From positions 9,321,501 to 9,385,500 of the forward strand of contig OZ005699.1 of the NCBI GenBank assembly GCA_963930775.1: 64,000 bases of DNA, written 5' to 3'. The notes under the pieces were generated by a model. It saw only the letters and a list, made by a program, of their open reading frames with translations, was not told the DNA's origin and did not search any database. The position numbers and the translations under genes are program-made. The DNA is from Cliona cf. orientalis. Lineage: Eukaryota; Porifera; Demospongiae; Clionaida; Clionaidae. Positions 1 to 64,000 of this stretch are shown one piece after another; the stretch's first letter is position 1, and each line of letters opens with the position of its first letter.

Positions 1-610
1 AAGTCAGTCCAGTGACGTAATGCATAACTTCCTGATCGAGATAGCAGCTTCAATGAATCATAGCTATTACACGAATGCAACAATTAAGGAATCTCTATTA
101 AAATTTATCCCAGGAAATATACACTGCCTGAGTGTTAATATCTCTGTTAAAAATGTAGACACATTAAATTTAATTTTTTAAGAGTCTTAGAGGCTGGCTT
201 TCCAAGAGCCAGGAGGAGGGGATATTTTCTTCAATCAGATCTTCAGATTTAGACATGCTAGCTACCGGTATATAGCTACGTACCAGATTCTCTGATTTAC
301 TCTTAATACTTAATACCAAGCAGATCTTTGTTAACAATTCACTTTTATCACTAAGAAAGCTGCCCAAAGTTTCCCACCACTGCACATATATATATTGATT
401 TAATAGGTAGAGTTTTATTATTATAAGCCACAGCTAATTAAGAGAACAGTATTACTGATTAATAGTAATAATGATGATACATAATAATAATTACTACACT
501 GCACATCAAGTGCAAAAACATTGGACAGTCAGTGAACATAGAAGCACAGAAAACACAAGAACATATCACAAAATGATGGTAGTTTTTTGATAATCAATGC
601 ATGCAGCCCT
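1..610. other. No gene recognised
   Basis: AT-rich sequence downstream (on the minus strand) of the small gene at 611-1016. A 71-codon open frame at 170-385 on the minus strand has no recognisable domain and no supported splice neighbours. The stretch probably includes the 3' untranslated region of the small gene. Confidence 0.4.
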
Positions 611-1016
611 CTAACAATCACCAGACTCTTGAATGGGTGAGAGAGGCTGCATTTCCATAACCTCATGCTCCTGGTCAAATCTTCTCTCCAGGTCATGTAT
701 ACGTCTTTCAGCTGTTGACATCCTTGTGGTAAGTTGACGTATAATACCCCACAGGTCTACAAAAAAGGTCACAAACGCTGATCTCTGGATGCGTGCAGAT
801 GGACCCTAAAATCAAGAGGTGAATATATGCTGTTTCCATGAGGGCACTATAATATTTAGCTAACATTTAATAGACTACAGAAGCACTTATCATAAGGCTA
901 TATTCAATATTTAATATACATGTGCTAGCTACCTGATTCCCTGCACTGGACTCTTGTGTCGGAGTCACACCGAATGTAGTCTCAGCAGTAATATTATTAG
1001 GGTCCATTATGATCAT
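611..1016 (-). CDS. Small unrecognised protein, two exons
   Basis: Two exons join in phase 0: 1016-933 (donor CAG|GT) and 805-611 (acceptor TTTAG), stop TAG at 613-611, giving about 92 residues. The first in-frame ATG is at 1016 and a second at 1007 (MDPNN). The N-terminal third is Ser/Thr/Asn-rich and probably disordered. The middle has a hydrophobic patch (VTFFVDLWGII) running into a charged, heptad-like helix (TAERRIHDLERRF). The C-terminus is acidic and Pro/Ser-rich. I do not recognise the family. A short coiled-coil adaptor or small membrane-associated protein is possible. The consistent splice phase and the helix pattern are the only evidence that it is real. Confidence 0.5.
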
Positions 1017-1118
1017 GTATTGTCTGTACAGAGTAAAAGCACCAGGTATTTCGTACTTTAGGGCTTGGGCTGATTGAGCATGCGTACAATTATTGCGGGT
1101 GAATGGGCGTGGCGACAC

Positions 1119-2102
1119 CGCATGTGCACGTGCGTCATTCCTTGCACATGCGTACTTCTGCTGCTAGTACCATGCAAAATTTTCTATATTAAATTATTAT
1201 TATTTTTAGTGCAGCATGATTACGTGTATTTATACTGTAATAATAATATTATTAAACAGGCCTGATGATCGTATGTAGGATAAGGATATGGATGGCTTTC
1301 AATGCCGCGATACGACGGAGATCATGCAAATGATTTTCAGGCATAAACGGATATGAGCTACACAACCATGAGCTGATATCATCGAATTATTATAGAGGAT
1401 ATTACACATATCAAACGGAATTGAACTTGCCTTGTCGCCTTTGGCGCCTGTCTATTGCGCGCCACGACGATGACGAAGCCCCCTCTCTCCGCTTTTGTGG
1501 TTGTTTCTGCGCTCCCACTATACTGAGGCTTTTTGGTTTCTTCCTGATAACGAAATTTATACAATTATTGTGTTTGCCCTATATATAGCGTAATCGGCTA
1601 TTATTAGCAATGGGTTCCGGTATGCCGTCGCGTATCCTATATGCGGGAGTTCCCCTGGGGAAACCATCATCATCTGGCCGAGGGTGTAATCATCACCCGG
1701 AAGGCATTCTATAAACGGGTCTTCAGTTTTCTGAAACTAGCAATATTAAATTTGCCCAGTAAAGGTATCGAATCATGAAATTTGGCACATGCAGACACAA
1801 GTACAGATCTATGGGAAATGGTTCTATAAATACTTATAATATATATTATATATCATCAGATTCTGTTTTCATTATTTTTTTTTTCAAGTTATGCCACTTT
1901 AAAGCATTAATTTGATGATTACGTAATATTGCATAGCTTAAGTATGCCACTTACATACATAGTGACCCTTTACCATAATATACAATGAAGCTATATATAT
2001 ATAGCTACTAGGGATGTGGTAATCGTTTCAATTAATAATGATAATAATAAATCTACTATAATACCAGCATCAATAATCATTCTTAAATAGTTGCTGCAAA
2101 AA
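1119..2102. other. Intergenic, nothing recognised
   Basis: AT-rich spacer between the start of the small minus-strand gene and the 3' end of PDIA4. It holds short A/T runs only. The 61-codon minus-strand frames at 1379-1564 and 1991-2176 show no family features; the second overlaps the lysine-rich tail of PDIA4 in another frame. Confidence 0.4.
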
Positions 2103-5100
2103 TTATAGCTCATCCTTTGGTTTTGTCTTCTTGCTTTTAACCCTCTTTCCTTTTTCTTTGCTCTTTCCCTTCTCATCTTTCTTCTTCTGTTTCTTCTTAT
2201 TCCTTGCCCTCTGGTCGACCTCCTGCTCTGTCTTAGTTGGTCGAATCTGGTGCCGGAACTTCAAGAAGAACACCAAATCCGCCTCATCTTGAGGTTTCGG
2301 CGATACTTGTATTGTCTCACGTGAGTCCTTACGAGAGTACAAGAAAGCCGGGAGCTCTCCATCCGTCGTGATCCCCACCGGAAGATCGTTAAGTGCAAGG
2401 TTCATTTCCGTAAATACGATCTCGTCCGATCCCTCGAACCTAGCGGCAGTCTTTTCGTAGTAAGTCTCAGCCGCCTTGCAGTCTTGGTTATCGGGAAAGC
2501 ATAGCTTCACCATGACATTCTTGGCTGGGTTCAGCACCACATTCTCAAATGTTGACCCCACTACCTTGTGAATGAGAGCGTTTTTAGACCATTTTGGCTT
2601 CGGTTCTGAGTTGATACGAGGCTTAATTTTGCCCTTGACGAAAGCTTCAACAAACGCCTTCAGGCTATCAGCATCAATATCGTCATCTTTCATGGGGTAC
2701 CTGATGTGTCCTGGCGCCCATATCCCCACGGCAACATCCCCGCCCGTCTCTGAGAGACCGAGAAGTTTGATGTCTGCTTCGAAGTCTTCTTCATTTGCGA
2801 TGGCAAAGATGAGATCCTTTTTGTTGGCTTTGAAGTCTTTGGCCACTGAGGCCACCAGGTTGTGCCAATAGAGGGTGTCTGGATGTGGAGTAAAATGTAA
2901 AGTTTATGAACGCTTCCATGATTTCCGCATGCAATATTGAAATGCTGGATCTATAATTTTTAGAATGCGGCTACATTCGTACATGTATCTGTGTAGATAA
3001 CTTAGCTAAATTTAATAATCAAGATCCACAGAGCTATTATACCATCATACATGTTATTAAAATTACATAACACCGTATTTCTTCTAAAAAGTCAGCCCTC
3101 TAATTATTCGGCACCCTTTACCGAATGAGTCTCCAATTTTCGGCAAGGGTCGTCACGTGTACATGCTATAAACGGGAATAGAATGCGCACGCAGACAGAA
3201 TGTTGAATATTAACCTCTAAAAATTTGGCGAAGCTAAACCAATATTATTATTTTCATGCTGAATTTTAGAAGAAATACGGTACTTACTTTTGCACTCTCC
3301 AGGTTTCCAGTTGACATCAAGATAAGTGACGAGGAGCGGTCGGTGAGTGTAGACTCGAAGCTGATTGGCCTTTGTGAATTCACCAACCAGCGGACGAGAA
3401 TTGGACAGGAACAGCTCCTCGAGACCTTCAGCCTTCTTTGGCAGATTAGTGATGACAGAGAAGTCTTCCTCATACCTAGATACTAGATTACTGAGAGAGA
3501 GAGAGAAGGAGGGGGAACAGTGATTATTATCTTCGCAGTAATAGGCACAAATTAACTACCGTAAATCGCGAATATTTCGTGTCCAAAATATTTCGTGCAA
3601 TAACTTTTTGCGTTAAATAATTTTCGGACAAACGATCCTGTACCGCATTATCGTCAATATTGCCTATGTATTTTCGTGCATTTAATTTTCGCACAAGCCA
3701 GGCTGTCCGAAAATATTTTAACAACGAAATATTCGCGATTTACGGTAGTCAGTATCACATAACAATTATTATTGTTAGCTTAACTCGATGATGCACTCAC
3801 GTTCCAAAGTAGACTACGACAGTGTCCACCTTCTGCCCCATCTCCATGGCAACGGCGGCATCAGAACAGTGTCCCAGTTTCATGTCCATCCTGAGCAGAT
3901 TGCCTGCCTCCATGAAAGCCTCGACCAGCTTCGAGTTTGTAGATTCGGAGAAGAATGCAACCACCCTTGGCTCTGTGGGACTCTTGGAGAACTTCTTCAC
4001 TTCCTCTGCCGATCGCAGCGGGGTTGAGCTGGGACCTGACTGACGCTTCATGTACTCCACAATGCCTGAGGAGAAGAAGAAAATTTAATATTCTGTAGCT
4101 TTCTACTATATACTGTAGATCGGGATATTTTCGCCAGCAAAATATTTCGCTTGTAAATTTTTCGCATAGTCTAAATTTCGTCGACTGACTTTAGCGATAA
4201 AAATAGGTATAGGTTGACGTACGTTACACAATATATTTTGCGTGTTTAATTTTCGTCAGAAAAGGTCATCAACGAAAATTTTTAACGGCGAAAATTTCGT
4301 GATCAACGGTATTATGATAATTAACATTAATGGGAACAAGGCTAGAGATGCACATATAATATATTATGTATAGACTGCTTTATAATCATGACTCATAAGT
4401 ATTGCATATCATTACAAACGTATTATAGTACATCACAATGGTAAAATTTAATGCTATTATGTGGCCTGTGCTTGTGACGACCATTACCAACTCACCGTCC
4501 TCATTCCTCACTCCGGTGAAGTTGTATTGTTTCCCATGACGGAACACAATCAGCAAGGGGTATCCCCCTACACCAAATCGCTTAGCAACCTCCAGCTGGT
4601 CGGGCACGCCCACCCTCCCCAGTGGGATGGAAGGATCTAGAGCTCGAAGTCTGGGCAAGAGGAGAGACAAAGTGATAATGATAATGAGTTGAAATTTTTC
4701 ACTGGACAGAAATTTCGTCAATTAAGCCCAATTAATTGCTTTTACATTACAGATATTAAGTTTGGTGGAATAAATTTTTGCTAATACAGTAGGGGTTAAG
4801 ATCTTGAGGTTCTTGGTTGGGTAAATAGATACTAATACGCATAGCAAGTACGCTCGCTCTTGTTACACCAACACTGGCAGAATTGAATAATAATATTCTC
4901 TGAATATTATTATTCAATTCTGCCAGTGTTGGTGTAACAGTAGGGGTTGCCATATTTAACACCATAACAGACTAGAACTAGAGCTCTGTAGAGCACATAC
5001 CCCGCGCGCTCTGTAGCCACTGTAGCGCATATAATTTATAGTAATGCAACAGTTTTATTAGCTGACGACCCTTTCCAACTCTGAGCTTGAGCATGCGCAG

Positions 5101-6304
5101 TTGCATCAGCATGCTAAAGGAGTGGGTGTGGTCGATAAACCACAGGCATGCTGTACAGAAAATGCACGATTTGTAGCACTAGTAAGCCTTTTTGAGCAAT
5201 TTGAAGCCCGTAAAAACCAGTTTTTCACCGATATCTACCGATTAGTTGTGCTTACAGTACGCACAGACGCCTAGAACTAGAGATCTGGCGATTTTCGTGC
5301 CGACGACGACGACGACAGACGGACAAACCGATTGCTTTACCCCTTGCGCATGCGCGCGGGGTAATTAGTGTGTATGCGGCTCTAACTAAGCTCCACCCAC
5401 CTTCTGGCGGCAGCTGCATAGTGTGGCTCTAACTGCTGACACGGCTTGCACCACTCGGCGTAGAACTCGACCAGGATGAGGGGGGAGGAGTCAACGATGT
5501 TGTCAAAGTTATCCTCCGTCAGCTCAAGGACGGCATTCTCCACATCCTGACGACCCTTTTCCTTACGGAAATAGTCAGCAATGGCTACAAGATCACAGTA
5601 AAATCTAATTACTAGTGAACATTGAATATCAAACAAGTACTATAATATTATTACATATTATTATACCGTATAGCCAGGAAATTTTGGCGAGGAATTAAAT
5701 TTGGTGGTTTGGCGGTCTATATTACAACCGCCAAATTTAAATCTGCCAATATTCTTGCAATAGCAATTTTGGGCTCAACCGCCAAATTTAATTCCCGCCA
5801 ATATTTCCGGCTATGCAGTAGTTAAGAGATAAAAGGTTTTGTATACTTGGCTGGTACTCATGATGATTTCTCCACATAGTGATTAATTTAGGGCATTTAT
5901 ATCAATCAAGTGTACCATCATAGTGAAGGTAAAAAAAAATCATCCAATATTTCCCAGATTATTGAAAATTCAGTTATTTTTAGCCTATAACACTGACGAT
6001 TTCGATACTATCAGACACTCAAATCAGCTAGCTAATGGATAGGAGTTTGTCGAAATTTAATAGCAAGTAAGAGGATCACGGTACCTTTCGCTCCCTCCTG
6101 CTCTCCCGGCCCCTTGTAGTTGAACATGATCCCTCGTCTGAAGATCCTCACATCAGGCACCTCAGTGATCTGGTAGCGAGACTTGGTCTCCGGGTTCGAC
6201 TCAATCTCAAGCTTACCGAATGAGATACCATCGAATTCAAGGGACGAGGCAATTTCTTCGAACATGGCAAGAACATCGTGACAGTGGTGACACCTAGAGG
6301 AGAG

Positions 6305-6386
<82 letters not shown>

Positions 6387-7074
6387 GGGGAGGGAGGGAG
6401 GGAGGATGGAAGAAGGAGAGGGATAGCAGTATTTATTTGCCAAACAAAACATTTAGAAAATTTTGCCAAAGTTTACACAGTCTACACAGCACTATCATAA
6501 CAACATCAGTAGACTCATTGTTATTAGTTTTGTATACTCACATGCACTCATAGTACACGACAGTCACTCTCTGTTTCCACTCATTAAAGTTTTTTGGCCG
6601 AGCAAATGAAATGCATTGACTAAAGATTAATGGTTTGATTGGCTATGAATAATGTTTCGTTGAGACGTGGGAGGGAGGGAGGAGATGGGATGGGTGGGAA
6701 CATGGAAGAAAGGGGGTGGAAATTTTCACTAGTGATCACACCCCCTCCTAGGACCTTAACCTTTCACACCACATGACATGGCCGACCATATTATTATGTT
6801 CATATGAAATTTACACAGAAAATAATTAGTTATATTCTTACCACGGTGCATAGAATACGACGACCACCATATCCTCCAGCTTGATAGCATCCTGGATGTC
6901 TGAATCGGTGAATATGGCTACCAGATCAACCGTTCCGTCGCCTCCCTCGCTCTGATCCCCCGCTTGAGGACTGATCTGACAGCCTTCCTCTCCTAGCACG
7001 CAGTCCGCATCGTCCTCGGCGCAATGCGCCCGCAAAGACAGCAGAACTAGACCGATAAGCAGATAGATCTTCAT
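2103..7074 (-). CDS. PDIA4: ERp72-type protein disulfide isomerase (PDIA4), altered active sites
   Basis: Seven exons: 7074-6842, 6293-6085, 5584-5401, 4650-4496, 4065-3801, 3475-3288 and 2878-2103; all phases agree and give about 669 residues (human PDIA4 has 645). An N-terminal signal peptide (MKIYLLIGLVLLSL) is followed by an acidic stretch, thioredoxin domain a0 (APW-CHHC), domain a (AEW-CKPC), two non-catalytic b-type domains, and a C-terminal a' domain. The protein ends in a Lys-rich tail with KDEL for ER retrieval. The b-b' segment aligns well with ERp72 (AKRFGVGGYP, GIVEYMKRQSGP, YTHRPLLV, FAIANEEDF, LGLSE). The family catalyses disulfide formation and isomerisation in the ER lumen. 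Here none of the three sites is the usual CGHC, and in a' the site reads FPDNQDC, so the nucleophilic cysteine is lost. The start codon lies 254 bp from the head-to-head gene at 7328. Confidence 0.92.
3557..3747. repeat. MITE family alpha, copy 1
   Basis: About 190 bp in a PDIA4 intron with inverted ends TACCGTAAATCGCGAATA and its complement, starting and ending with the TA expected of a Tc1/mariner-type target duplication. A diverged copy lies at 10606-10796 and shares the internal stretch ACAAGCCAGGCTGTCC. No coding capacity. Confidence 0.8.
4111..4311. repeat. MITE family beta, copy 1
   Basis: About 200 bp in a PDIA4 intron, beginning TACTGTAGATCGGGATATTT and ending in its diverged complement. 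Copies at 9615-9815 and 63117-63310 share the ends and the inner AATTTTCG-type A/T-rich repeats. Non-coding. Confidence 0.75.
4862..4938. repeat. Perfect 37-bp hairpin with 3-nt loop
   Basis: GTTACACCAACACTGGCAGA begins a 37-base arm (4862-4898). After TCT, its exact reverse complement runs 4902-4938. It lies in a PDIA4 intron. The motif ACAGTAGGGGTT occurs directly after it (4937-4948) and again about 150 bp upstream (4786-4797). Confidence 0.9.
5664..5820. repeat. MITE family delta, copy 1
   Basis: About 157 bp in a PDIA4 intron, from TACCGTATAGCCAGGAAATT to a diverged complement ending GGCTATGCAGTA. It contains inverted GGCGG/AATTAAATTTGG segments. A second copy is at 47510-47721 in a DDX42 intron. 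Confidence 0.75.
6304..6383. repeat. (GA)n microsatellite next to a splice acceptor
   Basis: About 80 bp of GA on the plus strand, which is CT on the coding strand of PDIA4. It sits directly upstream of the exon 2 acceptor (AG at 6295-6294), so it serves as the polypyrimidine tract. Confidence 0.9.
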
Positions 7075-7327
7075 GTCTCCAGCCTTGAATTAGATAACTG
7101 AGACAAAGTTCAAAAACTGGCATTTATGATCCGCCTCCTGGCGTGGCTAGCTACGCCCACTCAGCCTTTCTATCCCAGACACGTCAGCTTTGATGTGGGG
7201 AAATCCCTGCGTATACCCCGACTAATTACATATCACCACACCCACCTATTAACCAAAGATATAAGATCGCGATATTCGCACTCTTATCTTCTATTAAAAT
7301 TTTGAGGCAACTTTGACCTTCGTATGA
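7075..7327. promoter_or_regulatory. Short bidirectional promoter region
   Basis: Only 253 bp separate the divergent start codons of PDIA4 (minus) and the membrane-protein gene (plus). The promoters of both genes must overlap or be shared here. No core motif is assigned. Confidence 0.5.
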
Positions 7328-10145
7328 ATGGATATCGAGCTCAGCAACTCCAGCTCATCCTATCAAGTTGTACCAGGAGTGCTTCCAGCCGCGGGAATGG
7401 CGTCTACCGATAGCCCTTTCAAAGACGAAGACCTGGAGGGCGGCCCGCTGGTTCGCGAGCACGCCGCCTCCCTGGAGGACAGCCTTCGCTACCGTTCCCG
7501 CAGCAGCGATTACAACGGTTCCGGTGGTAGTCCGCCATTGGTGGCTAGCCCGGCCGCCTCGGGAGCGCTACCTGACGATTTTATCAACGTAAACCCGGTA
7601 AGTTTGGGTTGCCAGATCGTGCCCTGCCCTGAGAAGGTCAGGGGAAAAGGTCACCGCTGCCCCTATGAATTTTTGTGCTGTGGTACATGGTAGCGCTAGC
7701 GAGTAAGTATAGTAAGTAGTCTGGCTTCATGTAATGTTCCATCTGGTTTAATATAATTATACTGCCATCATAATAATTTATTATTATCTCATTGATCTTT
7801 TCCATCTCGTAAACTTTCATTTTGTGTTAGGGTTCCGATCCAACAGCAGAGGCTCTGGAGAACTGTGAGAAATGGGTACTCCGCCCTTATCGAGTATTCC
7901 TCAAAGCTGTAAGTCATATTATTGAATTGTGGAGCTGATCTTTTTTCCATAAAATTTAATAATATTGTTCATTTTTCTAAATTTCTCGAGCAGCTTGGCT
8001 GGACTCCGATCAGTCGTGATGGCGACGGATCTCTTTACAAGATCATTAGGATCTTTTTGGTCATCATGTGGCTGGTGATCATAATAACGACCTTTGTCAC
8101 TCAAATCCTCTCGTGTTTCCGAAGGGACAGGGTGAGAGAGAGAGAGAGAAGAAAGAGAGAGGGTCTAACATTGTTATTTCTCTCTCGTGCAGTTTCTCCC
8201 TGGCAATTTGACCAACACTTCTTCCTTCTCGCCTGGCGACAACATTCGCGTGATCACTTGTGACATGCACATCATTAGCTCGTTTATCCTTCTTGACATC
8301 TTGCTCCTTGCCTCTTATGCCTTTGGACTCTATCTCTTCTCTCGTGGGGAGACAGAGTATCTCTCCAACCTGGCAGAGAAGGTGAGGACAATGGTGGGGG
8401 GGGGGGGGGGGATGTTTGTGAGGGAGTGTGGACATGTAAGTTTCCCAAAATTATTGATGGTTTATCGTATTAGAGCACATACACCTCAGTAATTATGATT
8501 TCGTGACTATTAAAGATGTAGGGGGTGTGTACATACTCCAGCTAAATGAAAGTACTATCTAAGTTCTCCCAAATTAATGGCTTATCATACCAATTTGAGT
8601 ACATGTACCACAGTAATGACATTCATGACTATTAAAGACTGTGCACATACATGTATGCACATGTACATGTATGTATAGAGCATGTGGTAGTCATTGACTC
8701 ACAGGTAGGGAGAAACTTAGTCCCCATCATCTGCCTATCATTTTTAGACTTCTGTTCTGTGTTGAACTGATAGGTTTTCATCAAGAACTCGGTCACAAAG
8801 CACGGCAGGTGGACCAATAGATCCCTCATCATTGCAATTGGGTAAGTAAACAGTAAGGTATAAGGTATTGACAGAGAAAGAGAGAGAGAGAGAGGAAGGG
8901 AGGGAGGTTACAATCTAGTACTTTGCTACTTTACTTCTTGTCATAGTGCCATGTTTGCCAGTGGAGTAGTCTGGATATTCCTCTCCTTTGCCGTTCGTGT
9001 GATGACCAGCTTCTCAGTGGAAATGTGGAGCAAATATACCGTTATACAGTGGGACAATGGAGTCTTGTGAGTGGAAAATACCGTAAAGCGACATTTTTCT
9101 GCGCGAGTTTTATTTATGCGAATTATGCAAGTCAAGCGGCGGTCGCATAAATTTGTAGCGCATAAATATTATCGCACCATATTATGTTTGTAATGCATGC
9201 AACGTTTAAATGCATAAACAAAAATCGCATAAATTTTTCAAGAGGCCCGTTTTGACCGATTAGCATAATTTTTTCACGCGCAGAAAAATGTACCTTTACG
9301 GTATGAAGTTTTAATATATCCTGATTTGACTCCCCTCCCCTCCTCTCTCTCTCTCTCTCTCTCTCTCCCCCTCCCTCCAGTTTCCATAGTGCTGGTAAGA
9401 TCGTCCTCCTGATTCTCTCTCTGATTGGGTTCATCTTCTTTGACACGATATACGTCGGTGCTGTCTTCAACTACGCTGCTCAGTCAGAGATGAACATCTA
9501 CCTGCTGAGGGCTATCAGGCGGCTCATCACTCAGAAGGAATATGAAGAGATCGACGGAGCAATTAAGGTCTTTTATCACTAGACATGTAGTTTGATGCTG
9601 AGGTATTAGTGTGATACTGTAGATCACAAAATTTTTGCCGTTAAAAAATTTTGGTCGATGACCTTTTCCTATGGAAATTAAACACGCAAATATTTTGTGC
9701 AATGTACGTCGACCTATATCTATTTTGGTCGCTAAAGTCTGGCGACGAAATTTAGACTACGCGAAAATTTTACAAGCGAAATATTTTACTGGCGAAAATA
9801 TCCCGATCTACGGTATATCGTAATTTGGTTGATTGTGTTTACAAAATTTTTACACTGAAAATTGCATGTAAATGGGCACTATATATAAATTTGTACAAGT
9901 AAATTATTTTCATGTAAAAATTCATCACTTTTAACGATGAAAATTTTGCAAATTATAGTTTTTGTATTTTAGGACATTCTCGAGTGTCGCCACTATCTCC
10001 GAGTGTTGAATGGGAAGACAGCGACTGCCACGGCTCTTATCCTGTTCAACTTGGGCTCTTCTGGGATTGTCGGTGAGTGGAGAATGTGACGGACAAATTT
10101 AGTCCTATGAACCTCGCTTCTGTCTCTCTTCCCCCCCCCTCCCCC

Positions 10146-10197
<52 letters not shown>

Positions 10198-11084
10198 GCC
10201 ATTGTCAATCTGAACAACATCAGTGAACGTAGAGAAAACATCAACGTTTCAGACGTTGCCTTAGCCACGGCAGCAGCTGGTCTCAATGTCATTCTCTGGA
10301 TCGGCCTGGTCATATTCCCATTCATCCAGGTCACACTCCCATTCCCTATACCCCCATTCCCCATTCCATATGCCCATTTTATCATACAGGCTGCTCGAGT
10401 GACCAATGCCTGCAATACGCTGATTGCGACGGGTCCGGAGATTAGGGCCCGCCCACTGCAGTACGTCAACACGTCGCAGATTGACCTCGACTCCTATGTC
10501 ACTCTGACACAGTCTGTCAGGATGAGGGTAGGTGTGGCTTTGAATAGGCCCCACCCCTTATGGGAGGAGCTTTGGGGAGTCGAAGTACATTGCATGATGT
10601 ATAGAACCGTAGATTGTGGTCTAAAATATTTCATGCGATAAAATTAAATTTTCACGTTAAATAATTTTCAGACAAACGACCCTGTACCACATTATCGTTA
10701 ATATTGTGCACGTATTTTCGTGTGTTTAATTTTCGCACAAGCCAGGCTGTCCAAAAATATTTTAACAGCGAAAATTAATATTTGCGATTTATGGTACTTA
10801 CTGCTATGATAATATGCACTATCTCTTTCTCTCTCTCTTTCTCTCTCTCTCTCCCTCCCTCCCTCCTCTCCCCCCTTTCTCTCCCTCCCTCCCTCCCCCC
10901 TCTCCCCCCTCTCTCCCTCCCTCCCCCCTCTCTCCCTCTCTCCCTCCCTCCACTTCACTGACAGGCCACCATGTTTGGTATTCCCATGCACCCTTGGTTC
11001 ATTTGGGGTGTGGTCGTTGTCTTCACATTCACAGCGCTCATCCTATTCCAAACCAACGTCTACAACTTCACGCGATACCTGTGA
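7328..11084 (+). CDS. Seven-helix membrane protein, candidate gustatory-receptor-like
   Basis: Eleven exons in consistent phase: 7328-7597, 7831-7908, 7994-8131, 8193-8381, 8774-8841, 8947-9066, 9381-9567, 9973-10072, 10199-10329, 10390-10527 and 10965-11084, about 512 residues. The N-terminus (about 115 residues) is Ser/Gly/Asp-rich and has no signal peptide. Seven hydrophobic segments follow: IIRIFLVIMWLVIIITTFV; HIISSFILLDILLLASYAF; LIIAIGAMFASGVVWIFLSF; IVLLILSLIGFIFFDTIYV; ATALILFNLGSSGIVAIV; LNVILWIGLVIFPFI; FIWGVVVVFTFTALILFQ. A glycosylation-type NLTNTS lies between helices 1 and 2. A cytosolic N-terminus, seven helices, conserved helix segments before the last one and a C-terminus ending just after a Q-containing final helix recall the insect gustatory-receptor-like superfamily, but the TYxxxxxQF motif is only approximate. 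It could be another multi-pass family. Confidence 0.6.
9079..9303. repeat. MITE family gamma, copy 1
   Basis: About 225 bp with ends TACCGTAAAGCGACATTTTT and its near-complement, in an intron of the seven-helix gene. A close copy at 46267-46479 shares GAGGCCCGTTTTGACCGATT. The ends are compatible with a TA target duplication. Confidence 0.8.
9615..9815. repeat. MITE family beta, copy 2
   Basis: About 200 bp from TACTGTAGATCACAAAATTT to AAATATCCCGATCTACGGTA, opposite in orientation to the copy at 4111-4311. Intronic and non-coding. Confidence 0.7.
10140..10196. repeat. (CT)n tract before an acceptor
   Basis: C runs and CT dinucleotides run straight into GCAG at 10195-10198, the acceptor of exon 9 of the seven-helix gene. 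Confidence 0.85.
10606..10796. repeat. MITE family alpha, copy 2
   Basis: Diverged copy of 3557-3747 in the last intron of the seven-helix gene. It shares CGCACAAGCCAGGCTGTCC and the overall terminal structure. Confidence 0.7.
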
Positions 11085-12001
11085 TGTCATTATGACGTAA
11101 TCAACAAGATTGTATACTCGTACTAACCAATTTTTTGGTGTGACTATTATAATCATTTACGACTATATTGCTGTTTTTAGATTGTATGTGACCTTTGACC
11201 TCCTGTCATTAAAATTAATTTAGTCTAGCTGAGTTGTGCAATAATTATTTTTGTGACCACTCTAATTAAAGGATAATTAAGCTGCACTGAATTTTCGAAA
11301 TACAGTCGGTAAAGATCATCAATATTGCTCCCCTTATGCGTCAAAGCTTCAGTCTCCAAACATTGAAGGCATAGGTTCAAAGTTCAGTGCTAATTTCATC
11401 TGCGTGTGCACACTGTACTAACTGGCACATATATAGCATGCTATTAGTAGTATATAGTGTTCATTATGTAAGGTAAAGTAAGTAATGTAGAGCAGTGGCG
11501 TAGGAAACGAGGAGGCTCAAGGGACTTCCCCCCTTGTTATAACTAATTACAAGTTTTCATAATAAATTATAATATCTGATCAGTGACAAAATGTCAAGAA
11601 TAGAATACAAAGAGAGTTGGTGCTAAATATAGTAGCTAAATAACAAAATTAATGATGTCATGAGAATAAGGTAGCAAATAGAATGTATCAGGAGAAGAAC
11701 AGACCTGACCTGCATGTACCATGTAGCCGATAATGTGCTATAAATAGTAACAGATAATGATATCATAATTCTATTACAAAAAGAATCAGCATTTGCAAGA
11801 ATCAAAACAACAATAATAATTGAGCATGTAAAATGGATGAAAGTATGAGAGACGGCCGGGTTAAAAAATTTTTTCCATGGTCGAAAAAAAAAATACCATG
11901 GGTTCTGACACAAAAAGCATCACATGACCTAACACATGTATGTATCGACTTAAATAAGACACAATTACATAAACTAATTAAAGGAGATCTAGAACGGAAT
12001 G
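11085..12001. other. Convergent intergenic region
   Basis: Sits between the stop codons of two convergent genes. The motif ATTAAA near 11207 could be a polyadenylation signal for the plus-strand gene. A segment near 11370-11450 (ATAGGTTCAAAGTT...) resembles intron sequence of the kelch-ZU5-Death genes near 21605 and 40645, so it is a dispersed repeat. No gene seen. Confidence 0.45.
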
Positions 12002-15000
12002 CTATAACGAATTGCCTCTTTCGCTCTCCTTCTCAAATATATACTGTGCCAGTTCAATTCTGTCTGCCAAGTTTTCGCCCTTTGACTGAAGGCAGTGTTC
12101 ATAAGCCACAGTGTTGGTCACTGATGTCTTATCGCACATCTTTCTGTGCCAGTTATGTATCAGGCCAGGGTCTGGCGCTCGGAACACTTCGATACCTTTG
12201 TCTAAAACTCTGTTTAAAAGATCGACATCTTCCTCCCCCCACCCTTTCATCTCCAGGTCAAATCCACCCGATTTCCGATAATCTCCGGCGTAGATGCACA
12301 CCATTCCATATGAGTAGTGTGCCCAGTGACCTCTGTGTCGAGATATCAGCATAGAGCTGTTGCCACGGTGATACTTGTTGACGAAATCTTGGTTGTAGAG
12401 TTTGAAAAAGACGGGAAAGTATACCTGCTTCGAGCGGATAGCATTAAGTCGGCACCGCTGGAGAAAATCGGTAGAAATATCCAAATCAACATCGACAAAG
12501 AACAAAAGTTGGTCGTCTTCGAAATGCTCTACCCCCCTGTGAAGCCCGACCCCCCGAGCAAAATCCCCGGGGGTATCAATGACGTTAATTTTGGCCCCCT
12601 GATATCGAGTGATGTACTGCTGAACCAGTAGCCTCACTTTTGACGCGTCTGGAGTCTCAAATAAAACGATAGTTAGCGTAGCATCTTCGCTAAACTGGAG
12701 GACATTGCGTTCGTACTGCATCATAAAGTGCTCCAATCGATGACTAAGACCGGACAAGACCACGATGAAATTCACTGTTGGTAATCCTTCTGGCGCGTCC
12801 ACCGGTACTACCGTCTCGTGAAACGGTCGAAGAATCGAGAGACGTTTTCTAATCCTCGTGCTGCGATCGGCCTGTCGACGAAAGACGAAGTCGAGAATAA
12901 ACTCACTCCCTCTCATTGGGTCGACGCGATGGTAGCCATTTTCGAGCTTATCGAAGACGTATCGCTGACTTTGCTGGACTCCCTGATTGGCGAGGTAGAT
13001 CGCTTTCGTGAGAGCGTAGCGAGCCTCTTCGCGAATTCCTCCGATGATCCCACGGGCTGGAGACTCGTGCATGATAGACATCAACCTTGTCTGATTAAAA
13101 TACTCCCAGTAATTAATCTCAAATTTATTCTTGGGCACGTGACGAGGCCTGAGCATGACTCCGCCCCCTCCTGCCCCGCCCACTTCCTGTTTCGCAGGCG
13201 ATGGAGGGCACGATATGGGTACTGCTTGCTGTTGCGAAGATGCGGATTTATCGTTCAGTATTGGAATCTGGAATGGGGAACGTAAATGAGCCGGAATGAA
13301 CGGCCGTGCACTGTGTATCAGACCACCAGCCGCGTTGGCTATTTCCATGGAAACGTTGTACTCTAACTCTTTGAAGTAGCTGTGAAGACGGTACATGAAC
13401 TTGGGGTACTTGACAGGATGAATGATCAGGGCCTTGGCCAGGTCGCGACGAGAGAAGAGGTCGGCAGACTCTACGATCTGATTGGCTTCCGAGACAAAGA
13501 GCTGATGCGTCTGTACATGTATGTGTGCGTGTATGTAGTGAGTGTGTACAATATATGTATAATAATATGAGTACATGTAGTATCAGCCTCGTCCCCAGGC
13601 CACTCCCACATTTTCAATGTTATGGGGAGGCTGGGGACAACACTATGACATTGTAAGTATTACATGTGCGATAAACATGACTAAAATGTATAATTATGTA
13701 CATGTACATGTACATGTGGCTGCACAGTGAATGCTCTGGTAATACTGTTATTGCATTCATGAGAGGTCGTGGTTATTGTTAGAGGATACGTGTGGTATTT
13801 GGTGGAATGCAACTTAATGATATTCATTAGATGTGTTAGAGGCCAGCAGTAAACATGGGCTTCATAGCAACAATGTCCTTATCAACACAATAATTACTGA
13901 CCGCTTGTACATAGTACACACAACTATCATAAGTGGCCGATCACCAGCTGACCAATCAGTGGACAGAATCAAGAACAAAATTAATGGATCGAGACACATG
14001 CACGTTCTAGTGGTCAGTTTTGTGGGGGAGGGGGAGCTCTTTTAATTACTAGGGGCTTACCCATCAAGTGGCTGCATAAGGTTATTATATACTAACACAG
14101 ATTTTACCCTATAAGCCTAACTGTCAGTTTAGACCTCCAGCTTCACCATGACTGTTACTCCACTGAAACTCCACTGAAACCATGTACTACGGTACACAAA
14201 CAGTGGATTTCAGTTCACTTGAAACACTTAAAAAAACTCCCGATTGCTACAATACGTCTCCAGCAAGTATATATGTACATTATATTGAGGTTATTGGCTG
14301 CGTACCAGTTACAGCTCTCCCTCTCTCCCTCCCTCCTCCCCCTCGGTAAATGATGGAGTGTGTTAAATTTGATAGGAAAATGAAACAAGAAACTCCATCA
14401 AGTTAAACAAAAAACTGCAATTTGCAATCAAAACCATCACCACCCCAGCTGTTTCCTTTGGCAAATACTTATACATAACACTGTTTATCTTCGAGAGCTG
14501 TCCGTATGTGAGCCAGAGAGTGGTTTGGTTGACCCTGGGTCGTTAGTTTTTCATTAAAGACAACGGGAAAGGCAGAGGAAAGAAAACTCACCACCCCCTT
14601 GTCTTAAAACTCAACCTGGTCAAAAATACCTCCAGCTCTGTAATAATGTACTAACTAGCAATGTACAGAAGTGAACGTATGTTATATATAGGCCTGGCCT
14701 GGCATGAGCTGGTGCTGCGTGTGTCCATTGGCCACCTGTTAGCAGATGTCACTAGACGTACACATGTACATAGGCAGGCAGCCAGCTAACTACCCTTTCT
14801 CTCTCCCTCCCCCCCCCTCTCTCTCTCTCTCTCAGTGCACTCAAAGATAATATGATTACATGTATATGTGACCAACTGTGAGAAAAGGGACCATTTGGGA
14901 TTTCATGTTTGTCGTATGTAGCTTGTACTAGTATGCATAGAGTATAATGTATATTCTGTAGGTGTATCCACTGTATGTTGGAGTCAATACGCTGATACAA

Positions 15001-16740
15001 GTATACTCACTAGTACATTTGTAGAAAGCATGATCTTGTTTCATACTAGCGTGAATGGTCCCTTTTGTCAAAGCAGGTCACATATTATTAGAGGCCTATG
15101 GCTAGTGCTAGCTACGGGTTACGATATTATGTTTATCGCTGCATAATAAAAACAGCTTTTACTTTTCCTAGCAAACAATAAATAACCCAACTTCAATTTG
15201 CATATCTCACTTAACCTTGGAATCACTCTTCCTTTAATAATATTATCATTAGTGACCATCAGTCAGTATACTTTACAGTCCATGGACACAAACACAGAGT
15301 GGGTTACACTACAGTACTAGCACTAGCAGTGCATGTACATCACTGATCCACTGATACACACAACAGTAAGCTACACACTGTACATACGACACTACAAACA
15401 ATTAATAATCTAAGCTGAACTATCATTTATCATAAAATTCCCAGAAGTAATGGTCCGGGCCATTTTCTCATCCTAGCAGCCAGTCACAAAAACACTCACT
15501 GTACATACGAATACACATGCTGGTGACTGCTCAGAGGTCCATATAACATTAATATCATTATTAATATTATTATTAACTTTATACAATAAGCTTTGTACTA
15601 CATGTATGTCATGATGGAAGACTACATGTACAGTACATAGGCATCTGATGTAAAAATCTAGCAGCCATATTGCATTATAGGAATCCAGTCAAACGACCAG
15701 TTACATGTACAGATGTATATAGCAGCCATGGAAGAAGGGAAGATGAAATGAAACAAAATGGAGTAAAGTATTTCGCTACTCTCATGAATGTAAACAGAAG
15801 TGGTTCCACAGGAAGCTTGTCAGACTACAACCGGCGGCCGGCTAGCCAGCCAGCTAGCTATACATGTCCATGCAGGCTGACCCTATACTAGCTGTAAGTC
15901 CTCTAGCTGGTAAAATTCGAATAAATGTGATAGCCTCCACCCAGCCACCCATACTAGGCTAACCTGAACTATCATGTATCATAATATTATGTGTCCCTGA
16001 TGCACAGAAATACCCACAGATTGGAACTGAGAACGATGTCACTTAATACCCACAATATGGTCCACTACGCTGCCACTATTCTACGCTAGCTTCCCTCACT
16101 CACTCCCAGGGAAAGCCCACTGTCCTCACTCCCAGGGAAGGCCCACGGTCCTCCTACGTGAGCATTGAAATGGGGACAGAAGACCCGATACTTAAATTCA
16201 GTTACACCGGTTGTTTTTTATTCCCTGAAATATAAAATTGAAAGTTCCTACTTCTTTGTAGCTAGATACACAGGTAGCTATAGTCAGTCCCCCTCCCTAA
16301 CACACACACACACACGCACACACACACACACACCTGCACCTGCAGCTGCAAAGCGGCAGATCAGACCAAGGGCTAGGGGGGGCTAGGGGAGGGCTTCATG
16401 GAATGTTAGTATTGTAACTGGCCGATTTTCAGTTTTCACAAGTAAGAAAGACAACGATAAGTTGTGGTCCTTCCAGAGAACCTCCAGTGCAGCTGTAAGT
16501 ACTTCTACACTGTATACACTTCGACAAAAAAAACAAATAATAATAATTATTATTATCACAATATCTGTGACCTATTGCCCTTTCCCCCTTGTTGCCTGGT
16601 AACAATTATGGCTATGTGTTGGAGAAACATCCTCTAGAGGTTGATTGACACTTGAGGAAGGTCTCATCACCCGGCATAGTGCTAACTAGCGACAGTCCAT
16701 GTGACAGTCAATGTGAAGACAGCTTCATACAAAATCATGC

Positions 16741-16772
<32 letters not shown>

Positions 16773-16968
16773 AGAGAGAGAAAAAGAGAGAAAGAAAGAG
16801 AAAAAGAGAGTGTGTGAGAAAGTGGTGGAGCACACAGCAGATGGGTCTCAGTGTTTGCAAATAGGTGGCCTGTATTGCCAGACCTTCATTGGATGATCTG
16901 AAGGCTAGACAAAACATGGATACAGCTGTTACAGTACATCTATAGAAACCTAAGGTCTCTCCACCCTC

Positions 16969-17033
<65 letters not shown>

Positions 17034-19703
17034 CCCCTCCCTCTCTAATTATACTCACAAAACTAGCTATCATGAGCTATTTGAAGAGAAGTTGATCTAG
17101 TGAAGGTGATTTGCTCAATCATCTGCATGTCAGAGAGAGGGGGAGGAGGGTTAGCTGTGTCAATAGCATCCCCCTCCCCAGTGTAAGCAGCTGCCGGCTA
17201 CTGCCCGTGTATACACAGCTAGTCAGTATAATACCTTCTCAGAACGAACAAACAAACGGGCATGGGAATCGTACAGTGTAGCACACAGTGTACATAATCA
17301 CTACTAAATATTTATTTATTTTTCTGTGGTTGTGTAAATACAATAGATAGGAGATGTACTTTAACAATCGAACTATTAATTTGCTTATAATTAAAAGGTA
17401 CACCTGGCAGCAGCTGTCTTTTCTAAAGGAAATACCATGTAGCCATTTTGGTATAATTCTTGCTTGTGGTACATGTAGTTAATCCACAGTACCATCACAG
17501 GACATGCCCACAGTACAGGGTCATGGTGGAGTGATATCAGGGGCTGTTCATGATCGAGTTACGCCCCTCCCACAAGGCCGGGGTAAGCCCCCGTCATTAG
17601 CTAGCAAGACGTCAGAACACAATAGGAATATATAGGATATTGGTTTCATGAGAACAGAGGTTGACTGTGGCAAATAGTACACTCGTCATAATTAAGTGAA
17701 ATCGATAGTGCTGATCAGTTGTCCCACAAGTAGAAATTCAAGTGAGCATCAATCATATCAGTTGGTGTCTAATTGGTAACATGAATTGATCAGCTAGTGG
17801 TCTAACTAGTAAACAAAGGAGAGTCAGAAATAGTTAATATTAATCAGCGGGTAATTATCTCAATTAACACTACAGCTGATAGGGGTTCACCCACATGGTT
17901 TCCATAGTGAAAAAATCGGAGACAAATTGAACAGGGTCTGTCTCTTACAAGAGTAGATAAGGGTCCCCCCTTAGTGAATGACTTATGGTAGTGTAATATA
18001 ATCTTGAAAGGAGGGGGAAGCAATGAACCAAAAAGTTCCAACATTCAGCTTTTACAACACCATGATATAACTGCTGGAAAAATACCTCTATATAGATAGA
18101 TAGAGAATACCTCCACTTGTTATAATACATGTAGATGTCCTTATGACAACATATTATAACAAGTCAGTTATATCATCCATGGTTCATGCATGGCTGCAGC
18201 AATACTGCTGAGATACGTAAACAAAATACCCCAGAAATGATGATACGTCTTTTAATCAGGACACCTGACGATTCACCCGATCTCAAGCTAGGATATGATG
18301 GCTACATGCAATCGAGTCTGAGAGAGAGTGGAGTACATTGTTACAGTGATGGTGTGACAATGGCCACTTTGGGTCAAGCATTCAAACACTGCTTTGTCAC
18401 TTCCTTTGGCTGGCTTTGTTGCCAAAATACAGTGTTAAGTGCTCAAGAACAGACAAAATGTAGCTGAGCTTGTGTCGAAACAAGCCAGCACTGTCTGTCT
18501 CTCTCTTCCCCTCTCCCTCTCAATCTTTCTCTCTCTCCCTCTCCTCTCTCTCACCTCTGAAGCCTTTGAACACTTGACCTCCATGGCACCGATACAATCC
18601 CTGATGGAATCTCCTTCTCCCTGTTCTGGCGAACACATCGGCAGATATCTCTTCAACTTCTCCAACAATCCACGACTGTAGACAATCCCCGGATTCTGGA
18701 CACACCCCAAACCACGCCCACCAGCCAGCGTCTCTCCGGCCAGGCCCAGATAAGCGGACATTGACGCATCAAGATGGTTGAGCTGAGTTTCCAAGTGATT
18801 TGGCACGACGTAGGCCTCGTCCCCAACCACCAAAAACCAGTCGACGTGATCAAGGTAGTGCTCGATCAGGTACTGCATCACCTTGAACTCTTTGACCTCC
18901 CATCCGGCCTGTTTGTCGTCGATCCCCTCCAGCTGTATCACGTGCATCCCGTGAGGGAGGTGTGGCATCGTCTGGACCTCGCCAACGAAGAATATCACTT
19001 GAGAGGCTTCCGGGGCCCACGTTCCCTGAATGGCTAGCGTCTGCGACATGAGTTGGGTCACGGAGGTGATGACTGACGTTAGCACGGTCTGTCGTGTGGG
19101 GAGCTCGTCTGTGAGCTTGTTAGGGGGGGAACCCCGCTCGTTAGTCTCTCGGACGTTTCTCCCGTGCCAGCTCTCGCTGCGGTACTGTCTCTGTTTCAGT
19201 CTGGACTCGTTTTCTTGTAATTGTATGGAGTTACCGTCTCTCTGGATTTGGCCGGCCGGACCATCAAACATGGCTGCTTTTTGGTCTTCTCGCTTGTTGT
19301 CAGCAGCGGGCGGCGCTGCGTCTTGTGCGGCTCTATCTTGGTCCATTCTGTCGTATTCGTACTCGCCTAGTTCGATAGCTTGGTCGTATTGACCCTCCAA
19401 GTTCGAAAATTCGACTCTTTTCGAGTTGTCCAGTGCTCGGTAGTCGACCACCTGTTGAAGTTTGAGCGCTCGCGAGGATCGTGTTCGCTGTAGCGTGAGT
19501 GTCTGTAACATCGTGGAGAGCGCGAAGCCGACAATCACGCCGAGAAACAGCACCGAGTAGACGCGGAACCCGCGACCGATGAAACACTTACTCACACAAC
19601 GCATCGACATCTCCAGAAGTTCGTTTTCTAGATTCTCGCCGATGCATGCCCTTTTTGTGGGCGTGACGAGAAAAATTAACAGCTTAACGAGCCACGCCCA
19701 CAT
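12002..19703 (-). CDS. Chondroitin synthase-like protein A (beta-3 domain degraded, beta-4 intact)
   Basis: Two exons, 19703-18555 and 13501-12002, join in phase 0 (SKASE|LFVSEAN), about 882 residues, matching the CHSY/CHPF length class. A type II membrane anchor (VYSVLFLGVIVGFALST) follows a basic cytosolic tail. After a disordered stem comes a beta-3-glycosyltransferase-like domain in which the usual ADDDxY reads VGDEAY, YPP reads AGW, MGGPG reads VQNPG and DVELGRC is lost. The C-terminal beta-4 GalNAc-transferase domain is intact: FFVDVDLD, a GHW segment, GGFD, GWGEEDVD and the HNWH motif. These Golgi enzymes alternately add GlcA and GalNAc to build chondroitin. The inference is that A can add GalNAc but not GlcA. 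Its start is only 82 bp from divergent kelch-ZU5-Death copy 1. A later ATG (MSMRCV) is an alternative start. Confidence 0.85.
13502..18554 (-). other. 5 kb intron of chondroitin synthase-like gene A
   Basis: A donor CAGAG|GTGAG at 18554 and an acceptor ATCAG at 13502 bound this intron, which is far longer than most in the window. It contains CT/GA microsatellites (14797-14834, 16741-16812, 16972-17044), a CA repeat (16301-16333) and a diverged hairpin near 13585-13645 carrying the CCTCGTCCCCAGGCC motif. No open frame with family features was seen. Confidence 0.6.
16741..17044. repeat. Paired GA and CT microsatellites
   Basis: GA-rich sequence at 16741-16812 is followed 160 bp later by a CT tract at 16972-17044, forming a loose inverted pair inside the long intron of gene A. 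Confidence 0.8.
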
Positions 19704-19784
19704 TTCTTTGCCTCCTACGCGTGTACACGATCGCGCGAAGGTGTGGCCAGAAGAAGGAAGCGAAAGGAACTGGGAGGCAGCATC
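19704..19784. promoter_or_regulatory. 81-bp bidirectional promoter
   Basis: Only 81 bp separate the divergent start codons of chondroitin synthase-like gene A and kelch-ZU5-Death copy 1. GAAGGTGTGGCCAG here also occurs upstream of copy 3 (39153-39167), where no divergent gene is present, so the block belongs to the kelch family promoter. Confidence 0.55.
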
Positions 19785-22700
19785 ATGAGCATGGATAGAG
19801 CTGTAGGTTTTGTCGTGTAATTTTTATTATATTATAATGAGATGGTATTTATCTTTTCCAGGTTGATATTCTCGACCCTTTAACTTCACTGGAGTGGAAG
19901 GAGTGTAGGGGACCACCTGGGAATGTTACTGGTGCCCGTGCAGTGTGGCTGAAGGACAAGGTCTATATTGGGGGAGGAGTGATATTAGGAAATAGAAGAT
20001 CTGAAGCCAGGCTCTATATCTACACCCCAGCTACTGATGAATGGACTACACTGGATACTCCGGTCTATTTCTTTGGCCTCACCACCTACCACTCCCAGCT
20101 GGTACTAGTCGGAGGGTGGGAGTATGTTGATGAGAATATTGTGGGGGAACCTACTAATAAACTGTGGACATTGAGTGAAGATGGTCAGTGGCAGGAAACT
20201 CTTCCTCCTATGCCAAAACCATGCTCTCGTGCATCTGCTATGAGTCATGGAGACCATCTCCTGGTGATTAGTGATGATCCTAACAATGTTTATGTGTACA
20301 ATGGTCATCACTGGGCAAGTGCACAACATCCACCTCAGCAGCTGAACCCCATAGAGTCCACTAGTATCTTCAATGGCCATTGGTATGTGATGGGAAGAGG
20401 AGGGATTGTTTATTCTGCCTCCCTGGACTCGCTCCTAGCCATCTGTCAACCCAGTGAGACCTCACAGCCATCATCTCTATGGAAGAGATTGACCGATGCT
20501 CCTAGTCAATGGTGCTGTCCTGCTGTGTTTGGAAACAGGCTGGTTGCAGTAGGAAAAAGATCAACTGATACCACCACATCTCTCTTTGCCTACTCTTTCC
20601 TCACCCAGTCCTGGGTACATATGGGAGATACTCCTATCTCATCGACATCAATTCCCTGTGCTGTGCCTCTCCCCTCCAATGAGTTGATGATTGTGAGTGA
20701 ACGTACAGCATTCAGAGTTAGACTCACATGTAAGTTTATATTACGGTATCTGATAATAATAGAACTGCATACAATACTCTGTTATGTAGCTCCATAATCA
20801 ATGTCCTAACCGTTTATACATGCTCGTGTGTTATATACACAAAAAAGATTTTTTAGACGGACATGTTTCTTATATAGTCCATGTCCTAACCTGGAGGGCA
20901 TAAAAGATGCACTCTCCTACAAGTTTAAAAGGCTCACGATCAGTCAGAATTGTTGTGCCGTGTGCACAAACGAGGGTGTCGTGGCCTAGGAGCCATAGAG
21001 ATGCATTCTTGAGCGAACAGTGCAAAGCACAGTGTGTTTTGAGAGACATGCTCAGCAGGCCACCGAGCCTCGAGCGAAGCGAGAGGCGATGTCTGTTCTT
21101 TGTCGTAGTCTGGTGGTAGATTCGATGAGAGATAATATCGCCATTACAGTGCAACCTCGCTTATCCGGACCTCGTTTATCCGGAACCTCGATTTTCCGGA
21201 CTAGCCAGAGACCTAAAAATTCATTACCACGCATGCGCAGAAGGCGTGACCGATGATCTTTTGTGGGTGTGGTTATAGATTGAGCGATGAGGCTATGGAC
21301 TCTACAGGCTGCCTTTAGTCTCGTGCCCAGCCTGCGGAAAAGAGGCTGGGCACGAGACTAGCTTGCCTTGGCCAAAATCAACTGACCAAAGTACTTTTCT
21401 GAACACTGCTGGCCTGATCATACTGTATAGGTATCGTTTATAAGGTATCATAAACCAGGCGAGGAATGTAGGCATTTCAGTTATCCGGACATTTCACTTA
21501 TCCGGTATGGCAGCAATCGGCTGGTGGACAAAGGGGTCCGGATAATCGAGGTTGCACTGTACATGGTGAAATCGAGCAGCTGCAGTGAGGGATGTGGTCT
21601 ATGCCATAATAGCATAGGTTCAAAGTTTGGTGCTGCTTTCATCTGCACATGTGCACTGTACTAGCTGGCAATTGAATACTGAGCATGCTGTTTATAGTAG
21701 CTCATGTATGCATATTAGCCACATTATCCCATGATTGTGACATCGAACGTACTTGTAATAATTATAATAAATGTGTGGTTAACTCATTCACACTGCAGTG
21801 ACACCTTTTCATCCAGAAAGTTCATTTACCCTGAGAGCTGTGTCCTTACTGGAATCAGCTGCTGGTATCCCAGTAAGGACAACACTGAGTGACTACACTC
21901 GACTCATTCAGAATATCCTTGGTCTATCAATGGCCATTAGCCTTGATCTGAATGGAGTGCTAAGCTATTGGAAAAGCAACACAAAGTGGTTACGTCCATC
22001 GTGGCGAAATCTTCTCCTGATCATTTGTCTCCTTGACCAGGATGAGCTAGCTCAGAGGATGGAGACTTACCTCAGTGCTGGAGCAACAGAGGAGCTCTCC
22101 CCTACTAGAGGAAAACAAGGTGAGCTGGGGGGATAGTGTCAGCTGTAGCTACTCTCATTGCATGTGCGTGTGTGCTGTGTTCTAGGAGATGAAGAAGTGG
22201 ATGAGCAGATACGGTTGAGAGATGGCGTGATTTATCAATTGAAGCAGCAAATGGCTGCACAACAGCAGAGGATTGCTGATCTTGAGCATACAGTTAACGA
22301 ACTATCACAAATACCGATCAAGAAGGAAGGTATGTCCATTGCACCAACAATAGCCTCTGCTTGCTTGTTCAGTGTGTATATTTGTAGAAGATGATCAGAG
22401 AGACACTAAACCGTTGGTACATGAAGAGAAGCCAGTTGCTCTCCTTCCTGGCATGAAGACAGAGCCCAAAGAGGAACCACTTACTTTTGAAAGAGAGCCA
22501 CATGCTCTCCTTTCAGTGAAGAGGGAGATCAAGGAAGAAGCTATCCCAGTGACCAAAGCTGAGACAATGTCTGTTCAACCCACTACTGGTATGTTATCTC
22601 ATTCTATCACTGCAATAGTTTGTGGAGCTAGCTACATGTCCACAGCCACCTGGAACTTGCGTGGTGTAGAATTGTGTGGAGAAGTGACTGTGGTAGTCCA

Positions 22701-24288
22701 TTCTTCTCATGGTCAGCAAATCCCATGGCCTGGCTATGGCCTGAGGCTCAACATTCCTAAGGGCTGTCTGCCAGCAGGCATGGAGCAGTGCACCATCAAC
22801 ATCAAGGCCTCTCTAGCTGGCCAGTATGAGTTCCCTGAGAACTCCCATCTGGTCAGTACCATCTTCTGGCTGCGTTGTGAGGATGTGTACAAGTTCACTA
22901 AACCAATCACAGTGGAAATCCAGCACTGCGCTAAGTCAGAGAATGTTACTAATCTAAGCTTTGTTCGAGCTGTTTGCAGTCAGAAACAGCTCCCCTACAC
23001 CTTCAAACAGCTGCCGGGGGGTAACTTCACCAGCCACAGCTCCTATGGAGTCATTGAACTGAACAGCTTCTCTGGAGTGGGAGTAACACAAGAGGGGTCA
23101 GAGGACAGGGAATACTGTTCGCAACTCTTCTATATTGGACACCCAAATCCGTGCAATATTCATTTTGTAGTGTCATGGAATGTTGAAGCACATCTCACCG
23201 TGAGTTAGTTATCAAAATGCAACACAACTGCAGTTAGCCACTGTTTTGTTCCCTATAGGAGGTAACAAAGAAGTACGAAAAAGAAGGCGCTATACTTGGT
23301 GTACACCAACTTATAGAATTTGAGGCAGATGCCATCTCCCTGGACATTCCCATGGAGGGCCTCTCTATCAATGGCTGGAAGATCACACCACTGATGCGCC
23401 CTGTGGTGAGTTCTTGTGTACACCATATCCAGCCAACATAGCAACCGACTTCCCTCACTGGCTACAATCTCAGGTTACCAAGAAGCAGGTGGACAACTTT
23501 AGAGAGGGCAAGTTGACTCCATGCTGCCAGCTGAAGGCCGAGGTTTCTGGAAGGAGAAACAAGATTCCACGGTTAAGTCATCAAGTCAAGTTAGAAGGAG
23601 CCAAATATCCATACAATGTGTTTACCATTGACCTTCCTGCTGAAGGTATATGACATTGTACCAAAGCTCTATACATGTATACCCCAACCATGACTTTGTA
23701 GTAGCCTCGTGCATACTTTATTCCCATAATTCTCAACCTGCAGAGACATTTGGAGACTTGGCTGCAGCAGGTATACCTGACAAATTAAATTTTATCTACT
23801 GATAATAATATATATGATATTTATACAGCTCGTCCAGGTCCCCCTCCCAGTAAGAGAAGTAGACTGGATGCATCTGAACCATCTGCTTCTGGTGCATCCA
23901 CAGCTGGTCCATCCAATTCAGCCAGTGGCCTGGATACAAAACTCAGTGAGTGGAAATAAAATATTGTACGTGGTTAAGTTGGTGACATCAAGCTCTTGTT
24001 ATTTCAGACCTCAATTCAGAACATTTCAAAGTCTCCCAGTACCTGCAAAATCTCGATGAGGATCACATTCGTACAGTGGGAGGAGCTCTGGGACTGTCTT
24101 ACAACACACTGCATAAAATGACCAAGTACCCTGACGATATGGTGGCTGCCTGGCTGAGGAGGGAGGACTTTGTCATGAGTATGAGTGGAGAGCCAACATG
24201 GAGGACTCTGGTGGAGGCACTCAGGAAAGTAGGACAAGAAGGAACTGCTAGAGATATTGAGGAGAAAGAAAGTCAAAGCAATAGTTAG
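19785..24288 (+). CDS. Kelch-ZU5-Death protein, copy 1
   Basis: Ten exons, all in phase: 19785-19802, 19862-20729, 21799-22119, 22186-22329, 22388-23199, 23259-23405, 23474-23645, 23744-23770, 23829-23945 and 24008-24288; about 968 residues. Residues 7-295 are kelch-type repeats (WLKDKVYIGGG, HSQLVLVGG, SHGDHLLVISD). Residues 296-402 are helical, ending SWRNLLLII...LAQRMETYL, and look like a death-fold module. Residues 403-450 form a coiled coil. An acidic linker with several psi-K-x-E motifs follows. The ZU5 domain (LNIPKGCLPAG) begins near 560 and continues into a UPA-like region to about 827. A Pro/Ser linker (PPPSKRSRLD, a possible nuclear signal) leads to a C-terminal Death domain (AAWLRRED, GEPTWRTLVEAL). 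ZU5-UPA-Death is the arrangement of PIDD and UNC5, pointing to innate immune or death signalling. A 57-bp in-frame segment (22590-22646) could be a retained intron. Confidence 0.85.
21147..21559. repeat. Pogo/Tigger-like MITE, copy 1
   Basis: 413 bp flanked by TA. The ends are CAGTGCAACCTCG and CGAGGTTGCACTG, with repeated TTATCCGGA motifs inside. It sits in an intron of kelch-ZU5-Death copy 1. The same intron of copy 3 (near 40572) is empty at this point, reading GCCATACACGGTGA, so the insertion came after duplication. A 45-bp hairpin element is nested at 21316-21360. Non-coding, so it is non-autonomous. Confidence 0.9.
21316..21360. mobile_element. Tiny hairpin element with TAGTCTCG ends
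   Basis: 18-bp perfect arms (TAGTCTCGTGCCCAGCCT and complement) around a 9-nt loop. Flanks GGCTGCCTT and GCTTGCCTT match at 7 of 9 positions, consistent with a decayed 9-bp target duplication as in the related elements at 35735 and 37418. Confidence 0.65.
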
Positions 24289-24401
24289 ATTGTCAACGAT
24301 CCATTTTTAATGCAGTTAATCATAGATCTAGAATAATCTATAATACATAATATGAACCCTTGACCACATCCCCAGTGGCTGCATAGTTCTAATGGTGCAT
24401 G

Positions 24402-24415
24402 TGGTAAAGGTCGTC
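24402..24415 (+). promoter_or_regulatory. TGGTAAAGGTCGTC motif and downstream TATA box
   Basis: The 14-mer recurs exactly upstream of copy 3 (39074-39087) and, in reverse and one base shorter, just before the DDX42 start (43398-43411). Here a clean TATAAATA follows at 24578-24585. This suggests a promoter for the broken copy 2, but no in-phase start exon was found. Confidence 0.4.
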
Positions 24416-25098
24416 AATACACACATCGATGCCGGGGCCTCAATCGCAGAGCTAGAGATGGAGTCTAAGATCAACTTTCGACTTCGAGTTTCGATGCTTC
24501 AATCAAAGGAGATGAACTCGACAGCACATGTACAGTACAGCTTCCGAACTTCAGATCGGTCGTGGCATGACGCGTGCTATAAATAGCCAGGCCATGGGAT
24601 TTGCTGACCATGAGAAGAATGGACCATTTCTCCGATCGAGGAGGAAGGTACCAACAATAGCCTCTGCTTGCTCATTCTGTGTATGATATTATTACATGTA
24701 TGTGTGTGTGCTTGTAGATGATCAGAGAGATACTAAACCATTCGTACATGAAGAGAAGCCAGTTACTCTCCCTCCTGATGTGAAGACAAAGCTCAAAGAG
24801 GAACCACTTACTCTTGAAGGAGAGCCACATGCTCTCCTTTCAGTGAAGAGGGAGATCAAGGAAGAAGCTGTCCCAATGACCAAAGCCGAGACAACGTCTG
24901 CTCAACCCACTACTGGTATGTCATCTCATTCTATCACTGCAATAGTTTGTGGAGCTAGCTACATGTCCACAGCCACCTGGAACTTGCGTGGTGTAGAAGT
25001 GTGTGAAGAAATGACTGTGGTGGTCCACTCTTTTTATGGTCAGCAAATCTCATGGCCTGGCTATGGCCTGAGGCTCAACATCCCTAAGGGCTGTCTGC

Positions 25099-25107
25099 CA
25101 GCAGGCA
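25099..25107. repeat. Left 9-bp target duplication of the foldback element
   Basis: CAGCAGGCA is present once in the ZU5 exon of copies 1 and 3, but twice in copy 2, here and at 33737-33745. Confidence 0.92.
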
Positions 25108-25229
25108 AGTAGCCATTAAAGACAGAACAGTTACCATTTATTAATTCAAGTTAAATCACGTGTACAGACACATATTATTATACATGTACTATACGTGTAT
25201 GCGCTATGTATCAATGCTACAATGTCACG

Positions 25230-28200
25230 GGATGACTGGAGGTGTCTGCTGGTGACTCGAGGTGTTCATTGGTGACTGAAGGTGACTAGAGGTGTCTTCT
25301 GGTGACTGGAGGTGTCTGCTGGTGACTCGAGGTGTTCGCTGGTGACTCGAAGTGTTTACTAGTGACTGGAGGTGTCTGCTAGTGACTGGAGGTGTTCGCT
25401 GGTGAATGGAGGTGTCTTCTGGTGACTGGAGGTGTTCGCTGGTGACTGAAGGTGACTGGAGGTGACTAGAGGTGTCTGCTGGTGACTGGAGGTGTTCGCT
25501 GGTGACTGAAGGTGTCTGCAGGTGACTCGAGGTGTTCGTTGGTGACTCGAGGTGTTTGCTGGTGACTGGAGGTGTCTGCTAGTGACTGGAGGTGTTCGCT
25601 GGTGACTGGAGGTGTCTGCAGGTGACTCGAGGTGTTCGTTGGTGACTCGAGGTGTTTGCTGGTGACTGGAGGTGTCTGCTAGTGACTGGAGGTGTTCGCT
25701 GGTGACTGGAGGTGTCTGCAGGTGACTCGAGGTGTTCGTTGGTGACTCGAGGTGTTTGCTGGTGACTGGAGGTGTCTGCTAGTGACTGGAGGTGTTCGCT
25801 GGTGACTGGAGGTGTCTGCAGGTGACTCGAGGTGTTCGTTGGTGACTCGAGGTGTTTGCTGGTGACTGGAGGTGTCTGCTAGTGACTGGAGGTGTTCACT
25901 GGTGACTGGAGGTGTCTGCAGGTGACTCTAGGTGTTCGTTGGTGACTCGAGGTGTTTGCTGGTGACTGGAGGTGTCTGCTAGTGACTGGAGGTGTTCGCT
26001 GGTGACTGGAGGTGTTTACTAGTGACTGAAGGTGTCTGCTAGTGACTGGAGGTGTTCGCTGGTGAATGGAGGTGTCTTCTGGTGACTGGAGGTGTTCGCT
26101 GGTGACTGAAGGTGACTGGAGGTGACTAGAGGTGTCTTCTGGTGACTGGAGGTGTCTACTGGTGACTCAAGGTGTTCGCTGGTGATTGGAGGTGTCTTCT
26201 GGTGACTGGAGGTGTTCGCTGGTGACTGAAGGTGACTGGAGGTGACTAGAGGTGTCTGCTGGTGACTGGAGGTGTCTGCAGGTGACTCGAGGTGTTCGTT
26301 GGTGACTCGAAGTGACTGGAGGTGTCTACTAGTGACTGGAGGTGTCTTCTGGTGACTGGAGGTGTCTGCTAGTGACTGGAGGTGTTCGCTGGTGAATGGA
26401 GGTGTCTTCTGGTGACTGGAGGTGTTCGCTGGTGACTGAAGGTGACTAGAGGTGTTCGCTGGTGACTGAAGGTGACTGGAGGTGACTAGAGGTGTCTGCT
26501 GGTGACTGGAGGTGTCTGCAGGTGACTCGAGGTGTTTGTTGGTGACTCGAAGTGACTGGAGGTGTCTACTAGTGACTGGAGGTGTCTTCTGGTGACTGGA
26601 GGTGTCTGCTAGTGACTGGAGGTGTCTGCTAGTGACTGGAGGTGTTCGCTGGTGACTAGCGGTGTCTGCTGGTGACTGGAGGTGTCTGCTGGTGACTCGA
26701 GGTGTTCGCTGGTGACTGAAAGTGACTAGAGGTGTCTTCTGGTGACTGGAGCTGTCTCCTGGTGACTGGAGGTGTTCGCTGGTGACTGAAGGTGTTTTCT
26801 GGTGACTGGAGGTGTCTGCTGGTGACCGGAGGTGTTTGCTGGTGACTGGAGGTGTCTGCAGGTGACTCGAGGTGTTCGTTGGTGACTCGAGGTGTTTGCT
26901 GGTGACTGGAGGTGTCTGCTAGTGACTGGAGGTGTTCGCTGGTGACTGGAGGTGTCTGCAGGTGACTCGAGGTGTTCGTTGGTGACTCGAGGTGTTTGCT
27001 GGTGACTGGAGGTGTCTGCTAGTGACTGGAGGTGTTCGCTGGTGACTGGAGGTGTCTGCAGGTGACTCGAGGTGTTCATTGGTGACTCGAGGTGTTTGCT
27101 GGTGACTGGAGGTGTCTGCTAGTGACTGGAGGTGTTCGCTGATGACTGGAGGTGTTTACTAGTGACTGAAGGTGTCTGCTAGTGACTGGAGGTGTTCGCT
27201 GGTGAATGGAGGTGTCTTCTGGTGACTGGAGGTGTTCGCTGGTAACTGGAGGTGACTAGAGGTGTCTTCTGGTGACTGGAGGTGTCTACTGGTGACTCAA
27301 GGTGTTCGCTGGTGATTGGAGGTGTCTTCTGGTGACTGGAGGTGTTCGCTGGTGACTGAAGGTGACTGGAGGTGACTAGAGGTGTCTGCTGGTGACTGGA
27401 GGTGTCTGCAGGTGACTCGAGGTGTTCGTTGGTGACTCGAAGTGACTGGAGGTGTCTACTAGTGACTGGAGGTGTCTTCTGGTGACTGGAGGTGTCTGCT
27501 AGTGACTGGAGGTGTTCGCTGGTGACTGGAGGTGTTTACTTGTGACTGAAGGTGTCTGCTTGTGACTGGAGGTGTTCGCTGGTGAATGGAGGTGTCTTCT
27601 GGTGACTGGAGGTGTTCGCTGGTGACTGAAGGTGACTGGAGGTGACTAGAGGTGTCTTCTGGTGACTGGAGGTGTCTACTGGTGACTCAAGGTGTTCGCT
27701 GGTGATTGGAGGTGTCTTCTGGTGACTGGAGGTGTTCGCTGGTGACTGAAGGTGACAGGAGGTGACTAGAGGTGTCTGCTGGTGACTGGAGGTGTCCGCA
27801 GGTGACTCGAGGTGTTTGTTGGTGACTCGAAGTGACTGGAGGTGTCTACTAGTGACTGGAGGTGTCTTCTGGTGACTGGAGGTGTCTGCTAGTGACTGGA
27901 GGTGTCTGCTAGTGACTGGAGGTGTTCGCTGGTGACTAGCGGTGTCTGCTGGTGACTGGAGGTGTCTGCTGGTGACTCGAGGTGTTCGCTGGTGACTGAA
28001 GGTGACTAGAGGTGTCTTCTGGTGACTGAAGCTGTCTCCTGGTGACTGGAGGTGTTCGCTGGTGACTGAAGGTGTTTTCTGGTGACTGGAGGTGTCTGCT
28101 GGTGACCGGAGGTGTTTGCTGGTGACTGGAGGTGTCTGCAGGTGACTCGAGGTGTTTGTTGGTGACTCGAGGTGTTTGCTAGTGACTGGAGGTGTCTTCT

Positions 28201-28955
28201 GGTGACTGGAGGTGTCTGCTAGTGACTGGAGGTGTTCGCTGGTGACTAGAGGTGTCTGCTGGTGACTCGAGGTGTTTGCTGGTGACTGAAGGTGACTAGA
28301 GGTATTTTCTGGTGACTGGAGGTGTCTCCTGGTGACTGGAGGTGTTTGCTGGTGACTGAAGGTGTTCGCTGGTGATTGGAGGTGTCTGCTAGTGACTGGA
28401 GGTGTTCGCTGGTGACTGAAGTTGACTAGAGGTGACTAGAGGTGTCTTCTGGTGACTGGAGGTGTCTACTGGTGACTCAAGGTGTTCGCTGGTGATTGGA
28501 GGTGTCTTCTGGTGACTGAAGGTGACTGGAGGTGACTAGAGGTGTCTACTGGTGACTGGAGGTGTCTGCAGGTGACTCGAGGTGTTCGTTGGTGACTCGA
28601 AGTGACTGGAGGTGTCTACTAGTGACTGGAGGTGTCTTCTGGTGACTGGAGGTGTCTGCTAGTGACTGGAGGTGTCTTCTGGTGACTGGAAGTGTCTGCT
28701 GGTGACTCAAGGTATTCACTAGTGACTGAAGGTGTTTGCTAGTGACTAGAGGTGTCTGCTGGTGACTCAAGGTGTTCGCTGGTGACTCGAGGCGTTCCCT
28801 GGTGACTGAAGGTGACTAGAGGTGCCTTCTGGTGACTCAAGGTGTTTGCTAGTGACTGGAGGTGTCTACTGGTGACTGGAGGTGTCTTCTGGTGACTGGA
28901 GGTGTTCACTGGTGACTGAAGGTGACTTCTGGTGACTGGAGGTGTTCTCTGCTGA
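25230..28955. repeat. Left tandem array, 20-bp units
   Basis: About 185 units of a 20-bp repeat. Higher-order periods are visible: a 100-bp block beginning near 25561 recurs about four times and again near 26840-27110, and longer segments (about 26000-26780 and 27150-28080) resemble each other. This points to repeated unequal exchange or slippage. Open frames encoding SHQQTPPVT-type peptides are by-products of the period. Confidence 0.93.
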
Positions 28956-29615
28956 TTGGTGTGATACAAATTGTTTTACTGGCTGATGAAGTCAATGTGT
29001 TCATTATTGATGACGTGATAATGATATTAATATTACTGCAGAGACTGCAGTTTATAGATTTATTATACTGGTCAACATTGTCGTTACATAATGGACAAAA
29101 GAGCATCTATTCTTCTATTTTGTTTTAAATAAACTACTTTTACAAGGCAGTGGAAGGATTCTATGTGCATGTTAAGTATTTACAGGCCTAGAAGTGAACA
29201 GTGGCTTTGCCGAAAGTAGAGCAAGAACTCATCCAATCATTTTCTGTTAAGAACGTTAGAAATTTCTGTAGCTTCTTGTTGAATTCAATCAATAAACTTT
29301 CTTATAGCAAAATTATCAAATTGGGATACACTTTAGGTTGAAGTTCCTTGTCCTCGATCTTTTCTTTTATCGCTCGCCTCTAATTTTGTCTGGATGCCAG
29401 CAACACAACTTTTTTAGCAGAATTTTCACCAAATACTGTCACGATATGAAATACAGTAAAACCACCATGCAGTGCTTAAGTTTCATAACATGACCATAAT
29501 AATGATTGTAATGTTGACCAGTAAAATAACTGCAGTCTCTACAGTAATAGCTATTATCATTGCCATCAATAGTGAATACTTTAACTTCATCAGCCAATGA
29601 ACAATTTTTGTCACA

Positions 29616-32600
29616 CTAGTCACTGTCAATCACCAGTGAACACCTGCAGTCACCAGAGAACACGTCCACTTACTAGCAGACACCTCCAGTCACCAGAAGA
29701 CACCTTCAGTCACCAGCAAACACCTCCAGTCACAGAAGACACCTCCAGTCACCAGCAAACACCTCCAGTCACTAGCAGTCACCAGAAGACACCTCCAGTC
29801 ACTAGTAAACACCTCCAGTCACCAGCAAACACCTCCAATCACTAGCAGACACCTCCAGTCACTAGCAAACACCTCCAGTCACTAGTAGACACCTCCAGTC
29901 ACCAGAAGACACCTCTAGTCACTAGTAAACACCTCCAGTCACTAGCAGACACCTCCAGTCACCAGAAGACACCTCCAATCATCAGAAGACACCTTCAGTC
30001 ACCAGCGAACACCTCCAGTCACTAGCAGACACCTCCAGTCACCAGAAAACACCTCCAGTCACCAGAAGACACCTCTAGTCACCTTCAGTCACCAGCAAAC
30101 ACCTCAAGTCACCAGCAGACACCTCCAGTCACCAGAAGACACCTCTAGTCACAAGCGAACACCTCCAGTCACTAGCAAACACCTCCAGTCACTAGTAGAC
30201 ACCTCCAGTCACCAGAAGACACCTCTAGTCACTAGTAAACACCTCCAGTCACTAGCAGACACCTCCAGTCACCAGAAGACACCTCCAATCATCAGAAGAC
30301 ACCTTCAGTCACCAGCGAACACCTCCAGTCACTAGCAGACACCTCCAGTCACCAGAAAACACCTCCAGTCACCAGAAGACACCTCTAGTCACCTTCAGTC
30401 ACCAGCAAACACCTCAAGTCACCAGCAGACACCTCCAGTCACCAGAAGACACCTCTAGTCACAAGCGAACACCTCCAGTCACTAGCAGACACCTCCAATC
30501 ACCAGAAGACACCTCCAGTCACTAGTAGACACCTTCAGTCACTTCGAGTCACCAACGAACACTTCGAGTCACCTGTAGACACCTCCAGTCACCAGCAGAC
30601 ACCTCCAGTCACTAGCAGACACCTCCAGTCACCAGAAGACACCTCTAGTCACCTTCAGTCACCAGCGAACACCTCCAGTCACTAGCAGACACCTCCAGTC
30701 ACCAGAAGACACCTCCAGTCACTAGTAGACACCTCCAGTCACTTCGAGTCACCAACGAACACCTCGAGTCACCTGCAGACACCTCCAGTCACCAGCAGAC
30801 ACCTCCAGTCACTAGCAGACACCTCCAGTCACCAGAAGACACCTCTAGTCACCTTCAGTCACCAGCGAACACCTCCAGTCACCAGAAGACACCTCCAGTC
30901 ACTAGTAGACACCTCCAGTCACTTCGAGTCACCAACGAACACCTCGAGTCACCTGCAGACACCTCCAGTCACCAGCGAACACCTCCAGTCACCAGAAAAC
31001 ACCTCCAGTCACCAGAAGACACCTCTAGTCACCTTCAGTCACCAGCAAACACCTCCAGTCACTAGCAGACACCTCCAGTCACTTCGAGTCACCAACAAAC
31101 ACCTCGAGTCACCTGCAGACACATCCAGTCACCAGCGAACACCTCCAGTCACCAGCAGACACCTCCAGTCACCAGCGAACACTTCCAGTCACCAGAAGAC
31201 ACCTCCAGTCACTAGTAGACACCTTCAGTCACTTCGAGTCACCAACGAACACCTCGAGTCACCTGCAGACACCTCTAGTCACCAGTGAACACCTCCAGTC
31301 ACCAGAAGACACCTCTAGTCACCTTAAGTCACCAGCGAACACCTCCAGTCACTAGCAGACACCTCCAGTCACCAGAAGACACCTCCAATCACTAGTAGAC
31401 ACCTCCAGTCACTTCGAGTCACCAACGAACACCTCGAGTCACCTGCAGACACCTCCAGTCACCAGCGAACACCTCCAATCACCAGAAAACACCTTCAGTC
31501 ACCAGCGAACATCTCCAGTCACCAGCAGACACCTCCAGTCACCAGAAGACACCTCTAGTCACCTTCAGTCACCAGCGAACACCTTGAGTCACCAGCAGAC
31601 ACCTCCAGTCACCAGCAGACACCTCTAGTCACCAGCGATCACCTCCAGTCACTAGCAGACACCTCCAGTCACCAGAAGACACCTCCAGTCACTAGTAGAC
31701 ACCTCCAGTCACTTCGAGTCACCAACGAACACCTCGAGTCACCTGCAGACACCTCCAGTCACCAGCAGACACCTCTAGTCACCTCCAGTCACCTTCAGTC
31801 ACCAGCGAACACCTCCAGTCACCAGAAGACACCTACAATCACCAGCGAACACCTTGAGTCACCAGTAGACACCTCCAGTCACCAGAAGACACCTCTAGTC
31901 ACCTCCAGTCACCTTCAGTCACCAGTGAACACCTCCAGTCACCAGAAGACACCTCCATTCACCAGCGAACACCTCCAGTCACTAGCAGACACCTCCAGTC
32001 ACTAGTAAACACCTCCAGTCACCAGCGAACACCTCCAGTCACTAGCAGACACCTCCAGTCACCAGAAGACACCTCTAGTCACCTTCAGTCACCAGCGAAC
32101 ACCTTGAGTCACCAGCAGACACCTCCAGTCACCAACAGACACCTCTAGTCACCTCCAGTCACCAGAAGGCACCTCCAGTCACCTCGAGTCACCTGCAGAC
32201 ACCTCCAGTCACCAGTAGACACCTCTAGTCACCTCCAGTCACCTTCAGTCACCAGCGAACACCTCCAGTCACCAGAAGACACCTACAATCACCAGCAAAC
32301 ACCTTGAGTCACCAGTAGACACCTCCAGTCACCAGAAGACACCTCTAGTCACCTCCAGTCACCAGAAGACACCTCCATTCACCAGCGAACACCTCCAGTC
32401 ACTAGCAGACACCTCCAGTCACTAGTAAACACCTCCAGTCACCAGCAAACACCTCAAGTCACCAACGAACACCTCGAGTCACCTGCAGACACCTCCAGTC
32501 ACCAGCGAACACCTCCAGTCACCAGTGGACACATCAAGTCACCAGCAGACACTTTTAGTCACCTCCAGTCACCTTCAGTCACCAGCAAACACCTCCAGTC

Positions 32601-33613
32601 ACCAGAAGACACCTCCAATCACCAGCGAACACCTTGAGTCACTAGTAGACACCTCCAGTCACTAGAAGACACCTCTAGTCACCTCCAGTCACCTTCAGTC
32701 ACCAGCGAACACCTCCAGTCACCAGAAGACACCTCCATTCACCAGCGAACACCTCCAGTCACTAGCAGACACCTCCAGTCACTACTAAACACCTCCAGTC
32801 ACCAGCGAACACCTCCAGTCACTAGCAGACACCTCCAGTCACCAGCAAACACCTCGAGTCATCAACGAACACCTCGAGTCACCTGCAGACACCTCCAGTC
32901 ACCAGCGAACACCTCCAGTCACCAGCGGACACCTCCAGTCACCAGCAGACACTTTTAGTCACCTCCAGTCACCTTCAGTCACCAGCGAACACCTCCAGTC
33001 ACCAGAAGACACCTCCAATCACCAGCGAACACCTTGAGTCACCAGTAGACACCTCCAGTCACTAGAAGACACCTCTAGTCACCTCCAGTCACCTTCAGTC
33101 ACCAGCGAACACCTCCAGTCACCAGAAGACACCTCCATTCACCAGCGAACACCTCGAGTCACCTGCAGACACCTCCAGTCACCAGCGAACACCTCCAGTC
33201 ACTAGCAGACACCTCCAGTCACCAACGAACACCTCGAGTCACCTGCAGACACCTCCAGTCACCAGCGAACACCTCCAGTCACTAGCAGACACCTCCAGTC
33301 ACCAGCAAACACCTCGAGTCACCAACGAACACCTCGAGTCACCTGCAGACACCTTCAGTCACCAGCGAACACCTCCAGTCACCAGCAGACACCTCTAGTC
33401 ACCAGCGAACACCTCCAGTCACTAGCAGACACCTTCAGTCACAAGTAAACACCTCCAGTCACTAGCAGACACCTCCAGTCACTAGTAAACACTTCGAGTC
33501 ACCAGCGAACACCTCGAGTCACCAGCAGACACCTCCAGTCACCAGAAGACACCTCTAGTCACCTTCAGTCACCAATGAACACCTCGAGTCACCAGGAGAC
33601 ACCTCCAGTCATC
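29616..33613. repeat. Right tandem array, inverted 20-bp units
   Basis: About 200 units of the complementary repeat (ACCTCCAGTCACCAGCAGAC type). It is the inverted counterpart of the left array but differs in unit order and length, so the arms have evolved independently since insertion. Confidence 0.93.
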
Positions 33614-35067
33614 CCGCGACATTGTAGCATTGATACATAGCGCATACACGTATAGTACATGTATAATGATATGCGTCTGTACACGTGATTTAACTTGAAT
33701 TAATAAATGGTAACTGTTCTGTCTTTAATGGCTACTCAGCAGGCATGGAGCAGTGCACCATCAACATCAAGGCCTCTCTAGCTGGCCAGTATGAGTTCCC
33801 TGAGAACTCCCATCTGGTCAGTGCCATCTTCTGGCTGCGCTGTGAGGATGTGCACAAGTTCACTAAACCAATTACAGTGGAAATCCAGCACTGTGCTAAG
33901 TCAGAGAATGTTACTAATCTTAAGTTAGGCTTTGTTCGAGCTGTTTGCAGTCAGGAACAGCTCCCCTACACCTTCAAACAGCTGCCGGGGGGTAACTTCA
34001 CCAGCCACAGCTCCTATGGAGTCATTGAACTGAACAGTTTCTCTGGAGTGGGAGTAACACAAGAGGGGTTAGAGGACAGGGAATACTGTTCATAACTCTT
34101 CTATCTTGGACACCCAAATCTATGCAAAATTCATTTCGTAGTTACCTGGAATGTTGAAGCACATCTCACTGTGAGTTAGTCATCAATGCAACACAACTGC
34201 AGTTAGCTATTGTTCCCTCTAGGAGGTAATAAAGAAGTACGAAAAAGAAGGTGCTATACTTGGTCTACACCAACCTATAGAATTTGAGGCAGATGCCATC
34301 TCCCTGGACATTCCCATGGAGGGCCTCTCTATCAAGGGCTGGGAGATCACACCACTGATACGCCCTGTGGTGAGCTCTTGTGTACACCATATCCACCCAG
34401 CATAGCAACCCACTTCCCTCACTGGCTACAACCTCAGGTGACCAAGAAGCAGGTGGACAACTTTAGAGAGGGCAAGTTGACTCCATGCTGCCAGTTATTA
34501 GCTGAAGTTTCTGGAAAGAAGAAAAAGGTCCCAACTCTGAAACATCAAGTCAATCTGAGAGGAGCAAAGTATCCTAATGATGTCTTTGTCATCAACCTTC
34601 CTGCTGGAAGTATGTAACGTAATAATAATAATAATAATTACACCAACCATGATATTGTGATAGCTTCATGCATACTACTTTCTTTCACCCCCTTTTTATC
34701 TTCAGATCCTAATTCTCAACCTGCAGAGACATTAGGAGACTTGGCTGCAGCAGGTATACCAGACAAACTTATAATCTACTAGCATGACACTCACTGTGAT
34801 ATTACACTATTATACAGATCGTCCAGGTCCCCCTCCCAGTAAAAGAAGTAGACTGGATGCATCTGAACCATCTGCTTCTGGTTCATCCATAGCTGGTCCA
34901 TCTTCAGCCAATGGGATGGATACAAAACTCGGTGAGTGAAGACCAAAAGATTTGTATAATTATCATGATAATAATATTGGATATCAATGATATCACCAGC
35001 TATAGGGCTAGGGGGGGAGTGGGTATAGTGCATCGCATTGTGTGGTTTTGTTATTTATTCCTATAGC

Positions 35068-35100
35068 CAGGAGCTTATGAGCGGCGCTCATAAGCTCCTG
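35068..35100. repeat. Perfect 16-bp-arm hairpin
   Basis: CAGGAGCTTATGAGCG, one G, then its exact complement. It lies in the last intron of copy 2, with no clear target duplication. Confidence 0.9.
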
Positions 35101-35734
35101 CTGAGAATAATTTTATACTGTAGGAGGTTTCTACATTAAATCAGTGCCTCCAAGCTGCTCTCCTGTCTTTCAGTATAAATATTCCCATTTTTCAGTATTT
35201 TGTATGCGTTTTCAGTATTAACAAAGGGCTCCACATATGTTGTATGTACTGAATTCCCCCAGTTTTCAGTATTTTATCAGTATTTATGGTCAGAATTCAG
35301 TAAAAAAATACCGATAAATCCATATACTTGGAGGCACTGTTAAATATTTTATTCTTCTCACCTTTGCAGTGAAACCAGAGCTAAAAGATCTTCTAAAAGA
35401 ACTCTACACAAAAGCTTCAGAATGGATCAACATTGGTGTCTTCCTTGGCATAGACCCAGGGAAACTGGATAACATCAAGGCTGAGAATCACACAGTTCAA
35501 GATTGTCTTCGTGAGATGCTGAGGATTTGGCTGAAGGGGATTTCCTCTCCTCCCTCTTGGGCGACCATTGCTGACGCTGTTGAACTGCTAGGAGATCAAA
35601 ACCTCGCAGATCAACTGAGAACCAAATATCATGTCCCCCCACACCAAAACTAGTCTACGCCAGACAAGACTATTCCAGCAGAAATTATATTCTCACATAA
35701 TGATAATATTATGACATTGTGTATACTGATTTCC

Positions 35735-35789
35735 TAGTCTCATCCCCAGGCCACTTCCACGTTTTAAATGTTGCCTGGGGACGAGGCTA
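35735..35789. mobile_element. Tiny hairpin element (55 bp) with 9-bp target duplication
   Basis: Runs from TAGTCTCATCCCCAGGCC to TTGCCTGGGGACGAGGCTA. Exact direct repeats CTGATTTCC flank it at 35726-35734 and 35790-35798. Same family as 37418-37451. Confidence 0.85.
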
Positions 35790-37417
35790 CTGATTTCCCG
35801 TGTGGTAAGGTATCCACTCAAGTGTAGCAATCAGCATCCCTCACTGGTAGTGACAAAGAAGCAGGTGAACAATTTTACTAAATTAGAGAGAGCAACCATA
35901 CTGGAAGGAGAAAGAAGATCCCTGTCCTTAATCAAGTGCTCTTGCAAGTGGCAAGGCAGCCATACAACTTTTTTACTCTAGATCTAGAGCTATACCTGTT
36001 AATGGTAATAAGTAGCTAAGCTAGTCATGTATGTATTTGTATGGCTGAAATAGGTATGACAATAATTATTTTAGATTCTCAAGCTACACAGACGTCTGGA
36101 GATTTATCCTTTGCAGGTATACAGCTCACGATAACAATATACTTGTTTAAACCACTCGATCATTCATGCATCAGTATTATTATTATTTTATTATACACTT
36201 TCTTCATCATGCAGAAGCTGGTACCCCTCCCAAGAAGGGGCAAGTGGAAACGGAGGAAACGGAAAACGGAAACGGAAAGCTGAAACGGAAAACTGAAGCA
36301 GAAATCGGAAACGGAAAAGCTGAAATTGGGAAATGGTCGTCAACATTCGTTGCGCTAATGGCATTTTTTGCGCATGCGCGATCTGTTTGGGGTTAAGAAA
36401 TGCCAGCGTCTTTCAGCTTAGCCTGACAGCTGGATACAAGATTTCTGGCTCGTATCATAGTCTCGACCTAAGCTTGAGGATTAGGAGTAGGTAAATTATG
36501 CTAATATTTTGGCCTATAATGCTATTCTCAAATGCTCAAAAAATCCCTCAAGAAGTGCACCTATAATTTGCCCATTATGCTTAAGTTGAATAGACTATAA
36601 TGTTAACAAATGAGACGTGATGAGACTCAGTCACACTATCATAAAGTACAGCCATTTCAATTTTACACATGTTCAGATTTGAAAGTGGGTACCAGCTGAT
36701 TGATCAATCGTTTACGAGTTCATAATGTATAGTCCAGGCGTTATGACAAAGGTCAGTTAATAGCTACTTGCAATTGTGTGCCCGAAAATCCTCAAAATTT
36801 GCCAGTTGATGCCTATAATACTAGCATAATTCTCAAAATTTAATGCCGTGACGTTACACACACCTATTATGCTTAAAATTATGCCAGCGTAATTTACCTA
36901 CCCCTATTGAGGATTAGGTTATATTAATAGTGACGAGAGCTAGAGGTCTAGTTCACTGTTGGCTGCTAGCACAGCACACCACCTCCTATGGGTGAATAGT
37001 TATTACAAAGACTCCAATATGGCACCCAGACTCTGGGCCAGAGTATAAGATGCTGAATGCTAGACCAGGCAGTAAAATTTTGAAGTTGGTGAAGGAAGTC
37101 CAGAGTGACAAACTAAATATCAGTATTCAGTGGCTTAGACTCTGAGGTGATTATGGCCCTTGTTCAAGGTCAAAAGTGGCTCAAAATCTGTTATTATTAT
37201 TACCGTGCAAAGCAGCAAAAGTCTACCAAATAAAGAATCACACTGTAGTCAATAGCTACTAGTCTAACTACTTTAGGCTTGGTACAGTAACCGTTGATGA
37301 GCCCGACGGCTCACAAAATAGCTGTACAGTCTGTACTCTAGAATCACAAATGGATATCAGTGGAGTACTTTACTGAATCAGCAATCCTGATATCAGTATA
37401 GGAGTTCAGTAGTAACA

Positions 37418-37451
37418 TAGCCTCGTTGCCAGGCCCCTAGGGACGAGGCTA
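37418..37451. mobile_element. Minimal 34-bp hairpin element with 9-bp target duplication
   Basis: Starts TAGCCTCGTTGCCAGG and ends GACGAGGCTA. GTAGTAACA flanks it exactly at 37409-37417 and 37452-37460. It is nested inside the second foldback-like element. Confidence 0.85.
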
Positions 37452-38201
37452 GTAGTAACATTAACAAAATATTTGCTACAATTGCATGGTACTGTTATCA
37501 TGGCCCTCAGACAACGATATCACCGACTTATATCCCTTTTACATACTTTTCTAGAACAATTATTCCTAATATCGCACTGCTAAGTGTGCGATATTAATCC
37601 CCTTAGGGTGTACAGTGCGATATTAATTCCTTTAGGGTGTACTAGTACTGTATACTTGATAATGAGGTAACAGTTAGGAATATAGATGTAGGGGAGGGAA
37701 TAGGTGACCAACCAGTCAAGAATGCAGCCAGCTGGCTGTGTGCATACACACCAACAGACCACACTGGTTTACACAGGTACAGGAAGCATACGCGCACTAA
37801 TTGATACCACACAGGATACAATTTAGCAATCATTCAATTGATACTTGCCACGTGCAAGAATTAGCTAGCTAGCTAGTTGGTACAGTGTACGGCGCTTCTC
37901 TCGATCGAGAAACTAAAAGGATGCCACTATTATTGACCGAACTGACGCTGGACTATTATTGGCTAGTTGTACAGACAGATAGCTATTCAAAACACTCGTA
38001 GCTAGCTAGGCAACTCACAGTCAACAGCTAACCTCGCTCAGTCAGCGATTTCGAGTTGGATGGTTCTTTGTCTTGTCACTATCAAAGTTGAATTTGTTTC
38101 TATGGAGCGGCCTGTTTCCATGGAGAAGAGCCATTGACCAATCAGCGGTGAGATAAAACACTGCGCGCGGGGGCCACTGTTTACTTCCTCGGGATATAAA
38201 T

Positions 38202-38322
38202 TAGTTATATCACGTGCACTCGGGATCTATGGCGACATATTGCACTCAGCCCTCGGGCGCAAAGCGCCCTCGGGCTTCGGTGCAATATATCGCATAGATC
38301 CCTCGTGCCCGTGATATAACTA
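38202..38322. repeat. 121-nt imperfect hairpin
   Basis: TAGTTATATCACGTGCACTC and the matching right arm ending GTGATATAACTA fold over a centre GGGCGCAAAGCGCCC. The arms are about 59 nt with several mismatches. GC-rich core in AT-rich surroundings. Confidence 0.8.
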
Positions 38323-39073
38323 TTACATAAATTAATATCACTTGGATGTTTTACAAGGTCTTCACACTAGCTGCAGGGAACGAATAATACCGTGGCATCA
38401 ATCTTCATTAAATTCATATGCATGGCCAGATATCAAAGATACTAGGTCAATGCATGTTTAATATTTCTGACGACCACTACCAAATTTCAGCTTTTCCGTT
38501 TCCGCTTTCCGCTTCAGTTTTCCGTTTCCGTTTTCCGTTTCCTCTGTTTCCACTTGCCCCCCAAGAAGCGAAGTAAATTAGAGGCTGGTCCATCTTCCAC
38601 CAGAGGGCTGGATACAAAGCTCGGTGAGTGGAAATAATTATTAATGTAGCAATTTGTGTGTTGTTTGTGGCATCAAGCTTCAAATTATTTCAGATCACAA
38701 TTCAGACCATTTCAAAGTCTCCCAATTAATACCTGCAGAATCTCGACGAGGATCACATTAGTACAGTGGGAGGAGCTCTGGGACTGTCTTACAGCAAACT
38801 GCGTAAGATGACCAAGTACCCTGACGGTATGGTGGCTGCCTGGCTGAGGAGGGAGGACTTTGTGATGAGTATGAGTGGAGAGCCAACATGGAGGACTCGG
38901 GTGGAGGCACTCAGGAAAGTAGGACAAGAAGGAACTGCTAGTAGAGATATATATTGAGGAGAAAGAAAGTCAAAGCAATAGTTAGATTGACTCAATTTGA
39001 AAATCATAGAATAATGTATGACATTGTGTTTATAATGAAACACTTCCGGCCCCATTGGCAACGGTGGTACATA

Positions 39074-39087
39074 TGGTAAAGGTCGTC
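39074..39087 (+). promoter_or_regulatory. TGGTAAAGGTCGTC promoter-proximal motif
   Basis: Lies 128 bp before the ATG of copy 3 and is followed by TGACGTCA (39093-39100), a perfect CRE palindrome. It is shared with 24402-24415 and, as the complement, 43398-43411. Confidence 0.45.
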
Positions 39088-39214
39088 TACGATGACGTCA
39101 CGTGGTTTGGCGGAATCCGATATCGGAACCGGAACGACCCGAATATGCGATCGAAGGTGTGGCCAGGCCCAAAGAAGGAACAATGTCATGGAAGCGTGAA
39201 CATGACTTCAAACC

Positions 39215-42200
39215 ATGGATAGAGCTGTGCGTTTTATAACACTAGCTGTGAGATTTTATAGTGAGATGGTGTTTGTCTTTTCCAGGTTGATATCCTCCAC
39301 CCTTTAGCTTCACTGGAGTGGAGGGAGTGTAGGGAACTGTCTATGTATATTGGTAGGGATGCCAAGGCAGTGTGGCTGAAGGACAAGGTCTATGTGGGGG
39401 GAATAACACCTGGAAGTTACAGACCTGATGCCAGGCTCTATGTCTACACTTCAGCTACTGATGCGTGGACTACACTGGATACTCCGGTCTATTGGTTTGG
39501 CCTCACCACCTACCACTCCCAGCTGGTACTAGTCGGAGGGAGGGAGTATGTTGGTGAGAATGTTAAGGGGGAACTTACTAATAAACTGTGGACATTGAGT
39601 GAAAATGGTCAGTGGCAGGAAACTCTTCCTCCTATGCCAACACCATGCACTATTGCATCTGCTGTGAGTCATGGAGACCATCTCCTGGTGATTAGTGATG
39701 ATCCTAGCAAAGTTTATGTATACAATGGTCATCACTGGTCAAGTGCACAACATCCACCTCAGCAGCTGTACCCCATAAACTCCACTGTCTTCAATGGTGA
39801 CTGGTATGTGATGGAAGGTGGAGGGATTGTTTATTCTGCCTCCCTGGACTCACTCCTAGCCAGCTGTCAACCCAGTGAGATCTCACAGCCATCATCTCTA
39901 TGGAAGAGACTGACCGATGCTCCTAGTGAATTGTGCTATCCTGCTGTGTTTGGAAACAGGCTGGTTGTAGTAGGAAGAAGATCAACTGGTACCACCACCA
40001 TAATATGTCTCCATGCCTACTCCTCCCTCACCCAGTCCTGGGTACACATGGGAGATGCTCAATCAATACCAATTTATTTCCCTCCCTGTGCTGTGCCTCT
40101 CCCCTCCAATGGATTGATGATTGTGAGTGGACAGAGAGCATTCCAATCTAGACTCACATGTAAGTTTATATTATCTGATAATAATAGAGCTGTATACATT
40201 ACACTGTACATGTTATGTAGCTCCATAATCAATATCATCCCGCGGCGTAACAGTTTGTACATGCTCGTGTGTTTGTTATACTATATACAACGAAAAATTT
40301 CAGATGGACATTTTTCTTATATAGTCCGTGTCTTAACCTGGAGGGCATAAAAGATGTGCTCTCCTACAAGTTTAGAAGGCTCACAATCAGTCAGAATTGT
40401 TGTGCCGTGTGCTCAAACGAGGATGTCATGGCCTAGGGGCCATAGAGATGCATTCTCGAGCGAACAGTGCAAAGCGCCGCATGTTTCGAGAGGCCTGCTC
40501 AGCAGCAAAGCAAGAGGTGAGGTCTGTTCTTTGTCATAGTCTGGTGGTAGATTCGACGAGAGAGAATGTTGCCATACACGGTGAGTTCGAGCAGCTGCCC
40601 TTGGCCTGCAGTGAGGGGTGTGGTCTACACCATAAGAGCATAGATTCAAAGTTTGGTGCTGCTTTCATCTACACATGCGCACTGTACTAATTGGCAATTG
40701 AGTACTGAGCATGCTGCTTATAGTAGCTCATGCATGCATATTAGCCACATTATCCCATGATTGAACATCAAATGTACTTGTAATAATTATAACAGATGTG
40801 TGGTTAACTCATTCATACTGTAGTGACACATTTTGATCCAGAAAGTTCATTTACCTTGAGAGCTGTGTCTTCACTGGAATCAGCTGCTGGTATCCCAGTG
40901 ATGAAAACACTGAGTGACTACATTCACCATGTTCAGAATATCCTTGGTCTGACAATAACTACTAACTTTGATCTAAATGAACTGTTGGACTATTGGATAA
41001 GGGGCAAACTGTGGTTATCTCCATCATGGCAAAATCTTCTCCTGATCATTCATCTCCTCCACCAGGATGAGCTAGCTCAGAGGATGGAGACTTACCTCAG
41101 TGCCGGAGCAACAGAGGAACTCTCCCCTACTAGAGGAAAACAAGGTGAGCTGGGGGGATAGTGTCAGCTGTAGCTACTCTCATTGCATGTGCGTGTGTGC
41201 TGTGTTCTAGGAGATGAAGAAGTGGATGAGCAGATACGGTTGAGAGATGATGCTATTTATCAATTGAAGCAGCAAATGTCTACACAACAGCAGAGGATTG
41301 CCGACCTTGAATATACAGTTAACAAACTGTCACAAATACCGATCAAGAAGGAAGGTTTGTCCATTGCACCAACAATAGCCACTGCTTGCTTGTTCGGTGT
41401 ATGTGCATGCATAATAATAAAATTTAATATTGTGTGTGTGCTTGTAGAAGATGATGAGAGAGACACTAAACCGTTGGTACATGAAGAGAAGCCAGTTGCT
41501 CTCCTTCCTGGTGTGAAGACAAAGCCCAAACAGGAACCACTTACTCTTGAAGGAGAGCCACATGCTCTCTTTTCAGTGAAGAGGGAGATCAAGGAAGAAG
41601 CTGTCCCAATGACCAAAGCTGAGACAACGTCTGCTCAACCCACTACTGGTATGTCATCTCATTCTATCACTGCAATAGTTTGTGGAGCTAGCTACATGTC
41701 CACAGCCACCTGGAACTTGCGTGGTGTAGAAGTGTGTGGAGAAATGACTGTGGTGGTCCATTCTTCTCATGGTCAGCAAATCCCATGGCCTGGCTATGGC
41801 CTGAGGCTCAACATCCCTAAGGGCTGTCTGCCAGCAGGCATGGAGCAGTGCACCATCAACATCAAGGCCTCTCTAGCTGGCCAGTATGAGTTCCCTGAGA
41901 ACTCCCATCTGGTCAGTGCCATCTTCTGGCTGCGCTGTGAGAATGTTCGCAAGTTCACTGAACCAATCACAGTGGAAATCCAGCACTGTGCTAACTCAGA
42001 GAATGTTACTAATCTAAGCTTTGTTCGAGCTGTTTGCAGTCAGAAACAGCTCCCCTACACCTTCAAACAGCTGCCGGGGGGTAACTTCACCAGCCACAGC
42101 TCCTATGGAGTCATTGAACTGAACAGTTTCTCTGGAGTGGCAGTAACACAGAAGGGGTCAAAGCACAGGAAATACTGCTCGAGACTTTTTTATATGCCTT

Positions 42201-43299
42201 GGTTTCTGAATCTTCGGAAGCAGGAAATAGATTTTGTGGTATCCTGGAATACAAAAGCACATTTAACAGTAAGTCAGTGCTGCTGAGGTACATGTATGAT
42301 CATTGAAAATTGCCTTACATGCATTACTGTTTTATGTGTAAGGCCATAGAAAATAATTACAAAGAGAAAGGTGCTCTATTTGTCCCTCCACAACCTGCAA
42401 AATTTGAGGCAGATGCCATCTCCCTGGACATTCCCATGGAGGGCCTCTCTATTAAGGGCTGGGAGATCACACCACTGATGCGCCCTGTGGTGAGTTCTTG
42501 TGTATACCATATCCACCCAGCATAGCAACCAACTTTCCTCACTGGCTACAACCTCAGGTGACCAAGGAGCAGGTGGATGACTTTAGAAAGGGCACATCCA
42601 TTCCATGTTGCCGGTTAACAGCAAAGGTGATGGGAAGGGGAGAGGAGATCCCATCATTAAGTCACCAAGTCAAGTTAGAAGGAGCTAAACATCCACATAA
42701 TGTGTTCACCATTGTCCTTCCTGCTGAAGGTATGAGCCATAATCTACTAACATGACACTCACTATGATAATACAAGTACTGTTGTAATTTATTAAAATTT
42801 AATAGATCGTCCAGGTCCCCCTCCCAGTAAGAGAAGTAGACTGGATTCATCTGAACCATCTGCTACTGGTGCATCCACAGCTGGTCCATCTTCAGCCAAT
42901 GGCCTGGATACAAAACTCGGTGATTTGCATGTGGTTGATATTAATAATTTTGTGGATAATTAAGACTACATGTAGGAATAATATTATGTGATTCATGTAC
43001 AGTACATGTTCATGCACTACATGTATACAGATCTCAACACTGATCACTACAAAGTTGCTAGCTATCTCCGAAGATTGGAGGACCGTCAGATCCGCTATGT
43101 GGGTGGAGCTCTAGGCCTGGCTTATGACACTCTGGACAAGATGAAGGATGTTCCTTCAGAGACGGCGGCTGCCTGGCTGAGGAGGGAGGACTATGTCATG
43201 GCTGCCAGTGGAGAGCCAACATGGAGGAGTCTGGTCAATGCTCTCAGGAAGGAAGGACAGGAGGGAACTGCTAGAGACATTGAGGACAAAGAAAAATGA
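39215..43299 (+). CDS. Kelch-ZU5-Death protein, copy 3
   Basis: Nine exons in phase: 39215-39226, 39286-40159, 40824-41144, 41211-41354, 41448-42268, 42343-42489, 42558-42729, 42806-42919 and 43031-43299; about 957 residues. It has the same order as copy 1: kelch repeats, helical death-like module, coiled coil, acidic linker with psi-K-x-E sites, ZU5, UPA-like region, basic-proline linker and C-terminal Death domain (GGALGLAYDTLDKM, GEPTWRSLVNALRKEG). The small exon corresponding to 23744-23770 is absent. The ZU5-end exon starts with a different acceptor (TGTAAG|GCC), so this part has diverged most. The stop is only 131 bp before the DDX42 start. Its intron lacks the MITE found in copy 1. Confidence 0.85.
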
Positions 43300-43397
43300 T
43301 TCAGTATAGTAAAACTAGAGCAAAAAAGTCGAAAGAGGAATCGTACTGATAATGAAATGCGCATGCGTAATTGTTACCGGCCGTGGGTGGGGCTATA

Positions 43398-43412
43398 ACG
43401 ACCTTTACCAAA
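43398..43412 (-). promoter_or_regulatory. Reverse copy of the TGGTAAAGGTCGT motif before DDX42
   Basis: AACGACCTTTACCAA ends 18 bp before the DDX42 ATG. A GCGCATGCG element resembling an NRF-1 site lies about 40 bp further upstream (43359-43368). Confidence 0.4.
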
Positions 43413-43430
43413 TCATAGCGATCGATCAAG

Positions 43431-43766
43431 ATGTCGCACCGCAGCGGCAGAGGGAAGAAGAAAGGCTTTGGATTTGGTGGGTTCTCTCTGACTAGCAGCT
43501 TCCACAAAGCCGGGGAGCTGGGATCATGGCAGAAAGAGAGAAGGGACGAGGGATGGAGCGCAACAAAACATAGAAGCGAGGAAGAGTACGTGACGTTTTC
43601 AGACCACACCTCCTCCTTGTGATCAGTGTTGTGGGTACCAAGCCTTTGTGGATGTTGAAAGCCTACAAGCTTATTAAATTTTGTTTGAGGAGGGGCCCTC
43701 ATAATGTTTTGTTCATAAATAAACTTATAAATTATATCACTATCACACTCTCTCGATCACTCCCTT

Positions 43767-43816
<50 letters not shown>

Positions 43817-46800
43817 CCCCCAAAGTTACTTTGAAGGTTCAGAGAGTGACAGTGAAGGAGAGGGAGGGGGAGAGAGTGAGGAGGCCATCAAGAGAAGAAT
43901 AGCAGCCGAGTACCAGAGCGAGGGACTGTGGTCCACTAGCACTGCTTCCTCATCAGGAAAGGCTAACGAGCAGGGGCAAGGGGGCACTGAGGGGGATGAT
44001 GAGGACAATGACCCACTAGACGCATTCATGGCAGGCATTGAGGTGAAAATTAATTATAATATTATGTGTGTGGGAGAGAGGGATGACGACCCCTTACCAA
44101 ATATATCTTGACGCTAAGTTTTATGCACTAGACTGAGATAAAGAAGCAAAAGGACAAGGGAGAGGGTGTCAAGAAGGAAAAACAGTGAGTCCACTAATGC
44201 AGGGGCAGAACTTTAATTGATAAGCAGCTCAAGTCCACAGGTTGATTGACATTATGCGAATATTCCCCCCCCCCCCCCCCCCCCCCCCCACACACACACA
44301 TACTTATAGGGAGATGAGGTTTGATATTGAGCAGGAAGATGACCATGTAAGCAAGGGATTAAATTTAAATATCTCCCATCGACTGACCTTGATGTGACCT
44401 TTGTTTGTTGTTGGTAGGAGTCGTATTTCAAGGCGATGGCGAACGCCCCCATCCTGGTTGCCGAGGGCGACGAAGAGATTGAGGTAGACTACGATTCGGA
44501 TGGATTTCCCATTCCCTCGGAGAGTGCAAAAGTCATCGACCCATTACCACCAATCGATCACTCAGCTGTAAGTAAAGTAAATTTTGTGTCAAAAATTTTA
44601 CACTCACAAATTTTTTGCTATGAGCAGATCATAACGTATACTTACATTTATACATTAATTCACATTATACTCTCTCACTTGCCATATTGTTTTTTTCCAG
44701 ATTGACTATCCTTCCTTTGCTCGTAACTTTTACGAGGAGCACAGTGAGATTACAGCCCTCACCAAACAGGAGCTCTTTGACCTCAAGAAAAAGATGGGAA
44801 TTAAGGTACAGGGTACAACTGTAAAGCAATAATTCCATACATGGCAGTCATTTAATTATTAATGATGATAGGTGTCAAATACTGTTCATATTAGATACTT
44901 GAATGTGTGTATCTTGTGCTGTTTGCTTTAAAAAAATTCTTGTGGGGTTATTTTTAATGGATTCACATAATAATTGTATCAGGCACAGTGTCCTGGAGCT
45001 AATTCAACCATTTTTTTTCACTTAATAGTGCATACTGTGTTAGGATTTGCAGTGCTGATATTTTAATATTATAGAAATCCCTCTTTCGTTGCAGGTATCT
45101 GGGTATTCCCCTCCGAAGCCATGCGTGTCCTTCGCTCACTTTGGTTTCGACGACGAACTAATGTCATTGATCCGAAAATCCGAGTTCTCTCAACCAACGG
45201 CCATCCAATCGCAGGCCATCCCCGTGGCACTGAGTGGGCGTGACATTATCGGAATAGCCAAGACTGGTTCGGGGAAGACAGCAGCCTTCCTCTGGCCACT
45301 CCTGGTCCACGCCATCGACCAGCCGGAGCTGAAGGAGGAGGATGGGCCAATCGGGCTCATCTGTGCTCCAACCAGAGAGCTGTGTCAGCAGGTAAGGAGG
45401 AACTACATGTAGCTGCAGGTCTGCAATTTGGAAGAGCAGGGGGTGGGGGAGGGGAGGGGATCTTAGCATTTATATCTTTGACTGAAATATTTTAACCTAG
45501 CAGCTAAGTTCAATAATTGTGTATATTTATAGTCAATGCGTCTCCTGAAGTTAGGTAATTTTAAAAAAAATTGTGTATCTCTGCTTTCTGTGATTGTGCA
45601 AGTGAATAGTTAATAATGTTAGATTATTCTCTCCCTCCCTCCCTCCCTCCTCCCCGCCTGCTCAGATCTACCATGAGGCTAGGAAGTTTGGTAAGGCCTA
45701 CAACCTGACAGTGACGTGTGTCTATGGCGGGGGAAGCAAATGGGAGCAGAGTAAGGCGGTGAAGGAAGGATGTGAAATCCTAGTAGCCACTCCAGGGAGA
45801 CTGATAGACCTGGTCAAAATCAAGGCTACTAATCTTCAGAGGGTCACGTATCTCGTGTTTGATGAAGCAGATAGGATGTTTGACATGGGATTCGGTGAGG
45901 ACTCATTCCCATTCCACATTCTGAAAATAGTGGTGTGGTTGATTCCCATGTTTTCATTTCAGAGGCTCAAGTGCGATCCATTGCTAATCATGTCAGACCA
46001 GATCGACAAAGTAAGCTACAAAATTTCCAACCAGAAAATGAATATTATGCTAAGGGGGAATGTCATTTTACCCCCGACTCCCCCCCCCCCAGCTCTTCTA
46101 TTCAGTGCAACATTTCGTAAGAAGATTGAGCGTCTTTGTCGAGATGTTCTCACTGATCCAATCCGCATCGTCATTGGTGACCTTGGAGAAGCTAACACTG
46201 ACATCACTCAGGTAATGATAATATTATGATGTGTCTGTGCTAGCTATCAAGTGAGCAGTCTTAATTTACCGTAAAGCGACATTTTTCTGCGCGAGTTTTA
46301 TTTATACGAATTGTGCGAGTTAAGCGACCGTCGCATAAATTTGTATCCGCATAAATATTATCAAACCATATGTTTGCAATGCATACAACATTAATAAAAA
46401 TCTCGTATATTTTTCAAGAGGCCCGTTTTGACCGATTCGCATGATTTTTTCACGTGCAGAAAAATGTACCTTTACGGTATTATTCTCTCTCTCTTCCCTT
46501 CCCCTGGCTTCTAGATTGCCGAGGTGATGAAGGATGAACAGGAGAAATGGCGATGGCTGCTTCGCCATCTTGTGGAGTTCATATCCACTGGCAGTGTGCT
46601 CATCTTTGTCACGAGAAAAGTCAACTCTGAAGAGGTGGCTACCAGCCTCAGGGGTGAAGGTCACCAAGGTAACGAGATGAAGAGAAACTCAAAGAATGTG
46701 TTTATTCTCTCTCTCTCTCTCTCGCTAGTTGGTCTCCTCCATGGTGATATGTCCCAGGGTGACAGAGACAAGGTCATTACAACATTCAAGAAGAAAGAAT

Positions 46801-48032
46801 TTCCCATCCTAGTGGCCACTGATGTAGCAGGTGAGAGATCACATGATCAATCACATGACCTATCACATGACCTCCCCTCTCAATCCACCCCACAGCCAGA
46901 GGTCTTGATATTCCATTGATAAAGACGGTGATAAACTTCGACGTAGCTAAGAGCATTGACACCCACGTCCATCGCATCGGGCGTACAGGGAGGGCTGGAG
47001 AGAAGGGAACAGCTTTTACTCTCGTAACACCAAAAGATGTCCAATTCGCTGGCCAACTGGTCAGAAACTTAGTAAGTAGATCAAATGTTCATGTACATGT
47101 ATGATGATGTATTATTGAGATTATTATGTCATGATGATGTCATAGGAAATGGCAGATCAGAGAGTACCAGATGAATTGTTGCAGATAGCTATGCAGGTAC
47201 GTCACATTATTAGTAGACAAGGCTGCAATATCCAAAATTTAGTCTCAAGATTATTAATTAACCATTGTAAAATTTTTATTGGTTTATCTTTTTAGAATGC
47301 TCACTTCAGACGGTCTCGCCAGAAGTCAGGAGGCCGAGGGAGAGGGAAGGGAGGTGGAGGTGGGGGTGGTGGGGGCGGAGGAGGGGGCGGAGCTAGAGGG
47401 CGTGGCCAAGGTGGGGGAGGAGGAGGAAGAGCCAAACTCCGTCCAGGACTAGGAGCAACTGCTGAGGTAAGCAACACACACACACCAATGCATCCAGTAG
47501 GAGATGGGATACCGTATAGCCAGAAAATTTGGTGGGGAATTAAATTCGGCAGTTTGGCAGTCTATATTACAACCACCAAATTAAAATCTGCCAAAATTTC
47601 CTACTCACATATTATATAAATATGGTGATCCCATATCGAACTGCCAAATTTAAATCCGCCAATAATTTATTCAATTTTGGGCTCAATTTCCGCCAATATT
47701 TCTGGCTATATATATATGGTACATTAATATTGTGCTCTCTCTCTCTCTTTCCACTCCTGCAGACGATGGCTACAGTCTCCAGTAAGGCGGTTGGTCCAAT
47801 GGGGTCCCTCACAGGTCCCGGGGCAAACAGAGCCTCTGTGCTAAGAGCTGCCTACCAACAACAGTACAAGATGAAATTTGCACAAGCTTCTTCATCCACG
47901 CTAGCATCCACCTCGTCCATACAGCAAACTCCACCCACTGCACAGTCACATGACTATCAACAACACACCCCCTCGGCCTCCTCAGAGGCCGCACCCCCTC
48001 CTAAGAAAAAGAGGAAGAGTCGCTGGGACTGA
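43431..48032 (+). CDS. DDX42: DEAD-box RNA helicase DDX42
   Basis: Sixteen exons in phase: 43431-43585, 43826-44042, 44132-44184, 44310-44346, 44418-44567, 44701-44805, 45095-45391, 45666-45894, 45963-46010, 46093-46211, 46515-46668, 46729-46830, 46896-47071, 47146-47196, 47296-47466 and 47763-48032; about 777 residues. The family is an ATP-dependent RNA helicase tied to the U2 snRNP/spliceosome. In order it shows: FGF/GGFS N-terminus, acidic linker, Q motif ([10 protein letters not shown]), motif I (AKTGSGKT), Ia (PTREL), GG and TPGR, motif II DEAD ([12 protein letters not shown]), motif III (SAT), HGDM, motif V (ATDVAARGLDI) and motif VI ([10 protein letters not shown]). A Gly-rich RGRG tract and a tail ending KKKRKSRWD follow. 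All catalytic motifs are intact. Several introns end in CT or C runs directly before AG. Confidence 0.94.
43770..43820. repeat. (CT)n then C run before DDX42 exon 2
   Basis: About 45 bp of CT followed by eight C and AAAG, the acceptor of exon 2 at 43825. The microsatellite is the polypyrimidine tract. Confidence 0.9.
44265..44289. repeat. C25 homopolymer
   Basis: 25 C followed by a CA repeat, 19 bp before the acceptor of DDX42 exon 4. Confidence 0.9.
46267..46479. repeat. MITE family gamma, copy 2
   Basis: Close copy of 9079-9303 in the DDX42 intron before the exon at 46515. It has the same TACCGTAAAGCGAC and CGGTA ends. Confidence 0.8.
47510..47721. repeat. MITE family delta, copy 2
   Basis: Copy of 5664-5820 in the last DDX42 intron. 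It starts TACCGTATAGCCAGAAAATT, ends GGCTATATATATATGGTA and has an inserted middle segment. Confidence 0.75.
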
Positions 48033-48184
48033 ATACTTGACCACACCCCCCATTAACCACACCCATTCCTTTATATACAGCTATAGCCTATAATGTTCTG
48101 TGCTACACAGTCTATGAGATTACTATCGCATTTCGCTGCATTATCTCTGTTCTCTATAATAACCTTTACTATGCACGTAAATTT

Positions 48185-48190
48185 AATAAA
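48185..48190 (+). terminator. Putative polyadenylation signal of DDX42
   Basis: AATAAA about 150 bp after the DDX42 stop codon, in an AT-rich 3' region. Confidence 0.55.
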
Positions 48191-48494
48191 ATACAATAAT
48201 TATAGTGATACCTATGAGTGACAGATCAGTGTGGCCTTAGACATACAAATTAAAAATATAAAATTTGATAGGTGACTTTTGCATTAATTGATGAGAAACT
48301 GATCGATGATCAAAGCAACCTCAATCATCGATATCCCAAGCTCTCCGGATCCCCCGAGTTAAACATGCATGCATGTGTTGGAATGGGAATGGGCCCGGGG
48401 AAAGCTAAAATGGATCATCAAGCTACGTATATGCATGGAGAATAAAAAAATAATACTATCTAGCAGAATGAATAAATTTAATTTTATATGAAAG

Positions 48495-51400
48495 CTACGT
48501 AATTCTCTGCCCCATTTCAAAAGGGTCCTTCATTCCTAGCATCTCCCCAACGTATTCTGCCAAGTCAGCATTCTGAACGCTCCCAGCAGCTGCCTGTAGC
48601 CCGGCACACAGCTCTCTCTTCGACGATGACTTGATATCTTTACATTTCTTTGTGGTCCAGGTGTGGTAGAGCCCGGGATCAGGAGCCTGCATCACCTCAA
48701 GATGGCCGCTGGAACTGACTCTCTCAAACAACTCCACAGTGTACCTACATGGACACATACGTAATCTACTTCTGATATAATGATAATATGATAGGTCGGG
48801 AATCAATAGTATAACAAGTATTATTTTTTTGGCCTATATATAAGTATTATCATTTGCTGACATCATTATGATTAAATTTTGACATAATATATGCATTAAT
48901 TGTCTTTGAATCTAAGAAGAAAGGTTAGTCTAGTTATTAATTGCTATGGTATAGTCTAGATATAAAGTAGCATGTTCAGAACCATGATAGCTGCCTTCAC
49001 CTAGCTATGAGCTACGTTCTGGTTTTTGTTCCAGCTCCATAGCTCATTCCGTTACCGAGATACACTTTGGCGCGCGCCGCGGTGTGGAGTTAACGGGGCT
49101 AGACGGTGTCAGGGGTATCCCCTCTGGCACCTGCAGCTGAAAACTGCACATGGTCCTGGGCATATATGGCTTAGGGGTCGCCCAGGTTCCTCCCTCGAAT
49201 ACCCCCCATCCTGGACAAAGCCTGGTAATCCACCATAGGCTGACTTCGGTCCCCTGTGGCTGTGACACAGAAGCCTAACTGGCTGCAGTAATCTGCAGTG
49301 TACCCTGACCAACGTTCCAGCCTAGAGCTCGGAAGGTCGACGGGAGGATGGGGTTATAATTTTTAATTAATCAGCTAAAAATATTTTTCATTGTACAGTC
49401 CAACCTCGATTATCCGAACCCCTTTGGCCAAGGGGAAATATGGAACAGTTCGGATAAGCAAAAAGTTCGGATAACGTTGACCACACCCACTAGATCGATC
49501 ATGCATGCAAAAACGTATCATTGACAGATTTATCGAGCATTATGACGATTTTAATCCCATCCTCGATTGATAGAACGCTTACCATGCGTTTCTTTTACTT
49601 CTTTGAGCGTTAAAACTAGATTTGATAGCAGTGCAGCAGCTGATTCTCGCGTGGCAACGACGCGAAGTAGGTTTACTGCGCATGCGCAATCCAGTCACGT
49701 GGTCACAATGTGTACTTTGACCCTGAATTTTCTTTGCATCTCGAGTTCGGATAATCGAGAGTTCGGATAATCGAGGTTCGGATAATCGAGGTTAGACTGT
49801 ATATCATTTCATTATACTAAGATTATAGTTGTCCGTGCGTCCGTGCGTCCGTCCGAGCGGGAGGTGACCGGAAGTGATTTGACCCGAGCTAAAAAGTTTT
49901 CTTTCTGGGCGTCACTGGACTTGGGACGATACAGCAGACAGCCAACTAACGGCGGCTGGCTATGGCCCAGCAGCCACTAAAGTGAGCTGCTTAAAAAAAA
50001 ACGGCAGGACAGTATTTAGACTGAACTGTACACTTACATATGGCGGCCTGGAGAATGCGAAAGAGTGACATTCTGGAGTCGATGTTGCCCATAGGTGCTT
50101 TCCAGAGGGAGGCGATTCTATTCTAAACGTCTTTTCTTGGGACCCCTTGTGAGCGAAGCTGCAAGACAAGTAACGAATGTTTTATTAGCTAGGTGATTGA
50201 CAAAGTCACATGATTAGGCAGGATGTGCACATGCGCACAAATACGTAGGTAAAGGTCGTCGACCACACATGCACAATAATAGCACAAGGATAAAGGAGTG
50301 AGCGAGCGAAGCGAGCTCACTCCTTGTAATATTATAATTTTGCCTACACGTACTTACCTAAGATTTTGTTTTTAACTAAAATTGCATTAATTTTGTGGTG
50401 TAGCAAGCTTCCTTATAGCTAGACTATAATAACAAAAAGGGAAGCCATATAGCTACACGATAATTATTTCACCTGCTGTCTTTGTAGCCTCCTACGCTGT
50501 GGTAGTCATCCTTGTAGATGCAGACCAGCCGGTAGTCATAGTAACCCCATTCCCCGAACGCAGGAGAGATCCGAGGCGGGTGGTGGGGGTCAAAGGTCAT
50601 CCGCCAATTCTGGGAGTCAAAAAGCCAAAAAGCTACTGGGAAGTAGACACGGTGATTTAGCACAGCATTCGAACGACATCGCCGAAAAAATCCGCTACTA
50701 AATCTCACGTCGACATCTGCTAGAAATACAAGGCTATTGCCACTCTCTAATGTTGCCATGGCAACCTCTATGCCCCTCAGTCTGCTGAAGACGCCGATTG
50801 CCGTGACGATGCTGACTTGAGCTGGAAATGTGTCTTTCGTGAAATCGTCCACGATTGTTTGAATTTCTTCCTCGGCTGCGTAGCTGAATACAACCACTAT
50901 TAGGTGCAGTTTATTCTCCCTATACCTCAGTCCGATATCAGCATAGCTCGCCAAGAAATCATAAAATCTTTCGTCGATTTTTATCAGAGGCAATATCACA
51001 TGGACCGTCGGAGTGGAGAGAGAAATGTGTTCTTCCACGAGAGAAAAATCTGGAGTAACTTCTCGCACGAGGTGAAACTTCCGATAGAGAGGTCTCTCCC
51101 CTTTCATTAGCACTTTAACAGTGAGAAGATACTCTGTGCCAATGTGCGGATCGAAGCGTCTATAGCCATCGAGCACGTGGCTTATACGAGCTGCTTTCGT
51201 GCCAAGCTGTTCTTGCACGTAAGACTGCAGCATGTTTAGTACTTGAAGCATTTCTTGTCTGAAACTTGGCAACAGATAGTGTTGCGGGGAGGGGCTAAAT
51301 ATGACTTGAATTTGCGAATTGTTGAATCTAGTCCACGTTAAAAGATCAAATTTATTTCTAGGATTATGGACTGTTGATGGATAAGATTTGATCGATAGCA

Positions 51401-53654
51401 TGCCTCCTGGTGTATAACCCAAATGAGCAAAAACTGAGGATGAATTGACCTGCTTTAATTGTGGGTGAAGCTTCAGATCACAGCCGACACTTGCTGAAGG
51501 AGGTGGGGCTAAATTAGGTGGGAGGAGCTTACAAAGCTTGTTGAGATAGCCGACCATATTGTGCAACTTGTCGTAGCTCTGTTGAAATGCGAGTGACTTG
51601 TAGAAATGGTGGAGGCTTCGCATGTTGCCGGGGTTCTTGACAGGGTGGACCGATATGAGATCCTCCAGCCGAGGGTCTGTCCAAAGGGTGGGCGGAGTCA
51701 GCGTGTCACCAGAGTAGTCAAACTTGAATAAGGTACGAGACTGCATAGAGAGGAATGGAAAGAGTGGAGAAAATTTAATAATTATAAAGAAGAAAAAATC
51801 AAAATGACTTATCACAATGTTATTCGTATAAATTATTCTAAATGGCCCTAAATATTATCGGAGAAATGAATCATACATTAAATACTCATTAAGTTTAAAG
51901 AAATCATATCTATACAATCAAAATATTATCGTAAACTGTTTTAGACCCTCAAGCTGTGTATTATTATTGGCAAACATCTCACAATTATTACTAGTTCAGT
52001 ACGATAAAAATTACTGCCAAGTTTGCACTGCCAATAGGTCAAGTAAAGGTGCCAATTAAATATGATCTGAAATCTAGAATAATAGTAGTGATGCTGATAG
52101 CCTACTGTCAATTCAGTGATACAGAATTGCCACATTTATAGCAACAATTTACCGAGAGAATTTGCTATTGTAAGAATTTTTCTCCCATTATAATATCATA
52201 GCGTGGTCATACCTCGGCTGATGACGAACACTGAGTGTCGACCTTTCTACTGAGGCACCTCCCAATCTCAACGTCATCGTCATTCCATTTATCATCACTG
52301 TGAGCATCGTGGTAGAGCACTGAAAATTGCCATAATAATAATAATTATTGCGGAATGTGTGCATATCATAGTAATTAGTACAGGATTATTATATAATTTA
52401 CTACAAAATTATTTGTAGCCTTGTCCCTGGGAGGGGGGTATAGGCCACCCCCAATTTTTAATGTTATATGTAACAATATCATTATTATTGTGTTAGTACT
52501 AGATAATTACATCATTAAGGGGTCCCTTAATATAAAAATTATGCATGCTTGTGTATGTACATACCTGCATTAAGGCAGTTGTCCAGGTGAGGCCCCACCC
52601 CCCTCATTGCTCCGTTGCTCAGTATCACGCCCGGTCCTCCCATGCAGTATCTCTCGTGGGGCAACAGTTCCAATCTCTCTAAATCCTCCTTACGTCCGGC
52701 ACCAGCTCGACCCAGATACACCTGCTCGTATGGGTTCATCTGGCTTAACAAATCCGTCAGTTTGTCGGCACGAAGATACATGTCATCGTCGGCACGGATA
52801 AACCAGTTAAATTCATTTATGTGGTGCGAATACATGTACTTCATCACAGCAAATGCCTTTTTTAACGGAGGGTATACTCTGTCAGGAACTCCGTCTAGTT
52901 TGACTATTGGAAGGTGAGATAAATCGGCCGAGATATTACAATCCTCGCCAACGAAAAGAATCAATTTATCCACCTCCTTCCCCCAAGTTTCGTAGAGAGC
53001 TTTGGCCCTCGTTGCTAGGTACTCCTGCTGAGTCAGTACGCCAACCAGCACACCTTTCTTGAAGACGTATTCATCTTTCAGCGATTGAGGTTCGTTTCTC
53101 GTCCCAGGCCGAAACTTCTTTCTACGACTGTCTCTGAAATCGACGATCGGGTCCTCATTGCGTGGATAGAGAAACTCCATCATGGCGTCCATGTTCTCAA
53201 CTGGTGCAGTAGGTGCCAGATCTCCTAGGCACTTGCTGAACTTGGTGTAATTATGTACAAAGAGGGCAACTCTCGCTAGTCTCTTCAGTCTTTCCAATTG
53301 ATCACCACAGGTGCAGTTCTGAACGATATCTCGAGAATCTGGGGAAGCATGTTTCATATTTTGTTTAACGATTCTACTGTTACCGTCATCGATCTTAAAC
53401 ATCTGGCATGGATGATTCAGGGAGCCATCGCTCATCCCTCCGTTGCTGTTCAATGGCCCACCGTACAGTGCTGACGTCAGCAGCACGCCCAAGGTGAACC
53501 CGATAGCCAGGGCTACGGCATTACCTAGAGAATGGCGCATCTCGGAGACTCTGAGGAACGATGAAGAAGAGAGATGTTTCGAATCGATCCATGTGCTGAT
53601 TCTGGCCAATTGTATGCCACACCCACGTGGCCAGTGGGTTTTCTTGGCGACCAC
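48495..53654 (-). CDS. Chondroitin synthase-like protein B (beta-3 intact, beta-4 damaged)
   Basis: Four exons in phase: 53654-52565, 52319-52213, 51740-50473 and 48744-48495. The frame opens at 53654 (about 904 residues), but MRHSLGNAV at 53540 directly before the membrane anchor (ALAIGFTLGVLLTSAL) is a likely start (about 866). The beta-3 domain keeps every hallmark: QEYLATRAKALYETW, YPP, IRADDDMYL, CMGGPGVILS and DDDVEIGRC. The beta-4 domain keeps ADVDV. Where A and D have GWGEEDVD, B reads KDSRYTVE, about five residues shorter, and the HNWH motif reads YHTWTT. The family is Golgi chondroitin polymerase. The inference is that B adds GlcA and has little or no GalNAc transfer. The break coincides with the 1.7 kb last intron, so an unseen exon is a possible but unsupported alternative. 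Confidence 0.85.
48745..50472 (-). other. 1.7 kb intron of gene B with repeats
   Basis: Holds the pogo-like MITE at 49396-49799, a GC-rich unexplained block (about 49015-49345), an AAGGAGTGAGC hairpin (50293-50325) and AGGTAAAGGTCGTC (50247-50260). No exon restoring the missing GWGEED segment was seen. Confidence 0.55.
49396..49799. repeat. Pogo/Tigger-like MITE, copy 2
   Basis: 404 bp flanked by TA. The ends are CAGTCCAACCTCGATTATCC and its near-complement, with extra internal GTTCGGATAA repeats. It contains TGCGCATGCGCA (NRF-1-like) at 49677-49688. Non-coding. Confidence 0.88.
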
Positions 53655-53706
53655 ACCTCCACAAGAAAATTAACATCATTAACGATTGTGGAATGTTGAT
53701 GATTGT

Positions 53707-55285
53707 TTAATTATTACTATTTGCCTCGGGGCATATATGCAGTTTCTGTGGTAATAAATACGCGGGAATTTTGCTACACAATTCTACAATAGTTTTCTGT
53801 AATTTCACTGAGTTCTTTTGCACTATTTGGTGACCGAGCATAGTATAGTAAAGATGCACGCTGTACATGTGCTCTGGCTGCTTGATTGGGTGAAGGGTAA
53901 TTAGCCGCTGGAACAGAGGTTTTCCCCATAGTGTCTCTGGATGGAGAGCAGCTGAGTCATAGTCTTGAATAAAGTAGTCTTTGACCTGCGAACAGCGGTG
54001 TGTGAATGATGACAATGATGAAACAAGTCTATTCGTAAAAGCAGACTATTATTCTTCCATTGTTGCCACAATGGAAGCAATAGTATGCTAGTAATAGTGT
54101 TAACAATATTTCTAGGCATTTTAAATTTTATATTGATGGAGTGTAGTGAGTGAACTGAAGCTATGATTCAATGGCTGATTGTTCTTTAGAGAGATATAAT
54201 ATTATTATAGATGATGACATTGTCATTCTATAGATGAGAGTAGACCCCTCTATAGGGTGTCTAGAATAGAGGGACTCCACTGTATAAATATCTTTATGAT
54301 GGATATATAGTTACTAAGTATCATTACTTCTCACCTCTTCTGAATTAGAACACTGTATGCCAACACTTCTGCTAATACACCTGCCGAGCTCCACGTCTTC
54401 GTTAAACCACACCCCTCCAGCCACGCCCTTCCTGATTCGATTATGAGTCTCGACCACCTCCAAGCATCTATCAAGGTAGGGGGCAACTGCATTAAGGGTG
54501 GCTCTGCTCAGCACCACTCCAGGCCCACCCATACAGTAGCGCTCGTGTGATCTCAGCTGCAATCTCTGAATATCTTGCTTTTTCCCGACGCCAGATCGGC
54601 CGAGGTATATTTTCTCGTTAGGATCCAATCTCCCCAGGAGTCGATCCAATCTCCCCACTCGGATGTATACATCGTCGTCTGCCCTCACAAACCATTGGTA
54701 GTCGTTGCCATGGTAGCGATACATGTGTTGAAGAGCTGCAAATACCTTCCTTTGGGGAGGGTATGCAGAATCGGGTACATTTTTTAGACGAACAATCGGA
54801 AGTTTTGGATAAGATATGTTGCAGTCTGCTCCGACGTAGAAAACTACTTTATTGGCGGGATCTGTGTCCCTAGCCCAAGTTTCATAGATGGCTTTAGCTC
54901 GAGTCGCGAGATATTTCTCCGTTGTTATTATCGCGATGTAGATCCTCCCGCGTACCTTGTACTCTGAACTCAAATGCGCAGGCTCGCGTGTCTGCACTCG
55001 ACTGCTGAAAAGCTGTTTCCATGATGCGTACTTCACTGGCCTGTAGGCTTGCTCTCGATCGCTGTAGAACGATCCGTCTTTAGCTTTTGCTTCATTTTGT
55101 ATCAGCGATTCTCTTCTTGCGACGAGAGACTGAGCATGCGCAGTGAGGTCGAGGTCGTCATCGTAGTTGCACGTCCATGCCTGAAGGATAGGATAGAGGA
55201 CGTAGCCTAGAATGTAGCCGACAACTAAAGTGACTAGTGGAGATATTCGCACCATCGCTGATTCAGAGCCACTTGCATACTTCAC
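53707..55285 (-). CDS. Chondroitin synthase-like protein C, beta-3 domain only
   Basis: Two exons, 55285-54335 and 53985-53707, join in phase 0 (NSEE|VKDYF), about 409 residues. A type II anchor (LVTLVVGYILGYVLYPIL) is followed by a complete beta-3 domain: EKYLATRAKAIYETW, YPPQRK, VRADDDVYI, CMGGPGVVLS and NEDVELGRC. Exon 2 matches only the first 90 or so residues of the region that leads into the beta-4 domain in B and D (LITLHPIKQPEHMYSVHLYY), then stops at TAA. No beta-4 sequence lies in the 53 bp before gene B opens. C is therefore a natural single-domain GlcA-transferase-like protein, or it needs splicing into B exon 3, which would also be phase 0. That option is speculative. Confidence 0.82.
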
Positions 55286-55859
55286 GGAAGCCCCGTGTCA
55301 ATCAACGATATTATTGCAATAAACGCCCACCCCCAGAACGATAATTAGATAATAATTATAAAGTGCCCTAGGTATTAACATAGACCCAAATTGCACATGT
55401 TAGGCTGTCAATAGCTTGCTAATATAATATACTGTTTACTGGTCATCATTGGTTCAATAGCATTCACCAGCTGCAGCTGGTTTCGTATCTCATTTCAAAG
55501 CTACTCTTGAGTTATAACTCATTAATTTTTGTAACCTGATGTCAACCTTCACCATTATTACAATTACTCCAGCTGGCCCACAAGATTATTATTCTTTTTT
55601 TATAATAATTTGTACGAATACTATCACATGACAGTGGTATATATACAGCTTCCAGGATGGTGAAAAAACGTGACCAGAACAAAGAATAAAAATTAATAAT
55701 ATGACACTGCTGTTGTCATGAAGAAAGTTAATGAGCTGTATAGTGCTAAAATGCACAGGATGGGTGCTGAAACTGCTTTGTCAAAATTAAAATGAGAGAG
55801 AGAGAGAGAGAGAAAAGAAAGAGAGAGAAAGTATAATATAATAATCAGACCTGTGCTAG

Positions 55860-58800
55860 CTAGTTGTAGATGGCGTCAGAGTCGGAACCAATCGAGTCCC
55901 CTCCCTCCTCGGCCCCTGCCTCCCCCACCTCTGTCTCATTTCCATGCACCACCAACTGTGGCGAGTAACTCGGCAGAGAAGTAGAGTATTTAAGCTGGAC
56001 ACCTTTCGCATAGATGTAGTTTGCTAGTTCGATTCTATCTGCTAAGTTTTCTCCTCGTGAGCTGAAGCAGTGCTTTAGCTGTTTGTTGGAAAGGGTCTTT
56101 GGGCAATTCTTCTCGTGCCATCGATGACTAAGGGAAGTGTCTGGCGCTCTCAAGACGTCTAGACGCTTTCTCAGCACTTTTTCAAAAAAATTGACATCCT
56201 CTTCCCCCCAGCCGACAATATTGGTGTTCATTCCCCCCACAGTGTCGTAGTCTGACTTGTATATACAGAGCATACCGTAGCTGTAGTAAGCCCAGTGACC
56301 GTGCATTCGTTTCATCGAGATCCTAGACGGCCGCTTCTTTTCACGATAAACGTAATCAAGATTGTACAATTTAAAGAATTCCGGATAGTACACTCTCTTT
56401 CCGCGCACGGTGTTTTTTCGACATTTTTCGAGGAATGATTGCGAAACTGTCATATCGACGTCACAAAGAAACGCCAGTTCCTCAGGATAGAGCCTTGACA
56501 TGCCGAGATGGAGGGCCTTACCTCGTGAAAATTCACCTTTGCCCTCTACGACGGTCACAGAAGCCTCAGGGTACTTATCGCGAAGTGGCTCAAGAATCTT
56601 ATTAACAAACGATATATCGTCCATTCCGTACACAGCTAGGATGAGTTTGACATTTTCCTTCGACGCAAGCCCAAGGTTTTCGTACATTGTGATAAATTCA
56701 CGGAATCGCTCGTTGACCTTTGCCACTGGTACAACAAATGCTACGGTCGCCTGTGGGTCACCGCTGTCCTTCTGAGCAATGTAATTCGTCGCTAGCGGTC
56801 GAACAAAGTTGATTCTCCTCGAAATAACTCTCCGAAAACCATCGATAAAGAGACAATCCACGATATACTCACTTCCTCTCGAAGGATTATGACGCACCCA
56901 GCCGTTCACAATCTTCTTGAATCTCAATTTTCGTCCGTATTTTTCGCTGGCAGCCTGAACTACTTTGCCAAGCATCTCTTGTAGCTCACGTCTTGTGTTC
57001 TTCTGAGCGTGCAGCCAGTAGCTAGGCAGTACGGCCTTATCGGAATATATAACACGATCGTCGAAATACTGCCATGCTTGAATATCGTAGATGGTTGTGG
57101 GTTGATATCCGCTAGACAGCTCCGTAACCACGCCCATCGATGGACACCTAGCCTGTACGGTGCCGTCATTTTGACAGGGACACATGGACACTCCACAATC
57201 TTTCTCAGAAATTTCAGACTTTTCGTAAGAAGCGACAGCTTTACACACAACATTGAGGTCTTCCTGGCCAAATTTTGCTTTTTCTGTCGATTGTTTGAAC
57301 TCGATCTGCTTGTAGTGGTAGTGTATCTGGAGCATAGCCTGAGGGCTGGGCACAGGGTGGTAGGTGATGACGTCGTGAAAGAGGTTCGTTTTGGAGAGGT
57401 ATCTGGGTGTTAGGGGTTGGTTCGAGTAGTCAGCAAAAAAGAAGGATTTGGCCTGTATGTGTGTGTGCGTGTGGGGGGGGGGGGGGGGGGGGGGGGGGAA
57501 GAGAGAGAAGGTACATGTACATTAATATTACCATGACCTAGCATTGAAACACTGTGTTTCTCTTTCTACAACTAAAGAATTTTCATTAGTGACGCCACAG
57601 TAATTTTTGTCACATGATCTGTTAACACCCTATTCTATATATGCAGAAAATGTTCACCCATAGAAACCTTGTTCGATAGATACGACTCTCCAAAGGGCTC
57701 TCTTACTCTCATACATGTACAGCAAGATCTATAAAATGATGTACACAGACAATTCACACGAGAAAAGCCGTCTATTTTGGAGACCAGTAATTATATAAAC
57801 TTGATTGAGGGATTGCAATACTCAGTCCAGGCCAACTGTAAGCAGTGATAAGCATGCGTTCATATTCTGTGATTTACCACAAAAATACCCACCCACCCAC
57901 TTGAAATCTCAGAGCACAGCATTAAGTTTTAGTGACTAGTCGTACTAATGTCAGCAGCCTCTGTAGTGGGGGATAACTGAGAAATTAGTATTACATTTTT
58001 GTGATATTAGCCATCCATCACCTTCCCAACTAATTTGTAATAAGTAAATTTTCTTGAGGTAGTCAATATTCACTGGTGGCCAAGGAGTAGACTCCTGGTT
58101 ATTAGCAGTAACAAGATCACTCATACAATATTTTCCCCTCCCTTAGTGCAGTGGGATAGATGGATGGCTTACAATAACAGATCTGTGGATTTTATAAATA
58201 ACTGAGATGGCACTTGGGCATGTGTTAGTACATGTGTATCTCAGTGCCAATTATTACGAGTGCGTGTATATAATATATGAGAGTGTCAGAGGGAGAGGAT
58301 AAACAGAGAAAGAGAAAGAGAAAGAGAGAGAGGGAGGGATTTTACACATTAACAGTTCTATTAGCACCAAATGATCACACTTTACACAGTAACACCTCAT
58401 CAGTGAATTCCTCTATCAATACTCCCTTGGAGGGAGGAGGAGCACATCACTTTCTCATGCAACAACATAAAATTGATTACAGTGGAATCTCCCATACAAA
58501 GGACCCTCCATATTAAGCATAATTAATTAAGAACAAGATTCCTTTCCCCAAACTTCAATTTAAATCCTAAAGAGAGAAAATCTCCTTATTAAGGACAAAT
58601 GAGCTGGTCCCATGATTTCAAAGGCTTCGCTGTAGAGTGTTACAATAGTATTTGTGCTCACCTGTGCTGCCCTGGAGCACTGGATACCAATGTGCCGACT
58701 GATGCACCTCCCCAGCTCGACGTCGGGGTGACCGGACGAACCTTGACCTTTCCCGGACACCGCCGCATTGAGACACAGCTGCAGGTGCGGTACGAGCGTC

Positions 58801-59801
58801 TGCAAAAGCCTGTGACTCAGGACCACTCCACTGCTGCCCAGGCAATAGAGTTCATGTGGCAGGAGAGACAGTTTCTTGACATCCTTATCTTTACCCCTCG
58901 CCCCTCGACCTAGGTAGATGTTCTCCGAAGGATCGAGCTGTTTCAAGAGGCTCGTTAGTCTTGCTGCACGTACGTAGAGGTTGTCGTTTGCTAGCAAGAA
59001 CCACTGAAATTGGCTGCCGTAGTTATCACTGATGTACTTGATCACTGAGAAGTGTTTGGCTATCGAGTTTATCGGCAGATCCTGGACATTGGGTAAACGA
59101 ACCAGGGGCATCCCCCTGATGTGAGGATTAGTAGAAACATTACAGCAATTTTTCCCGACAAAGAACAGTATCTGCGGGACCTCGGCCCCCCACGTATCGT
59201 ACACCGTGCTAGCAGTCTGCAGATGGGTACTCGAGGTCACTACTGACACCAATAGCTGCTTTCGTAAATGAAACTCGTGCCCTAGGTATTGCACAGATTC
59301 TTCATCGTTGTCGCTGCTTGTGGATTTTGAACTTGTTGGAAGCTCGTTGACCTGTGGGTGAAGAAATCTGGTGATTTGTGTCTTATTTGAAGTTCTCTGT
59401 ACTTTTAGAGGAACGTAAAGGTCTTCAAAATCGCTGTCGAAGTTACTGGGACGATTTAGAGCTTGAATTGATGGCTTTTCGGAAGGTTCTAAAATTGGAG
59501 CATTGGAAACTGCTAGCGGTAGAGAATTTCGTAATCTTTGTAATTCTGCTCCACACACACACTCGGACGAGGGGAAGCTCCCGTTCGTTAGCGGGGAATT
59601 GGAGAGATCTCGGATTTGGTCACGAAATTGTACGAATCGCATCGACTCTCTCTCGAATCTTGTAGTTTCGCTGTAGGAACACCACCACAGCCGAAATGTG
59701 AAGGTGGACGTCAAAACCCCGCCCAAGACCACACCCACTAGTAGCGTGAGCCAGGGAGGGGGCGAATTAAACAGCACATGTAGACGGCGTGAGAATCGCA
59801 T
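55860..59801 (-). CDS. Chondroitin synthase-like protein D (beta-3 degraded, beta-4 intact)
   Basis: Exons 59801-58662 and 57452-55860 join in phase 0 (SRAAQ|AKSFFF), about 910 residues. An acceptor at 59833-59832 just before the ATG implies a 5'UTR intron. The anchor is WLTLLVGVVLGGVLTSTF. The beta-3 domain has lost key residues: ADDD reads ANDN, YPP reads LPI and MGGPG reads LGSSG, although DVELGRC remains. The beta-4 GalNAc-transferase domain is complete: LCDVDM, GHWAYYSYGM, GWGEEDVN and HRWH. The inference is that D transfers GalNAc and needs a GlcA-transferring partner. The tail is acidic and Gly/Ser-rich. It is divergent to IQUB across about 560 bp. Confidence 0.87.
57473..57498. repeat. 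G26 homopolymer (C26 on the coding strand)
   Basis: Lies about 20 bp upstream of the acceptor of gene D exon 2 (AG at 57454-57453), so it forms the polypyrimidine tract there. Confidence 0.9.
57499..58661 (-). other. Remainder of the gene D intron
   Basis: About 1.2 kb of AT-rich sequence with a GA-rich tract near 58300-58336. No exon, RNA gene or element was recognised. Confidence 0.5.
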
Positions 59802-59833
59802 TGTTTGCTCTGATACTTGGACCACAGCCACCT

Positions 59834-60361
59834 GCAGACAAAATACAACAAATATGGGATTGTCAAAATTTTATCACGCATCACAATTATTCTGCTAAAA
59901 TAACTGATATAAAAAAATCTGAATTTTTTGTACTGGGATCACGGATCGCTCGATTAAGTATCTGTGTACCTTGTTTTGTTGTACACACAGAGCGCTCTCG
60001 CAAACACAACAAAAAGCCGCAAGAGCTAGCTCGCTAAATAAACTAAACCGCACAGTACAAAAAAACTGAGCTACTTTGATAAATACCTGAGTCCGCTGTA
60101 CCTTTTAATGCGATAGACTTTATCTTTCTCTGGAGCGAAGGGCCATCGATCGAGCGAAGACGAGCTAGCGAACACAGCGAAACACTTCAACGCCTCACTC
60201 CTTCCTTCTCTTCAAAGGCTTCAATTTATACCTCCAAAATACCGTGATAAACGGGTTAAATTAGAACTGCTAAATAAAGGCGTTGCTAGGTAACCGTTGT
60301 CCCCGCAACGGCGCCGCATGCTGAATGTTGATCCAAGAGGGTCAGGGAGAAAAGATTATCA
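59834..60361. promoter_or_regulatory. Shared 5' region of gene D and IQUB
   Basis: Holds the first (non-coding) exon and intron of gene D on the minus strand and the IQUB promoter on the plus strand. GC content rises near 60295-60320 (CGGCGCCGC). No TATA box assigned. Confidence 0.45.
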
Positions 60362-63300
60362 ATGGAAATTCCCACTGGAGAGAGAGATCGCAGCGCCACT
60401 GAGTCTCGCGAGCAATCGGGACACGAGCAGAAACAAGAAGATAATGTCACTGGCAAGTTTTGACATGTTTTGAATGATGTATAAATTATAGCTCACCATA
60501 GATGTTGTCCAGCATCATGCACTTCAAGCCTATTCATTTCACAACTCTGCTTTTGATATTAAATGCAGTTGTGTTTATGACTGTTGGTGGTGATGAGATA
60601 GAAACGAGACTCTGCGCTCTCTCAGACTCCGTGCACTCATTCAAACAGCACTTTTTCTCACTGCGGGGAGACCCCTTTAATATCATCGACATCTCCTATC
60701 AAGGTACTAGAGGTACTAGCTAGCTTTGCTAGCCATTATCGGTGGATGTGATAAACACCAGAGTACTTCAATTGTTGTATATTGAAACCACTTTGTATGA
60801 GTGTTTGACATACCATACTTCTAGTTTACGAAAATGAAAGGAATCAATTGACAAATCCTTAGCATTATTATGGTACATGTACATACCTGAACCTTTTCAG
60901 TGGAAATTTCATTCCATTTGACAAGTATTTTGATAGCAGCACTATAATATTATCATAGCAATGGCATTATTGATTGATATACATGTAATTATACTGAAGC
61001 AGGTAACTCAATAGAGCAAAATCAAAGAGTGGTGCTGTGGTTAAACATCAAAGGGTGTTTGTGGTTTTAAAAAACACATCAATTGCAAAACGGCATTTTA
61101 AGAGCGATGCTACGCCACTCTACCACTCTTTAGTGACTTCCCTGCTGAAGACCTTTAGTATGGCAGATAAATTTTAATAGAGCCAGTATCAACTCACTAA
61201 GCATTCATTGAAAGCCTTGAAATTTTTCCAATTCCTTATTACCTTAAGGACACTTTTATTTATGGGTACTAAATTAGCGATTTGCCCAATTTTCACTAAA
61301 AATTGTACCCACGAATATTAAAATTTTCAACATTTTCAAATAATAGAATATTAATCGCTAAAATGAGTACCCGCTAAGTTCACTATTTCCAAAATTTGTA
61401 CTCGCAAATAATCGTAGCCCTAAGGTAATTAATAATACTTAATATGTTTCCGTAGGGGAGTCGTTGTCTAACTCAACCACCATTGAGGAGTTGGGTGCGG
61501 AGCCGGGTCAGTCTCTCTCTCTTGTCGTCCAGCTAACACCAGCCCCTCCCAGTGAAGGGGGAGCCCCTGCTAATCAAGCCGAAGAAGCTCCACCCCCGAC
61601 TGCAGTGGTGGATGGTTACCGTATGCCAGACGCCTTTACTGTGCAGGTACCAACTGGAGAGGGAGACCAAACTAGAGAGATACTCATCAAGGTACAAAAT
61701 ATTATTGTACAATTTTGTCATTTTTTTTACTCATTTTGCGAGTCTGTGAAAAAATTATGTCCCCAGGTGCTCCCTCCCCCACCTCCACAAATTATTTGAA
61801 TCCTTTTATGATTGTAATAAATCTTGGTCTGTTTTAGCCAATGCAAGCTTTTCCATGGAAGGCCTGAGATGAACTATTGAATATGCTCACATTACCATAG
61901 TTATACAATTGATACAAATGCATTATAGGAAAGACATTTTAGCTGTCTTATTTTTGTGTAGGTTGAGCGATCTTTGTTGAAGAAGCCATTTCTAGGTGGC
62001 TATCGACACCGGGTGTCTGGCATTGAGTACCACCACGCCTCTGCTCAGACCATGCCAAAGAGGAGACCAGACAATGGGGTGAGGCAAAACATGGATGCAC
62101 TCAAATCCTACAATCACTAGCTACGCCATGTACGATAATTTGCTATACTAACTGACTTTTGAACATAATGTTATTTTCATAATCATGGCAATTTTTGTGC
62201 CAAAATAATACCTGACCCCCCCCCCCCCCCCCCCGGAAAGTCCTATGATCATTAATTTTTACATTTTGTGCATCAAAACAATGATATTTTTATTTCAGAT
62301 AGTAAAGTTAGAGAGGAACACTCAGACGGTTAAAACTCGAAACCAACGACAGCAGGTCACCGTCGACGCTGCAACACAAATGGTACTTACATAATTATTA
62401 TCACACCACTTCAGCTCTAATGTGTTGATGCATGGCATGGCATGGCTTATTCTTTCCAGAATAAGACTGGGTGCTTCATTAACAGTCGCCATGACAGGGT
62501 CGTCCCCGCAACAGGAGACTATGAGAGAGCGGATGATTACCACGAGAGAATACTGAAAAAGGTATTAGAATTGAATGCTAATTAGAGGCAGTGTTGTGTG
62601 GAAATCACAGGTACATGTAGGTTGATTATATAATTTTATATTAGCCCAATTGTAAATTACCAAATCAGTCTCTGTAATTGTAGTACTAAGTCTTGTAATT
62701 GTGTGTAATTTTGTCCTTTGACATTGTAATACCACTTGAGTTGTAACGATTACAGCTAATTACAATTACAATTTATAATTACAAATTAATAATTATCGTT
62801 GTCCCTATAATTATTAGAATTAAGAAAGTATCAGAATTTCTGACCCATCTGGTATTCGATACTTATATTGATCATTATTATTTTTTATTATTCCAGGTGA
62901 TAGTTCTTCAGACTTACTGGCGCCGGTGGTTGGCCCAGCAGTATGTGGCGGGACTCCGGAGAGACAAGTTAGCCAGAGAAGAGTGGGAGAGAGAGGAGAG
63001 AGAGAGGAAGGAGAGGGAGAGAGAGATGAGGGCGAAGAGAGAGCTCAGTAGGCGAATGAACCCACGGACTAAGGAGGACTTTGAGCTGCTCTATCACGCT
63101 CTGGAAAGTTAGTGAATACCGTAGATCGGGAAATTTTCGTCGTTAAAATTTTTTCATCGATGATCTTTCCCAATGAAAATTAAATATTTTGTTCGCGTCA
63201 GTTAATACAATGATGTAATATGTACATTCGTGTATACAATGAAAATTAGACTATGCAAAAATTTAACAAGCGAAATATTTACCGGCGAAAATATCCCGAT

Positions 63301-64000
63301 CTATATGGTACTATAATAATTAATAGTGGGAAATACAATTGTTTGGTAATTTGGTGAATTTTTTGACAATCAAATTTAAAATCGTAATACATGTGCACCT
63401 ATCCAAAGTTTAAATCCTGCTAATATCAAAAGCATTACCACCTTCCAGATATCTTCATTACATTACTGCCCTCCATTTGCTGCTTAATGAATATTGTGTT
63501 CTCCCCCCCCCCCCCCCCCCCCCCCCCCCAGTGTGGCGTCAGGATGAGCTTGGTGTAATCAATGAGACGATGACAGGGGCAGAGAGGAAGGCGGCCCTTT
63601 GCTCTCTCCTGGAGCAGGAGGCCCAGCTCATTGCATCCATTGGTCAGCACAAGAACGCAGCCGCCAGGGAAAACAAGCAGATGAATACTAAGAGATTCCT
63701 CGATGCTGTGAGGGAGATTATTGTTTATTTTTGAAGGATGCTAACAAAGTTACATATTTCCACATGAAATGATACAAAAAAAAATATTTTTAGCATGCAT
63801 AAGGTTGGATATGAGAATGAGAGAGAGATAGAGAGAGTGGATTTAATAGCCACGCAATATATCATGCTAACAAAATCAAACTTAGTGGTAGAAATGATGC
63901 TGTTTATCTTTCCCTACACAGACGGCTGCACCGAAGCAGTGGATAGCATACGATGGCAAAGTGACAAAGATGGACACTCCGTTCACTCTGAGGGCCCAGC
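60362..64000 (+). CDS. IQUB: IQUB, IQ-motif and ubiquitin-like protein (5' part)
   Basis: Nine exons in phase, cut by the window end: 60362-60452, 60569-60703, 61456-61691, 61962-62078, 62299-62382, 62460-62561, 62897-63107, 63532-63707 and 63922 onward. IQUB is a ciliary/flagellar axoneme protein linked to radial spokes. Exons 2-3 encode a ubiquitin-like domain (VVFMTVGGDEIETRL to LSLVVQL). Then come GGYRHRVSGIEYHHA, a QTMPKRRPDNG stretch, TATQM, and an IQ motif (VLQTYWRRWLAQQYV) running into a long charged helix (EREERERKERERE) and RRMNPRTKEDFELLYHALE, all typical of IQUB. Intron 1 uses a GC donor (CTG|GCAAGT), and intron 7 ends in C27 immediately before AG. Confidence 0.9.
60452..60457 (+). 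other. GC-AG intron donor in IQUB
   Basis: Exon 1 ends ACTG, followed by GCAAGT. Using this site keeps phase 1 into the ubiquitin-like exon (NVT|VVFMTVGG). No usable GT in phase is nearby. Confidence 0.75.
62216..62234. repeat. C19 homopolymer
   Basis: Intronic C run in IQUB about 65 bp upstream of the exon at 62299. Confidence 0.9.
63117..63310. repeat. MITE family beta, copy 3
   Basis: Begins TACCGTAGATCGGGAAATTT and ends ATATCCCGATCTATATGGTA, in an IQUB intron. It shares ends with 4111-4311 and 9615-9815. Confidence 0.75.
63503..63529. repeat. C27 homopolymer forming a splice acceptor
   Basis: 27 C run directly into AG (63530-63531) at the acceptor of IQUB exon 8, a pure C polypyrimidine tract. 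Confidence 0.92.

What the first reader, a model, noticed from the sequence alone, without database searches (positions are those of the whole stretch)
25099..33745. 8.6 kb foldback element whose 9-bp target duplication makes an exactly restoring GC-AG intron
Seen: CAGCAGGCA is duplicated around the element. The left junction reads CAG|GCAAGT, the consensus of GC-type donors, and the right junction ends CTCAGCAG. Splicing 25105-33742 rebuilds the ZU5 exon of the paralogues base for base, in frame. Inferred: the insertion could be silent at the mRNA level, an introner-like birth of an intron by a DNA element with the target site supplying both splice sites. A stop codon 350 bp downstream (34093) shows the copy has since decayed or is truncated.
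Basis: partly seen in the sequence, partly recalled or inferred. Interest (0 to 1): 0.85.

Follow-up and report, generated by a model that had tools for sequence, protein, structure and literature searches.

The report
Young foldback transposon inside a coding exon
A recently inserted 8.6-kilobase hairpin-shaped jumping gene sits inside a protein-coding exon, and the nine bases it duplicated happen to look like splice sites, so it could in principle be cut out of the message like an intron, but nothing shows that it is and the gene copy is already broken.

Summary
Element 25108-33736 (8,629 bp) is flanked by a perfect 9-bp duplication (CAGCAGGCA). Paralogues carry the empty site, and joining 25104 to 33743 would restore the exon in frame. 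Four complete copies were found in the genome (8,629, 7,955, 7,017 and 1,722 bp), each with a perfect 9-bp duplication. Their ends are nearly identical and their arms are degenerate 10/20-bp tandem arrays: a young, non-autonomous element of Foldback (Mutator/Foldback) architecture. The 'intron' reading is only partly supported. One of four duplications gives an exactly restoring AG|GY site; the C13 copy's GTAAGT runs antisense to the flanking ORFs. The left arm holds 142 donors that outscore the GC donor, the right arm 109 competitive CAG/TAG acceptors, and three neighbouring introns are about 60-70 nt. The copy lacks its paralogues' upstream exons and has a stop at 34093, so a 'silent' insertion has little to protect. 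No RNA data were available. Best reading: ordinary foldback insertion, splice sites supplied by target sequence, splicing possible but unproven. Loose end: three of seven insertion sites fit NAGnnnGYA, which would make insertions spliceable in frame; noticed after the fact, it is kept only as the novel case.

The parts
25099..25107 (+). left copy of the 9-bp target-site duplication CAGCAGGCA; supplies the CAG before and the GCA of the GC donor
25108..33736 (.). non-autonomous foldback element, 8,629 bp
25108..25236 (+). outer terminal inverted repeat, left (AGTAGCCATTAAAG...)
   Evidence: 8 ends in 4 complete copies, identical over the outer 60 bp
25233..28945 (+). left arm: degenerate 10/20-bp tandem array (TGACTGGAGGTGTCTGCTGG); holds 142 of the 143 donors that outscore the GC donor
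28946..29639 (.). spacer/loop with inner inverted segments; longest ORFs about 60-90 aa, partly in the arrays; also present in the C13 (interrupted) and C14 copies
29640..33611 (-). right arm: the inverted tandem array, with 109 of the 115 CAG/TAG acceptors at least as pyrimidine-rich as the end acceptor
33608..33736 (-). outer terminal inverted repeat, right
33737..33745 (+). right copy of the target-site duplication; supplies CAGCAG (possible acceptors 33739 and 33742)
25105..33742 (+). hypothetical GC-AG intron that would restore the exon exactly
   Evidence: sequence level only; no RNA evidence
24650..25107 (+). start of the interrupted paralogue copy (homology begins in the intron before the ZU5 exon; upstream exons absent) and left part of the exon
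33746..34092 (+). right part of the ZU5 exon, up to the stop codon TAA 34093-34095
   Evidence: the halves alone give no Pfam match, the intact neighbouring exon 22354-23205 gives ZU5 (PF00791, E 3.8e-05)
35318..35650 (+). Death-domain exon downstream, still open
   Evidence: PF00531, E 9.3e-07

Best explanation
This is a recent insertion of a non-autonomous Foldback-type DNA transposon into the ZU5 exon of a 5'-truncated tandem copy of a ZU5-Death gene. A transposase acting in trans, most likely Mutator-like (inferred), cut the target with a 9-bp stagger, and repair made CAGCAGGCA on both sides (the duplication is shown). The target held a CAG|G exon motif and the element begins with AGT, so the left junction reads CAG|GCAAGT and the right one CAGCAG|G by coincidence of target and end. 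Unspliced transcripts stop three bases into the element. Exact removal is possible but competes with many stronger donors and acceptors in the arms, so if the locus is transcribed at all I expect mainly truncated or mis-spliced RNA and perhaps a minor restored form (inferred).
For: Four complete copies with perfect 9-bp duplications CAGCAGGCA, GAGAAAGTA, GATTTTATG and CCTGTTTAC. Seven of the eight ends differ from one another at 0-4 of 129 positions; C11 right, C14 left and C5 left are identical, hence recent activity. The eighth (C5 right) differs from the others by 4-6 with its 3-base deletion counted as three (the 7-9 includes three overhanging columns). Arms are 10/20-bp tandem arrays and no long ORF is visible in the loop. 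Empty sites in paralogues. MULE domains are plentiful in the genome: 58 hits listed, 56 over the cut-off. The copy starts at 24650 without upstream exons and has a stop at 34093. 142 donors in the left arm score above 25105. Three neighbouring introns, whose ends I placed by eye, are 59, 59 and 71 nt.
Against: An AG|GYAAGT junction is rare (7 of 5,097 9-mers, three of them this site and its paralogues). The 3' end has a fair branch-like TGGTAAC, a T-rich stretch and no other AG for 84 nt upstream of 33739. Apart from the stop, the exon-like stretches downstream are still open. No autonomous partner was found: no MULE hit lies within 10 kb of an end.
Confidence: 0.82

Rival explanations
1. The insertion is a working, silent GC-AG intron: the spliceosome removes 25105-33742 (or to 33739) efficiently and the mRNA is unchanged or gains one Ala.
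For: Both junctions fit consensus; both acceptors keep the frame. The GC donor scores 5.66, within the range of five donor-like sites of the neighbouring paralogue (5.3-9.5; not all need be real donors). The partner arm is transcribed about 8 kb later, so U1 could bind first (inference).
Against: 142 stronger donors in the left arm and 109 right-arm CAG/TAG with at least as many pyrimidines. In the minimum-energy fold of the left end the donor is largely paired with upstream exon sequence, and the two ends form a near-perfect duplex. Neighbouring introns estimated at 59-71 nt. Stop at 34093 and missing 5' exons.
Confidence: 0.1
2. The family has a target preference (NAGnnnGYA, or at least ...GYA) that with its ends (AGT..., ...TACT) tends to create spliceable insertions, as introners do.
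For: Window CAGCAGGCA, C13 copy GAGAAAGTA and the nine bases outside the lone end at C13:4518443 (AAGGTTGCA) fit; at least 2 of 9 other readings by chance about 1.3e-4, at least 2 of 12 about 2.3e-4.
Against: The pattern was defined after seeing the sites. GATTTTATG, CCTGTTTAC, TACCGTTAC and AAGCTCAAA do not fit, so 3 of 7, and among complete copies 2 of 4; for the three lone ends the duplication itself is unverified. An eighth, weaker end (C11:4714237) does not fit either. At C13 the signal lies antisense to the flanking ORFs. Counting only the other complete copies, the chance of at least one match is 1.1%.
Confidence: 0.07
3. Assembly artefact: a misplaced minisatellite or collapsed hairpin.
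For: Long inverted tandem arrays are hard to assemble; array lengths may be inexact.
Against: Four unlinked complete copies with matching ends, each with its own perfect 9-bp duplication, and empty sites in paralogues.
Confidence: 0.01

Closest known systems
Foldback (FB) elements of Drosophila and FB-like elements; Tetris of D. virilis (PMC4079207, passages read)
   Same: Long inverted repeats built of tandem repeats, a middle domain of variable content without coding capacity, few complete copies, 8-10 bp duplications in Tetris, no autonomous partner found for Tetris
   Different: Other repeat unit (10/20 bp against about 220 bp in Tetris), other ends, other host
Tm1 Mutator/Foldback family of root-knot nematodes (PMC3169594, abstract and passages read)
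   Same: Composite TIRs with tandem units, mostly 9-bp duplications, non-autonomous members
   Different: Tm1 has asymmetric 7-bp end motifs and a member encoding a FLYWCH-MULE transposase; here ends are fully inverted and no transposase copy was found
Introners (Gozashti et al. 2022, PMC9860276, passages read)
   Same: Splice sites can be recruited wholly or partly from the target-site duplication; GC donors occur; extra codons occur
   Different: Introner families there have 5 to over 2,000 copies and median lengths of 30-654 nt; here there are 4 complete copies, one in an exon, 8.6 kb, and no shown splicing
Plant transposons spliced as or with introns (maize Ac and Spm mentioned in PMC4219821, passages read; Ds recalled)
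   Same: Element ends can mimic splice sites, so an insertion may be removed from RNA
   Different: The soybean case of that paper is shown by RNA-seq but lies inside an existing intron

Membership tests
Foldback / Mutator-Foldback transposons | long inverted repeats made of short tandem repeats around a loop | tested here: met
   the C5 copy (1,722 bp) is almost arms alone
Foldback / Mutator-Foldback transposons | about 9-bp target-site duplication without strict consensus | tested here: met
   4 of 4 complete copies have perfect 9-bp duplications, all different
Foldback / Mutator-Foldback transposons | mobilised by a MULE-type transposase with matching ends | tested here: inconclusive
   56 of 58 listed MULE-domain hits over the cut-off, none within 10 kb of an end listed; no autonomous copy found
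Introner | several copies inserted as introns in genes | tested here: not met
   1 of 4 complete copies is shown to lie in an exon and has a restoring pattern; gene structure around the other three is known only from ORFs and Pfam matches
Introner | splice sites supplied by element and/or duplication | tested here: met
   sequence level only, this copy
Introner | insert is spliced out of mRNA | not testable with these tools
   no RNA data on hand
GC-AG intron | strong surrounding donor consensus (AG|GCAAGT, recalled) | tested here: met
   25102-25110 CAGGCAAGT
GC-AG intron | splicing at the GC donor | not testable with these tools
   no RNA data on hand

The most novel reading that the evidence does not exclude
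A foldback transposon family that prefers targets of the form NAGnnnGYA. With its fixed ends (AGT... and ...TGGTAAC...TACT) it carries half of each splice site, so that exonic insertions become multi-kilobase introns adding at most one codon: an animal introner made of a giant hairpin.
Probability: 0.06. Interest if true: 0.75.

Novelty: new member of a known kind. Interest (0 to 1): 0.35.

Why it matters
It is a clean, recent example of how a target-site duplication alone can place both splice dinucleotides at the ends of a new insert, with empty paralogous sites as controls. If RNA showed exact removal, it would be intron birth caught within an animal gene family by a very long hairpin element. 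As it stands, it adds a foldback family with a tiny copy number and shows how easily splice consensus appears around a 9-bp duplication (3.4% of 5,097 9-mers for any AG|GY).

Tried and rejected
Autonomous partner by shared ends: none found. The end pattern gave 12 hits in each: eight ends of the four complete copies, lone ends at C17:1899010, C11:1235667 and C13:4518443, and one weaker match each. The weak C15 match lies in kinase-like coding sequence by eye and was dropped as chance. The C11:4714237 match was looked at and not counted as a member; its site does not fit NAGnnnGYA.

Partners of the lone ends: none seen for C13:4518443 and C11:1235667 within the fetched stretches; C17 was looked at only near its end. 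The end at C13:4518443 has no second match in the genome search. Array repeats elsewhere: among the listed rows (list cut short of its 303 matches) only the four complete copies, C11:1235667 and one row at C1:10071765. At C1 an end-less array abuts CAG and a short ORF; I could not show an intron there and rejected it as evidence.

Acceptor scoring was by pyrimidine fraction only. The donor matrix is human and recalled; no splice-site matrix of this species was available. In one search the translations were in the wrong frame and were redone. Mends after checking: the through-running rows are 25, not 27, because rows that begin at the site itself are uninformative; the copy starts at 24650 (my note says 24651); the large difference of the C5 right end was partly an artefact of the cut. 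None of these changed an odds figure. The species was not identified: the ZU5/Death expansion and compact genome suggest a sponge, which is recalled knowledge and untested. Literature: the listings of searches showed no paper on this element or on sponge introners; only the top rows are listed and most subscription papers are not held. Huff et al. 2016 was not held (known to me by recall and from a reference list).
Full report
What was checked. The window was read at both junctions. The duplication CAGCAGGCA occurs at 25099-25107 and 33737-33745; between them lies an element of 8,629 bp that begins AGTAGCCATTAAAGACAG and ends with the inverted copy. The arms are degenerate tandem arrays of a 10/20-bp unit, in opposite orientation, around a spacer of about 0.7 kb without a long ORF.

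Empty site. Three same-strand paralogues aligned across the place read without interruption. With a paralogue's 131-bp stretch as query, 25 of 31 genome rows run through the site from both sides (one is the query itself), two rows are the halves of the window copy, and four rows begin at or beyond the site and are uninformative. No other listed row shows the break. Joining 25104 to 33743 gives LNIPKGCLPAGMEQCTINIK, the reading of the neighbouring paralogue; the earlier CAG at 33739 would add one Ala in frame. Without splicing the frame ends in TAG at 25110-25112.

The family. A search with the 129-bp end found eight good ends, two per element, making four complete copies: C11 (the window, 8,629 bp), C14:1901351-1909305 (7,955 bp), C13:6883140-6890156 (7,017 bp) and C5:3915111-3916832 (1,722 bp). 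Each has a perfect 9-bp duplication: CAGCAGGCA, GATTTTATG, GAGAAAGTA, CCTGTTTAC. Seven of the eight ends differ from one another at 0-4 of 129 positions and three are identical; C5 right differs by 4-6, a 3-base deletion counted as three. Three lone or decayed ends were also seen. The neighbourhoods differ. C14 lies about 0.5 kb downstream of an FKBP-type exon (PF00254) and C5 upstream of a kinase ORF. C13 lies between two ubiquitin-like ORFs on the minus strand, the right-hand one just under Pfam's cut-off. Long TIRs of short tandem repeats, a loop without evident coding capacity and 9-bp duplications are the architecture of Foldback elements, as described for Tm1 and Tetris (PMC3169594 and PMC4079207, passages). 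The genome has many MULE domains (58 hits, 56 over the cut-off), which could act in trans, but no autonomous copy with this end was found.

Is the splice pattern more than chance? For a 9-bp duplication, exact restoration only needs AG|GY inside the duplicated nine bases: 175 of 5,097 9-mers (3.4%) from seven mostly coding stretches, against 4.6% in random DNA. The stricter AG|GYAAGT formed with this element's end occurs at 7 of 5,097, three of which are this very site in the window copy and two paralogues; random DNA gives 0.21%. One of four complete copies, the window's, has an exact pattern on either strand. The C13 copy has GTAAGT and TACTGAG, which would add one codon, but antisense to the flanking ORFs. 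Adding the lone ends, whose duplications are unverified, three of seven insertion sites fit NAGnnnGYA. The formal probability for the other readings is about 1e-4, yet the motif was formulated after seeing them, an eighth weaker end does not fit, and with complete copies alone the figure is 1.1%. I keep it as an unexplained lead, not as evidence.

Would it be spliced? In a simple matrix built from recalled human frequencies the GC donor scores 5.66, and 143 of 1,085 GT/GC sites between 25090 and 33740 score higher, 142 of them in the left arm, the first at 25252. Of 115 CAG/TAG acceptors with at least the pyrimidine content of the end acceptor, which includes the two end acceptors themselves, 109 lie in the right arm. 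In favour, the end acceptor has a branch-like TGGTAAC, a T-rich stretch and no AG in the 84 nt upstream, and the fold of the right end is no more stable than its shuffles. In the predicted fold of the left end the donor is largely paired with upstream exon sequence, and the two ends form a near-perfect duplex (-226 kcal/mol). Three introns of the neighbouring paralogue, with ends placed by eye, are 59, 59 and 71 nt. My estimate is that exact removal, if it happens, is a minor outcome.

State of the gene copy. Homology to the paralogues starts at 24650, in the intron before the ZU5 exon; the exons further upstream are missing, and a 44-bp inverted piece of the ZU5 exon lies at 24583-24626. The TAA at 34093 stands where five of eight paralogues examined have CAA (L003, L004, L005, L007, L008); L002 and L006 have other sense codons and L051 cannot be compared there. 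The exon-like stretches downstream, one with a Death domain, are open. The order of insertion, truncation and stop cannot be told, but a restored exon would not give a full paralogue-like protein from this copy alone. Splicing onto upstream exons of the neighbouring gene is conceivable and untested.

Comparison and novelty. Recruitment of splice sites from target-site duplications, GC donors and codon additions are described for introners (PMC9860276, passages), whose families there have 5 or more copies and median lengths of 30-654 nt. This element resembles that mechanism only in principle and is not an introner by the features tested. It is a new member of a known kind of transposon.

Limits. 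No RNA data, no second individual, no relatives' genomes and no species-specific splice matrix were available. Array lengths depend on the assembly.

Noticed in passing
C11 paralogue, L051 about 3008-3458: Another paralogue's same exon carries an insertion of roughly 450 bp with inverted ends (TACCGTATAGCGGGTAATTTTCGTGG...), MITE-like with a TA duplication by eye; two DNA elements have hit the same exon family.
   Followed up: partly
window 24583-24626: A 44-bp inverted fragment of the ZU5 exon (matches 41754-41797 and, over 42 bp, 22696-22737) sits just before the 5' breakpoint of the interrupted copy at 24650, as template switching might leave.
   Followed up: partly
insertion sites: Three of seven insertion sites of the family fit NAGnnnGYA, i.e. 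acceptor + three bases + donor start; motif noticed after the fact, an eighth weaker end does not fit.
   Followed up: partly
L067 2586-2919 (C1): A tandem array of the same unit without element ends directly abuts CAG and a short ORF that looks like a C-terminal exon; either a relic of an element or the source minisatellite.
   Followed up: partly
L021 1912-3633 (C5): The shortest complete copy has lost the loop and most repeats; its arms meet near L021:2310, showing how the arrays shrink.
   Followed up: no
window 36255-36325 and 38486-38542: Two short arrays of GGAAAC-type units in inverted orientation about 2.2 kb apart, downstream of the gene copy; may mark another mobile element.
   Followed up: no
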